IMG/VR virus record: IMGVR_UViG_3300036398_002854
Location: 1-55,507 of that record
DNA from: a virus
Direction: 5' to 3' (one strand)
DNA: 55,507 bases
A program made the translations under genes and the position numbers. Positions 1 through 55,507 of this stretch are shown here, piece by piece (position 1 is the first letter of the stretch; each line of letters opens with the position of its first letter). The notes under the pieces were generated by a model, which ran no database searches, was not told where the DNA came from, and saw only the letters and a program-made list of their open reading frames with translations.

Positions 1-441
1 TCCGCCTGTTCGCAACTCGAAAACCAGATGGCGGGGCTTGGCGCCCGTCTTGTGGCTGACCGCAAGAACACCGCAGGCGAGTCGTCTCAAGTTGCGGAAA
101 TGCGAAGCAAGGGCGAATCTTCGCTGCTTTACGAGATTGTTGAAAGTGCTGAGAATGGCCTGACAGATCTTTTGAAGATTTGGGTTCGTTGGAATGGCCG
201 CAACCCGCGCAACGTCGAAGTGAAGCTGAACCGCGATTTCGTTGACGCGGCGATGGAATACCGGACTTGGCTCCAGCTTGACCGCGCCCACGCCCAGGGC
301 AACATTGACGATGAGACTTACTATCGCACGCTCTTTGAAGGTGAGATGCTTCCTGCGTCCTACACCCACCAAGACGTGAAGAATCTTATTGACAACGCCC
401 CCGCGAATAGGGCCAATGCCGCAGCCGAGGCTACTCCGTAA
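1..441 (+). CDS. Phage portal protein (DUF4055-type), C-terminal part, 5' end outside window
   Basis: The reading frame is open from the first base and ends at a TAA, leaving 146 residues of a longer protein. The pattern of an ENQMAGLGARL segment, then a serine/glutamate stretch and an acidic C-terminus with paired aromatic residues resembles the C-terminal region of the DUF4055 family of portal proteins. Portals form the dodecameric ring at the head vertex through which DNA passes. The position just before a scaffold and a coat protein fits. Only the C-terminus is visible, so the family call rests on resemblance and gene order. Confidence 0.72.
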   Translation, partial: SACSQLENQMAGLGARLVADRKNTAGESSQVAEMRSKGESSLLYEIVESAENGLTDLLKIWVRWNGRNPRNVEVKLNRDFVDAAMEYRTWLQLDRAHAQGNIDDETYYRTLFEGEMLPASYTHQDVKNLIDNAPANRANAAAEATP

Positions 442-468
442 TTCCACGATTAGGGTCAAAAAACTTTT

Positions 469-1311
469 ATGTCTCAAAATATGATGAAGTTGGTTAACCC
501 CGAACTTCGTTTCTTGCCTATGAACATCGAATACGCTTCGACCCTTGGTTTGCCGTTCATGCAGAAAGATGCCCTCGCCAATGAAAAAGGCGTTGTCGTC
601 TGCGGCACGGCGCCTTCGCTCGTAAAAGGGTCTTCGCTGCGAGAAATCAGGCGTCTTAAATCCGTGGGCTACAAAATTGTCGCCGTTAAGCAGGCAATCC
701 GTATTCTTTCTGAATATGATATCATCCCTGATTTCTCTGTGGCGATGGACCCTGGTGAAAAGCAAATCAAAAAGACGCCTCTCGACCTAAGAGTGACTTA
801 CTTCGTCGCTTCCTCGTGCCATCCGAAAATGTTTGATTATCTTTTGAAAGGCGGAGCCAATGTGGTCGTTTTCCATTCTGCTTGCGGTGCTACGTCTGGA
901 AATCTCAGCGAAATGGATATCTATGAAAAGTTTTTTCCAGAGAATTGCAGCTACGAAAGCATAGCAAGCGGCGGCTTTACGGTCGTAAACCGCGCCATTG
1001 CCGTTTGCGAGTGGATGGGCGCCAAGCGTATCTACATCGCAGGCGCACCGTTTGGTTGGCGTGAGAGCGAAGATTACTACGCCCCGACTGTCACGGAACC
1101 GGCGAGCAACGCCACAGGCCCGACACTGGACGACAAGGCGCGAGTAGACGGCAAGCTCTGGTACACAAAGGCAGACTTGCTGCCAAGCGCCGTATCGGTT
1201 GCTCGCAAGGCGAAGGCAAATCCGAATCGGTTTTTCTTTATTGGCGACAGCCTCGCCGCTTCCCTCTCCAAGAAATCAGATGAGTTCTTGGAGAGAGTTG
1301 TTCCGCGCTAG
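469..1311 (+). CDS. DUF115 / MptE-like Rossmann protein (280 aa)
   Basis: The protein opens its fold with VVVCGTAPSL, a glycine-rich loop typical of the DUF115 group (6-hydroxymethylpterin diphosphokinase MptE-like). It continues with KIVAVKQAIRILSEYDIIPDF, which matches the 'unknown position, known date' style strand of that group, and ends with an IYIAGAPFGW segment. Members of this group often sit beside glycosyltransferases in sugar-transfer loci, so transfer of a phosphosugar or nucleotide group is possible; the substrate cannot be read from the sequence. It lies between portal and scaffold, like many cargo genes in head operons. Its stop overlaps the stop of the convergent small gene at 1308-1472 by two bases. 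Confidence 0.6.
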   Translation: MSQNMMKLVNPELRFLPMNIEYASTLGLPFMQKDALANEKGVVVCGTAPSLVKGSSLREIRRLKSVGYKIVAVKQAIRILSEYDIIPDFSVAMDPGEKQIKKTPLDLRVTYFVASSCHPKMFDYLLKGGANVVVFHSACGATSGNLSEMDIYEKFFPENCSYESIASGGFTVVNRAIAVCEWMGAKRIYIAGAPFGWRESEDYYAPTVTEPASNATGPTLDDKARVDGKLWYTKADLLPSAVSVARKAKANPNRFFFIGDSLAASLSKKSDEFLERVVPR

Positions 1312-1472
1312 GACCGCTTTTTGGCCCGTTGTGCTTGGGCGATGTTATCCACAGCATTCGGATAAGGTCGCCCGGCCTTCTCAGCCCGTCGCTTTGCTGC
1401 CGCCTTGTCTTGCGGGCTAAGGGGTGTTGAACGCTTGCGGGGATTCTTCTTTTCCCAAAGCGGCTTGTCCAT
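1308..1472 (-). CDS. Small basic protein, 54 aa, coupled to the gene upstream
   Basis: This short gene starts with ATG at 1472, where it shares one base with the TGA of the preceding gene (TGATG), which implies coupled translation. The product is lysine/arginine-rich, begins MDKPLWEKKNPRKRS and contains AAKRRAEKAGRPYPNAVDN. Similar small basic proteins with the AGRPYPN pattern occur in many Alphaproteobacterial phages and prophages. No function is known to me. High charge suggests nucleic-acid or capsid interior binding, which is inference only. Confidence 0.7.
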   Translation of the reverse strand: MDKPLWEKKNPRKRSTPLSPQDKAAAKRRAEKAGRPYPNAVDNIAQAQRAKKRS

Positions 1473-1852
1473 CACTTCTTCTCCTTCTTGTCGGCAGACT
1501 CCATCTGCCGAACCAACTTATTCGACCATGATTCCCCCGCCGATCCACCCCATAGGTTAATCGCGATCTGCCGCGCGCTTGGTCCGCCATCCGCAGGCTT
1601 GGCTTTGGGAGCATCGCCATGGCGGTCGAAAAACGCCTTCATGCGCTTGGCGGTTTCAGGCGATACGTCCTTGCCTGCGGCCAACGTTGCAGCACGCGCC
1701 ACGCCCGAACCGATGCCTTGCTTGCCTGCTTCAGCGGTTGTAAGCCCGCCCCGCCCATACTTTCGGCGCTGTTCCAGGCCACGCTTTGCGGCTTCGCGTA
1801 CACCTTGTGGCGGAGTAAAATCAATTTTCTCGTATTTCTTTGGCGGTGCCAT
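1472..1852 (-). CDS. Conserved phage protein with GRGGLT / LWGGSAG motifs (126 aa)
   Basis: Start chosen at the second ATG (1852) because GGAGG lies eight bases upstream; an ATG five codons earlier has no ribosome site. The product begins MAPPKKYEKIDFTPP and carries KYGRGGLT, VSPETAKRMKAFFDRH and INLWGGSAGESW. This set of motifs recurs in a conserved phage family, sometimes fused to prohead protease or structural proteins, but the biochemical role is not established. It reads against the surrounding head genes and forms a two-gene unit with the 54-residue protein. Its own promoter is proposed just upstream. Confidence 0.75.
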   Translation of the reverse strand: MAPPKKYEKIDFTPPQGVREAAKRGLEQRRKYGRGGLTTAEAGKQGIGSGVARAATLAAGKDVSPETAKRMKAFFDRHGDAPKAKPADGGPSARQIAINLWGGSAGESWSNKLVRQMESADKKEKK

Positions 1853-1884
1853 CGCACTTGCCTCCAAGGGGATATTGAATTGCG

Positions 1885-1915
1885 CTTATACAATGGTTTA
1901 GGCATACCACGTCAA
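1885..1915 (-). promoter_or_regulatory. Candidate leftward promoter for the 1308-1852 pair
   Basis: On the minus strand TTGACG (1915-1910) is followed after 19 bases by TATAAG (1890-1885); TGTATA at 17 bases is an alternative -10. It lies about 35 bases upstream of the chosen start. Spacing is on the long side, so this is a plausible rather than firm assignment. Confidence 0.4.
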
Positions 1916-1981
1916 CCGTGCGGCTGCGCCGCGCCCGTTTGTCGCCTCGGTTAATGGTGGCCTCCTGGGGAGTAATCCTAA

Positions 1982-2770
1982 ATGCTTATCCGTTCTCTTA
2001 TCAATCCTATCACCCGAAATGCTGACGGCGAAGGTAGTGGAGGGGCGCCAGATATTGCGGCCCTTGTCGCCGCAGAAGTGCAAAAGGTAACAGCCGGTCT
2101 TAAAAGCAAGAATGAAGAGCTTTTGAATGAAGTTAAGTCCGAACGTCAGCGCCGCGTCGAATATGAGAATCAAATTCGCAGCATGGGCAGTCAGGACGAT
2201 ATCAACAAGGCCCGTGAACTGATGGAGCGTATGCAGGCGGATGCTGACCTGCGTATGATCGTTGAGGGCGGCAAGGCTGCGTTTGAGGATGTGCTGACCC
2301 GCCGCACAAAGACGGTTGTATCTCAGGAACGTGCCGCCAAGGAAGCGGCGGAGCGGGCTGCGGCTGAGGCTGCGGCGCGGGCGGAAGCCGCACAAAACCG
2401 TTGGCGTGCGGAGCGTCTGAACTACGAAGTGACTTCTGCCGTTAGCAAGGCCAAGGCCATTCCTGAAGCGGCAGAATATATCCGAATCAAGGCAGAACAG
2501 ATGTTCGCCCTTGACGATGAGACTGGCAAGCCGCGCCTGCGTGATGGGATTGACGCGATTGACCGCAGCGGCAATCCGCACACGCTGGAGACTTGGGTTG
2601 ATTCGCTCCGCGACAGCAACCCGTTCTTCTTCGGGATGCCGTCTGGTGGTGGCGCGGGCGGCGGTAACAACGCCAACGGTCGGGCGCCCATCAAGATCAA
2701 TTCGTCCGACAGCAAGGCAATCAGCGGTAATCTAGAGGCGATTGCGGCGGGTAAGGCTGTCCTAGCGTAA
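1982..2770 (+). CDS. Head scaffolding protein (262 aa)
   Basis: The gene lies immediately before the major capsid gene, the usual scaffold position. After a short N-terminus, residues about 30-140 are rich in Glu, Lys, Arg and Ala with heptad-like spacing and predict a long coiled coil, including an alanine/glutamate run near residue 125. The C-terminal third has a glycine-rich linker (GGGAGGG) and a small polar tail, as expected for a scaffold that binds coat subunits through its C-terminus. Scaffolds direct procapsid assembly and leave before packaging. A strong terminator follows the stop. Identification is by position, composition and size rather than a diagnostic motif. Confidence 0.75.
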   Translation: MLIRSLINPITRNADGEGSGGAPDIAALVAAEVQKVTAGLKSKNEELLNEVKSERQRRVEYENQIRSMGSQDDINKARELMERMQADADLRMIVEGGKAAFEDVLTRRTKTVVSQERAAKEAAERAAAEAAARAEAAQNRWRAERLNYEVTSAVSKAKAIPEAAEYIRIKAEQMFALDDETGKPRLRDGIDAIDRSGNPHTLETWVDSLRDSNPFFFGMPSGGGAGGGNNANGRAPIKINSSDSKAISGNLEAIAAGKAVLA

Positions 2771-2779
2771 CAAATACTT

Positions 2780-2820
2780 TACCTACGGGGGTAAAAACCC
2801 CCGTAGGTATTGACTTTTTT
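2780..2820 (+). terminator. Rho-independent terminator after the scaffold gene
   Basis: A perfect 12 bp stem (2780-2791 with 2798-2809) around a TAAAAA loop is followed closely by a run of six T (2815-2820). It separates scaffold from capsid transcription. Confidence 0.85.
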
Positions 2821-2836
2821 GCCTAATTCCTAATAG
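2810..2836 (+). promoter_or_regulatory. Candidate promoter for the capsid gene
   Basis: TTGACT (2810-2815) overlaps the T-tail of the terminator and is followed at 15 bases by TAATAG (2831-2836). A terminator directly followed by a promoter would allow independent high-level capsid transcription. The short spacer makes the call tentative. Confidence 0.35.
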
Positions 2837-2882
2837 GTAGTGAATGTTTACGTTTTTGACCCCTGTGGGGTTAAAAGCATTT

Positions 2883-2940
2883 CCCGCCGATCTTGTGGGT
2901 CGTGTGCGGTTCGCGGACACCTTCGGGTTTCAACGGCGGG
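2883..2940 (+). other. Structured 5' leader of the capsid mRNA
   Basis: CCCGCCG (2883-2889) pairs perfectly with CGGCGGG (2934-2940), closing a 44-base interior that holds a second hairpin in which GTGT and GCG pair with ACAC and CGC across a two-base bulge, plus a CTTCGG-containing segment. The structure ends about 35 bases before the capsid start. It may stabilise the message or control translation. Confidence 0.4.
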
Positions 2941-2975
2941 GATGCCGCTAGACCCTAATTTCACAGGAGGCTTTG

Positions 2976-4112
2976 ATGCCCAATAGTCTTTCCAATCTTA
3001 TTCCCCGGCTTCTAGCGCGCGGTCTACTTGCTCTGCGTGAGCAGGCCGTTATGCCCCGCCTTGTGAACCTCGACTATTCGAGCGAAGGCGCGATGCGTGG
3101 CTCCACCATCGACATCCCGATCAGCAACACATTCACCGCCACCAACGTTGCTCCTAGCATGACGCCCGCTTCAGCGCAGGACAGCACCCCCGGCCTAGTG
3201 CAGATTGCCCTAGACCAGTGGAAGGAAGTGCCCTTCTTCATCACCGACAAGCAGCGTATGGAGATCATGGAGAGCGAGTCCTTCCTCCCCATGAACGTCT
3301 CCGAGACTGTTCGTGCGCTTGCCAACTCGATGGACGGCCACATCCACAACCAGTATATCGACGTGTATGGGTATGTTGGCACCGCTGGCGACACGCCGTT
3401 CAGCACCATTGCCGACGTGGTGAACGCCCGTGCGCAGCTAAACAAGCAGCTTGCTCCGATGGGCAACCGCCGTATGGTGCTGAACCCCGACGCCGAAGCG
3501 AGCCTGCTCCAGCTTCCCGCCATGTCTGACCTAGAGAAGACTGGCGACCCGGAAGTGAAGATGGAAGGTATGCTCGGGCGCAAGTTCGGGTTTGACTTCT
3601 ATCAGTCCACCAACGTCGTGACCCACACCGCCGGCACCATCGGCAGCGTGACGGTTGCTTCGACCACGGCGGCTGGCGCCACCACCCTGGACATCATCGC
3701 TTCGGTGGGCGGCACTCTGAAGAAGGGCGACGTGTTCAGCATCGCCGGTAACAGCCAGACCTACGTGGTGACTTCGGCTGATGCCACCTACTCTTCGACC
3801 AAGACCGCCATCTCCATCAGCCCGGCCCTGGTTGCCATCGCCTCCAGCGGTGCCGACGTGGCGGTTCGTGCTTCTCACGTTGTCAACCTCGCCTTCCAGC
3901 GCGAAGCCTTCGCCTTCGTGAACCGTCCGCTGGCCGGTGTTGGTGGCGGTGCTGAACTCGGCTCGATCATCTCTCAGATGACCGATCCGGTATCTGGCCT
4001 GACCATGCGTATGGAAGTGACCCGCCACAACAAGCAGGAGCGTTTCGCCGTGGACGTGCTATACGGCGCCAAGGCGATCCGCCCCGCCCTTGCTACCCGC
4101 GTCGCTGGCTAA
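2976..4112 (+). CDS. Major capsid protein, P22 coat-like (378 aa)
   Basis: The start is ATG 2976, five bases after AGGAGG; an in-frame TTG one codon earlier is too close to the ribosome site. The protein opens with MPNSLSNLIPRLLARGLLAL, then has a long SMDGHIHNQYIDVYGYVG helix-like segment, NRRMVLNPDAEASLL and MEGMLGRKFGFDFYQS, the order seen in P22-type HK97-fold coat proteins. An inserted region around residues 205-290 contains LKKGDVFSIAGNSQTYVV, comparable to the extra beta domain of this family. It builds the icosahedral shell. Its strong ribosome site, structured leader and flanking terminators suggest high, independent expression. Confidence 0.9.
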   Translation: MPNSLSNLIPRLLARGLLALREQAVMPRLVNLDYSSEGAMRGSTIDIPISNTFTATNVAPSMTPASAQDSTPGLVQIALDQWKEVPFFITDKQRMEIMESESFLPMNVSETVRALANSMDGHIHNQYIDVYGYVGTAGDTPFSTIADVVNARAQLNKQLAPMGNRRMVLNPDAEASLLQLPAMSDLEKTGDPEVKMEGMLGRKFGFDFYQSTNVVTHTAGTIGSVTVASTTAAGATTLDIIASVGGTLKKGDVFSIAGNSQTYVVTSADATYSSTKTAISISPALVAIASSGADVAVRASHVVNLAFQREAFAFVNRPLAGVGGGAELGSIISQMTDPVSGLTMRMEVTRHNKQERFAVDVLYGAKAIRPALATRVAG

Positions 4113-4132
4113 TCGCTTCGCCTCAAAACAAG

Positions 4133-4161
4133 AAAGCCGGGCAGAAATGCCCGGCTTTTTT
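4133..4161 (+). terminator. Strong terminator after the capsid gene
   Basis: A perfect 11 bp stem (4133-4143 with 4148-4158) with a GAAA tetraloop runs into a T tail. It also separates rightward capsid transcription from the leftward tRNA gene that ends at 4164. Confidence 0.92.
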
Positions 4162-4163
4162 GT

Positions 4164-4250
4164 TGGTGGAGGCGGAGGGATTTGAACCCACAAACCTTTT
4201 CAGGTAGCAGGGTTTGAGCCTGCCGCGTATGCCTGTTCCGCCACGCCTCC
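4164..4250 (-). tRNA. tRNA-Leu (CAA), CCA encoded
   Basis: On the minus strand a 7 bp acceptor stem (GGAGGCG with CGCCTCC), a D arm, an anticodon stem GCAGG/CCTGC with loop CTCAAAC, a long type-II variable arm and a T arm with TTCAAAT can be folded. The anticodon is CAA, reading UUG. The 3' CCA is present in the DNA (4164-4166). The T stem has one U-U mismatch. Its 5' end at 4250 touches the stop codon of the deaminase gene, so both come from one transcript that needs processing. Confidence 0.9.
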
Positions 4251-4652
4251 TTAAAGGCATTCGTATCCTCTTTCAGTGGTATAGAATACCCGCTTTATCC
4301 CGAAGTCAGTAATGCACCTAGCGCAACCCGGACAGGGTTTAGCATTGCCCAAAATAAATTTATCTCGTTTCGTGCTAGAATACTTGACCCGGTACACATA
4401 TAGGTCCGCTTTCTTCAAACTATCTACGTCCACAACACGCAAAGCATTAAAAATGGCATTTGTCTCTGCGTGCCAAAAAATAGATTCAGGGTTTTTCCCA
4501 AATTTGGCTTGGAACGGATGCGTTCGCATCTGGTTAGCACCGAACGATACGATTTCTTTGCCGCGCACGATAGCTGCCGCTATGCGTGAACTTTTAATCG
4601 GAGATACGTCTTCCGCAAGCATACGCAGTGTATTGAATATGTTCTCGTGCAT
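4251..4652 (-). CDS. Deoxycytidylate deaminase family protein (133 aa)
   Basis: This zinc-dependent deaminase would convert dCMP to dUMP, feeding thymidylate synthesis. The catalytic signature is complete: H61-A-E63 supplies the zinc histidine and the proton-shuttling glutamate, and the PCPGC motif supplies C107 and C110. An AGGGG ribosome site lies nine bases before ATG 4652. It belongs to a leftward group with dNMP kinase. The stop codon abuts the 5' end of tRNA-Leu, and tRNA-Met lies 17 bases upstream of its start, so the gene sits between two tRNAs. A ComE-type or MafB19-like deaminase is possible, but phage context favours dCMP. Confidence 0.85.
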   Translation of the reverse strand: MHENIFNTLRMLAEDVSPIKSSRIAAAIVRGKEIVSFGANQMRTHPFQAKFGKNPESIFWHAETNAIFNALRVVDVDSLKKADLYVYRVKYSSTKRDKFILGNAKPCPGCARCITDFGIKRVFYTTERGYECL

Positions 4653-4669
4653 TTTTGTGCCCCTAAGTT

Positions 4670-4746
4670 TGGTGTAAGCGGCAGGACTTGAACCTGCACC
4701 TAGCCTGTTATGAGCAGGCCGCTCTACCTAATTAAGCTACGCTTAC
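4670..4746 (-). tRNA. tRNA-Met (CAT), CCA encoded
   Basis: The minus strand folds into a 77-base cloverleaf: acceptor GTAAGCG/CGCTTAC, D arm with TTAATTAGGTAGAGC, anticodon stem GCCTG/CAGGC around loop CTCATAA, and T arm CAGG-TTCAAGT-CCTG. The anticodon is CAT. With CAT it could be elongator Met or a lysidine-modified Ile tRNA; I cannot decide. The acceptor 5' strand overlaps the TAA stop of the gene at 4743-4976. Confidence 0.9.
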
Positions 4747-4976
4747 TCTCCGTCTTCATCGTCATCGTCAGTTGTGAAAATAAAGTATTCTCCTTGACGG
4801 AAAAGAAAAACAGCCTCCATATTCGAGACGCTATCGGTCATAACCATTCCGGCATTTCCCTCTTTATCAAGAAAAAGCGTGACGGCCTTTTCAATCCCCA
4901 TTTCCGATAGCCGTTCGGCTTGCGCCATCAACTGAGAACGGCCAGCGCCAGTCGTGCTGTTATTCTTCTTCGTCAT
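4743..4976 (-). CDS. Small acidic protein of unknown function (77 aa)
   Basis: No family recognised. The protein starts MTKKNNSTTG, has an amphipathic segment (residues 15-30), a beta-rich middle and a very acidic tail (TTDDDDEDGE). Its TAA stop lies within the 5' acceptor strand of tRNA-Met, so the last four bases are shared. It follows dNMP kinase by nine bases in the same leftward unit. The ribosome site is weak (AAGG 13 bases upstream). Acidic tail proteins of this size in phages sometimes act as inhibitors or DNA mimics, but nothing here shows that. Confidence 0.6.
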   Translation of the reverse strand: MTKKNNSTTGAGRSQLMAQAERLSEMGIEKAVTLFLDKEGNAGMVMTDSVSNMEAVFLFRQGEYFIFTTDDDDEDGE

Positions 4977-4985
4977 AGAGAAATA

Positions 4986-5639
4986 CTATCCTTGAAGGTC
5001 AGGGAGTTGGTTCTTTGCCCGCACATACGCTTGGATGTCGAAAGCGGCATCTCGTGCAAAAGAGTCTGCCGAGGGGTAGTCGTTAAAAATATGAAGGTCG
5101 AAAGGCTTGTTGGACAGGTTGCCTTCGCTTGAATGCTCCTTGGTGAATAGCCGCTGAAACCAATTGCGCTTCGGCTTTTCGGCTTCCAAGCTGGGGCGAC
5201 GGATTTCCACCATTGTCGCCTTCATATCTTTTTTGAGGTAGTCATACTCGTTGTCGAAACGAACATCGTCAACGACGACATTCTTACCATCCCACAAAAG
5301 AGGGCGGATTTTGGTATCAGCAACTTCAAGCCAAAAACTCTGCCCCATGCAGTTACGACCCCATTCCGTGCCAAGGGTCTGCATGGCGTGGCGGGGTGTC
5401 TTGTCAAAAAGGAAGGGGCAGTGTCGGTGCTTCTCGCTGCCCTCGATGATTTCGTCAATCTTGCACATAGGCACGCCTTGATAGGCCAAAAGGGCGCGGA
5501 GCATCGCCTTTAGGCCATCCGCCATCTTCACACGAACGAAGCCGTATTCGCGCACAAGCATGTCGGCCACGGTGCTTTTTCCCGCACCGGGATATGGGCT
5601 GTAGATGCCAACAAGATTTCCAGTTTTAAGCGGGGACAT
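4986..5639 (-). CDS. Deoxynucleoside monophosphate kinase (217 aa)
   Basis: A P-loop kinase that would phosphorylate dNMPs to dNDPs for DNA synthesis. The Walker A motif is at residues 17-22 (PGAGKS), followed by a family-specific RHAMQTLGTEWGRN segment near residue 85 and NVVVDDVRFDNEYDYL, both characteristic of T4 gp1-type dNMP kinases. The start overlaps the end of the metallophosphoesterase gene by 14 bases, with GAAGG upstream. It works with dCMP deaminase, ribonucleotide reductase and the dCTP deaminase-like protein encoded elsewhere in the window. Confidence 0.88.
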   Translation of the reverse strand: MSPLKTGNLVGIYSPYPGAGKSTVADMLVREYGFVRVKMADGLKAMLRALLAYQGVPMCKIDEIIEGSEKHRHCPFLFDKTPRHAMQTLGTEWGRNCMGQSFWLEVADTKIRPLLWDGKNVVVDDVRFDNEYDYLKKDMKATMVEIRRPSLEAEKPKRNWFQRLFTKEHSSEGNLSNKPFDLHIFNDYPSADSFARDAAFDIQAYVRAKNQLPDLQG

Positions 5640-6624
5640 GGTTTGCCTTCACTCTGATACGGGGTTTGCTTGTGGCGATGGCGTCGCCTCTGAACCACGC
5701 CACGCCTGCGTCGTCAACTTCAACCAACTCTGGCGGTAATAGCACACCACCACGCCAAGTCAACACCGCAAAACCGGGACGCGAATAGGACGGGCCATCT
5801 TCCGCATACTCGAAGGCAGAGTGGTCCTTGTGGGCCAGGAAGCCGCACTCCACGCCCCAGCGCCGCCCCTGGTAGTCCTCGATAGGCGAGACGGTCAGGG
5901 CGTGCGTATGGCCCGTGACGATGCTCACACCGGCTACCATGGCGTTGTTGCGAGCAGCGCCGACGCCTTGGCGCTGCTTGTGCTTGATGACCGTGTGGCC
6001 GCCTCGCACGCCACTATTGACGTGAAGGGACCAACTCATCTTCCAATTAACGAAATGGTCGGACAGGCGAAAACCTGAGATGCCCTTATAGTCTGAAGCC
6101 GTCAGCGCCAGCTTGTAGTCGAAGCGTCTGCAATGGTTGCCGATGGTGTAGAACTTCGGCATGCCGGGCGGCAGCAAAGCTTCAATGTTGGCGAGGACTT
6201 CGGTGCAGGCGTCTAATTCTTCCTTCACGCTCGGCTTGCGCTCCCAGCCAAGGGGAGGATGGCGCCCAATAGAGGCGCCGTCAAACAAGTCTCCGTTCAT
6301 CACGAAGAAGTCGGGTTTGATCTGCGGCAGAAGCGTATAGAGTGCGGATTCGGCTGCCGTTATGCCATCACCGGGCCACTTGTGGCGGTCGCTCACGATA
6401 ACAGCGCAGCCATCTTCGATCTGAAAATGCTCCCTTAGCGTATATGCGCGGTCGTGAACCGTCAAATCGTCTGTGATGGACGGCAGCACATAACCGAGGC
6501 TTTCAAGCCTGTTGCGCCTCGAATAGACGTTGCGGACATGAATGCCGAGGGCCTTTGCAACTTGGTTTGGCGAGAAACCGCTTTCGACCCAAGTGCGGAT
6601 GAAGTCGTTAGCGGAAGTTACCAC
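5626..6624 (-). CDS. Metallophosphoesterase with N-terminal helix-turn-helix (332 aa)
   Basis: Start taken at GTG 6624, seven bases after AAGG; a TTG two codons earlier is possible. Residues about 10-45 form a resolvase-like helix-turn-helix (FSPNQVAKALGIHVRNVYSR). The rest is a calcineurin-like phosphoesterase with SDRH, NGDLFD, GNHCRR and GHTH metal-binding motifs in order; the usual DxH is represented by DRH. Such phage enzymes are nucleases or phosphodiesterases with unknown targets. The fused DNA-binding segment suggests a nucleic acid substrate or self-regulation. It sits directly downstream of the lysis genes and overlaps the outer spanin gene. Confidence 0.85.
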   Translation of the reverse strand: MVTSANDFIRTWVESGFSPNQVAKALGIHVRNVYSRRNRLESLGYVLPSITDDLTVHDRAYTLREHFQIEDGCAVIVSDRHKWPGDGITAAESALYTLLPQIKPDFFVMNGDLFDGASIGRHPPLGWERKPSVKEELDACTEVLANIEALLPPGMPKFYTIGNHCRRFDYKLALTASDYKGISGFRLSDHFVNWKMSWSLHVNSGVRGGHTVIKHKQRQGVGAARNNAMVAGVSIVTGHTHALTVSPIEDYQGRRWGVECGFLAHKDHSAFEYAEDGPSYSRPGFAVLTWRGGVLLPPELVEVDDAGVAWFRGDAIATSKPRIRVKANHVPA

Positions 6625-6812
6625 TTGCAAACCTTTTGGCCTGTCAGGTTATGGGCCAAAATCTGCTTTGCGGTTTCATTCGTAAACGCGTCTTGCTTCG
6701 ACACGTAGATGGGCCTCCAAGGCCCACACGCATCAATCCCGGCGCCAGTCTTGGCGCAGCCTGTCAACAGCACTACTGCCAGAAGTGGTGCCCATCTTAC
6801 GGTCGATTTCAT
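6618..6812 (-). CDS. Outer-membrane spanin lipoprotein (Rz1-like, 64 aa)
   Basis: The N-terminus is a lipoprotein signal with lipobox LLTGC (Cys19), giving a 46-residue mature lipoprotein anchored in the outer membrane. It overlaps the inner spanin gene in another frame by 80 bases, the classic Rz/Rz1 arrangement. The mature part contains PWRPIYVSKQDAFT and ILAHN, a pattern common to Alphaproteobacterial phage o-spanins. Together with the inner spanin it would fuse the inner and outer membranes in the last step of lysis. GGAG stands seven bases before the start. Confidence 0.85.
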   Translation of the reverse strand: MKSTVRWAPLLAVVLLTGCAKTGAGIDACGPWRPIYVSKQDAFTNETAKQILAHNLTGQKVCKW

Positions 6813-6987
6813 CCCGCGTTCTCCGTGTCTCTATGTCGCTCGCCAATGCCCTTTGCTTTTCCGATTCAATGCCGCTGCGCCTGCCCTTGAGATATGCAGA
6901 TGCAAAAAGCATAGCGGCGCCGAAGATTGCAAGAAAAAAGCGACCAACCTTGGAAGAAAAAAATGAGACAGCGTTCAGAAGCATCAT
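6733..6987 (-). CDS. Inner-membrane spanin (Rz-like, 84 aa)
   Basis: The start is ATG 6987, overlapping the endolysin stop as ATGA (an immediate second ATG is also in frame). Residues 15-33 (GRFFLAIFGAAMLFASAYL) form a single N-terminal membrane anchor, followed by a charged, probably coiled-coil periplasmic part rich in Glu, Arg and Lys. This topology, with the lipoprotein gene nested in its 3' end, identifies it as the inner half of the spanin complex. It is short compared with lambda Rz. Confidence 0.82.
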   Translation of the reverse strand: MMLLNAVSFFSSKVGRFFLAIFGAAMLFASAYLKGRRSGIESEKQRALASDIETRRTRDEIDRKMGTTSGSSAVDRLRQDWRRD

Positions 6988-7670
6988 TCTTTCCGTGCCC
7001 GCCAAATAATGACGCCAACCAGCGCCACAAGGATAAGGCCACCAACGATCCAAGGCGACATACCGCCCATGATTCGGATGACAGGTTCGGCTTCTGAGAG
7101 CGCCGTGCCTGCGGCGCTGATCGTAGCGACGGTAGCAGCACCCTTGGCAGTATTGGAGGATAGGGCGGTGGAGAGGCCCGCCGTTGCTTCTGAGACTTCT
7201 TCGCCAGTTGTGCTGGATACAAAATTGCCTCGCGCCCACAGGCCCGCTTCGGCTGCGCGGCGATTTACCAATCCAGGCACAACGGCGCCCTTCACCTTGT
7301 TCCAACGCGCCAATTCTTTTGGCACGCTTTCATAGTCGCCTGCGTTCAGTTTCTTGATAAGCGTAGACTTCTGCGCCGCGCTAATGCCGACGTTGAAGCA
7401 CCATGAAACGAGGGCGCCATACTGCCCGTCGGTCAAATCGACTGAGACCATTTCTGAAATTGCTTTTTCGTAGATGGCCAAGTCGGAGCGAAGCAGCTTT
7501 GCGGCACGGGCTTCCGTGATCTTGGTCCCACGCTTCATAAGTGACTTGGTGGCGGTATGCCCATAGCCAATCGTATCCACGCCTGCGGGGCATTTGTATG
7601 GCTCAGCGCGAAAGCCTTCCCACCGCTTGATGAGGTCTACGGTTTCTTGGTTGACTTTGCGAACCGTCAT
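6984..7670 (-). CDS. Endolysin, GH24 lysozyme with C-terminal membrane segment (228 aa)
   Basis: Start chosen at ATG 7670 because GGAG lies six bases before it; an ATG four codons upstream lacks a ribosome site. The N-terminal 150 residues are a T4/P1-type muramidase. The E-x8-C-x5-T catalytic arrangement is visible (E18, C27, T33), with Cys replacing the Asp of T4 lysozyme as in P1/P21-type enzymes, followed by TIGYGHT. The C-terminal about 70 residues form an alanine-rich linker and a hydrophobic helix (SPWIVGGLILVALVGVIIW) with a basic end. No N-terminal SAR domain is present, so export depends on the holin or the C-terminal anchor. Confidence 0.88.
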   Translation of the reverse strand: MTVRKVNQETVDLIKRWEGFRAEPYKCPAGVDTIGYGHTATKSLMKRGTKITEARAAKLLRSDLAIYEKAISEMVSVDLTDGQYGALVSWCFNVGISAAQKSTLIKKLNAGDYESVPKELARWNKVKGAVVPGLVNRRAAEAGLWARGNFVSSTTGEEVSEATAGLSTALSSNTAKGAATVATISAAGTALSEAEPVIRIMGGMSPWIVGGLILVALVGVIIWRARKE

Positions 7671-7685
7671 GTCGTTCTCCATAAA

Positions 7686-7991
7686 TTAGACGTTCTTGAT
7701 CGACTTGCCTTCGGCATACTTGGCAACGGCGATGTCGATAAGGCGCGGCCCGGTATACGAGATGGCGATGATGACTGCAAAATTAGAAAAACCAGTCAAG
7801 CCGAAGGCGTCGGCAATGCCTTTGCCGACAACACCCATGCCAATAGCCATAGGGATTTCCCACAGCAAGCACAAGCCTGCGGGGCGCTTGGCAGCCATGG
7901 CCAACGCCAACATGCGGCCCAACATGCCCATGCCACCAGCCACGGCGCCTTGGGAGGCCAATTCACGGACTGTCCATTCATCTAGCGCCAT
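7686..7991 (-). CDS. Holin (101 aa)
   Basis: Start is ATG 7991 with GGGGG just upstream. The protein has hydrophobic segments at about residues 15-35 (GAVAGGMGMLGRMLALAMAA), 40-60 and 65-88, and a polar C-terminus, consistent with a small multi-span holin. The WEIPMAIGMGVVGKGIADAFGL pattern is typical of an Alphaproteobacterial phage and gene-transfer-agent holin type. It is the first gene of the lysis cassette, followed by endolysin and spanins. It would form membrane lesions that time lysis. Confidence 0.8.
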   Translation of the reverse strand: MALDEWTVRELASQGAVAGGMGMLGRMLALAMAAKRPAGLCLLWEIPMAIGMGVVGKGIADAFGLTGFSNFAVIIAISYTGPRLIDIAVAKYAEGKSIKNV

Positions 7992-8001
7992 GTTGGCCCC
8001 C

Positions 8002-9393
8002 TTACGGCAACTCCGCATTAGCGGTAACGTGGAGCCTCGATAGACTCCCCACAGCCCACGCCCCCGCTGTTGCGGTAAAATAGAACCCCCATTCGTTTGC
8101 GGTTAACGATGTGGATGAAAAATCGGCGTTGTTCGCGGTGTTTCTGGCTTCCGCGTTTGCTGCTGAAGGGTTGAAAGAAGTCATGGTTGGTGCGATACGC
8201 ATACGGGTTGGGAACGCAAAACCTGTATAGGCCGCATTGGCACTTGCGGCTAGAACGCCAAAACCAAGCGCACCTGTCACCCCTGCGTTCTGCGCTGGAG
8301 CCGTTTCAAGAGGGAACGTTTTCCAGTAATACCGCTGGCACAGACCGAGTTCGACCGAAAGCGGACGTCGCTCAAACGGAGTGGCTTGGGCGCCCGGTTC
8401 AATCTGGATATGCGACACGTCAAAAGTAAAAGTAGTATTAATCGGTAGATAAATTAGAAAGGATAGATCGTCGTCGTTGTTCGTCCCGATTGTTTTTCCG
8501 CTAATTGATGGGATATTTACGCTGTATGTGTATTTTACCCAAGAAGTAGAAATGCTTTGACTTGTCACCACCGTCGTAAATACGTCCGCACTTGGCGAAC
8601 CGCCACTTCCGAAATATTGAATAAATTCAATTTTCGGGAGAGTAAGCGATGATACCGCTTTGGCATACAGCGAAACCGAAATTGTTTTCCCAGCAAAAGT
8701 CCTGACGCCCTCAATACGCTGCCGCAATACGTTATACGTAGCCCCGCTGCCTGCTACGCTTTGAGCAAATCGCAGATGATATCGCGGCTGATCGGGGACA
8801 TCTGTTTGTCCGACAGTAAACGCTTGCCGAGAAATTGTTCTCGTTGCGCCCGCGCCATCGAAGATAACGAACCATCTATCCGCCGTATAAGCGTTGAAAG
8901 CGGGGCTACTAAAAGAAGTGCCCCTTTGCCAAATATCAAAATCACCATTGATGATGGCGTTTCGGAATCCCGCCAACGGGCCGTCGTTGATATTGGTGAC
9001 GCCCGTGATACCCGTATTTTTCAAAGTCAGATTGCCGTCGCTGTCATACATGACAAAGCGGCGAGCAGAAGGAGCGAGGAACAAATATTTTGACCCACCA
9101 CTCGGCCAGCTATACGCTGACGGGGTTCCCGTGGCGCCTAGATGAGTCGCTAGAATTGTGTCCCTGCTGATCGTATCTGAAGCCGCGTCAGTAAACGTCC
9201 CTTCGCCAACTTCAAAAACTGTTGGCTGCGTTAGGCTATCGACAGCAACGTAACCGACTCTAGACCCTGTGGCGACATTCGCCGTTGCCGGGTTCAAATA
9301 ACCATCGACGGTCGAGCCGATAGTGTAAGGCGCGGTTCCAGTGACGGCGACTTTTACTAAAACGCGATCACCAACAAAAACAGGAACGCCCAT
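8002..9393 (-). CDS. Tail fibre / tail tip protein with carbohydrate-binding-like middle (463 aa)
   Basis: The N-terminal ~120 residues (GVPVFVGDRVLVKV, then a repeat-rich beta region) resemble a virion attachment part. The middle begins with NGDFDIWQRGTSF and ends with SHIQIEPGAQATPFERR, a paired signature seen in many phage fibre proteins that carry a carbohydrate-binding jelly roll, followed by LGLCQRYYWK and a variable beta-rich C-terminus. It lies between tail-tip genes and the lysis cassette, where receptor-binding proteins often lie. The start overlaps the previous stop as TAATG. Confidence 0.8.
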   Translation of the reverse strand: MGVPVFVGDRVLVKVAVTGTAPYTIGSTVDGYLNPATANVATGSRVGYVAVDSLTQPTVFEVGEGTFTDAASDTISRDTILATHLGATGTPSAYSWPSGGSKYLFLAPSARRFVMYDSDGNLTLKNTGITGVTNINDGPLAGFRNAIINGDFDIWQRGTSFSSPAFNAYTADRWFVIFDGAGATRTISRQAFTVGQTDVPDQPRYHLRFAQSVAGSGATYNVLRQRIEGVRTFAGKTISVSLYAKAVSSLTLPKIEFIQYFGSGGSPSADVFTTVVTSQSISTSWVKYTYSVNIPSISGKTIGTNNDDDLSFLIYLPINTTFTFDVSHIQIEPGAQATPFERRPLSVELGLCQRYYWKTFPLETAPAQNAGVTGALGFGVLAASANAAYTGFAFPTRMRIAPTMTSFNPSAANAEARNTANNADFSSTSLTANEWGFYFTATAGAWAVGSLSRLHVTANAELP

Positions 9394-10190
9394 TACGCAT
9401 CTTCCTCAATTGTAAAGTCTGTTGTCCACAAATCTTCTAATTGTCTATTTACAGCAGGCACTTCAGAGAAATGCCCAAAAATACCGTCACCTAGAAACTC
9501 TTCTTCTTTTGCAAAGAAAATTTGTTTGGTTGTGCCGACTTCACCAGCAGCCGTGACGACTGTATCCGCCTCTGTCTGAGTCAGAAACGGAAAAGAGGTT
9601 CGTTCTACACGGTAAGACAACCCTGCCGAAACGTATCGAACGCCGGTCAAAGCAGCGCGGCTAGAGATGCCTGGGTCGCGGAACGTCCTCGTCTGCCCAT
9701 AGCCGTAGGAATACTGAGTGATAAGCGCATCCCCAACCCATAGACGTCCAAGTTGGATATAGGTTAGACCTGAAGAACCTGTCCCTACAAATGTAAGGCG
9801 AATGTATCTAGCGGTGATACCTGCGCTTGACCGCCACCCCCACACTCCCCACGGGTTCAGTGTAAACGCGGCAGCGGAAAGATTGAGAGCGTCTGTTCCG
9901 CCCGCAACCAGATTGCTTGCTCGAATGGCAACTGTTGCACCGGAAGGCGGTAGGACACCATCTCGCGGAGCAGCGAACGCTATGAGTTTGATAGTCCGAC
10001 TCGCGCCTAAATCTAGATTGATGATGGCACTCGTGCTGCTGTTCCAAGTGCTGCTGCGCCAGATATCTTGGACCTGAGTCGTGAGCATCCCCCGCGCACC
10101 AAGCGCGCCTTGAAAACTTGAGACTTCGAGTGAAGCGCCAAGTTGCTCAGCCCAATTCTTCCATGACAGAACAGCGCCCATCAGCCCCAC
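9393..10190 (-). CDS. Tail tip protein with discoidin-like domain (265 aa)
   Basis: Residues about 40-150 contain STSAIINLDLGASRTIKLIA and ARYIRLTF, the strand pattern of F5/8 type C (discoidin-like) beta sandwiches that bind glycans. The C-terminal third is a separate beta-rich part ending with an acidic tail. It overlaps the preceding tail gene by ten bases. The likely role is in the distal tail, contacting the host surface; the exact position in the virion cannot be deduced. Confidence 0.68.
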   Translation of the reverse strand: MGLMGAVLSWKNWAEQLGASLEVSSFQGALGARGMLTTQVQDIWRSSTWNSSTSAIINLDLGASRTIKLIAFAAPRDGVLPPSGATVAIRASNLVAGGTDALNLSAAAFTLNPWGVWGWRSSAGITARYIRLTFVGTGSSGLTYIQLGRLWVGDALITQYSYGYGQTRTFRDPGISSRAALTGVRYVSAGLSYRVERTSFPFLTQTEADTVVTAAGEVGTTKQIFFAKEEEFLGDGIFGHFSEVPAVNRQLEDLWTTDFTIEEDA

Positions 10191-11818
10191 AACTCCAATT
10201 CGGCGTAGTCACCTCTAGCAGAAATGCCCCTAACAAGAAAGTCCTTGCCCTCTCCCGCCAACGTCGGTATCCCCGGCCATTTCAATTTTACGACGGTCCC
10301 GACAGGCAACGCCCACCAGTTAATGTTTCCAGCCCGAGGACCAATTCGGGCGGTCCACGTCCGCCGAGGCGCCTTGTAGATAGTTAAAAGTGATTCCGCC
10401 AAAGTGCTTGCAGCGGTTTTCGATTCAATAACACCGGGTAACTCGGGGCCGTCCACGGCAAGTGGATACCGGATTTTTACGTTAGCGTCAGAGGCGACGG
10501 CATACCGTCTTTTTTTGCTATAAAAATCTTTGTCTGAAACTAACGGAGAATCAGATACGTCGCTGCCTTCTTGAGTAACGTCTAATTCTTGATACGCCAC
10601 TCGTAGCCGCCACCACGGAGGAGTAGAGCCTGACGTTTCTTGTGGTGCATCCAAAAGCATATATGGTTCGATAATAATTGTTGCCGATTCTGGCGACGTG
10701 ATGACGCCGCCCCCAAATTCACCAAGAGTATTTGGCCCCCACCATACCGAGCCGAGAGCAGCGGCTAGTCGGTCCATGGCATCCTCGGCGGTGCCTTCTC
10801 TTACAATGATCCCAACTTCTGTGCTGGGCCATGTGGAGAACGTGGATGCCGTGGCGCTGGCTACGCCCCCCGCCACTTGTAGGATTTGCGCGGCGACAAG
10901 CGCCGCCGTAGACGCATACCCGCCGAACGTGCTGCCGCGCACGTCGGCTGTAAGAAAAACCGGGTCATCATGGAGTTTTATGAACCCGCCGCCTTTGAAA
11001 GAAGTGTATTTGCCGGTAGCAGGACTATCCGCAACCAAAGACGCATACGAATCCTCATTTTCTTTTAATTCAAGCAAGCCACCGAGGTCACGAACCGCAA
11101 CGATTTCTTCAACTTCACCGTCATGTAATTGGTAGATTCTGTTCGCAGCATCTACCAATGTGGGTTGCACATTTCGGACAAAACCAAAAATACGGGGCTT
11201 GCTTACACCACGCAGAGAAGCATCGCCTTCTGCTCCGCCTGCCCCCGTATAGAGGCTGTTCGCGGCACCTAGTAAGTCTGCTGCTGCTGAGCGAAGCGGC
11301 ATACGCAGCGTGTCGGTGCCTTCAAACGCCTCTGAGGCTCGAAGCGACGCCACTTCTACCCAAGTTGATCGCTCCGCATGATTTGGGCGCCGATGCGGGG
11401 CGCGAATCAATTTCACTTCGCGCCCACCAATCGCCCATTCGCCCGCGATTGAGTCTAGCGCCCCGTCTACGTTACGCAGGCGCAGTTCACCTGCTTCAAC
11501 TTGACTCCTGCGCCCTTCGCCAGGATAGACAGGGATAAAGCGTTCAACAGCCGGGGGTTCTAGTAGGCGCGGGGGGTATACCTCTTCTGCCCCGGTATCC
11601 CTAGGCTCTTGTATCCAGCCCCGATCTGACACTTTAATGGTTGCTACAGAAGCCACAACCGCAGACTGTTGGATGTCGATTGCCGACAGGGGTGCGCCTG
11701 ATGGCATGAACATTTGGGATGGGCGTGGTTCCCCGACACCTTCAGGATCAGGGTTAATCTCGATCAGCCAAACGGATTCCTCGATCCCGGCGCTTGCTAC
11801 AGTGATGGTCGAACTCAT
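10181..11818 (-). CDS. Tail tip / hub structural protein (545 aa)
   Basis: No diagnostic motif is recognised. The protein is beta-rich, with no membrane segments, and begins directly after the tape measure gene (ATGA overlap), where siphoviruses encode distal tail and tail-associated proteins. A central part with FKGGGFIKLHDDPVFLTADV and a C-terminal RTWTARIGP...AELELWG region suggest hub-like beta domains as in distal tail proteins. It probably caps the tail tube together with the discoidin-like protein. Confidence 0.65.
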   Translation of the reverse strand: MSSTITVASAGIEESVWLIEINPDPEGVGEPRPSQMFMPSGAPLSAIDIQQSAVVASVATIKVSDRGWIQEPRDTGAEEVYPPRLLEPPAVERFIPVYPGEGRRSQVEAGELRLRNVDGALDSIAGEWAIGGREVKLIRAPHRRPNHAERSTWVEVASLRASEAFEGTDTLRMPLRSAAADLLGAANSLYTGAGGAEGDASLRGVSKPRIFGFVRNVQPTLVDAANRIYQLHDGEVEEIVAVRDLGGLLELKENEDSYASLVADSPATGKYTSFKGGGFIKLHDDPVFLTADVRGSTFGGYASTAALVAAQILQVAGGVASATASTFSTWPSTEVGIIVREGTAEDAMDRLAAALGSVWWGPNTLGEFGGGVITSPESATIIIEPYMLLDAPQETSGSTPPWWRLRVAYQELDVTQEGSDVSDSPLVSDKDFYSKKRRYAVASDANVKIRYPLAVDGPELPGVIESKTAASTLAESLLTIYKAPRRTWTARIGPRAGNINWWALPVGTVVKLKWPGIPTLAGEGKDFLVRGISARGDYAELELWG

Positions 11819-14800
11819 TGTGCCCTCAGACGGGATGTGCGAAGTTCTTCTCTCAATTCGCCAATCTGTATCTGAAGACCGGAGACGGCTTCAAGTAGGG
11901 CGCTGCCTTGGTCCGCATCATTCCGTGCAACGGTTTCTTCCAAAGACTCAATCGCGTTCCTGACGGCGCGCAATTCACCGACAACGGCTTGAGTGTTGCC
12001 GCCATTCACCTCTACGCCTAGGCGCCCGTCAGGACCACGGCGTAGCGGCATGATGGCTTCGGGACCTGCTTCGCCAAACAAGGCCATGGGCGCCAGCGTG
12101 GGGCTGTTCACGTAGTCAGGGATGCCGCCGTTGGCGTATGCCATGACCTTACCGTGGTAGAGGGCCGCGCCAAGTGCCGCTGCCATCCCGCCGCCACCAC
12201 CCATGTCACCGCCAAATCCGCCCGCACCCGATTCGGCGTCAAACATAAAATCTTGCTGTGCCACATACGTCTGCACATCTGCCGTCTTTTCAACCGCAGT
12301 CTTGATGGCTTCGGCTATCGGAAGAAGCGATTCCAGCTTATCATTAAACTGCTTGTTGTATTCCAGCGAGGCGGATTCAAAAGCCGTCTGCCCAAGCCCC
12401 GCCATTTCCTTAACGAAAGGCACGTCGCTGATATTGAGAAGTTGCTGCCCGACCGGGTTGGAAACTAGGTTTTCAAGCGAAGATACAACGCCAGAACGGA
12501 TGCCGTGGAAGGCGCTGGTAGAACCATAAATCTCCCGCGCCAAATTCAGATAAGTCTCAGACGATTGCGTGATGCGCTGAAGGGCCGTCCTATCGCCCGT
12601 CTGCGCCGCCGCCAAATCACGACTGAACAACTCGCCCGCCGAAGCCAACCGCCCCATGCCCGTGGTGCCGGATAGCCCGCCAACACGTAGCGAATCTAGG
12701 AAGTCGCTGATGCCCCGTGTGCTTTCACGCATGATAGCCGCGCGTTCTTCAGCCTGCACTTCTTCTAGTTTCACAAGCATCTTAGACTTTTCTTCTGCCG
12801 TGAGCGCAAGCGCGTCTAGCGAGGCGGTGAAGGATTCAATCTCCTTTTGGGTGTTGTAGGAAAGTTGAATCTGCTCCGCCTGTTGGTCGAGGCCGAGTGC
12901 GGTAAGGCGACGGATTTCAAGGCCAAGTGCCGTGTCGCGAATGGTAAGGGCGCGCTGCTTTTCAAGTTTGGCGATGCCTGCATCCCGCGCGTCATTCAAC
13001 TCCTCTTCAGAGATGCCATACTCACGCGCTTTGGCAGCCGCCTGGGCGAATGAGTCTATCAGCGCGTTCATCTGTTGCGTAAATTCAGGGATCGGGTCTT
13101 CGGTCAGCCCCTTGATAGTGTCTTGGATGCTGATGAAGCCTTCGACAAACCCTTGCAACTTTTCTAGGCCAGCGAAAGACCGACCTGAAAGCGCACGGTT
13201 CAATTCATCGTTGGCGGTTGCCGCAAAATTCATAGAAGCAATCGCTTCGCTGAAGCTGGCAGCTTCGCCATACCCAAGGTTGCCCATGCCGAAGCGGTTG
13301 CCACCCACGGCGCGGTCGCCCGTTACGGAAAGGCCGCGCTGTTGCAAATAGGCGTTGATAGCGTTGATGCCCGCTTCTGCTTCTTGGAATTGAGCGCGGC
13401 CCTGTTCGTTGTAGAACATATCAGTCATGGCGAGTCTGCCATTCTGACCGCGAACTGCATAGCCGAAACCGCGATCAGATTCACCGGGGCCAAAGAGGCC
13501 ACCACCAAGCCCCCCAAGCGTGCCGCCGATCAACCCCCCAAGAGGACCGCCGATAAGAAAGCCAGCAAGACCCCCCAGGCCGGAACCAATCATGCCGTTT
13601 GTAGATTGCGCTGAACTTCGACCCATCATAGAGTTTAAAAAGCTACTAATGGCGAAGCCACCACCTATGCTGCCCATTGCGCCGCTAAGAGTGAGCGCGG
13701 ACCCACCCATGAGAGACGTGCCGCCCAGCCCGAACATTCCCGGCGTGCCAGCGGAAGCCACGCCCCCAAAACCACTCGCAATACTAGGCTCTAAAAGCCC
13801 CGGTATCATGACGGTGCTTGGCGCTGTGCCGAAAATAGAAGCACTAAGCCCACCGCCACTAATCCCCAGCGAACCAAGAATCCCTTCCTTCGGAATCAAG
13901 GACGAAAGACCGAGCAGGTCCATCAAACCCCCGCCGCCACCCGCAGCGCCAGCAACCGCCCCGCCTGCGCCAAGCACGGACAGGCCCGCGCCAAGTGTCG
14001 GGCGCATGGTGCCGCCAAAAAGGCTATTCAGGACGGGGTTGATGACGCCAAGGCGAATGATGGATTGGAGTATGGACGACATGACACCGCGAACGATGTT
14101 GCCGAAGTTGAGTGCGCGGATTTCGCCCTTAGAGAAGGCTTCGGTGATGGCGTCGCCAACCTGCTCGAAGGCCCGTTCGCCAATGCGGCCAAGTTCCTCG
14201 TAGGAGTTTTTGAAGTAATCAATGTCTTGGCGACGGCGAACAATGTCTCGGGCATCGGCTTCCGCCGCACGAATATCTTCTTCGCTGCGCCCTCGCGCTT
14301 GCTGGCGAGCGCGAAGCGCGGCCAACTCTTGTTCACGAAGTGCGACGTTCTCCCCAAGAAGGCTACGCTCTTTTTCAAGCAGGGCGATTTCATCCCGCCT
14401 CACGTTGATGTCCTTGGCAGCGTCGATTTCTTTTGCGCCCGCCGCTTCTCTGCGCATCAGGTCAAGGATGCGTTTTTTGATTTTCTCGCGCTCAACTTCC
14501 GTCTTGGCGCCAAGGCGAATGGCTTCCGTCTCCGCCTTCAGTTGCAATTCTGCGTCTTCGCCCGCCTGAGTGCTGACGCGATAGGCAGCGGCGATCTTGC
14601 CTTGGTCGCGGATTTGGGTTTCGAGAGTCGCGAGGTATTTGTCTAGGGTTTCCGTGGATTCCTTAGTGGAGCCAGTCGCTTTCTTAGTAGCCTCGTCCAA
14701 ATCCGCTTTGATGGCGACGTATGTCTGCTCGCGCTTAGCCGCGCGTTCAATAACTTCTTCTTCAAATGCTTTCGCATCTGTTAGTGCGCGGACACTTGGG

Positions 14801-17136
14801 TAAAGTCGCCGATACGCGTCTTGGAGAACTTTTAGTCGTGCAGCCTCATCCCGTTGGTCCTTAGCACGGATATAAGTTTGCGCGATGGGGCGGCCAACGC
14901 CCCGCATGGCGGAGGGAGTGGCCTCACCAAAATCAACCGAGTCTAAGGGGCGGCCTTGACCCACCAAATCAACCTGTTGTCCTTGCGCATCCAAAGACGC
15001 GCGAAGTCTTTGGACACCTTCAAGCAGATTCAAAATAGAGGTTAGCGGCCCGCGTAGTTTTTCTACGTTAACGTCTGACTGCAATATAGAAATTACGCCA
15101 TTCAGGCTTGTGGCCATCTTTTGAAGTTCGATGTTTGCCTTTCGGCTTTGCTCCGTTTGGTCATCAAATTTGAACGACTCTATCCGTGTTTTTAATTTCT
15201 CTATTTCTTGGGTGTATCCCCCCAAAGACATAGAGCCTTCTAGAACCTGTTCCGTCCACCCACGAAATTGTTCTCGAACCCGCTTTGCAGATTCCGCATA
15301 TTCTTCAGGTTTGAGTCTAGTTACTTCTGACAAAGACCTGTTAAATGCAGCCAAGCCTCCTGTCTGTAAATCTAGAAAAACATTTCTAAAACTCTTTTGC
15401 GCAGTTTGCAGATCATTCTCCATTTCTCTCAACGCTTTTTTATTTTCTTCTAACTGCACTCTGAGCGCCATAGTAAAGGCTTTTGACGCTTCATATCCGA
15501 GTTTCTGATAAGAACGAGTCAGCCGCTCTAGGTCACTTTCCGCGCTGTTTGTCGCTTGGCTTGTGCCTGTTATAAGAATGGAATTGACCGCGTTGATGCG
15601 CGTAGACAAATCTGCATAAGTCTTATCAAACCGCTTTACAGCACTATCTATTTGGTCTAGTTCGCGCCCTGGACCTCGGGCGTAAGCAGTAATAGCGGCG
15701 CCAATAGATGCGATGCCTGCCACTATTAGCCCTTTAGGCCCAAACGCAAGCGCCAATCTCAAAAGACTGCCTGCCGCCAGCGTAGCGAGCGCCCCCGCCA
15801 CCAAATCAAGATTGTTGGCAAGAGTTGCGAGCGCCTTGGCCAACACCTCCACCGCACCAGATTCGCGCGCGGCTTCAATTAATTTGCGGATTTGATCAGT
15901 GGTAGAAATAAGTGCTTGATCGAAACCCGCTTCCTTGAAAAGCATGTTCGTTTTGGTCAACTCAGTCGTGAGCCTGCCGAACGCCGCACCAACAGACTGC
16001 GATGTGCGCCCAAGCGTTTCGGCGCCACCAGACATGGCGTAAATTTGCTTTACAAATTCAACCGCATACCGCTGAACGTCAATCGTGCCTTCTTCAAAAC
16101 GCTTATTAATATCAACCGATTTCCCATCTACTTTAATCATGGCGCGTTCGAGCGCAGCCATGGCGACGGGAAGGCGATCACCCATCTGGTTGCGAACTTC
16201 TTCCGCCATGAATTTGCCCTTGGACATGGATTGCTCCAATGCCCGAATGACACCCATGGTATCCGCAGCGGAAAGACCGAAGTTACGAGACGCTGCGACC
16301 AATTCTGAAAAAGTTTGCCTAGTCTGACCGCCCTCGAACCCTGCGCCCTTCATCGCCAAAGACAGACGCGCAAAAGAGTTGCCCACATCGCCAACGGCAA
16401 AACCAACTCGGTTGGCTTCAGCAAAAAGGAAGTTTAAGTTGCGCTGAAAGCCAAGTGTGCCTTCTGAAACGGTCTTTAGTGTATTGACAAACTTATCAAT
16501 TTCTAGGCCCGCTTGAATGACCTCTCGGAGCGCCAAAGTCCCCGCAAGCGCACTAAGGGCCGCTGCGGTGTTAAATGCCACGCGACTAAATCCACCAAGC
16601 GAGGCATTCGCCGCGCCAAAAGCTGCGGAGAATACGCGGGCGTTTTCACCTACTTTCGTGAGCAATCCGCCCATCCGCGCTATTTCTCCACTAAGCGCGT
16701 TTGCTCCTCGGTTAAACTCCCCCTGCGCTTTTACGGCAGCCATGGACCTTACGCCGTAGGTATTTAATACGTTTATATATCTATTGAGTTCCGCTTCCGC
16801 TCCTTTTTTGATACCAACTGCTTGATCTAGGGATAACTGGCGGTTTGCGCGACCAATTATGCTTGCAACGCGCGTTCTAGCTTGCTCAATTTTTCTCTCC
16901 ATTTGAAGTGTGGCTTGCATTTGTTTGTCGAGTTTGGCGAATGCGCCTTCTGTCTTTTTTGCGTTTTCTTCAAGTGGCTTCGTTCCTGCGTTCGGTTTAG
17001 CCGCCTCTCTGCCAATCCTCGTAACCGACTTCTCAACCGCCGTCGCCGCTACGGCAAGTTTATCCAGCGCCGCAATAGCCGCAGCAACCGACTTGGTATC
17101 GACCTTGACTGTAAGATTAGCAACTGAATCCGACAA
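11815..17136 (-). CDS. Tail tape measure protein (1773 aa)
   Basis: The largest gene of the window. The N-terminal 200 residues are helical and coiled-coil rich, followed by a conserved tape-measure core near residues 190-380 with GVIRALEQSMSKGKFMAEEV and RLPVAMAALERAM. Hydrophobic segments lie around residues 440-500 (LATLAAGSLLRLALAFGP). Long helical stretches and glycine-rich parts near residues 1060-1250 follow. At roughly 0.15 nm per residue the length predicts a tail near 265 nm (family rule, inference). The gene lies directly after the frameshifted chaperone pair and its start is two bases from the previous stop. Confidence 0.93.
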   Translation of the reverse strand: MSDSVANLTVKVDTKSVAAAIAALDKLAVAATAVEKSVTRIGREAAKPNAGTKPLEENAKKTEGAFAKLDKQMQATLQMERKIEQARTRVASIIGRANRQLSLDQAVGIKKGAEAELNRYINVLNTYGVRSMAAVKAQGEFNRGANALSGEIARMGGLLTKVGENARVFSAAFGAANASLGGFSRVAFNTAAALSALAGTLALREVIQAGLEIDKFVNTLKTVSEGTLGFQRNLNFLFAEANRVGFAVGDVGNSFARLSLAMKGAGFEGGQTRQTFSELVAASRNFGLSAADTMGVIRALEQSMSKGKFMAEEVRNQMGDRLPVAMAALERAMIKVDGKSVDINKRFEEGTIDVQRYAVEFVKQIYAMSGGAETLGRTSQSVGAAFGRLTTELTKTNMLFKEAGFDQALISTTDQIRKLIEAARESGAVEVLAKALATLANNLDLVAGALATLAAGSLLRLALAFGPKGLIVAGIASIGAAITAYARGPGRELDQIDSAVKRFDKTYADLSTRINAVNSILITGTSQATNSAESDLERLTRSYQKLGYEASKAFTMALRVQLEENKKALREMENDLQTAQKSFRNVFLDLQTGGLAAFNRSLSEVTRLKPEEYAESAKRVREQFRGWTEQVLEGSMSLGGYTQEIEKLKTRIESFKFDDQTEQSRKANIELQKMATSLNGVISILQSDVNVEKLRGPLTSILNLLEGVQRLRASLDAQGQQVDLVGQGRPLDSVDFGEATPSAMRGVGRPIAQTYIRAKDQRDEAARLKVLQDAYRRLYPSVRALTDAKAFEEEVIERAAKREQTYVAIKADLDEATKKATGSTKESTETLDKYLATLETQIRDQGKIAAAYRVSTQAGEDAELQLKAETEAIRLGAKTEVEREKIKKRILDLMRREAAGAKEIDAAKDINVRRDEIALLEKERSLLGENVALREQELAALRARQQARGRSEEDIRAAEADARDIVRRRQDIDYFKNSYEELGRIGERAFEQVGDAITEAFSKGEIRALNFGNIVRGVMSSILQSIIRLGVINPVLNSLFGGTMRPTLGAGLSVLGAGGAVAGAAGGGGGLMDLLGLSSLIPKEGILGSLGISGGGLSASIFGTAPSTVMIPGLLEPSIASGFGGVASAGTPGMFGLGGTSLMGGSALTLSGAMGSIGGGFAISSFLNSMMGRSSAQSTNGMIGSGLGGLAGFLIGGPLGGLIGGTLGGLGGGLFGPGESDRGFGYAVRGQNGRLAMTDMFYNEQGRAQFQEAEAGINAINAYLQQRGLSVTGDRAVGGNRFGMGNLGYGEAASFSEAIASMNFAATANDELNRALSGRSFAGLEKLQGFVEGFISIQDTIKGLTEDPIPEFTQQMNALIDSFAQAAAKAREYGISEEELNDARDAGIAKLEKQRALTIRDTALGLEIRRLTALGLDQQAEQIQLSYNTQKEIESFTASLDALALTAEEKSKMLVKLEEVQAEERAAIMRESTRGISDFLDSLRVGGLSGTTGMGRLASAGELFSRDLAAAQTGDRTALQRITQSSETYLNLAREIYGSTSAFHGIRSGVVSSLENLVSNPVGQQLLNISDVPFVKEMAGLGQTAFESASLEYNKQFNDKLESLLPIAEAIKTAVEKTADVQTYVAQQDFMFDAESGAGGFGGDMGGGGGMAAALGAALYHGKVMAYANGGIPDYVNSPTLAPMALFGEAGPEAIMPLRRGPDGRLGVEVNGGNTQAVVGELRAVRNAIESLEETVARNDADQGSALLEAVSGLQIQIGELREELRTSRLRAQ

Positions 17137-17138
17137 AA

Positions 17139-17609
17139 CTACCCCCGTCTAGAAACTCGTTTTGGCGTGGGCGTTGGGTCAGATTTCTTTGCGGCTTCCC
17201 TCGCGGCCCGTGCCGCTTTAGCCAAATCAGCCTGGGTGTTGAGGAAAGCGGTGTCTATAACTTTTATAGCGCGTATCTCATGGGGAAGCAATACGCGCCC
17301 CGTCAAATGCAAGTAGGCTTGCATCTCCAGATAACTGATGGGGTTGGCAGAAAACCCGTTTGAACTTCGTGTGCTTTGAAGGTCGAAGAAACTAGACCAC
17401 GCAAACGAATATTCTTCCGGCATAGGCGGAATGTCGAGACGGTTTTCTAATTCTGCTTTTTGTTGCCGAGAAGCAGGGTCGGTTCTACGTGCAAGATGAG
17501 TTAAGGCACGAGCGACGCTATCCGCTTCGCTCGTGCCATCCTCTTTCTTAGTGTATAGCGCAAAATACCTTTCCGCGTGTTCCTTTAGAAGTTCAAGACC
17601 GTCCTCATA
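17139..17609 (-). CDS. Tail assembly chaperone T-extension, made by frameshift from the G gene
   Basis: This frame is open from 17630 to the TAG at 17139 but has no ATG, GTG or TTG start in its first two thirds; the first ATG is at 17423. It overlaps the end of the upstream chaperone gene. Translation therefore most likely enters by a +1 (or -2) shift near TTTCTATGA, giving a G-T fusion of about 288 residues. The C-terminal part shows FAWSSFFDLQSTR, ISYLEMQAYLHLTGRVLL and a basic tail, like T domains that recruit tube subunits to the tape measure. Initiation at 17423 to give 94 residues is less likely. Confidence 0.7.
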   Translation of the reverse strand, partial: YEDGLELLKEHAERYFALYTKKEDGTSEADSVARALTHLARRTDPASRQQKAELENRLDIPPMPEEYSFAWSSFFDLQSTRSSNGFSANPISYLEMQAYLHLTGRVLLPHEIRAIKVIDTAFLNTQADLAKAARAAREAAKKSDPTPTPKRVSRRG

Positions 17610-18006
17610 GAAACGTGGCGCGGTCGTCTAGGGCTTCGCTGACCTGCTCCTTGATCCAAGCGAAGCGGGCATCGGTGTAGATGGTGCGGGCCGCAGTCTC
17701 AGACAGCGGAGCGGCAATCGCCTTACCATCCGGGGTGACTAGGTGCCATTCCTTCGTAGCGGCCACTAGGGTCTCAGCACGCTCCGCCTCAAGCTCATCC
17801 GCAGTCAGCGTGACACGCCCACGCATCTTGAGGCGCTTGTTGAGCGCGGCCTTCTGCACCTTCTGAACTTCCGGGCTGTCAAGGCTGACAACAGAAATAA
17901 AAGCCTCCTTGCCGTTTTCATCGCGGAGGGGCTGACGTGTCTTGGGGTGGAGTAGGATAACCGGAACAGCGTTTGAAACGTCAAGCGCGAGGGCGTCAAG
18001 TGACAT
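17605..18006 (-). CDS. Tail assembly chaperone, G-like (133 aa)
   Basis: The protein is a small mixed alpha/beta protein starting MSLDALALDVSNAVPVILLH, with an acidic helix ending in the stop at 17605. It lies between the tube protein and tape measure genes, the invariable place of the G/GT pair. G-like chaperones hold the tape measure soluble while the tube polymerises. AGGAGG precedes the start. The end of the gene carries the proposed shift site TTT-CTA-TGA. Confidence 0.82.
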   Translation of the reverse strand: MSLDALALDVSNAVPVILLHPKTRQPLRDENGKEAFISVVSLDSPEVQKVQKAALNKRLKMRGRVTLTADELEAERAETLVAATKEWHLVTPDGKAIAAPLSETAARTIYTDARFAWIKEQVSEALDDRATFL

Positions 18007-18073
18007 GGTGGCGAAAGACCTCCTGGGTCAAATAAGAAAGGAAGTTTGAATGTTTTGGTTGAGTGCCTTAGAA

Positions 18074-18079
18074 AAGTCA
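18074..18079 (-). promoter_or_regulatory. Candidate -35 box ahead of the tail chaperone gene
   Basis: TTGACT (within CTTGACTTTT on the minus strand) stands between the tube terminator and the chaperone start. CTTGAC is a common Alphaproteobacterial -35 form. The -10 region is weak, so only the -35 element is recorded. Confidence 0.25.
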
Positions 18080-18083
18080 AGAC

Positions 18084-18110
18084 AAAAAAAGAGGCGCCTT
18101 GCGGCGCCTC
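18084..18110 (-). terminator. Terminator after the tail tube gene
   Basis: GAGGCGCC (18091-18098) and GGCGCCTC (18103-18110) form a perfect 8 bp stem with a four-base loop. On the minus strand it is followed by seven T. The other strand also shows T-rich sequence after the stem, so it may work both ways. Confidence 0.88.
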
Positions 18111-18131
18111 TCTTTTTAATCTGTAAGTGGA

Positions 18132-19331
18132 TTAGGCGTTGCCGCGCTGCACCACCATAGCAGACGTGCCCTGCGCCGTGTTGGTGGATAGCGGCTTCAG
18201 CGCCACGAAAGGCATGGTGACGGTGATGCCGGTATCCGGGCTGTCATCCACATCGCCGCCGCTATACTTGATGCGGGGCAGGATGATGTTGATGAACTGC
18301 GCCGAACTGTTCAGGTCATCCTGATTCTGTAGGCGTAGGATCAGCGTCGATTCGGTCTCGGTCACGAACTTGTCGTGCATCGCAGCATTAGTGAACAGAA
18401 CCGTGATGGTGCCGCTGATGTCAGCATATCGGCCAAATAGCAGGTCCGGGGTTAGGTTGGTGCCAACCACCTGCGGCCCCGCCATGTTGTTGTTGACCGT
18501 GATCTCAGCAGCGGTCACGAGGCCAAGAACAGAGCCGCCTTCATACAACTCGCCATTGACCGCAGCGAACGGCGTGGTCTGCGGCGCGGTGTTGTAGGTG
18601 GAAGAAACGGTGCTGGCGACAAAGCCCGAGCCGTCTCGGCCAATCACGCTGAAGGTCACACCAACAAGGCCAGATGCCGGGACGGAAATCGTCATCTGGT
18701 TGAAGCGCACACCCTTGAACTGCTGATACAGGTTGCGATCAGTCAGCCAACGCTCGATGGTGAAGGAGCGATAGGTCGTGCCAACGCCAACCTTGCGGCC
18801 TGCGACCGCGATGGTGGCGGAAGCGGTGGCTGTGGTGCCGATGGTGCCGGGTTCAACCTCGATGGTGGAAACGCCAACGCTGAGCGCCGTGAAGTAGCGA
18901 TCCGTTAGACCCGTGATCGCGGGGGTGGCGGAGACAGAGAACACTTCACCAACTCGGAAACCAGCGGTCGGGAAGTTTGCAGAACCGCAAGTGATTCGAT
19001 TGGTGGCAGAGTTGACCGAGATGCTGCTAAAAGGCGCGGAAGAACCCGTCGCCCAAGTGCCGCCCATGATGGCTTCGATGAAGTCATCCCATGACTGCTG
19101 CGAAAGCTCGCCAACAATGTCGCCTGATACGGAACGGTAGCCGTGGCGCACGTCCTGGCGCATACGGTCAGAACGACGCTCCTCGGACTGATAAGCCTCC
19201 TTCTGTAGATTGACAGAGAAGGACACGTCGCGAACGCGCTGAAAAGTGGAACTGACGGGGGTGGACCCGAAAACTGCTTCCGCTACATAGCCAATTTCTG
19301 TAAGGCCACCAACTGCAATAGTGCCGCTCAT
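18132..19331 (-). CDS. Major tail tube protein (399 aa)
   Basis: A beta-rich protein beginning MSGTIAVGGLTEIGYVAEA with VNLQKEAYQSEERRSDRMRQ and GDIVGELSQQSWDDFIEAIM in the first 100 residues, a pattern of the siphovirus tube protein family in Alphaproteobacterial phages. Its length suggests the tube fold plus an added beta domain. It polymerises into the hexameric-ring tail tube. It has its own promoter-like sequence and terminator, consistent with the high copy number needed. Its order after the tail terminator gene is typical. Confidence 0.85.
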   Translation of the reverse strand: MSGTIAVGGLTEIGYVAEAVFGSTPVSSTFQRVRDVSFSVNLQKEAYQSEERRSDRMRQDVRHGYRSVSGDIVGELSQQSWDDFIEAIMGGTWATGSSAPFSSISVNSATNRITCGSANFPTAGFRVGEVFSVSATPAITGLTDRYFTALSVGVSTIEVEPGTIGTTATASATIAVAGRKVGVGTTYRSFTIERWLTDRNLYQQFKGVRFNQMTISVPASGLVGVTFSVIGRDGSGFVASTVSSTYNTAPQTTPFAAVNGELYEGGSVLGLVTAAEITVNNNMAGPQVVGTNLTPDLLFGRYADISGTITVLFTNAAMHDKFVTETESTLILRLQNQDDLNSSAQFINIILPRIKYSGGDVDDSPDTGITVTMPFVALKPLSTNTAQGTSAMVVQRGNA

Positions 19332-19392
19332 AATTTTCTCCTAGCGATTAAGGCGGCAATCTTATTCGCCGCAAAAAGTCAATGCGCTACCA

Positions 19393-19422
19393 CCTATAAT
19401 CCAACAAAACGGGCTAAGTCAA
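19393..19422 (-). promoter_or_regulatory. Candidate promoter for the tail tube gene
   Basis: On the minus strand TTGACT (19422-19417) is followed after 18 bases by TATAGG (19398-19393), about 60 bases before the tube gene start. A second TTGACT lies nearer the gene beside a GCGGC...GCCGC hairpin. Confidence 0.45.
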
Positions 19423-19433
19423 TGTAACGCCCT

Positions 19434-19847
19434 TTACGTGGTGGGCACGTAGGAGAACCAAGGAACGGTGAGACGGATACGCCAAAATGGCCCTTCGCGG
19501 TCTGCTACGACCATGCTGGGTGTCGCTTCAATGTTCACGGATATGCCGCTATTCGTCAGCACCAACCCACGGCTAAAGTGCTGCCTGATCCGCTCCGCCA
19601 AAGTCGAAGCCGTATTCGGGCCTTGGTCCTGTGGCGCGTAGATATCCAACTGATAGAGGCCGCTCTCAAAGTCCATGGCGCTTTTGTGATTCGCTGCCGC
19701 GCGTGTTGCCCCCGGTAAGAAATTGACTCGGATATGAGTTTCATTTGTCTTGGGCGTGAAGGCGATGTTTTCCCACGCCACACTAGGAAGCGCGGATAAC
19801 GAATTGAGGCGAGCGTTGAGGGCATTACGAATAGCGAGTAGGCTCAT
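19434..19847 (-). CDS. Tail terminator protein (137 aa)
   Basis: Start taken at ATG 19847, which overlaps the previous stop as ATGA and has GAGGA upstream; a longer reading frame begins 16 codons earlier inside the upstream gene. The protein begins MSLLAIRNALNARLNSL, then AWENIAFTPKTNETHIRVNFLP, matching the small alpha/beta fold of tail terminators and DUF4128-type proteins. Terminators stop tube growth at the correct length and join tail to head. It is placed between connector genes and the tube gene. Confidence 0.75.
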   Translation of the reverse strand: MSLLAIRNALNARLNSLSALPSVAWENIAFTPKTNETHIRVNFLPGATRAAANHKSAMDFESGLYQLDIYAPQDQGPNTASTLAERIRQHFSRGLVLTNSGISVNIEATPSMVVADREGPFWRIRLTVPWFSYVPTT

Positions 19848-20332
19848 CGGACTGTCCTCGAAACTCGTGCGGCGTTGGAGATTATCGTTCCCCATTCCTT
19901 AGCATTCACACGCATCATACCTGCCGGAGCCTGGATAGAAAATCGGGATGGTAGCGTTTTGACGCGGCGTTCATCCGCAAACCGATACCCGCCAAATTCC
20001 AATTTACCAATGTAGCCGACGGTATTTACAAGGTAGAGGGTTGTCTGGATACGCGGCGAATAGAGAGAATAGGTTTGAGCGATTTTCTGAACAGTTGGGG
20101 CGCCGTTCGGATCAAGAGGAGTATTGTTCGACGTTAAGTTGGTATCGAAACCAGCAACCCAGCCACCACGGGCACGGCCAATTGAGCCTGGATCGTGCAT
20201 CCCAAAAGGCAAATCAATCGGCGTCCCCATAACGATATTCGACGCAAGTTTCGTCGCCGCGCCAGATACCGTTTTCGCAAGGCGCCGTTCAGTCCTTTGA
20301 GCAAATTTGGCAACTTGCTCAGCGAATGTCAT
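19844..20332 (-). CDS. Neck / HK97 gp10-like tail completion protein (162 aa)
   Basis: The protein starts with an amphipathic helix (MTFAEQVAKFAQRTERRL), then ATKLASNIVMGTPIDLPFG and the motif RARGGWVAGFD, typical of the HK97 gp10-like family (T-P-x-D-T-G...R-GGW). Such proteins sit at the neck between connector and tail. It overlaps both neighbours by ATGA, showing a tightly coupled head-tail joining operon. Confidence 0.72.
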   Translation of the reverse strand: MTFAEQVAKFAQRTERRLAKTVSGAATKLASNIVMGTPIDLPFGMHDPGSIGRARGGWVAGFDTNLTSNNTPLDPNGAPTVQKIAQTYSLYSPRIQTTLYLVNTVGYIGKLEFGGYRFADERRVKTLPSRFSIQAPAGMMRVNAKEWGTIISNAARVSRTVR

Positions 20333-20706
20333 CGTTGTGCAATCACACGATACATGACGACCACGCCACTTTCAGGGATCGGCTGCACCCGCGTAATCTT
20401 GTAAGGCAGAGCCGTAGTGGGCGGGGAGCCAATCGTCATGCCGGGTTGTGGGGCGAAGGTCAAACCACTTGCAGTCAGGTAGACTTCAATCTCTGCCGTC
20501 TCCGCCAATTCAGGAACGTCGAACTGGCTATCCCGCGAAAACGACTTGCCCCGGATGTCTTGTGTCGCCGTGCTTGTGGTGACTGAACCCGTAGATGGGT
20601 TGTAGACCTGATCGCCCCGTTTGGTGACACGGAACACGTCGCCATACTTCTGAAGAAGCCGAAGTCCTGCGCCGTCGCGTAGCCGTTCAAAAAGTGATGT
20701 GGTCAT
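20329..20706 (-). CDS. Head-tail joining / stopper-like protein (125 aa)
   Basis: A small beta-rich protein with TTSLFERLRDGAGLRLLQKYG at the start and LTFAPQPGMTIGSPP in the middle, followed by YKITRVQPI. The size, position between adaptor and neck genes, and beta-barrel-like pattern suggest a head-completion (stopper) protein that seals the portal after packaging. No single motif is diagnostic. It overlaps both neighbours by four bases. Confidence 0.6.
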   Translation of the reverse strand: MTTSLFERLRDGAGLRLLQKYGDVFRVTKRGDQVYNPSTGSVTTSTATQDIRGKSFSRDSQFDVPELAETAEIEVYLTASGLTFAPQPGMTIGSPPTTALPYKITRVQPIPESGVVVMYRVIAQR

Positions 20707-21194
20707 GTGCGTATGATACGTGGAAACCCGAGTGGAGTGACGATAGGCGTCAGGATAAACTCAATATCGCGATAGATTGGAATGGTCCGTGCGTTCTGTG
20801 CATACTTTACACGAATGGGGCCGATCTGTTCTTCTAAGACCGAATCACTTCGAGTCAAATCCGGTATTAGATTGTCCCCGCTTCGAGACCGCAGCGCCAA
20901 AGCGCATACCGCGTCTTTGACTTCCTTGGGGATTTCGCTTTCCTCCACGGTCCAGCCATCGCGGCGGACAGCGTAAGCGCGAGGCCAGGAAAGAGCCTGT
21001 TCCTCGGTGCGCTTAACGCCAATCCATCGGCTGTAGTATGCGCCTTCAAGATAACGCATCGCCTTCATGATATCGCTATCCGCAGACACGGGAGGGGCGA
21101 GGCCATACAAGCGGGCATACGCGGCAACGTCCTGCCCCGTCACATACGTCTGAGAATCAACCTTAGCTGATCCATCCTCAAGAATAAGTGCCAT
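20703..21194 (-). CDS. Head-tail adaptor with DnaT-like fold (163 aa)
   Basis: After VTGQDVAAYARLYGLAP come helices with AMRYLEGAYYSRWIGVKRT and ALSWPRAYAVRRDGW, then EIPKEVKDAVCALALR. This helix arrangement is the DnaT-like domain found in phage head-tail adaptors that bind beneath the portal. It is the first gene of the connector block when read leftward. The start at 21194 is preceded by a short intergenic spacer after the glycosyltransferase gene. Confidence 0.75.
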   Translation of the reverse strand: MALILEDGSAKVDSQTYVTGQDVAAYARLYGLAPPVSADSDIMKAMRYLEGAYYSRWIGVKRTEEQALSWPRAYAVRRDGWTVEESEIPKEVKDAVCALALRSRSGDNLIPDLTRSDSVLEEQIGPIRVKYAQNARTIPIYRDIEFILTPIVTPLGFPRIIRT

Positions 21195-21226
21195 GCCAGT
21201 AGGCCCCCTCGAATGGATGCCTTATA

Positions 21227-21967
21227 TCAAATAGTCTTGGAGTTTAGAAAGGCATCCCGTTCCGCAAGCCACGCCGCATCCGCTTCGGGCGAGATAGTGT
21301 TGCCCATCCAAGGACCACCTAGCGTATAGTGGGCGATCTTGGCGGTTGCAATGTCGTGGCCCGGTTCGCCAATTAGGGCGTTCCACTCTGGCGCCAAGGC
21401 GCCAATGTGCTTGTCCTTGTCCGCAATCCAGCAGAAACTATGCAAGTCTCGGCCAGGAACAGAGTTGATAACGCGGATATCCAAGGCGTCATTGGCGAAG
21501 TGATTGCAGTTAAATGCCATCACGGACGACCAATTTTTGAAGTTGTAATGCGTTTGCACTTGCCCGTCCATCTTCAACATGGTGGAGGGGGTGTAGTTGT
21601 GTTTGACGCACATAACCGCATACTTGCTGTCAAGCGAGTTGAACAGGTTGGCGATGTCATCCAAGAACAACACGTCACAATCGACAAACAACGCCCAGCC
21701 CGAGTATCCATACTTGGCCCGGTGCAGAACAGGAGTAAGAAACCGGGAAATGGCAAATTCCGTGGCTTGGGGTGCGTCTGAAATCGTATCCCATAGCCTC
21801 CCATCGCGCGTCTCAGTCTTGCGCCACATCAAACCCTTGTCGCGCATCTCGTCAATCTTGATCGGGACAACGGTGACCGGGATCGAAGCGCGGCGCCTCA
21901 GGCTGAACTCCGCAACTTCGTAGGCTTCCTCTTCTCGGCTGTCATAACCCATATAGATAGTGACCAC
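21227..21967 (-). CDS. Glycosyltransferase-like protein with DCD motif (246 aa)
   Basis: The N-terminus (MVTIYMGYDSREEEAYEVAE) and the metal-binding DCD in ALFVDCDVLFLDD at about residue 105 mark a GT-A type glycosyltransferase related to GT8 or GT32 families, with later AFNCNH and HYTLGGPW segments typical of this group. It would transfer a sugar from a nucleotide-sugar donor. It is the last of three transferase genes in a row, just before the head-tail connectors, five bases after an FkbM-type methyltransferase gene. Acceptor could be a virion protein or host glycan; this cannot be read from the sequence. Confidence 0.78.
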   Translation of the reverse strand: MVTIYMGYDSREEEAYEVAEFSLRRRASIPVTVVPIKIDEMRDKGLMWRKTETRDGRLWDTISDAPQATEFAISRFLTPVLHRAKYGYSGWALFVDCDVLFLDDIANLFNSLDSKYAVMCVKHNYTPSTMLKMDGQVQTHYNFKNWSSVMAFNCNHFANDALDIRVINSVPGRDLHSFCWIADKDKHIGALAPEWNALIGEPGHDIATAKIAHYTLGGPWMGNTISPEADAAWLAERDAFLNSKTI

Positions 21968-21971
21968 GGCT

Positions 21972-22676
21972 TTAATCCCACGCTAGGATGAAATCATCAA
22001 CAACGCGGTTTACAGGCTTCGCACCCCAAGAAATAAGCAAATCTACCGCGTCATATTGTCCCCACTCAAAACCATCCCAAGGCTTCTGCTCAATGCAGAT
22101 GATCGGCTTGAACTTGCGGATTGTTTCTTCCGCACCCTTGATGACCTGATACTCATAGCCTTCTACGTCAATCTTGAGCGCGTCTAGGCAATCAAGATTT
22201 TCGCTATCAAGGGTGATGACTTCGACCGGGTAATGCTCCGCTTCGCTCGCCCACTTCGCCTTGTCAGAAGACGCAACCCGCGTTCCCGATGTGGTGTCGG
22301 GCTTATATTCGATGATGACCTCTCCCTTCTCAGCGCCAACTGCATAGGGGCGCAGTTCCACGTTCTTGGTGGGGCGAGAAGGATGATTGATGGTGTTCAG
22401 CATAAAGCACTTCTGATTGACCTTGATCGGTTCATAGCCAACCACGCGGTCAAACGCCTTGCTGAAGTGCAGGGACCAAAGCCCGACATTCGCCCCCACG
22501 TCCGCCACCAATCGTCGTCGGTTTGGCGGGACGGAATTCACAAAAGCGGCGAGGGTATGAAGCTGGTAACTTCCTTCACCCGTTGCGCTTTTGCGTGCGG
22601 ATTGGTTGAGGAAAGGCAGCAGGTGTTCTTCGGTGCTGGGAATCCAAACACCGGCAACAAATTTGATATCTGACAT
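21972..22676 (-). CDS. FkbM family methyltransferase (234 aa)
   Basis: A class I SAM-dependent methyltransferase: motif I is LVADVGANVGLWSLHFS, followed by acidic GYEPIK, and the FkbM hallmark DALKIDVEGYEYQVIKGA lies near residue 170. FkbM enzymes O-methylate sugars or polyketides, capping glycans. It lies between two glycosyltransferase-like genes, overlapping the upstream one by one base, so a role in methylating the sugar that they add is likely. The same role as a self-modification tag is inference. Confidence 0.85.
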   Translation of the reverse strand: MSDIKFVAGVWIPSTEEHLLPFLNQSARKSATGEGSYQLHTLAAFVNSVPPNRRRLVADVGANVGLWSLHFSKAFDRVVGYEPIKVNQKCFMLNTINHPSRPTKNVELRPYAVGAEKGEVIIEYKPDTTSGTRVASSDKAKWASEAEHYPVEVITLDSENLDCLDALKIDVEGYEYQVIKGAEETIRKFKPIICIEQKPWDGFEWGQYDAVDLLISWGAKPVNRVVDDFILAWD

Positions 22677-23464
22677 TATGCTTGCACCGTTACGTCGGTT
22701 GGGTAGGAAGCGCCGTTGTCTTTGCGGTCGCCCTTCAGATGGTCGATATACTCACGCCAAACAGAGTTGACGATGGGGTGGGACGTTCCGAACGATAGAT
22801 CGTCGCCCAAGTTCACGGCACGGATGTTGCCCTCCTTCATGCCGCCAGCAATCAGCGCATCTAGCACATGGCAATCCGTCCAAGCGGGCAGGCGATAGAC
22901 CTGATCCTCAACATAGACTTGCCAGAAGATACGAAGCAGCCCACGCACGGTGACGTTGCCGCCAAGGCGGAACATCAAGATACCCGCTTCGGTATGGTTG
23001 CCGTTGCGGGGGAAGTGCCCCACATGCGCCCAAATCGGGAAGCGGTCGCCCAAGAAGTCATGGGGGATAGGCTTCTTGAACAAGGTATCGCCATCGAACC
23101 AAATCAACACTTCCGGCTTTTGGTCCATCTCAAGAAAGTCAATCTTGTTCGCTGCCGCAGCGAGCGTCGCAGGCTTGTGCGAGAACCGCACCGCGTCAAA
23201 CCTGTAGTCGTAATACTTGCCAAACTTGCCGTGACAGACCGGAGAGTTATGGCGAAGCTCAAAATCCACCTGAGACGGCATTTCTTCATCCAGCATAAAG
23301 AAATGCACCAAATCAGTTTCGGGCGTATCGTGTAGAAGAAGCGAGTCCGAATAGACCCACAACTGACAATCCGGGATGGGGTTTTCCATGAAAGACGCAA
23401 TCATGTTGCGCCCATACTTTTCGTATCCGTCTTGGCTAAAAGACGTTACCGCTACATACTTCAC
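22676..23464 (-). CDS. Glycosyltransferase-like protein with DGD motif (262 aa)
   Basis: The N-terminus MKYVAVTSFSQDGYEKYGRN and a central VLIWFDGDTLFKKPIP strand with a DGD metal site suggest a GT-A fold related to the 21227-21967 protein, though more divergent. GHFPRNGNHTEAGILMF and AWTDCHVLDAL fit acceptor-site and donor-site loops of such transferases. It is the first gene of the three-gene transferase group. Donor and acceptor are unknown. Confidence 0.7.
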   Translation of the reverse strand: MKYVAVTSFSQDGYEKYGRNMIASFMENPIPDCQLWVYSDSLLLHDTPETDLVHFFMLDEEMPSQVDFELRHNSPVCHGKFGKYYDYRFDAVRFSHKPATLAAAANKIDFLEMDQKPEVLIWFDGDTLFKKPIPHDFLGDRFPIWAHVGHFPRNGNHTEAGILMFRLGGNVTVRGLLRIFWQVYVEDQVYRLPAWTDCHVLDALIAGGMKEGNIRAVNLGDDLSFGTSHPIVNSVWREYIDHLKGDRKDNGASYPTDVTVQA

Positions 23465-23487
23465 AAGTCGTCCTTCTTGATCGGTTT

Positions 23488-23676
23488 TTACTGGCCGTGT
23501 TCTTCTTGAACGTCGCTTTCTGCAACATCCACTACGGGTTCTTCTTCCACCGCCGCCGCTTCTTCAATGGCCGTGACAGAAGATCGCACGCGGCTGACCA
23601 ACTCTCGAAACTGGAGAAGATGATGAGCCTCTTCGCACAGAGCGTTCAGGGCGAACGCATCAACGGATACGCGCAT
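23488..23676 (-). CDS. Small acidic protein, unknown function (62 aa)
   Basis: ATG 23676 is chosen because GAGG lies seven bases before it; a GTG one codon upstream is also possible. The N-terminal half forms a leucine-rich helix (FALNALCEEAHHLLQF), the rest is glutamate and valine rich. It overlaps the upstream gene by one base (TGATG). No family recognised. Confidence 0.6.
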   Translation of the reverse strand: MRVSVDAFALNALCEEAHHLLQFRELVSRVRSSVTAIEEAAAVEEEPVVDVAESDVQEEHGQ

Positions 23677-24110
23677 CACAGAACCTCATCTTCCAAAGTC
23701 TTTGGCTTGCGGCCCGGCTTGTTGCGGACCTTCACCGTCTGGCTGCCGCCGATCACGGGCACTTCGCGTTCCTCAATCTCGGGGATCGGAGGCGCATCTG
23801 CGGGGTCAAAAACCGCCTTCGTATATTCCTTCTCATCCGTATACGCGGTTGTGATTTCAGCGCCAGACCGCGCCTCAAAAGCGCGCTGGGGATCAGCATA
23901 CGCAGGCGAAGATGGCTTGTGCTTGCGCGCTTCCTCGATACGCTCCTGCTCACGCTCTAGGGCGACAAGAGCATCCGGTGCAGAACCACCGCGCATGGAG
24001 ACAATCGACCACTCAGACCACTGACTGATATTGTCTGCATACTTCGTCTGATTGACGATTTTAAGCTGCCCTGTTCGCTTGTTGCGAAGTTTGACAGTAG
24101 GTAACTGCAT
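23676..24110 (-). CDS. Unknown phage protein with proline/charged C-terminus (144 aa)
   Basis: Start set at ATG 24110 with GGAG eight bases before. The N-terminus (MQLPTVKLRNKRTGQLKIVN) reads like a small beta domain, the middle is helical and charged, and the C-terminus has a basic GRKPKTLEDE end. It lies among small genes between the transferase group and PhoH. No family recognised; a minor head protein is possible from position. Confidence 0.6.
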   Translation of the reverse strand: MQLPTVKLRNKRTGQLKIVNQTKYADNISQWSEWSIVSMRGGSAPDALVALEREQERIEEARKHKPSSPAYADPQRAFEARSGAEITTAYTDEKEYTKAVFDPADAPPIPEIEEREVPVIGGSQTVKVRNKPGRKPKTLEDEVL

Positions 24111-24115
24111 CCTAC

Positions 24116-24337
24116 TTACTCCCGACCATAAATGCTCTTGACTGTGCCTGGAATCCAAACCTGCATCACGACGCGATTTGGCTCGTGCCGGTGCATCATG
24201 ATGATCTTGTTTTCCTGCGCCAAATCGCGTGCTTCACCAACAGTAAATGGCGACATGGGGTATGTGCGCCACATCAAAGGGGCAACATGCCGGGGGCGCT
24301 CGCCAATGTCAATCCATTGCTTCAGTGGGATAGTCAT
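24116..24337 (-). CDS. Small unknown protein (73 aa)
   Basis: Start is ATG 24337, overlapping the stop of the zinc-ribbon gene as ATGA. The product begins MTIPLKQWIDIGERPRHVAP and has a helix with VGEARDLAQENK. No family recognised. The tight overlap shows that it belongs to the same translational unit. Confidence 0.6.
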   Translation of the reverse strand: MTIPLKQWIDIGERPRHVAPLMWRTYPMSPFTVGEARDLAQENKIIMMHRHEPNRVVMQVWIPGTVKSIYGRE

Positions 24338-24645
24338 GTTCCGTATTCCTCGATCACTGACACGTTCGTTGCTCGCTTGACCTTGCATGGATCGCAAATG
24401 CGATTATGCGACCCGACACTATCAAAGAGTCGGGAACAAGACAAACAGGTTTTTGTAATTTTTGGTTTTATTTCTAAGGAAAACGCATCCAACTCCCATT
24501 TAATTCTCACATGGTCCGCGTCCCTGTTCAGAGCCTTGGCAATGTCCGTTAGGCTGAACCCCGCCGCCTTCCAATCACGGGCTTGGCGTAAGTCGCGTTC
24601 AGTCCAGAATCCAATCTCAGGGGCGGGTTTATTGTGCCGCGCCAT
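24334..24645 (-). CDS. Small helix-turn-helix and zinc-ribbon protein (103 aa)
   Basis: Residues about 12-48 contain TERDLRQARDWKAAGFSLTD followed by IAKALNRDADHVRIKW, a helix-turn-helix of the kind that reads DNA. Residues 65-90 contain two CxxC pairs (CLSC and CDPC) spaced by about 14 residues with a HNRIC turn, a zinc ribbon. Proteins with this layout are common in Alphaproteobacteria and their phages and are likely small transcription regulators. It is immediately downstream of PhoH. Confidence 0.75.
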   Translation of the reverse strand: MARHNKPAPEIGFWTERDLRQARDWKAAGFSLTDIAKALNRDADHVRIKWELDAFSLEIKPKITKTCLSCSRLFDSVGSHNRICDPCKVKRATNVSVIEEYGT

Positions 24646-24653
24646 TGTTCTGA

Positions 24654-25469
24654 CTAATCAGCTTCATAAAGTTGCATGTTCTCAAAAAGCGCATTTGGCG
24701 CAGGCCGCGATAAGAAGTTGATGCTATGTTCCGTTTCGGCCTCTGTGTCAAGAGAAAATGCTTCTACCCATTCCTGGCAGATTTTGCTTCTCACAATGTC
24801 GCTTGGCCTAAAGGTGCAGATCGACACTTCGATCCTGTTCTTCTGCGCCATGGCGACAAGCCGCTCAAGCCCCGAGTTTCTGATATCGACCTGTTGTGGA
24901 TCGCCCGAAATGATTGCTTTGCAATCACCGAGGCGGGTTACAAAAAGCCGCAACTGTTCGATGGTGCAATTCTGCGCCTCATCTAGAAGCACAATCGTGT
25001 CTTCGCCAAACGTCCGCCCACGCATGAACTGGAAAGGGGCAAACTCCACAATGCCTTTGCGGAGCCATTCCTGTGCGCGCACCTTGCCGACAAGGCGCTC
25101 AATCACATCGAGAATAGGGATGGCCCAAGGCGTGAACTTCATGTTCAAGTCGCCAGGGAGAAAACCAATATTCTCGCTCTTGTCAGAAGAAATCATGGGC
25201 CGTGCCACAATGAACTTCTTGCAGCGTTCTTCAATGATTTCTTTTACGGCGTAGTGGGTGGCGATGTATGTCTTGCCCGCGCCAGCAGGGCCGAGGGCAA
25301 ATATTTGCTGGAATTTTTGAATACCAGAGAGATACCGCGATTGGGAAAGGTTCTTGGCGGTAAGTGGTGGAAGCGATGCTTCCGATTGGGTTGTAGTGGT
25401 TTTGGGTTTCGTCTTTGTGACCTTGCGGGCTTGACGTTTCTCAGCCTTTGTCGGTCGGGGAACTGCCAC
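24654..25469 (-). CDS. PhoH-like ATPase (271 aa)
   Basis: Start is GTG 25469, six bases after AGGAGG. A basic, lysine/threonine-rich N-terminal tail (about 50 residues) precedes a PhoH P-loop domain: Walker A GPAGAGKT, KFIVARPMISSDKSENIGFL, Walker B with IVLLDEAQN, and ISGDPQQVD. This is the single-domain PhoH ATPase common in phages, a predicted RNA-handling helicase whose phage role is unresolved. The neighbouring genes for a regulator and a DNA methyltransferase suggest early expression. Confidence 0.88.
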   Translation of the reverse strand: MAVPRPTKAEKRQARKVTKTKPKTTTTQSEASLPPLTAKNLSQSRYLSGIQKFQQIFALGPAGAGKTYIATHYAVKEIIEERCKKFIVARPMISSDKSENIGFLPGDLNMKFTPWAIPILDVIERLVGKVRAQEWLRKGIVEFAPFQFMRGRTFGEDTIVLLDEAQNCTIEQLRLFVTRLGDCKAIISGDPQQVDIRNSGLERLVAMAQKNRIEVSICTFRPSDIVRSKICQEWVEAFSLDTEAETEHSINFLSRPAPNALFENMQLYEAD

Positions 25470-25542
25470 GTATTGCCTCCTAGGCAGAGTTGCGCCAAGG
25501 ACGGCAATAGCGTGGTGGGGTAGTATTTAGCAACGCCTTGAC

Positions 25543-26079
25543 TTAGGTGCGGGGCCAATAGATGATCGTTGGCCCTCGGTCAATATGGGTCTGATTCCAT
25601 ACGTGCCAGACGTAATTGTGGATGGGCTGGGCCTTTCTTTCCTCCGACCACCAAGGGCGAAACCGCATCCTGATTTGGCGCGTATAAAGCGGAGAATCAA
25701 AGAACCGCGCCCGTGACGACGCCAAATCCCAATTTGCCCGCATCAAAAAACAGGCGCCATAGACCTTTCTCGATTGGATATGCTTGATGGCCGTTTCAAC
25801 AAATCGGTCCACAATCTTGCGGTCATACGGGGGATTGGTGACGATCCAGTTTGTGTGTCCTATATCCGCGAAGGCGTCCTGCATACCGTAAAGAAACTTG
25901 AAATCCTTCTCTGCGAAACGGCGCAGAATACCACTACCGTTCGGGGCACAAATATCCGTAATCCCGTCGCACAAGCTAATGGACTCTACAAGCGCGTCCA
26001 CACATCGAGGGTCGATGGTCTGATAATCGTCATTCTCTTTGCGTGCGTATCCGCTATGCACGTAGGGCACTTTAGTCAT
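25543..26079 (-). CDS. Short DNA adenine methyltransferase-like protein (178 aa)
   Basis: The catalytic motif IV NPPY appears in NWIVTNPPYDRKIVD near residue 82, and an SAM-binding-like DICAPNGSG loop lies near residue 42. The order (SAM loop before NPPY) indicates a gamma-like N6-adenine methyltransferase fold, but the protein is short and the target recognition part is small. Related phage proteins are often annotated as methyltransferases without proven activity. It overlaps the vWA gene by eight bases. Confidence 0.65.
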   Translation of the reverse strand: MTKVPYVHSGYARKENDDYQTIDPRCVDALVESISLCDGITDICAPNGSGILRRFAEKDFKFLYGMQDAFADIGHTNWIVTNPPYDRKIVDRFVETAIKHIQSRKVYGACFLMRANWDLASSRARFFDSPLYTRQIRMRFRPWWSEERKAQPIHNYVWHVWNQTHIDRGPTIIYWPRT

Positions 26080-26665
26080 TGTATGCTATTTCCCTTATGA
26101 TCTTACGACGTATCGCTAAAGCAAAGTCATCCCAGCCTTCCGAGATAACCGCAAAGCCATCTTCGGTTATGGTGTGGTCACGCAAGAAGGCTTCGATTTC
26201 AGCATTGAGGCCAACGCCAATCGCGTTCACCGTGATTTGGGCTTTCTGCGCCCTATCGCGTGCTTCCTGCGTCGGGATTTTGCTGGCGATACCGTCCGTG
26301 GATATGTCGATAACCTTGCGCTCAGGCGCACATGGCGCCGTGGCGAAGTGGCTAGAAGCCGTATCCAACGCCACGCCAATCTCCGTGGCGATTTGAACCC
26401 GGCGAGGCACGTTCTTGATTTTGGCGGACAGGCTATCCGCCTGTTCGGTTGATTTGACCGTGTGCCACGGCACCACGACTTCTGCCTTGCCCCCAAACGC
26501 CAAAACCTTGACAGCGATGCCGCCATCAAGGTTTTCAATCGTGCGTTGTATGGCGGGGTGGCTGAACGCCTCAGCCGTGCCGTCGCGCTGCTTTACCCAT
26601 TCAGCATCGCTGACGCTGGCGCTTACGTCCATAAGCAGAACAAGCGCGACGGCACAACCGAGCAT
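26072..26665 (-). CDS. DUF1194-type von Willebrand factor A protein (197 aa)
   Basis: The protein starts within the first beta strand of a vWA fold: ALVLLMDVSASVSDAEW carries the D-x-S-x-S metal-ion site. ALDTASSHFATAPCAPERK and KVIDISTDG follow as in the DUF1194 family, found mostly in Alphaproteobacteria as secreted proteins. Here no signal peptide is apparent, since MLGCAVALVLL is itself the first strand, so a cytoplasmic version is likely. It lies between GapR and a methyltransferase. Such domains mediate protein binding. The role in a phage is unknown. Confidence 0.78.
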   Translation of the reverse strand: MLGCAVALVLLMDVSASVSDAEWVKQRDGTAEAFSHPAIQRTIENLDGGIAVKVLAFGGKAEVVVPWHTVKSTEQADSLSAKIKNVPRRVQIATEIGVALDTASSHFATAPCAPERKVIDISTDGIASKIPTQEARDRAQKAQITVNAIGVGLNAEIEAFLRDHTITEDGFAVISEGWDDFALAIRRKIIREIAYND

Positions 26666-26670
26666 AGTGG

Positions 26671-26922
26671 TTAATACATCCCAAGCGCCTTGAGGTAGGT
26701 GTCGCGGATAAGTTCACGCTCCTCGCGTTCCGCAGCATCTTCCGCGCGCATCTTGATGATTTCGCGGATAACCTTGGGGTTGAAGCCCGCGCCCTTGGCT
26801 TCCGCCATAATATCCGAGATGGCGGACTGGATTTCCTTCTTCTCGGTATTGAGGTTTTCGATACGCTCAATGATCGAAAGCAGACGATCAGAGGCGATGG
26901 AGTTGTGGCCGATGTCGCTCAT
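26671..26922 (-). CDS. gapR: GapR-like nucleoid-associated protein, DUF2312 (83 aa)
   Basis: Nearly the whole length matches the GapR pattern: RLLSIIERIENLNTEKKEIQ, then IMAEAKGAGFNPKVIREIIK, then DAAEREERELIRDTYLKALG. GapR is a small Alphaproteobacterial protein that forms a clamp on overtwisted DNA ahead of forks and transcription, supporting chromosome replication with topoisomerases. The phage copy lies between a vWA protein and the replication genes and probably binds phage DNA during replication. It is also a strong host-range clue. Confidence 0.9.
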   Translation of the reverse strand: MSDIGHNSIASDRLLSIIERIENLNTEKKEIQSAISDIMAEAKGAGFNPKVIREIIKMRAEDAAEREERELIRDTYLKALGMY

Positions 26923-26927
26923 TGTTC

Positions 26928-27344
26928 TTAGTCCTCGTGCTTGACGGTTTCAGCGAATACTTCTAGTGTTGCGGTTCTTGACTTGATTGCCTCAAAGATT
27001 TTTGGCGCACGAGTTGGCAATTCAGCCAATCCTGTGCCGAGCCCATCATGCGGGACTACAACTGTTCTTCCCGCCTTTAGCCATGCAAGCGCAATCATAA
27101 ATGGAAAGCGGATAGCATCTTCGACAAACTCCCAATCTTCGTCCTTAAAATACGAACTCGTTTGCGAGTCGGGTGCCCACTTTGTAGGCACGCCGAAGCT
27201 GTTGGGGTGGCCGCGCATGGTTGCAGCCTGACCACCGTAACCTTGGCGGCGCATGTTGTCACCAAAGAGAAAAATTGTGTGGGGGAAACCTTCGAGCACA
27301 TCTTGCTTGGAGATGAACTTCTTGTAGACGAGTGTTCCGGGCAT
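26928..27344 (-). CDS. Conserved macro-like phage protein (138 aa)
   Basis: Conserved elements are TIFLFGDNMRRQGYGGQAAT, then RGHPNSFGVPTKWAP and VVVPHDGLGTGLAELP. This combination of a GDN-x-GxGGQA loop and a GIPTK segment occurs in a conserved family in phages and bacteria and resembles the ligand-binding loops of macro domains that bind ADP-ribose-like molecules. The biochemical activity is not known to me. The gene directly follows the polymerase C-terminal gene. Confidence 0.65.
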   Translation of the reverse strand: MPGTLVYKKFISKQDVLEGFPHTIFLFGDNMRRQGYGGQAATMRGHPNSFGVPTKWAPDSQTSSYFKDEDWEFVEDAIRFPFMIALAWLKAGRTVVVPHDGLGTGLAELPTRAPKIFEAIKSRTATLEVFAETVKHED

Positions 27345-27345
27345 T

Positions 27346-28941
27346 TTACTTCCTATACCTTTTGCCTGACCAACCTTCTGCCTTTACTGGCAGCCCCGCC
27401 GCCCATTCGGGCGTGGCCGCTACCAACGCTTCATACTCTGCCACGTCTCCGTAGCCCTCGTCAACCTCAGAAACGACTTCATCGTGAACTGTCAGCACGA
27501 CCGGATAATTGTGTCGCTCCAGTCGGAACATGGACTCCACCATCAGGTCGCGCGACACCGCCTGCACCACGTTCTCTGTGAACGTGCCTGGGCTGACCAC
27601 GGTGCGCTCCCACTTGCGCGTAAGGGCGTTCACCGCGCCAATCACAACGCCTTGCTTCGTCTCGCCCCAAGGCGTCTTGACCGCTTCGACCTTGGCCTTT
27701 GGGTAATTAAGCGCGCGGCCCGAGGGGAGAAGCAGGCGCAAATTGTCATCGCGCATCCTGAACTTCATGTTGCGAAGCGTGACAACCTTGGTGGGGTTGT
27801 TGATAGCCTTGATGGCTGCACGCTCCAAGGCATACCACAGTTTCGGGATGTGGTGGTAAGTTTCACGATACAAAGTAACGACGCGCTTGTATTCTTCTTC
27901 TTCCAAGAAGATTTGGTCCTTGGCGCAAGTCAATGCGAACTTTGGCGCACCCATGGCGTAGCCCAGGCCGAGTGTCGCTGCTTTCCCTAGCTGGCGGGCA
28001 CGTGGATCATTCTTTTTAGTGATCGGCCTGTTGTATATGATACTTGCAAAGTTACAGTAAATGTCATCCCCATTAGCAAACTGTCGCACCAAGTCATCTT
28101 GCCCTGCAATCCACGCCAGCACACGCGCCTCAATGGCTGCGAAGTCTGCTGCGTAAAGGATTTTTCCAGAGCCTGCTTGGATGAGGCTGCGAATCACATC
28201 AGCCACAACAGTCTGCACAGGGCCGTAGCACAACTCGATTTCGTCTATGTTGCCCCGTTGGATATATGGGATGGCGTCCTCTGGTTCTTTGAGCAATTCG
28301 GGGCGGGGCAGGTTTTGCAACTGCACGCCCTTGCCCGCGAAGCGGCCTGTAGATGCGCCATGGTAAAGCAGGTTGCCGTGGATGCGCCCTTCGGCATCCG
28401 CCATGTTCAGGATGGCTTGGAGTTTCTTGGTAGAGGACTTGGCGCCGATCTGGCGCAGATACAGGACTTCCCTGACTTCGGCGGGGAGGGTCTTGTCTTT
28501 AAGCGCGTTGGTGACGCCTTGCTTATCAAGGCTAGGGAAGTGGCAGCCTTTGGATGCGAACCACCGCACCAACTTATCGCGTTGGCTGAGTGACGTGACG
28601 AGGCCATTTGTGATTTGAACAAGGCGCGCATTGAGGCGGGACGCACCTTGCTCTACAAGCCCTAGCGCCAATCGTGCCGTCTCCAGGTCAACGCCAATGC
28701 CACGGTCGTTGATACGTTGGTCAAGCAGATAGACTTCCCGCTCAGAAGGTATGAGGGGGTAGAGTTTCTTTTCGGCTAGGCGTTCCGCCTCAACGTCGGT
28801 CTTGCAATACTCGTAGAGTTTGTTGAGGCGGTCGAAGTATATTTGGTTTTGGCGTTCGCGCGAGGCTTCGGTCTTACCAGTGATTTCATAGTCGTCCCAC
28901 CAGCGGATGTGACCGAAGTCGTCGTCATCTTCGTCGCTCAT
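27346..28941 (-). CDS. Family A DNA polymerase, polymerase part with Exo III (531 aa)
   Basis: This is the C-terminal piece of a split PolA-type replicative polymerase. Near the N-terminus RLNKLYEYCKTDVEAE provides the exonuclease III motif (Y-x3-D). Polymerase motif A is YAADFAAIEARVLAW, motif B RQLGKAATLGLGYAMG and motif C VLTVHDEVV, all intact. The missing Exo I and Exo II motifs are encoded by the upstream gene at 29643-30083. Six bases separate it from the methyltransferase stop and GAGG precedes its ATG, so it is translated on its own. It should synthesise phage DNA; proofreading needs the other fragment. Confidence 0.92.
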   Translation of the reverse strand: MSDEDDDDFGHIRWWDDYEITGKTEASRERQNQIYFDRLNKLYEYCKTDVEAERLAEKKLYPLIPSEREVYLLDQRINDRGIGVDLETARLALGLVEQGASRLNARLVQITNGLVTSLSQRDKLVRWFASKGCHFPSLDKQGVTNALKDKTLPAEVREVLYLRQIGAKSSTKKLQAILNMADAEGRIHGNLLYHGASTGRFAGKGVQLQNLPRPELLKEPEDAIPYIQRGNIDEIELCYGPVQTVVADVIRSLIQAGSGKILYAADFAAIEARVLAWIAGQDDLVRQFANGDDIYCNFASIIYNRPITKKNDPRARQLGKAATLGLGYAMGAPKFALTCAKDQIFLEEEEYKRVVTLYRETYHHIPKLWYALERAAIKAINNPTKVVTLRNMKFRMRDDNLRLLLPSGRALNYPKAKVEAVKTPWGETKQGVVIGAVNALTRKWERTVVSPGTFTENVVQAVSRDLMVESMFRLERHNYPVVLTVHDEVVSEVDEGYGDVAEYEALVAATPEWAAGLPVKAEGWSGKRYRK

Positions 28942-28947
28942 TGCGCC

Positions 28948-29646
28948 TCAATACATCGACCAAGGGCCTGCGTCAAACGCCTGCTTGATGCGTTCCTCCG
29001 CAATGGCGAAATACTTGTCGTCAAGTTCGATACCGATGAATTTGCGGCCAAGGTTCATTGCCGCAACGCCGGTTGTGCCGCTGCCCATAAAGCAGTCCAA
29101 GATAGCGCCGTTTGAGCCGTCGTCCGTATCACGAATCAAGGATTCGATAAGCCCAACTGGTTTGCATGTGGGGTGCCCGTGATCTTCAGATGGGCTTGGG
29201 CGTTTCGCTTCATACACACTCTTGGGTCGCCCATTTTTGAAAATGCGCCTCCCTTTCACCGCATACCATACAACATCGTGCATAGGGGCAAATGCCCCGC
29301 GCAAATCACCCATGCCGTGATGGAGTCGGTTCCAGATGACTTGCGACTTCAAAGTAAAGCCGCAATCTTCAATGTGGCGCCGCCAATCACAACTTGTCCT
29401 CCAATCGCAGAACGAAAGAAGGCCCCCCCCGTTATTTTTCAGGATACGGTATGCTTCCTTGATAAATCGGGGATCAATTTCGTCGTCACCTTTAATCTTT
29501 TCGTGTCTCGGCCCTGACTTGGACCAATTTGACTGGAACGCCATACCGTAAGGCGGATCGGTCAACACCATATCCACCGAACCATCCGGGATTTCCTTCA
29601 TGCGCTCAAGGCAGTCGCCCTTGAGCAACGTCAGCGCGTCCTTCAT
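28948..29646 (-). CDS. Beta-class DNA adenine methyltransferase inserted in the polymerase gene (232 aa)
   Basis: The catalytic DPPY is near the N-terminus (DMVLTDPPYGM, about residue 33) and the SAM motif FMGSGTTGVAA near residue 190, followed by RKFIGIELDDKYFAIAEERI. This order defines beta-class enzymes such as CcrM-like orphan methylases, expected to make N6-methyladenine (or N4-methylcytosine). Its start overlaps the exonuclease fragment stop as ATGA and its stop lies six bases before the polymerase fragment, so it sits between the two halves of the polymerase. No restriction endonuclease gene is seen beside it. Confidence 0.9.
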   Translation of the reverse strand: MKDALTLLKGDCLERMKEIPDGSVDMVLTDPPYGMAFQSNWSKSGPRHEKIKGDDEIDPRFIKEAYRILKNNGGGLLSFCDWRTSCDWRRHIEDCGFTLKSQVIWNRLHHGMGDLRGAFAPMHDVVWYAVKGRRIFKNGRPKSVYEAKRPSPSEDHGHPTCKPVGLIESLIRDTDDGSNGAILDCFMGSGTTGVAAMNLGRKFIGIELDDKYFAIAEERIKQAFDAGPWSMY

Positions 29647-30083
29647 ACCTTTTTCCCCTTCCTCGGCTTCGTCATCTTCAGCATATGCCGACTACCTTCC
29701 ATGTCCTTCTTGATTTCCAAGTCAAGCGCCTCACCAACGCCTTCCAGTGACCGTGGAACCGCCATGGCTGCGGCCATGGCTGCCGTGCAGAACCATTGCT
29801 CCAACGTCACAGGGGCGCAGCCGTAGCGCGGCACGGCGATGTTCTTGGTAATCAGGCGCTCGAATTGGGCATTGTGCGCGTAGATGGGATGGCCCTGCCT
29901 GATATGCTCGTTCAGTTCTTCAGGCCAGGGCAGATGTGGTGTCCACAGTTGCACAGGGTCATCATCCTTCGCATACGCCATGCAAAGAATGTCGGTGGTC
30001 GGGTGTTCGGCGTAGCGATACACGCCAACCAGTTTAAGGTTGGCGGTGGATTTGGTTTCGTAGTCTATGTGGTAGATGGGCAT
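29643..30083 (-). CDS. DNA polymerase 3'-5' exonuclease fragment, Exo I and II only (146 aa)
   Basis: The protein begins MPIYHIDYETKS with the Exo I D-x-E, and Exo II is AHNAQFERL near residue 71. It continues to a DMEGSRHMLKMTKPRKGKK stretch that in uninterrupted family A phage polymerases lies just before the Exo III part. Here it stops and the methyltransferase gene starts. It therefore forms only two thirds of an exonuclease active site. No clear ribosome site precedes the ATG, which follows a terminator-like hairpin. Confidence 0.85.
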   Translation of the reverse strand: MPIYHIDYETKSTANLKLVGVYRYAEHPTTDILCMAYAKDDDPVQLWTPHLPWPEELNEHIRQGHPIYAHNAQFERLITKNIAVPRYGCAPVTLEQWFCTAAMAAAMAVPRSLEGVGEALDLEIKKDMEGSRHMLKMTKPRKGKKV

Positions 30084-30087
30084 GGTG

Positions 30088-30118
30088 CAAAAAGAAGGCG
30101 GGTTGCCCCGCCTCCTTC
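30088..30118 (-). terminator. Terminator-like hairpin between DUF2815 and the polymerase fragment
   Basis: GGCGGG (30097-30102) and CCCGCC (30107-30112) form a stem with a four-base loop, extended by AAGG/CCTT pairing across a bulge. On the minus strand TTCTTTTT follows. It may reduce read-through from the ssDNA-binding gene into the polymerase gene. Confidence 0.65.
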
Positions 30119-30124
30119 TCTGCC

Positions 30125-30697
30125 TCAGAACAGGTCGGAAGCGTTGCCTTCACTGACGTTATCGCCGGGAACGTCATCGAAATCATTATCCGCGCTGCGA
30201 CCACCGCCGGTAGCGATGCGTTCGCCATCGTCAACGAACTGCACGTTGTTCAGGCCGAAGCTCACGCCCTTGTTGCCGCTGTTGTCATACGCGAAAGCGT
30301 TGATGCTCGCACGAACGAAGCAACCCGGATACAGGCGATCCTCGTCGGTGATGATCGGAAACTTGCCATCCACCTTCTTGCGGTCCACAACCTTTGGCTG
30401 CTTCTTGCTGCTGATGGTGATGAACACGCAATCATCATCGAAACCCGCCGTGCCTTCCTTGTCGGAGCCGGGGCGGAACGGGTTACGCATGTTCTTGGGC
30501 GGCTTGTCGCCAAACTTGGCCTTAGCGGCAGCACTCGCCGCCTTCTTCATGTTCTGGTATTCCGCAGTCTCCTGTGCGGCCTTGTCGAAAACAAGCACGC
30601 AGGAATACTTCGGGGTGTTGCCGTTGAAGCCGCGAGGCTCGAAAAGCGCCGGGAAAGCAAGTCGGGCCTTGGGGGTAACGACGTTGGTCTCGCTCAT
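30125..30697 (-). CDS. DUF2815 family single-strand DNA-binding protein (190 aa)
   Basis: The protein starts MSETNVVTPKARLAFPALFEPR, then PKYSCVLVFDK and ECP-type pieces such as DRLYPGCFVRASINAFAY, the pattern of DUF2815, an OB-fold family that in phages stands beside DUF2800 and a PolA gene and acts as ssDNA-binding protein. The C-terminus is acidic with a phenylalanine at the end (EGNASDLF), as in other SSBs that recruit partners. Expected role: protecting single strands during replication or recombination. Confidence 0.82.
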   Translation of the reverse strand: MSETNVVTPKARLAFPALFEPRGFNGNTPKYSCVLVFDKAAQETAEYQNMKKAASAAAKAKFGDKPPKNMRNPFRPGSDKEGTAGFDDDCVFITISSKKQPKVVDRKKVDGKFPIITDEDRLYPGCFVRASINAFAYDNSGNKGVSFGLNNVQFVDDGERIATGGGRSADNDFDDVPGDNVSEGNASDLF

Positions 30698-30720
30698 GTC
30701 ACATCCTAGGAGCCGGGTTA

Positions 30721-30788
30721 GCGTGCATTTTGCCCCTCATGTCGCACGCCATTGCCCAGCCACAGTGATTTCAAAAGAGGGGCAAAAT
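30721..30788 (-). other. Intergenic region with two mutually exclusive hairpins
   Basis: A perfect 12 bp inverted repeat ATTTTGCCCCTC (30727-30738) / GAGGGGCAAAAT (30777-30788) spans a 38-base loop. A second repeat, GCGTGC (30721-30726) / GCACGC (30743-30748), encloses one arm of the first, so only one of the two stems can fully form in the RNA. It lies between the DUF2800 stop and the DUF2815 start and may act as attenuator or mRNA processing site. Confidence 0.45.
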
Positions 30789-30789
30789 C

Positions 30790-32010
30790 TCACTCGAAGT
30801 TGGTGAAGCCGTCAAGCGCGGGAACGGAGTCAAACTCATCCCCGATCTGCAACACAACCGCAGGCCGCTTATCGGAAAGCGGTGCGATGGTGTTGCCTGA
30901 CGATACTGCCACAACGGCTTCCGCCAGTCTATCCTTAATCGCCTTCTTCTTCCCAAGTTTTTCTTCGGCTTGGGCAGGCGAAATCAACTTGCGCGTGAAG
31001 ATATCGTCGTCCTCAAGCCCCATGGACGTGAGAAGGTCAATCGCATCTTCTTCGCTTTGCCACTTCCGGGTTGCCCGCTTGGCGACAAGTTTGTAGCCGG
31101 GGACGTGGCCCCCGTTCTCCAATTTGCGCTGCGCGTATGCCTGGACCGAGTTGATCCAGCCCTTGAACAAGTCAGCCTTGGCGAGAATGTCGCCAATCTG
31201 CGCTTCGCTCAGGCTTTCCGGTTCAGGCGGGAGGAAATTGTCGTCAAACTCCGCCTGAGCCAACGCCACAGCCTGCTCATGCAGTTTGGGGCACTTGGCC
31301 TGCGCAAGACAGAAACGACAATGGTCGCCCGGAGAAAGTGGAGCATCGGCTTCCTGTGTGCGGTGGGCTGCGGCAAGAAGGTCTTCCGCGAACTCGACGC
31401 GAAGCGAGTAGGCGTCAATCTCAAACTGCCTCACGTAGCCGTCAGGATGGCGGTAGCGGGGCTGCACGATGACCATGCGAACGCGAGTCGGGAAGATGTT
31501 GCGCTCCGCCTCCATCGCCAACATGGCGCCTAGGGCGTAGTAGGAAAGCTGCGGGGAGTTTTCCACCTTCACGGGCACGCCCGCACCATACTTCAAGTCC
31601 ATGACGGTCAGGCGCTTTTCGTCCTCATTCCAGATCACGGCATCCGCCGTGCCGAACATCGGGACAGGTGGGTTCAGGGCTTGAAGGTTGAACCGCTGCT
31701 CGATGAACAACGTGTTGCCTTCTGCCTCCTCCAACACCGCGTCAACGTAGACCTGAACCGCCTCGGCCATGTCCTCCGTGACTTCAAAGCCTTCAATCTC
31801 CTGCCCCAAGAAGGCTGTAGCCATCTTGTTCTTGCGGAGGCACATCTCCGCCAATTCATGCGCCGCCGTGCCCTCGCGCGCGTAGTCTGTGGATATGTTG
31901 GGCATACCCTCAGACAGACGCACAGAGCCAGGACAGGCGATCCACCGAGACGCCGAACTCGCGCCCAAGGAAGCATGGGCGCGGTTGGCATGTGTTGGCA
32001 GATTAGACAT
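30790..32010 (-). CDS. DUF2800 family PD-(D/E)XK nuclease (406 aa)
   Basis: Start set at ATG 32010, overlapping the upstream stop by eight bases. After SASRWIACPGSVRLSEGMPN comes AREGTAAHELAEMCL, then FGTADAVIWNEDEKRLTVMD and DLKYGAGVPVKVENSPQLSY, the core of a Cas4/RecB-like nuclease (the GTAD-x(n)-DLKYG metal site), followed by HCRFCLAQAKCP, a cysteine cluster typical of DUF2800. It may process DNA ends during phage replication and recombination with DUF2815. Confidence 0.85.
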   Translation of the reverse strand: MSNLPTHANRAHASLGASSASRWIACPGSVRLSEGMPNISTDYAREGTAAHELAEMCLRKNKMATAFLGQEIEGFEVTEDMAEAVQVYVDAVLEEAEGNTLFIEQRFNLQALNPPVPMFGTADAVIWNEDEKRLTVMDLKYGAGVPVKVENSPQLSYYALGAMLAMEAERNIFPTRVRMVIVQPRYRHPDGYVRQFEIDAYSLRVEFAEDLLAAAHRTQEADAPLSPGDHCRFCLAQAKCPKLHEQAVALAQAEFDDNFLPPEPESLSEAQIGDILAKADLFKGWINSVQAYAQRKLENGGHVPGYKLVAKRATRKWQSEEDAIDLLTSMGLEDDDIFTRKLISPAQAEEKLGKKKAIKDRLAEAVVAVSSGNTIAPLSDKRPAVVLQIGDEFDSVPALDGFTNFE

Positions 32011-32557
32011 TGACGATGGCCCGCGTGATAGCGCGATAGAACTTGGCGCACGCCTCGGCATCGAAGTCAGACACGCGGCCCTTCTGCGTCGTGGTCAGGA
32101 CTTCCTTGCGCGTTTCGTCAGGGCCAATCTCGGCCATGCGGGCAGACAGCAGGGCGCGGCAATGATTGCGGGCTTCCTCAAGGTTCTCCGCGAACCACGA
32201 ATCGGGATAGACCGGGAAAGCGCGCTCCTCCACATCGAACTTATCAGCGTGGTAAACATCCATCTCATCCGCCTCGATAGCGGTTTCCTCGTTATGGGCA
32301 ACAACCTCGGTGGTTGGCTCAGGCTCAGGGGTAGGCGTAATCTCAGGCGCAGGCCCTTCGGCTTTGCGCGGCCTACCACGCGGGCGCTTCTCGCCCGTAG
32401 AAGCAACAGTCTGCGCCGTGCTTGCCTCCGTGGCCGTCGCCACAATGACATCCGTGAAACTACCGCCGTCTAGCAGCTTGATCGCGTTTTCGGCTGTCAT
32501 TGCGATACCCGCAATCGCTGCTTCTGCGATTTGGGCGATGGCTTCGTTGCGGTCCAT
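32003..32557 (-). CDS. AT-hook protein of unknown function (184 aa)
   Basis: The protein has an alanine-rich helical N-terminus, an AT-hook-like KRPRGRPRKAEGP near residue 60, a proline/glutamate hinge, and a C-terminal helical region (AENLEEARNHCRALLSARM). AT-hooks bind the minor groove of AT-rich DNA. It is the gene before DUF2800 in a leftward replication operon, with AGGAG before its start. Function beyond DNA binding is unknown. Confidence 0.6.
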   Translation of the reverse strand: MDRNEAIAQIAEAAIAGIAMTAENAIKLLDGGSFTDVIVATATEASTAQTVASTGEKRPRGRPRKAEGPAPEITPTPEPEPTTEVVAHNEETAIEADEMDVYHADKFDVEERAFPVYPDSWFAENLEEARNHCRALLSARMAEIGPDETRKEVLTTTQKGRVSDFDAEACAKFYRAITRAIVNV

Positions 32558-32565
32558 GTTGTCTC

Positions 32566-33975
32566 CTAGATCATGATTTCGCTGATTTGCTTTGACTTGC
32601 GAATCAAAACGCGCGTCAAATCCTCATCAACTGACCCCGCCAATACCACGTAGCGGGCGAGGACGCTAGAACTTTTTTGGCCGATGCGGTGTGCCCGCGC
32701 CGCAGCCTGGACGTTTTCGGCAGGAGTCCACGAAGGTTCCATAATCAAAACATTATCGCTTGCCGTGAGCGTGATAGCGGAGTTGGTGGCGGTAATCTGC
32801 CCAATAAAGATGCGGGTGTGCGGGTCGCTTTGGAAGTCGTCAATCGCCTTCTGCCGTGCGTTGCGTGCCGTATCGCCTGTAATGACAACGGCTTTGTGGC
32901 CCTTCAACTTCTCTGCCATTTGCGCGATGACTTCGCGGTGGTAGCAGAATAGGATAATCTTCGTATTCGCGTTTTCCAACTCCGCTTCAATGAACTCGCA
33001 AGTTGGCACGACTTTTGCAAGGCCAACAGCGCGGCGCAGCGAGGCAAGGGCCTGCTTGTTCGCGTCCTTGAGAATGTCATCGGCTAGGGTGTTGTCGCGG
33101 TTGTGGTGGTTCGCTGCCGCCGCCGCCAAAACTGCTTTGACTTCTGAGATGGCTTCGCTCTTTTCGAGCGCCATCACTTCTTTGAGTGCTGACTTTGGCG
33201 GTTCAAGAACAATCGTGCCCCATTGGAGTGCGGGCAACTGCGTCAGCACATCTTCTTTCTTGCGACGGATGAAAAAGCCTGCAAGCCGCTTCTTCAATTC
33301 GGTCGTGTTCTTGTTGCCTTTGATGCGCTCAACCGTGCGCCCACCAAAGTGTAGCACATCCAAGACACAGAAGTATCGGATGTATTGGGCATAGGTCATA
33401 CGCCCGTCAGGGGTTTGGAGGCGTTCGTAGGCGAGTGCGCGCAAGTGTGTATATATTTCGGAGGCGTTGTTTGGGAGTGGCGTGCCAGTCAAAATCCAGG
33501 TGCGCTTGGCCGTAGAAATGGCGCCGCCAGCACCGTTGAGGCGATCGCCATAAAGCGCCTTGGTGCGAAGCGCGGTTCGGTTCTTGGCCGCATGGGCTTC
33601 GTCAGCAATCAGAACATCAAATTCCAAGTCTAGGAGTTTGTTCCTGACTTGGGCATTGGCGAGCATGTCGTAACTCAGGATCACGACTTCGGCTTCAGGT
33701 GGAATATCGGCCTTGGTGTTGGTGACTACGTAAGTGGTGCGTTTGATGGTTTGCCAGTTAAGGACTTCACGCTGCCAGTTGATGCGTGCCACGGCAGGAC
33801 AGACGACTAGGATGCGGCGCAGGTTGAGTGCGTCCGCCGCCCTGATCGCCTGCGCCGTCTTGCCAAGCCCCATATCGTCAAAAAGACCGGCATTGGCGTT
33901 GTCGGTCTTTTTGTTGATAAGGAACGTGACGCCTTCAATCTGGTATGGAAGAAGGCCGTTTTGCCAATCAGGCAT
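32566..33975 (-). CDS. SNF2-type DEAH helicase (469 aa)
   Basis: A superfamily 2 DNA translocase: Walker A DDMGLGKTAQAIR near residue 34, DEAH in VLIADEAHAAKN, motif III LTGTPLPNN, and motif VI AARAHRIGQ near the C-terminus. The same compact SNF2 type is common in phages with the PolA-DUF2815-DUF2800 replication set, where it is thought to remodel forks or branched DNA. It overlaps the RuvC gene by eight bases. Confidence 0.9.
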   Translation of the reverse strand: MPDWQNGLLPYQIEGVTFLINKKTDNANAGLFDDMGLGKTAQAIRAADALNLRRILVVCPAVARINWQREVLNWQTIKRTTYVVTNTKADIPPEAEVVILSYDMLANAQVRNKLLDLEFDVLIADEAHAAKNRTALRTKALYGDRLNGAGGAISTAKRTWILTGTPLPNNASEIYTHLRALAYERLQTPDGRMTYAQYIRYFCVLDVLHFGGRTVERIKGNKNTTELKKRLAGFFIRRKKEDVLTQLPALQWGTIVLEPPKSALKEVMALEKSEAISEVKAVLAAAAANHHNRDNTLADDILKDANKQALASLRRAVGLAKVVPTCEFIEAELENANTKIILFCYHREVIAQMAEKLKGHKAVVITGDTARNARQKAIDDFQSDPHTRIFIGQITATNSAITLTASDNVLIMEPSWTPAENVQAAARAHRIGQKSSSVLARYVVLAGSVDEDLTRVLIRKSKQISEIMI

Positions 33976-34432
33976 GGCTCAATCCATAATACGCCAACAA
34001 CGCACTCTCCGCCCTGCCATCATCCTTGACGCGCTTGAACAACTCAGCGTTCTTAGGGAACAACGCCATCGCCTTCATGCGTGCGCCTCCCTTGTCGGCT
34101 GGTATGCTCATCTTGCGCTTCCATGTCGCGGGATGCACAAGGATGGTGGGGAAGTTAAGTGCAGCCAAAATACCTTCAATCTGTCCGAAGCCTCGCCCAA
34201 AAGAGAAAGCGCCTACAGCGCCTTCGCCCGGTCGCACTCCAACCTGTTCGAGAATGACCTTATCGGGGTTGCTGTTCTTGAGGATTTCGACAAGTAGCGC
34301 AGGAGGGATGCTCCTGCGCTTCTTGCCGTTCACCACGATCTCTACGGTTGGCATGTCCTCTACGATGAGACCGCCCGGAGTGATTGTGGCGATAGCGCCG
34401 CTAAGGCCAGGGTCGATACCAACGATGTTCAA
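33968..34432 (-). CDS. RuvC-like Holliday junction resolvase (154 aa)
   Basis: The N-terminal NIVGIDPGLSGAIAT carries the first catalytic aspartate (D7), VILEQVG the glutamate, and the C-terminal GRAESALLAYYG the further acidic residue, all as in the RuvC fold. It would cut four-way junctions in replicated or recombined phage DNA before packaging. It overlaps NrdB by four bases (ATGA) and the helicase gene by eight. Confidence 0.88.
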   Translation of the reverse strand: MNIVGIDPGLSGAIATITPGGLIVEDMPTVEIVVNGKKRRSIPPALLVEILKNSNPDKVILEQVGVRPGEGAVGAFSFGRGFGQIEGILAALNFPTILVHPATWKRKMSIPADKGGARMKAMALFPKNAELFKRVKDDGRAESALLAYYGLSHA

Positions 34433-36363
34433 AACGCATCACCCCAATCGCCCTTGGTTGCTGCCTTGCTGTATTCCGTGGCGCGGTTCTCGAAGAAGTT
34501 GGTATGCTCAGGCGCATTGAGCATGTCGTCAAGCCAAGGAATCGGATTGACCTTTACGCCATACAGCGGGCGAAGGTGCAACTGGAGAAGTCGCCTGTCC
34601 GCGATAAAGCGGATATACTGCTTGATTTCATCAGCCGTCATGCCCTTCACGGGGCCAAGGGCGAACGCCAAGTCAATGAACGCATCCTCGTGTTCCACGA
34701 TCATCTTGCAGATTTCGTAGATTTCTACCTGCAAGGCCGCGTCGAACAGTCCGGGGTTTTCCTCGCAATAGGTATGGAAAAGCCGAATGATGTTTTCGCA
34801 ATGAAGTGTCTCGTCGCGCACGCTCCACGCAATGATCTGCCCCATGCCCTTCATCTTGCCGAAGCGAGGGAAATTCAGAAGCATGGCGAAAGAGGCGAAA
34901 AGCTGAAGCCCCTCCGTAAATGCGCCAAACGCGGCAAGGGTTTTGGCGACTTCACGCGGATTATCGACTGAGAATTTGCTGAAGTAGTCATACTTGTCAC
35001 GCATTTCCTTGATCTGCATGAAAGTAATATACTCAGACTCAGGCATCCCAACCGTATCGAGTAGATGCGAATAGCTCGCAACATGGACCGTGTTGCCGGT
35101 AATTGCTACGCGCCCGTTTCGCCTAGACACGATGTTCTGATGCGGCACAGAAACGCAAAACACTTCGTCGTCATATTCTTCTTCAACGCGGTGCGGATAC
35201 GTTCGCCATACACGGTCGCAAATAGTGACAACCCAACAAGTCTTGGTATTCGTCGTAACTCTGCCAGTTGGCAAGTGCGATTCCCAGCCTGCTCCTCGGT
35301 TGACTCCAAGAGTCGCAGAGATTCCGGCCAGAACGCAAATAGCCTGGAACTTGTCTACCGCCCGACGCTCCGTGCTGTAGAACGCTCGAACGATGCCGCT
35401 TCGTGTGCCGTCCCAAAACAGAATTTCATCTACCAAAGCACGCGCCATAGCGGGCGTCATGTCTTCAAGTGAAAGGAAATCCAAAGTCTTCAGGCTCAGG
35501 ATCGCATCATTTCCTGGGAAAGTAAACGTATATCTACTCTGCCCACCTTCTTTCTCACGTTCGTTACACGAGATACCACTTTCCGTCAAAAGAGCAGAAA
35601 GCCTCTCTTTCTTACGGTCCTTCGTCAGACTAAAATCAATCGTGCGTGATGATGGGTTTACTGAAGGGCAGTTACCGCGCAAACAACCATCAGCGGCTAT
35701 CGCGATCTTGAGCGCAACCAAAGCAGGCACCCGTTCACCGTTGTGTTCTGACTTATTAACATTCGCCGCAGTTGGGAAAAGATAGTTTTGCCCCAGTTTG
35801 CGCTCATAGGAGCGCACCTTCTTCACGTTTCGAGAAGACGGGTGCTGGACAATCAGTTCGTGATTAGGTGTGACGCAAATATCCGCCGATTCACTTTTGT
35901 AGCGGTGCATTACACCCTGATACGGATACGCAACAACTCGATCAGGATGGACAAAGCTGATCGCCCCTGTTTGCAAGTCATACTGCGCGACCTTATCTTC
36001 TGTGGTTAGCGTGTCACACTTCTTCCACCCTTCCGAAGTGAGCAGTTCTGTGCTGCGGTCGAAGCACTCACTATCCGCAAACGAAGTCAGCATCATCACG
36101 ACTTCGGTCGGTTTGAAGATCGGCAGATAGTTGTGGACGTAGTTATCCGCTACGGACGCATCAGCCTGCGTGAAGAAGCGGAAAATCTGTGTCAGAAGGT
36201 TCTTCTCGCTTGGTGTCAGGTTCTTCTGCCAATCCTTCACGTCATCCGCGAGGGGGACTTCCTCTGGAAGCCAATGGATGCGCTGCTGCTGAAGCCAAGC
36301 GTCATACGCCCAAGGATAGCGAAACGGCTTGTAGCCAAGGGAGGGGGTGGAGAGATTGGTCAT
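34429..36363 (-). CDS. nrdB: Ribonucleotide reductase class I beta subunit containing an intein (644 aa precursor)
   Basis: Extein residues 1-99 and 425-644 together form a 319-residue NrdB. Iron ligands and radical site can be followed: D68, E99, then after the intein H427 and Y431 (matching E. coli D84, E115, H118, Y122), later EGLQLF and ETLHCENI. Residues 100-424 are an intein. NrdB holds the diiron-tyrosyl radical that starts ribonucleotide reduction; its partner NrdA is encoded at 42740-44506. The gene heads the leftward replication operon, after a 73-residue gene. GAGGAAACC precedes the start. Confidence 0.93.
   Translation of the reverse strand: MTNLSTPSLGYKPFRYPWAYDAWLQQQRIHWLPEEVPLADDVKDWQKNLTPSEKNLLTQIFRFFTQADASVADNYVHNYLPIFKPTEVVMMLTSFADSECFDRSTELLTSEGWKKCDTLTTEDKVAQYDLQTGAISFVHPDRVVAYPYQGVMHRYKSESADICVTPNHELIVQHPSSRNVKKVRSYERKLGQNYLFPTAANVNKSEHNGERVPALVALKIAIAADGCLRGNCPSVNPSSRTIDFSLTKDRKKERLSALLTESGISCNEREKEGGQSRYTFTFPGNDAILSLKTLDFLSLEDMTPAMARALVDEILFWDGTRSGIVRAFYSTERRAVDKFQAICVLAGISATLGVNRGAGWESHLPTGRVTTNTKTCWVVTICDRVWRTYPHRVEEEYDDEVFCVSVPHQNIVSRRNGRVAITGNTVHVASYSHLLDTVGMPESEYITFMQIKEMRDKYDYFSKFSVDNPREVAKTLAAFGAFTEGLQLFASFAMLLNFPRFGKMKGMGQIIAWSVRDETLHCENIIRLFHTYCEENPGLFDAALQVEIYEICKMIVEHEDAFIDLAFALGPVKGMTADEIKQYIRFIADRRLLQLHLRPLYGVKVNPIPWLDDMLNAPEHTNFFENRATEYSKAATKGDWGDAF
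35092..36066 (-). mobile_element. Intein with LAGLIDADG-type homing endonuclease in NrdB (325 aa)
   Basis: The intein begins at Cys100 (CFDRSTELLTSEGW) and ends at Asn424 (RVAITGN), followed by Thr425 as the +1 nucleophile. Block B is CVTPNHEL with Thr165 and His168. A DOD endonuclease is embedded: LKIAIAADGCL (about 218-228) and ALVDEILFWDG (about 309-319) are its two LAGLIDADG-like helices. The penultimate residue is Gly instead of the usual His, seen in some active inteins. Splicing joins E99 to T425 and restores the iron-binding helix. Confidence 0.9.
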
Positions 36364-36375
36364 GGTTTCCTCGCG

Positions 36376-36597
36376 TCAGTCAACAGTCAGCATCGTCGGA
36401 TATCTAACGCACATGATGGCTTTGTCGATCATTTCATTTTCCAAGGCGATTTGGTTTCGGTCGAAGTTGCCGTCGCCACAAGAGCCTGAAGGCCGTTGCC
36501 GGTTAAGATAAGCGACCATATTGCTCACGTTATCCCCCTCCGCTTCCATGAGAACTGCGGCCAGGAGAAGCCGGATGACTTTGGTTTCGGCGTGCAT
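36376..36597 (-). CDS. Small protein at the head of the NrdB operon (73 aa)
   Basis: The start is placed at ATG 36597, four bases after AAGG; a longer frame from 36663 is possible. The protein begins MHAETKVIRLLLAAVLMEAE with an amphipathic helix and then polar stretches (YLNRQRPSGSCGDGN). It has no recognised family. It lies between the divergent promoter region and NrdB, 12 bases before NrdB. Confidence 0.5.
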   Translation of the reverse strand: MHAETKVIRLLLAAVLMEAEGDNVSNMVAYLNRQRPSGSCGDGNFDRNQIALENEMIDKAIMCVRYPTMLTVD

Positions 36598-36744
36598 ACC
36601 TTGCTTGGCCTTTTCAAAATAGGGTGGAATGGTGTCGATAGCACGGGTTGGGCGCCGTGGCAAGCGCCAAGATATTGCCTTTCATATCCGCTACGTGGTA
36701 GGGGAAAATAATATATCCTCGCTTCTTGCTTAGGAGTCTTTCCC

Positions 36745-37176
36745 ATGGCCGTAACCATTTCTGTATTCAACCACACCGCGAAGCGTTTTGCTTCCGGCGA
36801 AAACGCGGTGGGCGATACCTACAAGCTGAAGCTCTACAGCGCCGCCACATTCGACGCAACCGCCACCACGCTGGCAAGCGTCTCGGGCACCGAGGCTTCG
36901 ACGGGCACCGGTTACACTGCTGATGGGCAGGCCCTTACCAACGTGGCCGTGACGACCGAGACCACGAACGACGCCAAGTTTGACGCAGACGATGTGGTTT
37001 GGACCGCTTCTGGTGGCCCAATCACCGCTTCCTACGGTATCATCTTTAACGATACTGACGCCAATGACCCGCCGCTCGCCTTCATTGACTTCGACGGTTC
37101 GCAGTCCGCTGGCGACGGGACTGACTTCAAAGTTGTGTGGAACGCCGCTGGCATCTTCACCTTCACCGTCACCTAA
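36745..37176 (+). CDS. Virion-associated beta protein (143 aa)
   Basis: The sequence is threonine/alanine/serine rich with strong beta content: MAVTISVFNHTAKRFASGEN, then VGDTYKLKLYSAATFD, ASYGIIFNDTDAND and VVWNAAGIFTFTVT. Such proteins occur before fibre genes in phages and look like small Ig-like or decoration domains. It is the first gene of the rightward fibre operon, with AGGAG before ATG and a strong terminator after its stop. Exact role is unknown. Confidence 0.65.
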   Translation: MAVTISVFNHTAKRFASGENAVGDTYKLKLYSAATFDATATTLASVSGTEASTGTGYTADGQALTNVAVTTETTNDAKFDADDVVWTASGGPITASYGIIFNDTDANDPPLAFIDFDGSQSAGDGTDFKVVWNAAGIFTFTVT

Positions 37177-37183
37177 TTTTGAT

Positions 37184-37220
37184 AAGTGGCGCCAAGGGTG
37201 CGGCCCTCTTGGCGCCACTT
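37184..37220 (+). terminator. Terminator after the first gene of the fibre operon
   Basis: AAGTGGCGCCAAG (37184-37196) and CTTGGCGCCACTT (37208-37220) form a perfect 13 bp stem with an 11-base loop, ending in a short T tail (TTTTC). The stem can form on both strands. Confidence 0.85.
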
Positions 37221-37235
37221 TTCTTGTTTGAAGCG

Positions 37236-37263
37236 TTGCAAACGAAGCCTTTGAAAGTATAGG
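37236..37263 (+). promoter_or_regulatory. Candidate promoter for the fibre genes
   Basis: TTGCAA (37236-37241) and TATAGG (37258-37263) are separated by 16 bases and lie about 40 bases upstream of the fibre gene start, directly after a terminator. Confidence 0.4.
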
Positions 37264-37302
37264 ATAGCCGCTAGATTCTGATGTTATTAGGAGTTTGTCG
37301 CC

Positions 37303-38010
37303 GTGGCGAACGTCAAAATATCTGATTTGACCGCCGCCTCAGCCCTCGTTTCTGGTGACATTTTCGAGGTTAGCCAAGGCAGCGGAACGCTTGTAAGCCG
37401 CAAGGCAACCGCCACTCAAATCAAAGATTTTGTGCTTGCGGCTTATCCTGGCACAACATCTGTCAGCACAGTTGGCACCATTTCTACCGGGACGTGGCAA
37501 GGCTCCGTGATCGCCGGGGATTATGGCGGCACGGGCGTTGCTAATACTGGTAAGTCAATTACGCTCGGTGGGAATTTCACCACGTCAGGCGCTTACGCGC
37601 TGACGGTAACGCTGATTGCTTCTACGGCTGTGACTTTGCCCGCCTCAGGGACGTTGGCGACGCTGGCGGGCGCAGAGACGTTTACGGCCAAAACATTTGG
37701 TAACTACACAGAAACCGTCTACGCAATCACAGACGGCAGCACGGTTGCTCTCGACCCAAACAACGGCCCGATTCAGACTTGGACGCTAGGGGGGAGCAGG
37801 ACTCCAACTCAAGCAAACTGGGCAGCAGGGCAGTCGATCACTCTGCTAGTGGATGATGGCAGCGCGGCAACGATCACATGGACGACGCTTGCAGTGACTT
37901 GGAAAACAGGGGGTGGAACGGCACCGACGCTGAATACGTCCGGTTACACTGTGATTCTGCTGTGGAAGGTCGGAACGACCATTTACGGCGCGCGCGTGGG
38001 GGATGCGTGA
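37303..38010 (+). CDS. Tail fibre protein, base part (235 aa)
   Basis: A GTG start follows GGAG by nine bases. The N-terminus KISDLTAASALVSGDIFEVS and the middle AGDYGGTGVANTGKSITLGG are widely found in phage tail fibres as attachment and trimer-forming segments. The C-terminal part (QTWTLGGSRTPTQANWAAGQ, then a beta-rich end) resembles a carrier for further receptor-binding proteins. The stop touches the start of the propeller gene (38010), showing a coupled pair. Confidence 0.78.
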   Translation: MANVKISDLTAASALVSGDIFEVSQGSGTLVSRKATATQIKDFVLAAYPGTTSVSTVGTISTGTWQGSVIAGDYGGTGVANTGKSITLGGNFTTSGAYALTVTLIASTAVTLPASGTLATLAGAETFTAKTFGNYTETVYAITDGSTVALDPNNGPIQTWTLGGSRTPTQANWAAGQSITLLVDDGSAATITWTTLAVTWKTGGGTAPTLNTSGYTVILLWKVGTTIYGARVGDA

Positions 38011-38903
38011 TGCTGGCGGCGTATTTGAAGGGCGCAACAGCGGCGGGGAAGAATCAGTTTATCGCCGTAGCGCACTCCACTTCGCCTTTCATCACTGTCT
38101 ATCCTTGGTCATCTTCGGGATTTGGCTCCAAGTTCAGCAATCCAGCGACGCTGCCAACTGGCTCTGGCCAGAGAGTTGCGTTCTCGCCTAGTGGTAATGC
38201 CGTTGCCGTAGCGCACGACACTTCGCCCTACATCACAGCATACCCTTGGTCCTCGAGTGGTTTCGGCACGAAATTCAGCAATCCAGCTACTTTGCCGACC
38301 GGCACTAGCTATGGAGTTGCGTTCTCGCCTAGTGGTGATGCCGTTGCCGTAGCGCACACCACTTCGCCCTACATCACAGCATACCCTTGGTCCTCGAGTG
38401 GTTTCGGCACGAAATTCAGCAATCCAGCTACTTTGCCGACTGGCGTTGGTCAGGACGTTGCGTTCTCGCCTAGTGGTGATGCCGTTGTTGTAGCGCACGG
38501 CAATTCGCCCTACATCACAGCATACCCTTGGTCCTCGAGTGGTTTCGGCACGAAATTCAGCAATCCAGCTACTTTGCCGACTGGCTTTGGCATTGGAGTT
38601 GCGTTCTCGCCTAGTGGTAATGCCGTTGCCGTAGCGCACGACACTTCGCCCTACATCACAGCATACCCTTGGTCCTCGAGTGGTTTCGGCACGAAATTCA
38701 GCAATCCATCTACTTTGCCGACAGGCATTGGCGCTGGAGTTGCGTTCTCGCCCGATGGTGATGCCGTTGCCGTAGCGCACGGCAATTCGCCCTACATCAC
38801 AGCATACCCTTGGTCCTCGAGTGGTTTCGGCACGAAATTCAGCAATCCAGCTACTTTGCCGACTGGCTCTGGCCAGAGAGTTGCATTTGGAGAATTGTCA
38901 TGA
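38010..38903 (+). CDS. Beta-propeller receptor-binding protein with six near-identical blades (297 aa)
   Basis: Translation starts at ATG 38010, sharing a base with the previous stop. A 47-residue unit, VAFSPSGNAVAVAHDTSPYI then TAYPWSSSGFGTKFSNPATL, ending LPTG plus four variable residues, is repeated. The first blade lacks the leading VAF strand and the C-terminus supplies it (VAFGELS), so a closed six-bladed propeller with 'velcro' is expected. Units are almost identical; differences concentrate in four residues before each VAF (TSYG, VGQD, FGIG, IGAG, SGQR) and at residues after VAH. It lies between fibre genes, so it probably binds host surface molecules. Confidence 0.8.
   Translation: MLAAYLKGATAAGKNQFIAVAHSTSPFITVYPWSSSGFGSKFSNPATLPTGSGQRVAFSPSGNAVAVAHDTSPYITAYPWSSSGFGTKFSNPATLPTGTSYGVAFSPSGDAVAVAHTTSPYITAYPWSSSGFGTKFSNPATLPTGVGQDVAFSPSGDAVVVAHGNSPYITAYPWSSSGFGTKFSNPATLPTGFGIGVAFSPSGNAVAVAHDTSPYITAYPWSSSGFGTKFSNPSTLPTGIGAGVAFSPDGDAVAVAHGNSPYITAYPWSSSGFGTKFSNPATLPTGSGQRVAFGELS
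38175..38879 (+). repeat. Five tandem 141 bp repeats in the propeller gene
   Basis: Units begin at 38175, 38316, 38457, 38598 and 38739 with GTTGCGTTCTCGCC and are nearly identical for most of their length, followed by a partial unit at 38880. Silent as well as coding positions are conserved, which points to recent duplication or gene conversion. Confidence 0.92.
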
Positions 38904-39139
38904 ACAAACAAGAAATTCTAAAACAAGCGTTTGAAGCACGAGAACAGGAGGTTCTTGGATACCAGATCAACATTGACAACTTCGCACTCGCAGTTGCGTA
39001 TATTGACGCTATGCCAGATGACGAGCGTGCCGAGATGGTCGATTTCCGAGCCGATCTGGCGCAACGACTGGCTGCCGAACGCCACCAGCAGAAGCGCGCC
39101 AAGATCATGCTGGCTGTGATCCATCAGCAGGTGGAGTAA
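38900..39139 (+). CDS. Small helical fibre-associated protein (79 aa)
   Basis: Start ATG 38900 overlaps the propeller gene stop (ATGA), so it is translationally coupled. The product is helical and charged: MNKQEILKQAFEAREQEVLG, then ALAVAYIDAMPDDERAEMV and a basic end. Small helical proteins after fibre genes often act in fibre assembly, which is inferred from position. No family recognised. Confidence 0.65.
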   Translation: MNKQEILKQAFEAREQEVLGYQINIDNFALAVAYIDAMPDDERAEMVDFRADLAQRLAAERHQQKRAKIMLAVIHQQVE

Positions 39140-39142
39140 CAC

Positions 39143-39649
39143 ATGCACATCCGCGTCACAGACGGCATTCCCGCGCGCTACTCGATCACCGACCTCCGTC
39201 GCGATAACCCGCAGGTGTCATTCCCCGCTGACATCTCGGCTGACACGCTCGCGGAATACGACGTGTATCCACTTGCGCCAACGCCGCAGCCGGATCACGA
39301 CCCGACCGCCCAACGCATCGCTGAAAGTCAACCCGAACAAAAAGATGGCATTTGGATGCAGACGTGGATTATCACCGACAAGACGTCAGAAGAAATTGCC
39401 TCCGAAATTAACCAATGGCGTTCCGCTACCTCCGTCACTCCTCTTCAAATCCGCCGCGCCCTCAGAACGGTTGGCCTTCTTGACGATATCACTTCCTTCG
39501 TAGAAGCCGCTCCGGTTGAAGTGCGAGAGGCGTGGGAATACGCCATTCAGATTGACCGCATGAACGAAATGATTGTCAACGCCGCTCTGACCCTCGGTAT
39601 GTCAGAAGAAGAAGTCGATGATCTGTTTCGACTTGCTCTGACGCTATAA
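39143..39649 (+). CDS. Tail fibre assembly-like protein (168 aa)
   Basis: The N-terminus MHIRVTDGIPARYSITDLRR and YDVYPLAPTPQPDHDPTAQR match the N-terminal domain of many phage fibre assembly or DUF4376-type proteins, and the C-terminal helices (VTPLQIRRALRTVGLLDD) are also usual there. These proteins help folding or attachment of fibres. It follows the small helical gene by three bases and precedes the large repeat fibre. Confidence 0.7.
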   Translation: MHIRVTDGIPARYSITDLRRDNPQVSFPADISADTLAEYDVYPLAPTPQPDHDPTAQRIAESQPEQKDGIWMQTWIITDKTSEEIASEINQWRSATSVTPLQIRRALRTVGLLDDITSFVEAAPVEVREAWEYAIQIDRMNEMIVNAALTLGMSEEEVDDLFRLALTL

Positions 39650-39664
39650 GGAAGGGCGAAGTAG

Positions 39665-42229
39665 ATGGCGTTCGATGGATATCGCATAACAGAATCGGAC
39701 GACCAACGTATCTCTGAAAGCGGCGATATCCGCATTACGGAACAGTTTGTCGAACCGACAATTGTTCTTGCTCCTTTCGCTGACTTTACCGTTGCGGCTT
39801 TTGCGCCCGCCGTAAATACCGGCAACTCTGTTTCTGTGCCTTCCGGGGCAGTTAGCGTAGCCGCCCAGCCTCCAAGCGTCGCTGCCGGTAAATCTATCAG
39901 TGTCAATGCAACGGATTTCTTCGTAGCTGCTTTTGCGCCAAATATTTCTGTTGGCAAGCGTATTGAAGTCAATCAGACAGATATCGCTATCGCACGTTTT
40001 GCTCCTGCCGTATTCAGCGGCAAGAGCATTTTTGTAAATCAAATTGATTTTTCGCTTAATTCTTTTGCACCTTCGATTTCTTCCGGTAAATCCGTTTCTG
40101 TTGGCGCCGTCGATACGTCTATTGCGCCTTTTGCCCCCGCCATAAACGCGGGCAAATCTGTTTCTGTCGGTTCAGTAGATACGTCCGTTGAAGCCAAAGA
40201 CCCGTTTGTTGCTTCCGGTAAATCTGTTCTTACCCCGGCAATCGACGATGCTCTGGCTGCTCAAGCCCCCGATGTTTTCAGTGGCAAGTCTATCTCCGTC
40301 GGCAGCGTCGCGTTTGCAGTCGCGGCGTTCGCGCCGAGCATAAACGCGGGCAAAGCGACTGTTGTTCCTGAGAAAAGTATTGCAGTCGCGGCATCTGCCC
40401 CAATCATTTCTACCGGCAAGCGTATTGCATCTCCTTTTGTAGATATTTCGGTATCCGCCAGAAACCCTGCGGTTATTGCTGGCACCGCGATCTACATCTC
40501 TAATTTTATCAATATTGTTGTCGGCCAAAATGCGCCCGCACTTGCTACTGGCAAGACTGTTTTGGTTCCGGCAAAAGACACGTCTCTGACACCTTTTGCC
40601 CCCGGCGTCTCTCTTGGTAAAATTATTTCTGTTGGCGCCGTAGATACTTCGATTGCTGAACAGGCGCCGACTATTTCGGTTGGTAAGACCGTATTCGTCG
40701 GGTCGGTGGGGGTTTCTGTTGCACCAGTCGCGCCAGAAGTAAGAAGCGGCAAAAGCATTCAAATTGGTGCTTCCGGTATTGGTTTCGCTGCTGAGCCTCC
40801 TTTTATCGCCGTTGGTAAATCTATTATTGTTCCGCAGACAGATGTTGCGGTAGCTGCTTTCGCACCGCAAATTCTGTCTGGCAAGTCTATCGCTATCGGC
40901 ACGGTAGATACGTCGCTTCAGCCGCAGTCACCAAGCATAGCAAGCGGTAAAACGCTAGAAGTTGGTGCGCTCGATATTGCCCTATCTGCTTTTTCACCAG
41001 TAATATCTTCTGGCGCTAAAGTTGATATTCCAAGCAAAAATTTCGCGGTTGAGTTGTTCGTTCCTGATACCCAAACAGGCACAGGTATTTCTGTGCCTAG
41101 CAAAAACACATTTGTAAATGCTCTAGCCCCTGATATTCTGACCGGCGTTACGATTAATATTCCGCAATCCAATATTTCTATCAATGCCGTTGCTCCAAAA
41201 GCATCCACTGGGATTCTTGTAAGCATCCCTGAAGTCGATACTTCGCTCACTGCAAACACACCTGCGATTCTTATCGGCTATACGGTCTTAACTCCCTTCT
41301 CAAATTTCTCTGTTGCACGTTTCGCACCTGATATTTTTGCAGGCAAAACGGTTTCGCCACAAAATGTAGATACAGTTGTCACTGCCCCGCCGCCTTCGAT
41401 TTCGGCAGGCAAAACTGTTTTTGTGGGTAACGTAGACATAGACGTTGCCGCCGCTGCGCCATCTATCGTTGGTGGCGCCTCAGTATTCGCTCCAGTTGTA
41501 GACACTGTTGTTTCTGCCGAACCCCCATCCGTCTTTGCCGGTAAGTCGGTTGCCGTTGGCGCTTCAAATGTAGACCTTGCTCCACAAACCCCCTCTGTTT
41601 TTGCTGGCAAGACTGTTTTTGTTGGCAACGTAGATGCAGACTTTGCCGCCGCTGCGCCATCTGTCGTTGGTGGCATCTCTGTATTTGTGCCCAGCACAAA
41701 CACTGACGTAGCGTCTACCATACCCAGCATATCTACTGGTATTCTTAAAAATATTCCTGCTGCAAATATTGACCTTGTTGCGCTTACACCTTCAATCGTG
41801 TCTGGCAAAACAATCTTGCCAGAAACTGTTGTCATTTCTTTTGAAGGTAGGTCTCCCGCTATTTCTCTTGGCGGAGCAATTCAACCAGAAGCAAAGAACT
41901 TTGCTCTGTCCGCCTTGCCGCCCGTCATCAACACCGGCGTCGCACTCGCTATCAGCCCCGCCAATACCTCTTTCTCTGCCCTGATCCCGTCTATCCAAAC
42001 GGGTAAATCATTCGTTATTCCCGCCGTAGCCGTAAGCCTGTTCGCTCCAACACCAAAAGCGAGCATCAGCGCCACCGTTTTCGTGAACTTCTTCAATCTC
42101 AATCTGGCAAGTTTCGCGCCGTCTATCAGCGCGTTCCCAATGCCGCCCTCGAACCGCATCTACATCGTCCCCGCAGCACTTCGAGAATACGACGTATCCG
42201 CGTCAAACCGCGTCTATCTTGTTGAGTAG
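39665..42229 (+). CDS. Long repeat fibre protein (854 aa)
   Basis: After a short N-terminal SDDQRISESGDIRITEQ part that looks like a virion attachment peptide, the protein consists of about 35 imperfect repeats of roughly 22 residues with the consensus V-x-x-x-D-x-x-V-x-A-x-A-P-x-I-x-x-G-K-x-I. The regular valine/glycine spacing predicts a beta-helical or beta-prism shaft. The C-terminal 60 residues (SNRIYIVPAALREYDVSASN) are different and could be the tip. It would project from the tail or head as a side fibre. The repeats are diverged at DNA level, unlike the propeller blades. Confidence 0.8.
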   Translation: MAFDGYRITESDDQRISESGDIRITEQFVEPTIVLAPFADFTVAAFAPAVNTGNSVSVPSGAVSVAAQPPSVAAGKSISVNATDFFVAAFAPNISVGKRIEVNQTDIAIARFAPAVFSGKSIFVNQIDFSLNSFAPSISSGKSVSVGAVDTSIAPFAPAINAGKSVSVGSVDTSVEAKDPFVASGKSVLTPAIDDALAAQAPDVFSGKSISVGSVAFAVAAFAPSINAGKATVVPEKSIAVAASAPIISTGKRIASPFVDISVSARNPAVIAGTAIYISNFINIVVGQNAPALATGKTVLVPAKDTSLTPFAPGVSLGKIISVGAVDTSIAEQAPTISVGKTVFVGSVGVSVAPVAPEVRSGKSIQIGASGIGFAAEPPFIAVGKSIIVPQTDVAVAAFAPQILSGKSIAIGTVDTSLQPQSPSIASGKTLEVGALDIALSAFSPVISSGAKVDIPSKNFAVELFVPDTQTGTGISVPSKNTFVNALAPDILTGVTINIPQSNISINAVAPKASTGILVSIPEVDTSLTANTPAILIGYTVLTPFSNFSVARFAPDIFAGKTVSPQNVDTVVTAPPPSISAGKTVFVGNVDIDVAAAAPSIVGGASVFAPVVDTVVSAEPPSVFAGKSVAVGASNVDLAPQTPSVFAGKTVFVGNVDADFAAAAPSVVGGISVFVPSTNTDVASTIPSISTGILKNIPAANIDLVALTPSIVSGKTILPETVVISFEGRSPAISLGGAIQPEAKNFALSALPPVINTGVALAISPANTSFSALIPSIQTGKSFVIPAVAVSLFAPTPKASISATVFVNFFNLNLASFAPSISAFPMPPSNRIYIVPAALREYDVSASNRVYLVE

Positions 42230-42279
42230 CGGTTTTATCGGTATATTAAAAAAGTCTATTTCGTGCGGAGGCAACGCCC

Positions 42280-42582
42280 GTGCCAGAACTTTTGACACTT
42301 GAATCTCAGCATCCCTCGGATGACTTGGATCATGCTGTGCGGTTCAGCAATTGGTTGCCGACCGACGATACGATTTCTTCCTGTGCCGTGAGTGTTTCGT
42401 CAGGTATTACACTTGGTTCTTCAACCAAAGCACCCTTAATCGCAGGCTCGAACATAGTATTCTGGCTTTCTGGCGGAGAGCCTGGAAAGGAATACTATGT
42501 TCAAGTCACCGCGCAGACAGCACAAGGACGACGTAAAATCGTGGATGGGGCCATTCTTATTTTAGACCCCACGCCACTTTAA
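42280..42582 (+). CDS. Small Ig-like virion protein (100 aa)
   Basis: GTG start preceded by GGAGG. The protein has GSSTKAPLIAGSNIVFWLSG, then GKEYYVQVTAQTAQGRR, like a fibronectin/Ig-like beta sandwich fused to an N-terminal part. Similar small proteins close phage fibre operons. Its 3' end overlaps the convergent small gene at 42579-42743 by four bases. Confidence 0.65.
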   Translation: MPELLTLESQHPSDDLDHAVRFSNWLPTDDTISSCAVSVSSGITLGSSTKAPLIAGSNIVFWLSGGEPGKEYYVQVTAQTAQGRRKIVDGAILILDPTPL

Positions 42583-42743
42583 TAGCCGTTTTCGCCTTCT
42601 TTCCCATCCTCCATACCGGACTCATAAGCCTCCATGATCTTGCCATGAAAGAACATGGCAAGCTCAAGACGAGTCTCGTTACTGAGATTCGGGAAGTATT
42701 CTTTCAAGTCGAAATATAGGTCAGTTTGAGTGGGGATACTCAT
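42579..42743 (-). CDS. Small acidic protein after NrdA (54 aa)
   Basis: Start ATG 42743 overlaps the stop of NrdA as ATGA. The product is MSIPTQTDLYFDLKEYFPNL followed by a helix with RLELAMFFHGKIMEAYESGM and an acidic end. It matches neither NrdI nor NrdH. Coupling to NrdA suggests a linked role, but no function can be deduced. Confidence 0.65.
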   Translation of the reverse strand: MSIPTQTDLYFDLKEYFPNLSNETRLELAMFFHGKIMEAYESGMEDGKEGENGY

Positions 42744-44506
42744 TGGCACACCTCGCATTCCTCGCCGTTGTTAGGATTCTTGGCCTCGATCTTCTCACTG
42801 ACGACTTCGGCGCGCTGGATCGACAGAGAACGGCAGTAGTATAGCCCCTTCACGCCATCCTTCCAAGCCTTCATGTGGACTTGGTTCAGGTGCCGCTTCT
42901 CCACATCGGCTGGGAAGAACAGGTTCACGGATTGGCCTTGGTCGATGAAAGGCTGCCTGTCAGCGGCGTGGCGAATGACCCAATTCTGATTGATTTCGAT
43001 GGCCGTCTTGAACGTGTCCTTCTCCCAACCGGTCAGGAAATCCAAGTGCTGCACGCTGCCCTTGTTGGCAACAATGCTGTCCCACACTTCGCGCGTGTCC
43101 TGGCCGTAGGATTCGAGAACCTTGCGAAGATGGACGTTGCGGATGATGAAAGTGCCTGAGAGGGTCTTTTGGGCAAAGACGTTGGCAGACCATGGCTCAA
43201 TGCAAGGCGAAGCACCGCCGCAGATGATGGAGATTGACGCGGTAGGCGCGATAGCCGTCTTGTTGGAAAACCGCTTCTTCATATCGACTTCAGCCGCGTC
43301 AACGCACGGGCCACGTTCATCGGCAAGCACCGTATCCGCCGCCTCAACCTTCTCGTGGATATGCTTGAAAATCTTCTTGTTCCACGCGATTGCCGAAGGC
43401 GACTCAAAAGGCACGCCTTGGCTTTGCAGGAAGGAGTGGAACCCCATCACGCCGAGGCCAATAGACCGCTCCATCATGGCGCTGTAGATCGCGGCGGAGA
43501 TAGCATCCGGTGCGCGGTCGATGAAGTCCTGAAGCACGTTGTCTAACATCCGCATCACATCTTCGATGAAAAGCGGATCATCCTTCCACTCCATATATGT
43601 ATCGAGATTGAGTGAGGATAGGCAGCAGACAGCCGTGCGCTTCTTGTCATTGTAGTCATTGCCGGTGAACAGATAGATTTCCTGGCAGAGATTGGACGTG
43701 CTGACTTCAAGGCCGAGCAACTTGTGGTGTGCCGGGATGGCGCGGTTCACCGTATCCTCGAACATGATATACGGCTCGCCCATCTCCACGCGCGCCGTCA
43801 GGATGCGAACCCAAAGGCTCCGCGCGTCCACAGTCTTGATGACCGCGCCATCCTTGGGGCTGACAAGGTTCCATGGCTCTCCTGCCTCTACAGCCCGCAT
43901 GAACGCATCAGGAACCACGACAGAGTGGTGCAGGTTGAGGCAGCGGCGGTTCACGTCGCCGCCCGTAGGGCGACGGATTTCGATGAACTCCTCAATCTCG
44001 GGGTGACTGACATGAAGGTAGACCGCCGCAGAACCGCGCCGTAGGCTGCCCTGGCTGATCGCTAGGGTCTGGCTGTCCATGACCTTGAGGAAGGGCACGA
44101 TGCCGCTGCTCTCGCCGCGTGCGCCCACCTTTTCACCCACAGCACGCACGTTGCTCCAGTTGGTGCCGATGCCCCCACCGCCAGACGCCAGCCATACATT
44201 CTCATTCCAGGTGCCGACGATGCTTTCGAGATTGTCCTCAACCGTATTGAGGTAGCACGAAATTGGAAGGCCACGGTCGGTCCCGCCATTGGCAAGAACG
44301 GGGGTAGCGGGCATGAACCAAAGTCGGCTCATATAGTCATAAAGCCGCTGCGCGTGCGCGGGGTTATCGCCATACGCCGTTGCAACGCGGGCAAAGAGGC
44401 CCTGGTAGGTCTCGCCGGGGAGAAGATATCGGTCTGTCAGCGTTTGCTTGCCTGCTTCGGTCAGGAGCGCGTCGCGCGATGGGTCAGTGATAGGCTTGGC
44501 GCTCAT
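42740..44506 (-). CDS. nrdA: Ribonucleotide reductase class I alpha subunit without ATP cone (588 aa)
   Basis: Start is ATG 44506 with GGAAAG before it; a reading frame 49 codons longer has no ribosome site. It begins directly with the catalytic barrel: GLPISCYLNT gives the first active-site cysteine, STSNLCQEIYLFT the N-x-C-x-E triad, and CEVCQ at the C-terminus the redox pair. The regulatory N-terminal ATP-cone (about 90 residues in E. coli) is absent, so feedback by dATP may be lost, as in many phage enzymes. NrdB is encoded elsewhere (34429-36363). The product makes dNDPs or dNTPs for replication. Confidence 0.92.
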   Translation of the reverse strand: MSAKPITDPSRDALLTEAGKQTLTDRYLLPGETYQGLFARVATAYGDNPAHAQRLYDYMSRLWFMPATPVLANGGTDRGLPISCYLNTVEDNLESIVGTWNENVWLASGGGGIGTNWSNVRAVGEKVGARGESSGIVPFLKVMDSQTLAISQGSLRRGSAAVYLHVSHPEIEEFIEIRRPTGGDVNRRCLNLHHSVVVPDAFMRAVEAGEPWNLVSPKDGAVIKTVDARSLWVRILTARVEMGEPYIMFEDTVNRAIPAHHKLLGLEVSTSNLCQEIYLFTGNDYNDKKRTAVCCLSSLNLDTYMEWKDDPLFIEDVMRMLDNVLQDFIDRAPDAISAAIYSAMMERSIGLGVMGFHSFLQSQGVPFESPSAIAWNKKIFKHIHEKVEAADTVLADERGPCVDAAEVDMKKRFSNKTAIAPTASISIICGGASPCIEPWSANVFAQKTLSGTFIIRNVHLRKVLESYGQDTREVWDSIVANKGSVQHLDFLTGWEKDTFKTAIEINQNWVIRHAADRQPFIDQGQSVNLFFPADVEKRHLNQVHMKAWKDGVKGLYYCRSLSIQRAEVVSEKIEAKNPNNGEECEVCQ

Positions 44507-44547
44507 GGCGTCTTTCCTCGGAGTGATACAGGGAACCCCCTTTTTAA

Positions 44548-44566
44548 CCCGCGAGGGGTGCGCGGG
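44548..44566 (-). other. Leader hairpin before nrdA
   Basis: CCCGCG (44548-44553) and CGCGGG (44561-44566) form a 6 bp stem with a seven-base loop about 40 bases upstream of the nrdA start. On the minus strand it is followed by TTAAAAAG, so it is a weak terminator or a translational leader at best. Confidence 0.35.
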
Positions 44567-44582
44567 GAAAGGTCTTGACTTT

Positions 44583-44888
44583 TTAAGGCTGGTTGTAAAA
44601 TTCGCTTGCTTCGCCCTTCTTGATTTCTTCGACGTAGCGCGTCGCAGAATCAACGAGAGTCAGGGCGTAGGCATGGAACGCACGCTTGGTTTCTTCGGAA
44701 AGATTAGGGGCGTTTGCGGTGATGTTCTCTACCAATTCCGCACAATATTTCATGCCGTTGACATGGCCTTGCGCGTAAATCAGAGCAGACTCGGCAGCAA
44801 GAGAGGCGGATAGCGAAAGCCGGTCCATCAGACTAAGTTTGCCGAGAATGGGGTGTTCGGCAAACAGATTGGGCGCTTCTTCTTCCAT
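44583..44888 (-). CDS. Unknown helical protein (101 aa)
   Basis: The protein is all-helical: SLMDRLSLSASLAAESALIY, then NGMKYCAELVENITANAPNL and ETKRAFHAYALTLVDSATRY. No family recognised and no catalytic residues stand out. It lies two bases after KdsA and before NrdA in the leftward operon. Confidence 0.6.
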   Translation of the reverse strand: MEEEAPNLFAEHPILGKLSLMDRLSLSASLAAESALIYAQGHVNGMKYCAELVENITANAPNLSEETKRAFHAYALTLVDSATRYVEEIKKGEASEFYNQP

Positions 44889-44890
44889 TT

Positions 44891-45742
44891 TCAGTAAATC
44901 CCCATGTATTTGGGACTCTTAACAAGATCGTCCAGCGCCGTCAATCGCTTTATCAGTCCGTGCATCTTGTAAAGCGGCACCATGTTGGGGCCATCGGAAA
45001 AAGCCGCGTCGGGGTTGGGGTGCGTCTCGATGAACACCCCCGCCACTCGCATCGCCACCGCCGCCCTGGCAAGTGGCTCAACATACTCGCGCTGCCCGCC
45101 AGAAGCCGTCCCGTGGCCCCCGGGGATTTGGACGGAGTGTGTTGCATCGAAAATGACAGGGTGCCCTGTGCCCTTCATAATAGGCAGGCTACGCATGTCT
45201 ACGACAAGGTTGTTGTATCCAAACGACGTGCCGCGCTCAGTCAGCAGCACGTTCGGATTGCCGCTTCCCTCAATCTTGGCTGCCACATGCGCCATGTCCC
45301 AAGGCGCCATGAACTGCCCCTTCTTCACGTTCACGGGTAGCCACGTCTTTGCTGCGGCCACAAGAAGGTCGGTTTGGCGGCAAAGGAAGGCTGGGATTTG
45401 CAGCGCGTCTACCGCGCCTTCCAAGGCAAAGCAATGCTCGCGCTCGTGAACGTCCGTGATGACGGGAAGTTTGAAACGCTCACGCACTTCTTGGAAAATA
45501 GGAATAGCCGCCTTGAGGCCAACGCCACGGGGGCCATAAAGCGACGTGCGGTTGGCCTTGTCGAAGCTGGCCTTGAACACAAGGTCCACGTCGAGCTTAT
45601 GCGCCGTCTCGGCCAAGGACTGCGCGATTTCAAGCACCTGCTCACGACTCTCAATCTGGCAAGGGCCGCAGATGAAAGCGAGAGGAAGGGCGTTGGAAAA
45701 CGAGGCTTGGCCGATTTGGACGGTTTGCTGACGTGGTGCCAC
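44891..45742 (-). CDS. kdsA: 3-deoxy-8-phosphooctulonate synthase, KdsA (283 aa)
   Basis: Condenses phosphoenolpyruvate with arabinose-5-phosphate to Kdo-8-phosphate. Full length matches cellular KdsA. Visible signatures: LAFICGPCQIES, KASFDKANRTS, ITDVHE, PAFLCRQTDLL, NVKKGQFMAPWDM, RGTSFGYNNLVVDM and IFDATHSVQIPGG. The Cys28 in GPCQIES replaces the Asn26 of the E. coli enzyme, which classes it with metal-dependent KdsA; further ligands (His in DATH, Glu in FIETHPNPD, Asp in SDGPN) are present. GTG start after AAGGAAA. A KdsD-like enzyme for the preceding step is encoded at 54403-55038. Confidence 0.93.
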   Translation of the reverse strand: MAPRQQTVQIGQASFSNALPLAFICGPCQIESREQVLEIAQSLAETAHKLDVDLVFKASFDKANRTSLYGPRGVGLKAAIPIFQEVRERFKLPVITDVHEREHCFALEGAVDALQIPAFLCRQTDLLVAAAKTWLPVNVKKGQFMAPWDMAHVAAKIEGSGNPNVLLTERGTSFGYNNLVVDMRSLPIMKGTGHPVIFDATHSVQIPGGHGTASGGQREYVEPLARAAVAMRVAGVFIETHPNPDAAFSDGPNMVPLYKMHGLIKRLTALDDLVKSPKYMGIY

Positions 45743-45754
45743 GGGGGTTTCCTT

Positions 45755-47290
45755 CTACACGCGAATATGAAGCGTATCAGACGCACGGCTCACGGCTACA
45801 TAACTTGCCGCCTGCCGATCTTCATGGTCCCTGATCGTCTCAAGGTTAGGCCAATCCACGAACACATGCTTGTATGTCGAGCCTTGCGCCTTATGCGCCG
45901 TGCTGGCGTGTTCATACAAGAGGACAGCGAATTGCTGTCGAAAACCAAAATAGTCCCGCGCCCAAAGTAGGCCGCGCAGCGACGACCAATTCTCTTTAGC
46001 TGGGAAGAAAACCCCTTCATCGGTGGTGAAGTCAAATGAGCGCAAGAAGTATTTAGGGTTCTTCCCCACCGTCTTCAGCAGCCAATCAACCTCCTGCGGC
46101 TTGAAGAACTTCTGTATCTGCGCTTCGGTCACGCGGTTCTTGTGCGCTTCGTCTATGCCGCCGCGCTCAAAACGCTTCTGCAACTCCTTGTCGATCTTGG
46201 TCAACCTGTCAGCAAAGGCGCGAATATTGCCAAGCGCATCTTCAAGCGTAGGCTTCAAGTGGTTGACATACATATCGAACGTCATGCCTTTCGCCTCGAA
46301 ATCCAGATTGGTTTCCGGGTTATGGAGGTAAAGGTCATAGTAAGGCACTTTGCGCTCAGAGAACGGATGTGTGGCCTCTGACAGAAAACCCGCATCGCGC
46401 ACAATGAGTTGGCTGTTGTTGTCCGCCGCCTTGATGCTGGAGTAACTACCCGTCTTGCTGCCGCGTGCCCAAATGAAGAAAGGCGCTTCGGTCAGGATGA
46501 CGCTTTCCTTGGGCATGAAGTCTGGTGGGTCGTCGCCATACAAAGCACGGCGCTTCATCTTGTTCAATTCGCTGACGCGCTTGTTGGTGTAGGCGACGGC
46601 GACCGCGTTTTCGGTGGCGACGAAAGTCTGCTCGAACTTGTCGCTGGAGTGGTAGGCGAACACGGTGTTGTTGTCGATAGCGTCTAGGTCAATCTGTCCT
46701 GTGGTGCGAACTGCCTTGCTGACAGCCACGATGCCTTGGCTGCCGCTGCGCATCACTTCATTGAGTTTGAAGCGAACGGGTATCTTCTCCACCGCCTCCA
46801 TGATGGATGTGCCCTTCACGGGGCGAAGCTGGGCAAAGTCGCCTGTCAGGATCGCTTGCGCTTGCGAGGCTTCGACCGCACGCTTGATGGCGCGCATGTC
46901 GGCAACATCAACCATCGAGATTTCATCAACAACCAGAAGCGACCCTGGCTGAAGTGTATCTCCGCCACCTCGCTTCCATTGCGCTTGGCCTTCTTCATCA
47001 GGGTCGTCCGTGGTTGACGGCGCCTTGCCAATCAGGGCAGAGACCGTTGTGGCAGAGACGGAAATGCCGTAGCGGGCAAGGGACTTCACCAGCACCGACT
47101 TGGCCTTGTGCGTCGGGCAAGCAACCATGATGGCGCGCTTGCTCGGCTCAAGGGCCTTGATGACATGGGAGATGGTGAAGGTCTTGCCGCTGCCCGCAGG
47201 GCCAAGAAGGAGCGCGAACGTATGCTCTTTCTTGGTGGCAAACTCAACCAATCCGTCCGCAGCTTGCTGCTGTAATGTGTTGAGGGTCAT
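45755..47290 (-). CDS. Dda/RecD-like SF1 helicase (511 aa)
   Basis: A superfamily 1B 5'-3' helicase: Walker A LLGPAGSGKT near residue 30, ACPTHKAKSVL (motif Ia), Walker B VVDEISMVD, TGDFAQLRPVKGTS (motif III), STAHKAQGSTYKHVFVD and YVAVSRASDTLHIRV (motifs V-VI). Phage homologues of T4 Dda restart stalled forks and clear proteins from DNA. The start at 47290 lies 47 bases inside the upstream dCTP deaminase-like gene. Confidence 0.9.
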   Translation of the reverse strand: MTLNTLQQQAADGLVEFATKKEHTFALLLGPAGSGKTFTISHVIKALEPSKRAIMVACPTHKAKSVLVKSLARYGISVSATTVSALIGKAPSTTDDPDEEGQAQWKRGGGDTLQPGSLLVVDEISMVDVADMRAIKRAVEASQAQAILTGDFAQLRPVKGTSIMEAVEKIPVRFKLNEVMRSGSQGIVAVSKAVRTTGQIDLDAIDNNTVFAYHSSDKFEQTFVATENAVAVAYTNKRVSELNKMKRRALYGDDPPDFMPKESVILTEAPFFIWARGSKTGSYSSIKAADNNSQLIVRDAGFLSEATHPFSERKVPYYDLYLHNPETNLDFEAKGMTFDMYVNHLKPTLEDALGNIRAFADRLTKIDKELQKRFERGGIDEAHKNRVTEAQIQKFFKPQEVDWLLKTVGKNPKYFLRSFDFTTDEGVFFPAKENWSSLRGLLWARDYFGFRQQFAVLLYEHASTAHKAQGSTYKHVFVDWPNLETIRDHEDRQAASYVAVSRASDTLHIRV

Positions 47291-47756
47291 TTACGTTTGC
47301 ATAGCCTTCCGTGATCTTGGCGCGAACCGCTTCGTCGGGTTGGTCCTGATAGCGCCCACTATAGCCGCCTGTGGGGTTCTTGACAACGTGGAATACCACT
47401 TGGGCTATGGGTTGGCCCGCAAAGACGGTCAGAGGGTGATTTTGTTGGTTCTTCATTTCGATTGTTAAAAAGCCTTTCCACCCACTTTCGATAACCCCCA
47501 CCCCCACAAAAAGCCCCATGCGCGCGAGCGTGGACTTGTCGTGCAGAAAGCCGATCAGGTCATTCGGCACGTCAAAGTATTCGTAGGTGCTGGCGAGGGC
47601 AAATTCGCCTGGGAGCAGGGTGAGGCTTTGCTTGATGCGAACATCATACCCGCCCACGCTTGCGCCATAGGTCAGGCCCGTTGCCTCGTGGTAGGTGCGG
47701 GGCACGGCAGGGGAGAAGATTTTGCGCTCTAGGATTTCTTGGCCTGTGATGACCAT
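47244..47756 (-). CDS. dCTP deaminase / dUTPase family protein (170 aa)
   Basis: Motifs of the family are clear: LTYGASVGGYDVRIKQS, EYFDVPNDLIGFLHDKSTLA with RMGLFVGVGVI, ESGWKGFLTIEMKNQ with the catalytic-type glutamate, and FAGQPIAQVVFHV. Such enzymes deaminate dCTP or cleave dUTP, supplying dUMP for dTMP synthesis. AAAAGG precedes the start. The 3' end overlaps the helicase gene by 47 bases. Confidence 0.85.
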   Translation of the reverse strand: MVITGQEILERKIFSPAVPRTYHEATGLTYGASVGGYDVRIKQSLTLLPGEFALASTYEYFDVPNDLIGFLHDKSTLARMGLFVGVGVIESGWKGFLTIEMKNQQNHPLTVFAGQPIAQVVFHVVKNPTGGYSGRYQDQPDEAVRAKITEGYANVNDPQHITAASCGRIG

Positions 47757-47769
47757 AGGTTTTTGCCTT

Positions 47770-48240
47770 TTAGGGGAGGAGGATACTGCAAGCCATGTCA
47801 GCGGCAGTCTGTAGATCAGATGCTCGGAATGGGATAGCCTCGTCTAGCATGGCATGGTCGTAAATTTCACTGTCACCGAACTTGTAATACCCAATAACCG
47901 GAACACGGTGCGCGTATGCAAACGCAATTTCCATGACGGTGCCGATGGAGACATTTTGGCTGATAAGATTTGCGATAATCAGGTCTGCGGTGCGGCAGTC
48001 ATTGTAATCTCGTGCCATAATGGCCGCTGGCCTAGCAAGTGTGGAATACGCGCCATAGCCAAGTGTGCTTAGTGGGCCGTGATTCCTCAACACTTCCTTA
48101 CCCCGCAACGGGCTGTAACCTTTGATCCTGCCGTCACTCTTTTCGTCAAGGAGAGTGCTGATTTTCGTGCGCCACGCCTGCGCGTCGTCGTAAGTGAGAC
48201 CGCCGATAGGACCGGCGAGATAGACCTTCTTGTGCATCAT
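47770..48240 (-). CDS. Nucleoside 2-deoxyribosyltransferase-like protein (156 aa)
   Basis: The protein begins KKVYLAGPIGGLTYDDAQAW, then IMARDYNDCRTADLIIAN and SIGTVMEIAFAYAHRVPVIG, with the catalytic-type glutamate in VMEIAFAYA. This is the core of the nucleoside 2-deoxyribosyltransferase / DNPH1-like family, which exchanges or cleaves bases on deoxynucleosides or dNMPs. It probably serves salvage together with the neighbouring dCTP deaminase. AGGAG with a four-base spacer precedes ATG 48240. Confidence 0.85.
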   Translation of the reverse strand: MMHKKVYLAGPIGGLTYDDAQAWRTKISTLLDEKSDGRIKGYSPLRGKEVLRNHGPLSTLGYGAYSTLARPAAIMARDYNDCRTADLIIANLISQNVSIGTVMEIAFAYAHRVPVIGYYKFGDSEIYDHAMLDEAIPFRASDLQTAADMACSILLP

Positions 48241-48264
48241 TTTACTCCTTTAGATGGTTATTGT

Positions 48265-48663
48265 TTACTTGCCGTCAGCGCGCAGCCAATGGACCGTGCG
48301 GTCGTTGTCAATGATGCGGATGCCAAGACCCCATTGTGTGGCATACTTGAGTTCACCGTTCGTGACCAGCTTTTCCGCCAATTCGGCCACGGTGCAATCC
48401 TCATAATCGGGCTTGTCGCCCCACGCCGACGACCACCTATCACCGCAGCAGGGGCAGTCAGGCCCGTTATCTACACCGTTAAAATAGATGCCGTTCTTTA
48501 TGGCGATGCGGTCCGCTTGGCTCGCGGATGGGGCGCGAATGTAAGTTGAATAGCCCGCCTCCTCATCAAAACCGCCTCCTGAATTGTTCTGGCCGTAGCA
48601 CCACCAACCCATCTTCGGGGCGTCGGCCTTCAAAGCCTTCTCGGTCTCCAACTTCCACTTCAT
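48265..48663 (-). CDS. Conserved phage protein with CPCC zinc-like motif (132 aa)
   Basis: ATG 48663 is chosen by GAAAGGG upstream. The protein begins MKWKLETEKALKADAPKMGW and includes GPDCPCCGDRWS, a cysteine cluster of small metal-binding domains, and a WWCYGQNNSGGGFD segment. Similar proteins occur in T4-like and other large phages without known function. It is the first gene of the leftward nucleotide operon, starting next to a divergent promoter region. Confidence 0.7.
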   Translation of the reverse strand: MKWKLETEKALKADAPKMGWWCYGQNNSGGGFDEEAGYSTYIRAPSASQADRIAIKNGIYFNGVDNGPDCPCCGDRWSSAWGDKPDYEDCTVAELAEKLVTNGELKYATQWGLGIRIIDNDRTVHWLRADGK

Positions 48664-48685
48664 CGCTTTTGCCCTTTCGTTCTTC

Positions 48686-48704
48686 GCCCTTGACCCACAA
48701 GGGC
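48686..48704 (+). promoter_or_regulatory. Operator-like inverted repeat overlapping a candidate -35 box
   Basis: GCCCTTG (48686-48692) and CAAGGGC (48698-48704) form a perfect 7 bp inverted repeat with a five-base spacer. CTTGAC (48689-48694), the Alphaproteobacterial -35 form, lies inside it. It stands in the 95-base gap between divergent genes 48265-48663 and 48759-49202 and may control one or both. Confidence 0.45.
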
Positions 48705-48758
48705 AAGGCGTGGCATAGCCTAGGTCGCTCCTCAACGCAAGCGGGAAAATTTTGGAAA

Positions 48759-49202
48759 ATGCAGATCAACATGGGTGAGCCGTATTGGCTTTTCGACAGG
48801 AAGCAGGTTCAGCGGCTAGAGCCTCAAGCGATTTACGTAGGTGACTTGGCGGTGCAGAGCCAGAAGGGGGTGTGGTCGGGCATCCCCGTGGCGGTGTTCT
48901 ACACGCCTGAGCCGCGCGAAGGCTACACCAACCACTACTTCGGCGTCTACAAGTCCCAAACCCGGCACGACATGCCGACTTGGATGATTTGCGACGCCAC
49001 ATCCGCCGCAGAGCATACGTGGGGTGGCTTGGAAATGAAGGGGGAAGTCATCTTCTCGCGCTGGCGCCACGACTTCAGGACGTTCTCGTTTGGTGGTCCT
49101 TATGTTGATGGTGGCCCTGATTACATGCGTGTCGTGGGTCTGCAAGAAATTGCAAAACCCGTTCGCCTTCGTCTCGTCAACGGCATCTTCAAGGTGATCT
49201 AA
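48759..49202 (+). CDS. Unknown conserved protein before the primase-helicase (147 aa)
   Basis: Start taken at ATG 48759; an ATG at 48771 is also possible and neither has a strong ribosome site. The protein has INMGEPYWLFDRKQVQRLEP, GDLAVQSQKGVWSGIPVAVF and YFGVYKSQT, then SRWRHDFRTFSFGGPYVDGG. It reads like a compact beta-rich domain. No family recognised. It is followed after one base by the primase-helicase gene, so it is probably part of the replication operon. Confidence 0.65.
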   Translation: MQINMGEPYWLFDRKQVQRLEPQAIYVGDLAVQSQKGVWSGIPVAVFYTPEPREGYTNHYFGVYKSQTRHDMPTWMICDATSAAEHTWGGLEMKGEVIFSRWRHDFRTFSFGGPYVDGGPDYMRVVGLQEIAKPVRLRLVNGIFKVI

Positions 49203-49203
49203 G

Positions 49204-52200
49204 TTGCACTTTATCTTTGCCTGCGACCATCCCCAGCGCAAGACGTTCACCATGGGAGGCAGCTTCAAGCCGACGCAGAAGCCCGCGAAGTTCAACACGT
49301 ATTGGATTTCGGACCAGGACGCGGGCGTTGACAGCCTGGAAACGCTCTTGGCTGCAATCAAAAAGCGCCTCGCTCACAAGAAAAAGCCGGAAAACTTCGC
49401 GGTGATGCGCGGGGTGTGGCACGCCGAAGATGAGATGTGGCGCCTTGAGGAGCAGCGTAAAACCTCTGTTGCTGAACGCGCTGCTAAGGGCAATGAAGTC
49501 CCTGCCTCGCAAATGATCCCTGCCGTCAGGAAGGGCGAGGGTCGTAGCCATTACCTGCGCCGTAAGCCGTATATCATAGACGCGCCTATCTCTTGGGTGT
49601 GCTTCGATTTCGACGGCTTGCAAATCGAAGGCATGGGCGATTTTGATGTGGCCAATCCGGTGCCTTGGGCGCAGAAGGCCATTCAGATGGAACTCGGCCC
49701 GGATTTCGCGGTGGTAGACTACGTGCTTCAGCTTTCTTCCTCAGCGGGGTTGAAGCCGGGGATTTCGGCTCATTGCTGGTTTTGGCTGGATAAGCCGATG
49801 GATGGGGCGGCGTGGAAGGCATGGTATGCGCGAAGGACGCGCGAATTGGGCCGCGCGCCACGTATTGATAAAACTCTTTTCGACCGTGAACGCATCCACT
49901 ACATCGCCACGCCAAAATTCGATGGTGGTGTCATCGACCCTGTGGCCGATGCGGTTCAGGACCGCTTTATTCTTGTCAAGAATGTCGAAGCGGATGTGGT
50001 TTTGCGCGACTTCGCCGCCTTGGAGACGGAGGCGGAGGCTAAGCGCGAAGCCATTGAAGTTGATTTTTCCGACGAGAGCGAGCGCGCTCAGGAAGCGTTC
50101 AACCGCCCCGGCGTGATTGGCGCCTTCAATCGCTGCTTCTCCATGTCCGATACGATCAATCGCTTCCTCTCTGAGCATTATCGTATCGACAGCGCGGACG
50201 GACGGGTGACGTGGTTGAAAAGCGAGCAGCCGGGCGGATGCAAGATTGTGGCGGGGAACACGCGGATGTTCTCAACGCACAACAGCGATCCACTAGGGCA
50301 TTTTGTCGGCACCGCTTTTGACCATGTTCAGGCCGTGTTGTTCGATGACGATTACACGTCAACCGCAGAGTGGGCGCGCACGTTGCCTGAAGTCGAAGCG
50401 GAGATGGAGCGCGTCGAACTCGGGGTGTTTGACGACGAAGCGCCGACAGAATCTTTCGCCCCAACCATCAGCGTCAGGGATGAAGCGGTCAAGCCCGTGA
50501 AGGTCGAGACCCCGGAAGACGTGATGGCAGAATACCCTATGCCAAAGAAATGGCATGGTCAGGATGCCTCCTACCGCCTCACGGACGGGACGTGGTGGTA
50601 TGGCTATGAGAAGGCGGAGGAAGAGGACGAAGAAGGCTCGAAAAAGAAAAAGAAGGGCAACCGCTTCGTGAGTCTCTGGACGCCGATTACCTTTGTCCGC
50701 GAATTTATCTCGGCCAACACCGGAGAGATTACAACCGAATACAAGCTGCGGGACAAGTGGGGCAAACCCGTTTCGGTGATGATCGAAAAAGGCAAGGTGG
50801 TCACGGCGCCAACGGAAGTGCTTGGCAAGCTGCATAGCCTTGGGTGGTTGTTTGAGATCAACGCCGACAAGGCGTTCGTCCACTACATGCGCGTGAAGTC
50901 CCCCGACGTGATCTATACCTCGTTGGATAGTCGGGGTTGGGACAAAAAGGGGTTGGCGTTCGCCGCGCCCAACGGCGCCATCTTCGGCGCCTCCAACGCC
51001 ATCCTTCGGCCAGATTTGGTGGTGGGTGAGAAGGTTGCCCGTGGTGGCAGCCTTGAGGGTTGGCGTGGTGTGGTGAATGACGTTTTGGCGTTGGAGGGGT
51101 GCGCGCATTGGGCATTGGCCATCGCCGCAGGATTTGTGGGTCCATTGGTTGGGTTGCTGAATGTCCCGACGAGTGGTTTGGCCCTGTGCGGCGAGACCTC
51201 CAAGGGCAAGACGACCGCATTGAAATTGGCCGTGTCGGCTTGGACTTCGCCAGACCCACAAGCCAATCGTGATGGTGGCCTCTTGGTCAGCCTGCGTGGC
51301 ACGTCGAACTCGGTGGACGTGTTGGCGGAAAACGCCAACCATACCGTCCTGGCCTTGGATGAGACAGCCATGATGCAGGCGAAGGACTTGGAGAGCCTAG
51401 TGTTTTCCGTGACCTCCGGTGCAGGCAAGGCGCGCATGAACATCACGGGGCAAGGGTTGCGGAAGTCGTCGGTGTGGCAGACGTTCGTTCTGATTTCCGG
51501 TGAACAGAGCCTCGCCCAACGATTCGAGGATGCGACCGGGAAGAAGATGGCGAAGGGCGCTGCGGCACGGTTGCTGGACGTGGATGTGGATGCGTTGGAC
51601 GTGACGGTGAGTGACCTTGATGCGTTGCGGCGTATCGAGGGCGGGATGCTGGAGAATTTTGGATGGGCGGGGCCAGCCTTTGTGCAGGGGTTGGTTGGCG
51701 GTGGCTACCTTGATCGGGTCGGGGAGTTGCAGGTCCGCTTAGATCAGTTGATGAAGGGGCTGAATAAGGGGGAAGCTGGGTTGGTGGGCCGCGCTGCGCG
51801 TGTGGCCGCGCTGTTGCTGCTCGGGGCGGAATTGGCGGAGGAGTTTGGCGTGTTGTCGGTGAGCAACGCCAAGAGTGTGGCTAATGCGGTTGACGTGATT
51901 TGGGGCGATTTCTCAGAAAGCAAGGCGGCTAATCCGCAGGAAACGATGGTGGGGGAAGTGCGTCAGTGGATCGCCTCGCGCCTCAATATGTCGATCTTTT
52001 CGATTGATGACATCGCCCGCCACAGCGTCGAAGCGGATGGGTGGTACGACGGTGATCTGATCTACTTGCTGGCTAACCGCATCACGAAACCAAGCAAAGG
52101 CGCCGCCCAAGAAAAGGCGGTCGTGAAGGCTTTGGAGGGTGCAGGGGTGATGCAGCGCCAATGGAAGGACCGCACCAAGTCGTCATATATCCCGAAACGC

Positions 52201-52290
52201 GGTTCCGGGATCGTGCATTACCGCGTCGACGCCGCCAAACTCGGGTTGGTTCTCAGCCCGGATTTCGAGGAAGCAGCGCCAGAAAAATAG
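49204..52290 (+). CDS. Primase-helicase: AEP-like N-terminus and DUF927 helicase (1028 aa)
   Basis: A TTG start at 49204 follows AAGGTG by seven bases; ATG 49252 is the alternative. The N-terminal 250 residues resemble an archaeo-eukaryotic primase: VCFDFDGL gives the acidic pair, SAHCWFWLDK the histidine motif and ERIHYIATPKF a later strand. Residues about 560-900 are a DUF927 ATPase with GETSKGKTTALK (Walker A) and VLALDETAMMQ (Walker B). A low-complexity EEEDEEGSKKKKKGN linker connects the two. It is the only primase seen here and so the likely replisome loader, transcribed towards the candidate origin that directly follows. Confidence 0.85.
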   Translation: MHFIFACDHPQRKTFTMGGSFKPTQKPAKFNTYWISDQDAGVDSLETLLAAIKKRLAHKKKPENFAVMRGVWHAEDEMWRLEEQRKTSVAERAAKGNEVPASQMIPAVRKGEGRSHYLRRKPYIIDAPISWVCFDFDGLQIEGMGDFDVANPVPWAQKAIQMELGPDFAVVDYVLQLSSSAGLKPGISAHCWFWLDKPMDGAAWKAWYARRTRELGRAPRIDKTLFDRERIHYIATPKFDGGVIDPVADAVQDRFILVKNVEADVVLRDFAALETEAEAKREAIEVDFSDESERAQEAFNRPGVIGAFNRCFSMSDTINRFLSEHYRIDSADGRVTWLKSEQPGGCKIVAGNTRMFSTHNSDPLGHFVGTAFDHVQAVLFDDDYTSTAEWARTLPEVEAEMERVELGVFDDEAPTESFAPTISVRDEAVKPVKVETPEDVMAEYPMPKKWHGQDASYRLTDGTWWYGYEKAEEEDEEGSKKKKKGNRFVSLWTPITFVREFISANTGEITTEYKLRDKWGKPVSVMIEKGKVVTAPTEVLGKLHSLGWLFEINADKAFVHYMRVKSPDVIYTSLDSRGWDKKGLAFAAPNGAIFGASNAILRPDLVVGEKVARGGSLEGWRGVVNDVLALEGCAHWALAIAAGFVGPLVGLLNVPTSGLALCGETSKGKTTALKLAVSAWTSPDPQANRDGGLLVSLRGTSNSVDVLAENANHTVLALDETAMMQAKDLESLVFSVTSGAGKARMNITGQGLRKSSVWQTFVLISGEQSLAQRFEDATGKKMAKGAAARLLDVDVDALDVTVSDLDALRRIEGGMLENFGWAGPAFVQGLVGGGYLDRVGELQVRLDQLMKGLNKGEAGLVGRAARVAALLLLGAELAEEFGVLSVSNAKSVANAVDVIWGDFSESKAANPQETMVGEVRQWIASRLNMSIFSIDDIARHSVEADGWYDGDLIYLLANRITKPSKGAAQEKAVVKALEGAGVMQRQWKDRTKSSYIPKRGSGIVHYRVDAAKLGLVLSPDFEEAAPEK

Positions 52291-52315
52291 AAAAAATATT
52301 TTTTCGAATTATGGA

Positions 52316-52352
52316 AAATACCCCGGCATTTATGAAAAATGCCGGGGTATTT
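52316..52352 (+). terminator. Strong terminator after the primase-helicase gene
   Basis: A perfect 15 bp stem (52316-52330 with 52338-52352) with a seven-base loop is followed by more T. It isolates the downstream candidate origin from replication-gene transcription. Confidence 0.93.
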
Positions 52353-52505
52353 TTTTCTACAACGCCAAACACGGTGCGTTTTGGGCGGTTTTCGGTAGAC
52401 CGCCCAAAATTGGGCGCGTTTTGGGCGGTTTTTTTTGCCGTAAGTAGTTGAAATCATTAGTTTTGGGCGGTTTGGGCGGTTTGGGCGGTGTTTTGAGAGA
52501 GGCTC

Positions 52506-52511
52506 TATAAT
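52506..52511 (+). promoter_or_regulatory. TATAAT -10 element beside the iterons
   Basis: A perfect TATAAT lies 17 bases after an iteron copy (52483-52488), so that the iteron would occupy the -35 place. Binding of a protein to the iterons could therefore switch a rightward transcript, for example one that primes replication. Confidence 0.35.
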
Positions 52512-52575
52512 AGGCATAGGGGATAAAAGAAAAAAAATAATTAAATACGGTTGTGGATTTATTTATTTTTCTTCC

Positions 52576-52597
52576 TATCTATCTTATAAGATAGATA
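52576..52597. repeat. 22 bp perfect palindrome in the origin core
   Basis: The sequence from 52576 to 52597 (TATCTATCTTA and its reverse complement) is a perfect 22 bp palindrome of mainly A and T. It could extrude as cruciform or bind a dimeric protein. It is nearly in the middle between the two iteron arrays. Confidence 0.9.
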
Positions 52598-52764
52598 AAA
52601 AGACCGCCCAAACCGCCCAAAGCGCCCAAAACCGCGAAACGCCCCCTAAAATCAAGGGTTTATTTTTGGGCGGTTTTGTTTTCGGCTCCGCCCAAAAAAC
52701 GCCCACCCGCCCAAAACCGTCCAAGGCTTGAAAACGCCCTTTGGCGCCGTCCATACAGCCTCCC

Positions 52765-53373
52765 ATGACCGTTCTGATCTTCGACACAGAGACTTCCGGC
52801 CTTGTGGATCGGCGCTTCGAGGCTGAAGACCCGCAGCAGCCTGACGTGGTGCAGTTGGCGGCGCTGCTGTGCGGCGATGACGGTAAGGTGCTTTCTTCAT
52901 TGTCGGTGTTGCTCCGCCCCGCGCTGCGCCCTATCGAACCGGGCGCTGCCAAGGTCCATGGCATCACGCAAGCGATGGCGCAGGAACACGGCTTGAACGC
53001 CACACAGGCGCTTATTTTGTTCGGGGCTATGGTAGACAAGGCGGACGTGCTGGTGGCGCACAACCTCTCCTTCGACGCCCTAGTGCTGCGGACGGCGTGG
53101 CACCGCGCCTTTGACGAAGATTTCCGTGTCAGGCTTTTTGGCAAGCGAGCGTTTTGCACGATGAAGGCGATGACCCCCGTGTGCAAAATCCTGAACGGTC
53201 GCTCGCGCCACAAGACCGACTACAAGTGGCCCAAGCTCAGCGAGTGCATCGAGTTCCTGTTTGGCGAACGCTTGGAGGGCGCGCACGACGCCCTTGTGGA
53301 CGCGAAGGCGTGTGCGCGGATATACTTCGAGTTGCAACGCAGGAAGGGTCTTGCGGACACTCAGGAGGAATAG
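52765..53373 (+). CDS. DnaQ-like 3'-5' exonuclease (202 aa)
   Basis: Start is ATG 52765. The DEDDh motifs are complete: FDTETSGLVD (Exo I), AHNLSFDALVLRTAW (Exo II) and HDALVDAKACARIYF (Exo III). A stand-alone epsilon-like exonuclease of this kind could proofread in trans. That is notable as the phage polymerase has its own exonuclease split over two genes. Located right after the candidate origin and before small genes. Confidence 0.88.
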   Translation: MTVLIFDTETSGLVDRRFEAEDPQQPDVVQLAALLCGDDGKVLSSLSVLLRPALRPIEPGAAKVHGITQAMAQEHGLNATQALILFGAMVDKADVLVAHNLSFDALVLRTAWHRAFDEDFRVRLFGKRAFCTMKAMTPVCKILNGRSRHKTDYKWPKLSECIEFLFGERLEGAHDALVDAKACARIYFELQRRKGLADTQEE

Positions 53374-53376
53374 GCC

Positions 53377-53547
53377 ATGCCGCTGAAGCAGGGTTACGGC
53401 AAGAAGACCATCTCGGAGAACATCGCCAAGGAAGTGCGCTCCGGGCGGGACACAAAGCAGGCGGTGGCCATCGCCTATTCCGTGGCCAACAAGGCCCGCA
53501 AGAAGGCGGGCAAGCCGCCTCTGAAGCAGAAGGGCATGAAGGACTAG
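53377..53547 (+). CDS. Small basic phage protein with KTISENI / KQAVAIAY motifs (56 aa)
   Basis: A GGAGG ribosome site precedes ATG 53377. The sequence [20 protein letters not shown] followed by [17 protein letters not shown] is a widespread small family in phages and prophages. Members are highly basic and their function is unknown. It follows the exonuclease gene by three bases. Confidence 0.8.
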
Positions 53548-53558
53548 GCTGCCACCAG

Positions 53559-53589
53559 AAGCGGCCCTAGGCGCCTCCTAGGGCCGCTT
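53559..53589 (+). terminator. Long hairpin after the small basic gene
   Basis: AAGCGGCCCTAGG (53559-53571) and CCTAGGGCCGCTT (53577-53589) form a perfect 13 bp stem with a five-base loop. There is no T run, so it may be a weak or Rho-assisted terminator or an RNA stabiliser. Confidence 0.6.
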
Positions 53590-53616
53590 GACACGTCCTG
53601 CCTGCTAGGCTACTTG
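53588..53616 (+). promoter_or_regulatory. Candidate promoter for the MazG/KdsD operon
   Basis: A consensus TTGACA (53588-53593) starts in the last bases of the preceding hairpin and is followed after 17 bases by TACTTG (53611-53616), a weak -10. The first gene of the operon begins 58 bases further on. Confidence 0.45.
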
Positions 53617-53673
53617 CCTACCTAGGGCGCCGCCCCACAACCGTTTTAACCGCATCAATTCCCAAGGAAGACC

Positions 53674-54051
53674 ATGCACGAGAACCAGCAGCCTTTTACC
53701 GGGCTATACAACACAAACGGCTTGCCGCCTTTTGATGTTCCCCATTCCACCAAGGACGCGCGTGAGCGTATCATCCAACTGACCACGGCGATTGCGTCGA
53801 TTGATGACCAGTGCAAGTATCGTGAGATCAGCAACACGCTTGACCCTGAGTGGTTCAAGCGCGCCATGACTTCCAAGCGGTTCAAGTCGCTTGAGATGCA
53901 GCGCCTCCAGGCGTGGTTGGATGAGCGCCTTGATAGCGGCGCCATGACGCTCGATGAAGCCATTCTCGCCGTTGTTCGCAACGACTACTCGGATAGCGAG
54001 TGGGAAAGTGTTATGGCGGAGGCGCGGGACATGGTGGCGCAGAACCAATGA
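53674..54051 (+). CDS. Unknown helical protein (125 aa)
   Basis: ATG 53674 follows AAGGAAG. The protein starts MHENQQPFTGLYNTNGLPPF and then is helical with DARERIIQLTTAIASIDDQC, WLDERLDSGAMTLDEAILA and a C-terminal SEWESVMAEARDMV. No family recognised. Its stop overlaps the MazG start (ATGA). Confidence 0.65.
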   Translation: MHENQQPFTGLYNTNGLPPFDVPHSTKDARERIIQLTTAIASIDDQCKYREISNTLDPEWFKRAMTSKRFKSLEMQRLQAWLDERLDSGAMTLDEAILAVVRNDYSDSEWESVMAEARDMVAQNQ

Positions 54052-54419
54052 ACAGCGATGTTGCCTACTCCGCTAATGTTCTGACCACGGCTTGCCACCT
54101 TGCCTCCAAGCGGGCAGGGTGGTGGGACGGCATCAATCCTCGCGAACCATACGTCATCGCCACCAAACTCATGCTCGCCGTGAGTGAGTTGGCTGAGGCG
54201 ATGGAGGGGGCGCGCAAGGGCCTGAAAGACGACAAGCTGCCTGAGAAGGAGATGCTTGAAGTCGAGTTGGCTGATTGCGTGATTCGTGTTTTCGATTTGG
54301 CGGGTGCTTTGGGCTATAGCGATTTTGGCGGCACGCTTGCTGCCAAGATGGCCTACAATGCGACGCGGGTTGACCACAAGAAGGAAAGCAGGGAGGCTGA
54401 AGGTGGAAATCGCTTTTAA
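54048..54419 (+). CDS. MazG-like nucleotide pyrophosphohydrolase (123 aa)
   Basis: Start ATG 54048 overlaps the preceding stop. The all-alpha NTP-PPase core is visible: KLMLAVSELAEAMEGARKGL with the E-x-x-E metal-binding helix, then MLEVELADCVIRVFDLAGAL with the second acidic helix. Phage MazG proteins hydrolyse dNTPs or (p)ppGpp-like nucleotides, cleaning the pool or altering host stress signalling. It overlaps the KdsD-like gene by 17 bases. Confidence 0.82.
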   Translation: MNSDVAYSANVLTTACHLASKRAGWWDGINPREPYVIATKLMLAVSELAEAMEGARKGLKDDKLPEKEMLEVELADCVIRVFDLAGALGYSDFGGTLAAKMAYNATRVDHKKESREAEGGNRF

Positions 54420-55038
54420 CGTAGACTACGTAGATGAGCGCCTTGTTGCCCGGCATAATTTAGAGAAGCAAGGCAGGGCAGTCGAAGGATTGGCGTATGT
54501 GGTAGGTATGCCTTTTTCCGCAGTCGTGGATCGCATCACGAGCACATACCAATACAATCGGATTGTTGTTTTTAGTGGCGTCGGTAAGTCTGGCTTGGTA
54601 GGACGTTATCTGGCGTCGTGCTTCAACGCTATCGGTGTCTCCAGCGTTTTTCTATCACCCTCAGAAGCCGTTCACGGCGACCTAGGAGTGTTGCACGCGG
54701 CTGGCGTTTTGATTGCGTTATCTGTTTCCGGTAAGACAAAAGAATTAAAGCCGGTGATGGCCTGCGCGCGTAATATACAGTTAAACACATATCTCATCAC
54801 GGCAGGCGACGAGAAATGCCCCCTTGCTGCCAAGGCTACGGGCACGCTATTTCTGCCCCCGCTTCCTGAAATCGACCCATCAGGTATGCTCCCACTCAAG
54901 GCTTCTCTAATGCAAATGGCGCTAGGCAACGCCATCATCGCTGCGGTGTCTGACAGGATCGAATTTAGTAGAGAGCGATTGGCGTATTTGCACCCAGGCG
55001 GTGCGATTGGCGAGGCTTTGAAGGAAAGCGCCGGATAG
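54403..55038 (+). CDS. kdsD: KdsD/KpsF-like arabinose-5-phosphate isomerase, SIS domain only (211 aa)
   Basis: GTG start 54403 follows GGGAGG by seven bases. The SIS domain shows VVFSGVGKSGLVGRYLASCF, SPSEAVHGDLGVL, ALSVSGKTKELKPVM and the C-terminal LAYLHPGGAIG with the conserved histidine. This enzyme interconverts ribulose-5-phosphate and arabinose-5-phosphate, the substrate of KdsA, also encoded by this phage. The two C-terminal CBS domains of cellular KdsD are absent, so regulation is probably lost. It could alternatively supply arabinose for DNA or glycan modification. Confidence 0.87.
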   Translation: MEIAFNVDYVDERLVARHNLEKQGRAVEGLAYVVGMPFSAVVDRITSTYQYNRIVVFSGVGKSGLVGRYLASCFNAIGVSSVFLSPSEAVHGDLGVLHAAGVLIALSVSGKTKELKPVMACARNIQLNTYLITAGDEKCPLAAKATGTLFLPPLPEIDPSGMLPLKASLMQMALGNAIIAAVSDRIEFSRERLAYLHPGGAIGEALKESAG

Positions 55039-55052
55039 GCGCTTTCTTTTTT
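55024..55052 (+). terminator. Terminator overlapping the KdsD-like stop codon
   Basis: GAAAGCGCC (55024-55032) and GGCGCTTTC (55038-55046) form a perfect 9 bp stem, followed by six T. The TAG stop (55036-55038) lies in the loop and at the start of the second arm. Confidence 0.9.
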
Positions 55053-55119
55053 GTTTCCGAAAGCCCTCGGATAGTCTGAAAAATTTTGCCGGTTCAAAAT
55101 TCTTGAAAGGTTTTTGCAA

Positions 55120-55317
55120 ATGCCAAAAGACGATTTTCACGCCCCTGCGCCTGCTACCGCCTTTGCTGTGGTGGCGCAAGTCAATCCGGTGATTAGGATG
55201 GCGTTGCTTTTCAGCGATGCGCGCATTGCCGCGTCCGCTGCCGTGGAAAAAAGCAAAGAGATGGGGCAGCCGCATCACGTTGTCGAAGTGACGATTAGCT
55301 GCGGTTCGTTCTGGTAG
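55120..55317 (+). CDS. Small unknown protein (65 aa)
   Basis: ATG 55120 is chosen although AAAGG lies 11 bases upstream; a TTG at 55114 has better spacing. The protein begins MPKDDFHAPAPATAFAVVAQ, then a hydrophobic helix (VIRMALLFSDARIAASAAV) and a SCGSFW end. No family recognised. It stands alone between a terminator and the repeat region. Confidence 0.5.
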   Translation: MPKDDFHAPAPATAFAVVAQVNPVIRMALLFSDARIAASAAVEKSKEMGQPHHVVEVTISCGSFW

Positions 55318-55404
55318 TTTCTAGGTCGTTACCAGAAAGGTCAAAAGCGCGGGTTGGATTATGGCTGATGCGGAATGCGTTGCCGTATCCCGCCTTGGGT
55401 CCCC

Positions 55405-55507
55405 CCCCCTGCCTGGGGTCGGGGGGCTACTCGCCCCCCCTGCCTGGGGTCGGGGGGCTACTCGCCCCCCCCGCCTGGGGTCGGGGGGCTACTCGCCCCC
55501 CCCCCGC
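55405..55507 (+). repeat. 31 bp G/C tandem repeat with hairpins at the window edge
   Basis: Three tandem copies at a 31 bp period (starting at 55410, 55441 and 55472) contain GCCTGGGGTCGGGGGGCTAC then TCG and a run of C. Each copy has a G6/C6 stem with a CTACTCG loop, and adjacent G runs could form G-quadruplexes. The window ends inside the array. A real terminal repeat or an assembly error of a C-run region are both possible. Confidence 0.75.

Follow-up and report, generated by a model that had tools for sequence, protein, structure and literature searches.

A phage family A DNA polymerase probably built from two chains, divided between Exo II and Exo III and carrying a methyltransferase gene in the seam

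The motifs of a family A DNA polymerase are divided between two genes in a virus record of 55,507 bases, analysed here at full length and called the window, and a DNA methyltransferase gene lies between them. The locus raises the question of whether one enzyme is made from both genes and whether the methyltransferase divided them. The answer reached here is that the virus probably builds its polymerase from two parts. The first-pass annotation placed Exo I and Exo II at 29643-30083, Exo III and the polymerase motifs at 27346-28941 and the methyltransferase at 28948-29646, with an ATGA junction on one side and a six-base gap on the other; all of this is found in the sequence. The three genes are on the minus strand. 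The first (Exo, 146 amino acids) encodes the N-terminal part of a 3'-5' exonuclease domain, the middle one is a beta-class methyltransferase of 232 amino acids (PF01555, E 1.2e-32) and the third (Pol, 531 amino acids) encodes Exo III and a complete polymerase domain with motifs A, B and C (PF00476, E 2e-26). The Exo stop and the methyltransferase start overlap as ATGA (29643-29646, minus strand), and the same spot reads GTGA, the Exo stop and Pol start, in relatives that have no insert. The right edge of the insert (28942-28953, minus strand) consists of the last methyltransferase codon, a TGA stop and the gap GGCGCA, after which the Pol ATG follows; this edge was compared with the empty site AAGTCAGC-GTGAGCGACGAAG of the relative L016. 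Judged by its sequence, a GAGG just 5' of the Pol ATG could be a ribosome-binding site.

The order of genes on the minus strand is ssDNA-binding protein, Exo, methyltransferase, Pol, a DUF7831 protein and a GapR-like protein. The ssDNA-binding protein upstream of Exo (30125-30697, minus strand; PF10991, E 2e-43) is of the Enc34/DUF2815 type, and the gene order including it is conserved among the relatives compared. A terminator-like hairpin with a T tract (30095-30109, minus strand) stops about 10 bases short of the Exo start codon; the T run is present in relatives too, and the structure could tune expression of the polymerase operon. The DUF7831 gene on the other side of the locus (26928-27344, minus strand) is just 72% identical to that of the relative L002 while its neighbours are 96-100% identical, a sequence pattern that marks it as a local recombination patch beside the polymerase.

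The Exo and Pol ORFs are consecutive parts of one polymerase profile. In PHROG the Exo ORF matches positions 670-788 of phrog_17 (DNA polymerase; E 2.4e-16) and the Pol ORF positions 803-1232 (E 1.7e-89). With Pfam, DNA_pol_A matches the third ORF only and N6_N4_Mtase the middle one. Exo I is represented by D7 (codon 30063-30065) and E9 (30057-30059) and Exo II by N71 (29871-29873) and E75 (29859-29861), all in the Exo ORF, and Exo III by Y45 (28807-28809) and D49 (28795-28797) in the Pol ORF, all on the minus strand. The exonuclease carboxylates (D7/E9, E75 and D49) and Y45 are thus all there, spread over two chains. In alignments with relatives the columns of Exo I, II and III are invariant or nearly so, and the invariant residues of Pol are Y45, D49, D266, E271, K320, Y328, H486, D487 and E488, the last seven of which represent motifs A, B and C with the catalytic Asp residues. 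Klenow and T7 polymerase have Asp at the Exo II position where the window has Glu. This Glu is nearly invariant across the phage subfamily, intact enzymes included, and it is therefore no sign of decay. One substitution was seen in an otherwise invariant column, Asn to Ser at residue 71 of the Exo chain of L021, a methyltransferase-bearing contig (3300035682_000047). An intact second polymerase would have given the locus another meaning, but no second family A polymerase is found elsewhere in the 55,507-base record.

The survey of related phages for an intact gene covered 113 fetched relatives, both viral contigs and annotated phages. Exo and Pol are in one open frame in 98 of them. The remaining 15 are 12 loci of the clade described here (some contigs were fetched repeatedly), two contigs ending inside the gene, and L201. 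The last is a single contig with an independent two-ORF family A polymerase (3938-4504 and 4492-5340), cut after Exo III and with a TGATG stop/start overlap. The polymerase of Achromobacter phage tuull (L221) is annotated as two ORFs (1976-2944 and 2949-4274), which is either a real split or a sequencing error; in Achromobacter phage SE2, matched by the same query, it is one CDS. The search of genome_contigs yielded no close relatives.

Within the clade of the window the split is uniform. It recurs in nine further IMG/VR contigs that were readable on both sides of the junction, so that all 10 clade contigs have two ORFs and none a single polypeptide with Exo and Pol. The split sequences form one clade in the tree (SH-aLRT 100), which corresponds to one change, and are separated from the intact relatives by a long branch. 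The split is old enough for Pol to be at only about 80% identity between the two split subclades. A sequencing error joining the fragments into one frame is contradicted by the same arrangement in independent contigs. The contigs are metagenome-derived, and a fault of sequencing or assembly might be thought of on that ground, or else an intron removed from the mRNA; the agreement of ten contigs and the gene-like ORF overlaps and substitution patterns leave this with a negligible probability. Group I and group II introns were rejected, as an Rfam search of 26800-30900 found no intron family.

The methyltransferase, unlike the split, is patchy. Seven of the nine other contigs have none, and in six of these (L016, L022, L033, L017, L018 and L020) the junction was read base by base; the seventh, L019, aligns likewise. 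The Exo frame of the six ends GCG TGA and Pol starts at an overlapping GTG one base back, the junction sequence being AAGTCAGCGTGAGCGACGAAGATGAC in L016 and AAAGTCGCGTGATAGACGA in L022 and others. The nearest relative of the window (L002/L016) is 100% identical in the ssDNA-binding protein and in GapR, 98.7% in the SNF2 helicase, 98.6% in Exo and 96.4% in Pol, and the methyltransferase is absent. Because close insert-free relatives are split, not intact, and at the same point (GTGA), the polymerase already consisted of two genes when the methyltransferase arrived. One subclade's empty junction is homologous to that of the other (AGTC.GCGTGA). This argues for the empty split state as the ancestral one, and loss from an occupied ancestor is strictly possible too. 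It had been proposed that an inserted gene turned the polymerase into a two-subunit enzyme. The two-subunit part of that proposal is the best-supported reading, whereas the methyltransferase as cause of the split is contradicted by the split relatives without insert and by the patchiness of the insert.

A modified form of the same proposal is that the insertion did split the gene and that the relatives with empty sites have later lost the insert precisely, leaving a two-ORF scar. The split point is exactly the insertion point, loss of an insert can leave such a scar, histories with gains only and with losses only are comparable in number of steps on the tree, and there is a parallel ambiguity for Aeromonas phage 25 (PMC2988022). 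Independent deletions would not, however, be expected to give both subclades homologous empty junctions with the same compact GTGA overlap. Furthermore, over its first 105 nt the insert of the window is 91-92% identical to those of L021 and L023, against 74.5% for the adjacent start of Pol and 83% for Exo. Inserts whose 5' end is more alike than the flanking Pol and Exo are younger than the clade, and an origin of the split by insertion is considered unlikely.

The methyltransferase itself (METHYLTRANSFERASE) has the beta order of motifs, with TDPPYG (motif IV) N-terminal, then target recognition, and FMGSGTTG (motif I) C-terminal; PF01555 covers its full length and it is a beta-class amino-methyltransferase. 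The contigs that have it are the window, L021 and L023, and these are not mutual nearest relatives on the tree. Compared with the window, the genes of L021 and L023 are 83% identical in the last 150 nt and, beyond the similar first 105 nt, only about 44-46% in the middle, which is essentially unrelated. L021 and L023 share 62% identity with each other in the middle and do not differ in the last 150 nt. The left end of the insert has spread since the clade diverged, because the Pol start flanking it has only 74.5% identity between the window and L021. A similar methyltransferase, an orphan gene of contig 3300011114_000575 (L049), is 80% identical to the window methyltransferase in amino acids over nearly the full length; it differs in being placed beside terminase-like genes of another phage, with no polymerase nearby in the fetched stretch. 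From these comparisons the methyltransferase is best read as a mobile passenger, the recognition region of which appears to be exchanged by recombination via the conserved ends. It presumably brings the phage some benefit and was presumably inserted after the splitting. A further and tentative idea, held as doubtful, is that the seam of the split polymerase is a docking site for exchangeable methyltransferase cassettes, by which DNA modification would be varied at a fixed, co-translated spot of the replication operon, with the proofreading site put together in trans from the two chains. Between a vWA-like gene and PhoH the window has a further methyltransferase-like gene (phrog_799; 25543-26079, minus strand). 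Nothing matches it in L002, which is very similar in other respects, and this points to one more methyltransferase gained or lost recently.

The cut had been described as lying exactly within the exonuclease active site. This holds for the primary sequence, where it falls between Exo II and Exo III, and not for the structure, where it falls in a variable surface loop. The alignment with intact relatives places the cut in a hypervariable linker that runs from a conserved (K/R)M.KPR segment to the helix of Exo III. It shows no conserved residues missing at the junction, the loss of which had been suggested as a check. In the split clade the linker has become longer and an acidic stretch (DEDDDD) has been added. 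In a model of the intact relative L024 (pLDDT 94.4) the linker, residues 137-153, forms the loop that joins helix 127-136 to the long helix of Exo III, 154-177. By fold comparison this model resembles Pol I of phage G20c, Klenow, the Bacillus fragment and DpoZ of phiVC8. The Exo chain alone gives an AF2 model with pLDDT 90.5, in which the last helix and the tail are less certain (pLDDT blocks 79, 75 and 54). A sequence search of the PDB with the Exo profile gave nothing useful and folds were compared instead; with Foldseek the Exo model resembles DpoZ (a family A phage polymerase), RNase T and DnaQ exonucleases. Pol is acidic at its start (DEDDDD) and Exo has a basic tail (KPRKGKK), charges that would suit docking and are no more than suggestive of it.

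Both fragments are under strong purifying selection. In ten pairs analysed by the Nei-Gojobori method with an own script, Exo has a dN/dS of 0.035-0.135 and Pol one of 0.064-0.125. Such values would not be seen in a dead Exo fragment, and decay of this chain was rejected on their account. These values also bear on the suggestion that proofreading was lost with the split, or was taken over by the DnaQ-like 3'-5' exonuclease at 52741-53373 (plus strand; PF00929, E 6.8e-13; phrog_192, E 2e-37), the Exo chain having some other role. Each of the three contigs that extend over its locus (the window, G002 and G010) has the DnaQ-like gene, and the N71S change in Exo II of L021 fits the same explanation. 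The large contigs G003, G005, G006 and G008 are without the gene and also without the neighbouring primase, and because the primase is absent too they probably lack the region. On the other side are the conservation of the Exo chain and of the Exo III residues, the Exo dN/dS of about 0.1 and the intact Exo I to III in the window and in the other clade members. Loss or replacement of the exonuclease is accordingly held to be improbable, if less so than an origin of the split by insertion. The DnaQ-like protein is a possible backup or second source of proofreading.

A fusion of Exo and Pol by a -1 ribosomal frameshift in the empty-site phages would give a single chain after all. The Pol frame is -1 relative to Exo and is open for 49-217 nt upstream of the Exo stop, and AAAA is found ahead of this stop in four contigs. 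No XXXYYYZ heptamer is present in any of the six insert-free relatives, though, and AAAA is missing in L016 and L018. In phages with the insert Exo and Pol must be separate chains, because a frameshift at the Exo stop joins Exo only to the methyltransferase, and yet Exo and Pol are conserved in these members. Frameshift fusion was rejected on these grounds and is given a very low probability, slightly below that of splitting by insertion.

Rejoining of the chains by an intein was also considered and rejected: there is none at the seam, and the intein of relatives is elsewhere in Pol. This is an intein-like insert of about 285 amino acids in motif B of L018, L020 and L023 (loci L008-L011 and L014), placed after RQLGKA (CIAEG...VHN, then C), and the window polymerase is without it. 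The small subunit of ribonucleotide reductase in the window (34429-36363, minus strand) has an intein-like insert of its own at about residues 104-425 (CFDRSTELL...VAITGN).

The reading preferred here, with a probability of roughly 0.7, is a lineage-specific two-piece family A polymerase, split in the ancestor of the clade, the chains of which associate to form the exonuclease site in trans, and which the methyltransferase entered later. In that ancestor a break would have arisen in the polymerase frame, at the variable loop that connects the helix following Exo II to that of Exo III, and the stop and start of the two resulting ORFs would have overlapped as GTGA. The overlap suggests that one ribosome terminates and re-initiates, so that the chains would be made side by side, the Exo chain supplying the beta-sheet with Exo I and II and the Pol chain the Exo III helix and the polymerase. 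Coupled in this way, the chains most likely join as one polymerase in which the exonuclease site is completed by association, and proofreading would thus take place in trans. A mobile orphan methyltransferase may later have entered the gene boundary, where it breaks nothing, either repeatedly or by passing from one lineage to another, and its target-recognition middle would have been exchanged by recombination across the conserved ends. Counted against the two-chain reading are the lower pLDDT of the last Exo helix, the Asn to Ser change of L021 and the DnaQ-like exonuclease at every locus covered.

The intact gene, the split gene without insert and the split gene with insert form an ordered series of how one enzyme becomes two subunits. 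A break in primary sequence inside an active site is tolerable if it is in a structural loop, and a gene now sitting in a break is not necessarily its cause. Two short chains could make the coupling of Exo and Pol testable, as the Exo chain can be omitted or swapped with the polymerase unmutated.

Intact family A polymerases homologous over the full length and with the same Exo and Pol motifs are found in MW202496, RHph_N65 and the PaMx74/AAT-1 group, in one ORF in contrast to the window. The split gp43A/gp43B polymerase of Aeromonas phages 25 and 44RR is alike in being a replicative phage polymerase in two chains, with a gene in the seam of one relative and a split without it in another; whether the endonuclease made that split or entered an existing one is ambiguous, and the two parts from phage 25 co-purify and are active (PMC2988022). 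The enzyme differs in belonging to family B and in having a homing endonuclease or an untranslated spacer as its seam, with no methyltransferase, whereas the seam in the clade of the window is between Exo II and Exo III and is a 4-nt overlap in relatives. The split nrdA gene of phage Aeh1, with mobE in the seam, likewise gives an essential two-chain enzyme with an extra gene between and has full activity, but it is another enzyme and there the endonuclease reportedly caused the split (PMC2988022). The family A polymerase of the OM43 phages MEP401 and MEP402 is divided into two ORFs that a small ORF separates, as in most of their phage group (PMC10580990). The cut there is inside the polymerase domain, the first ORF comprising the whole exonuclease and the N-terminal part of Pol, and an intron is suspected by the authors. 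In the literature searched, coverage of which is partial, no report was found of a family A polymerase with its break between Exo II and Exo III, nor of a seam that holds a methyltransferase. Split phage polymerases as such are already known.
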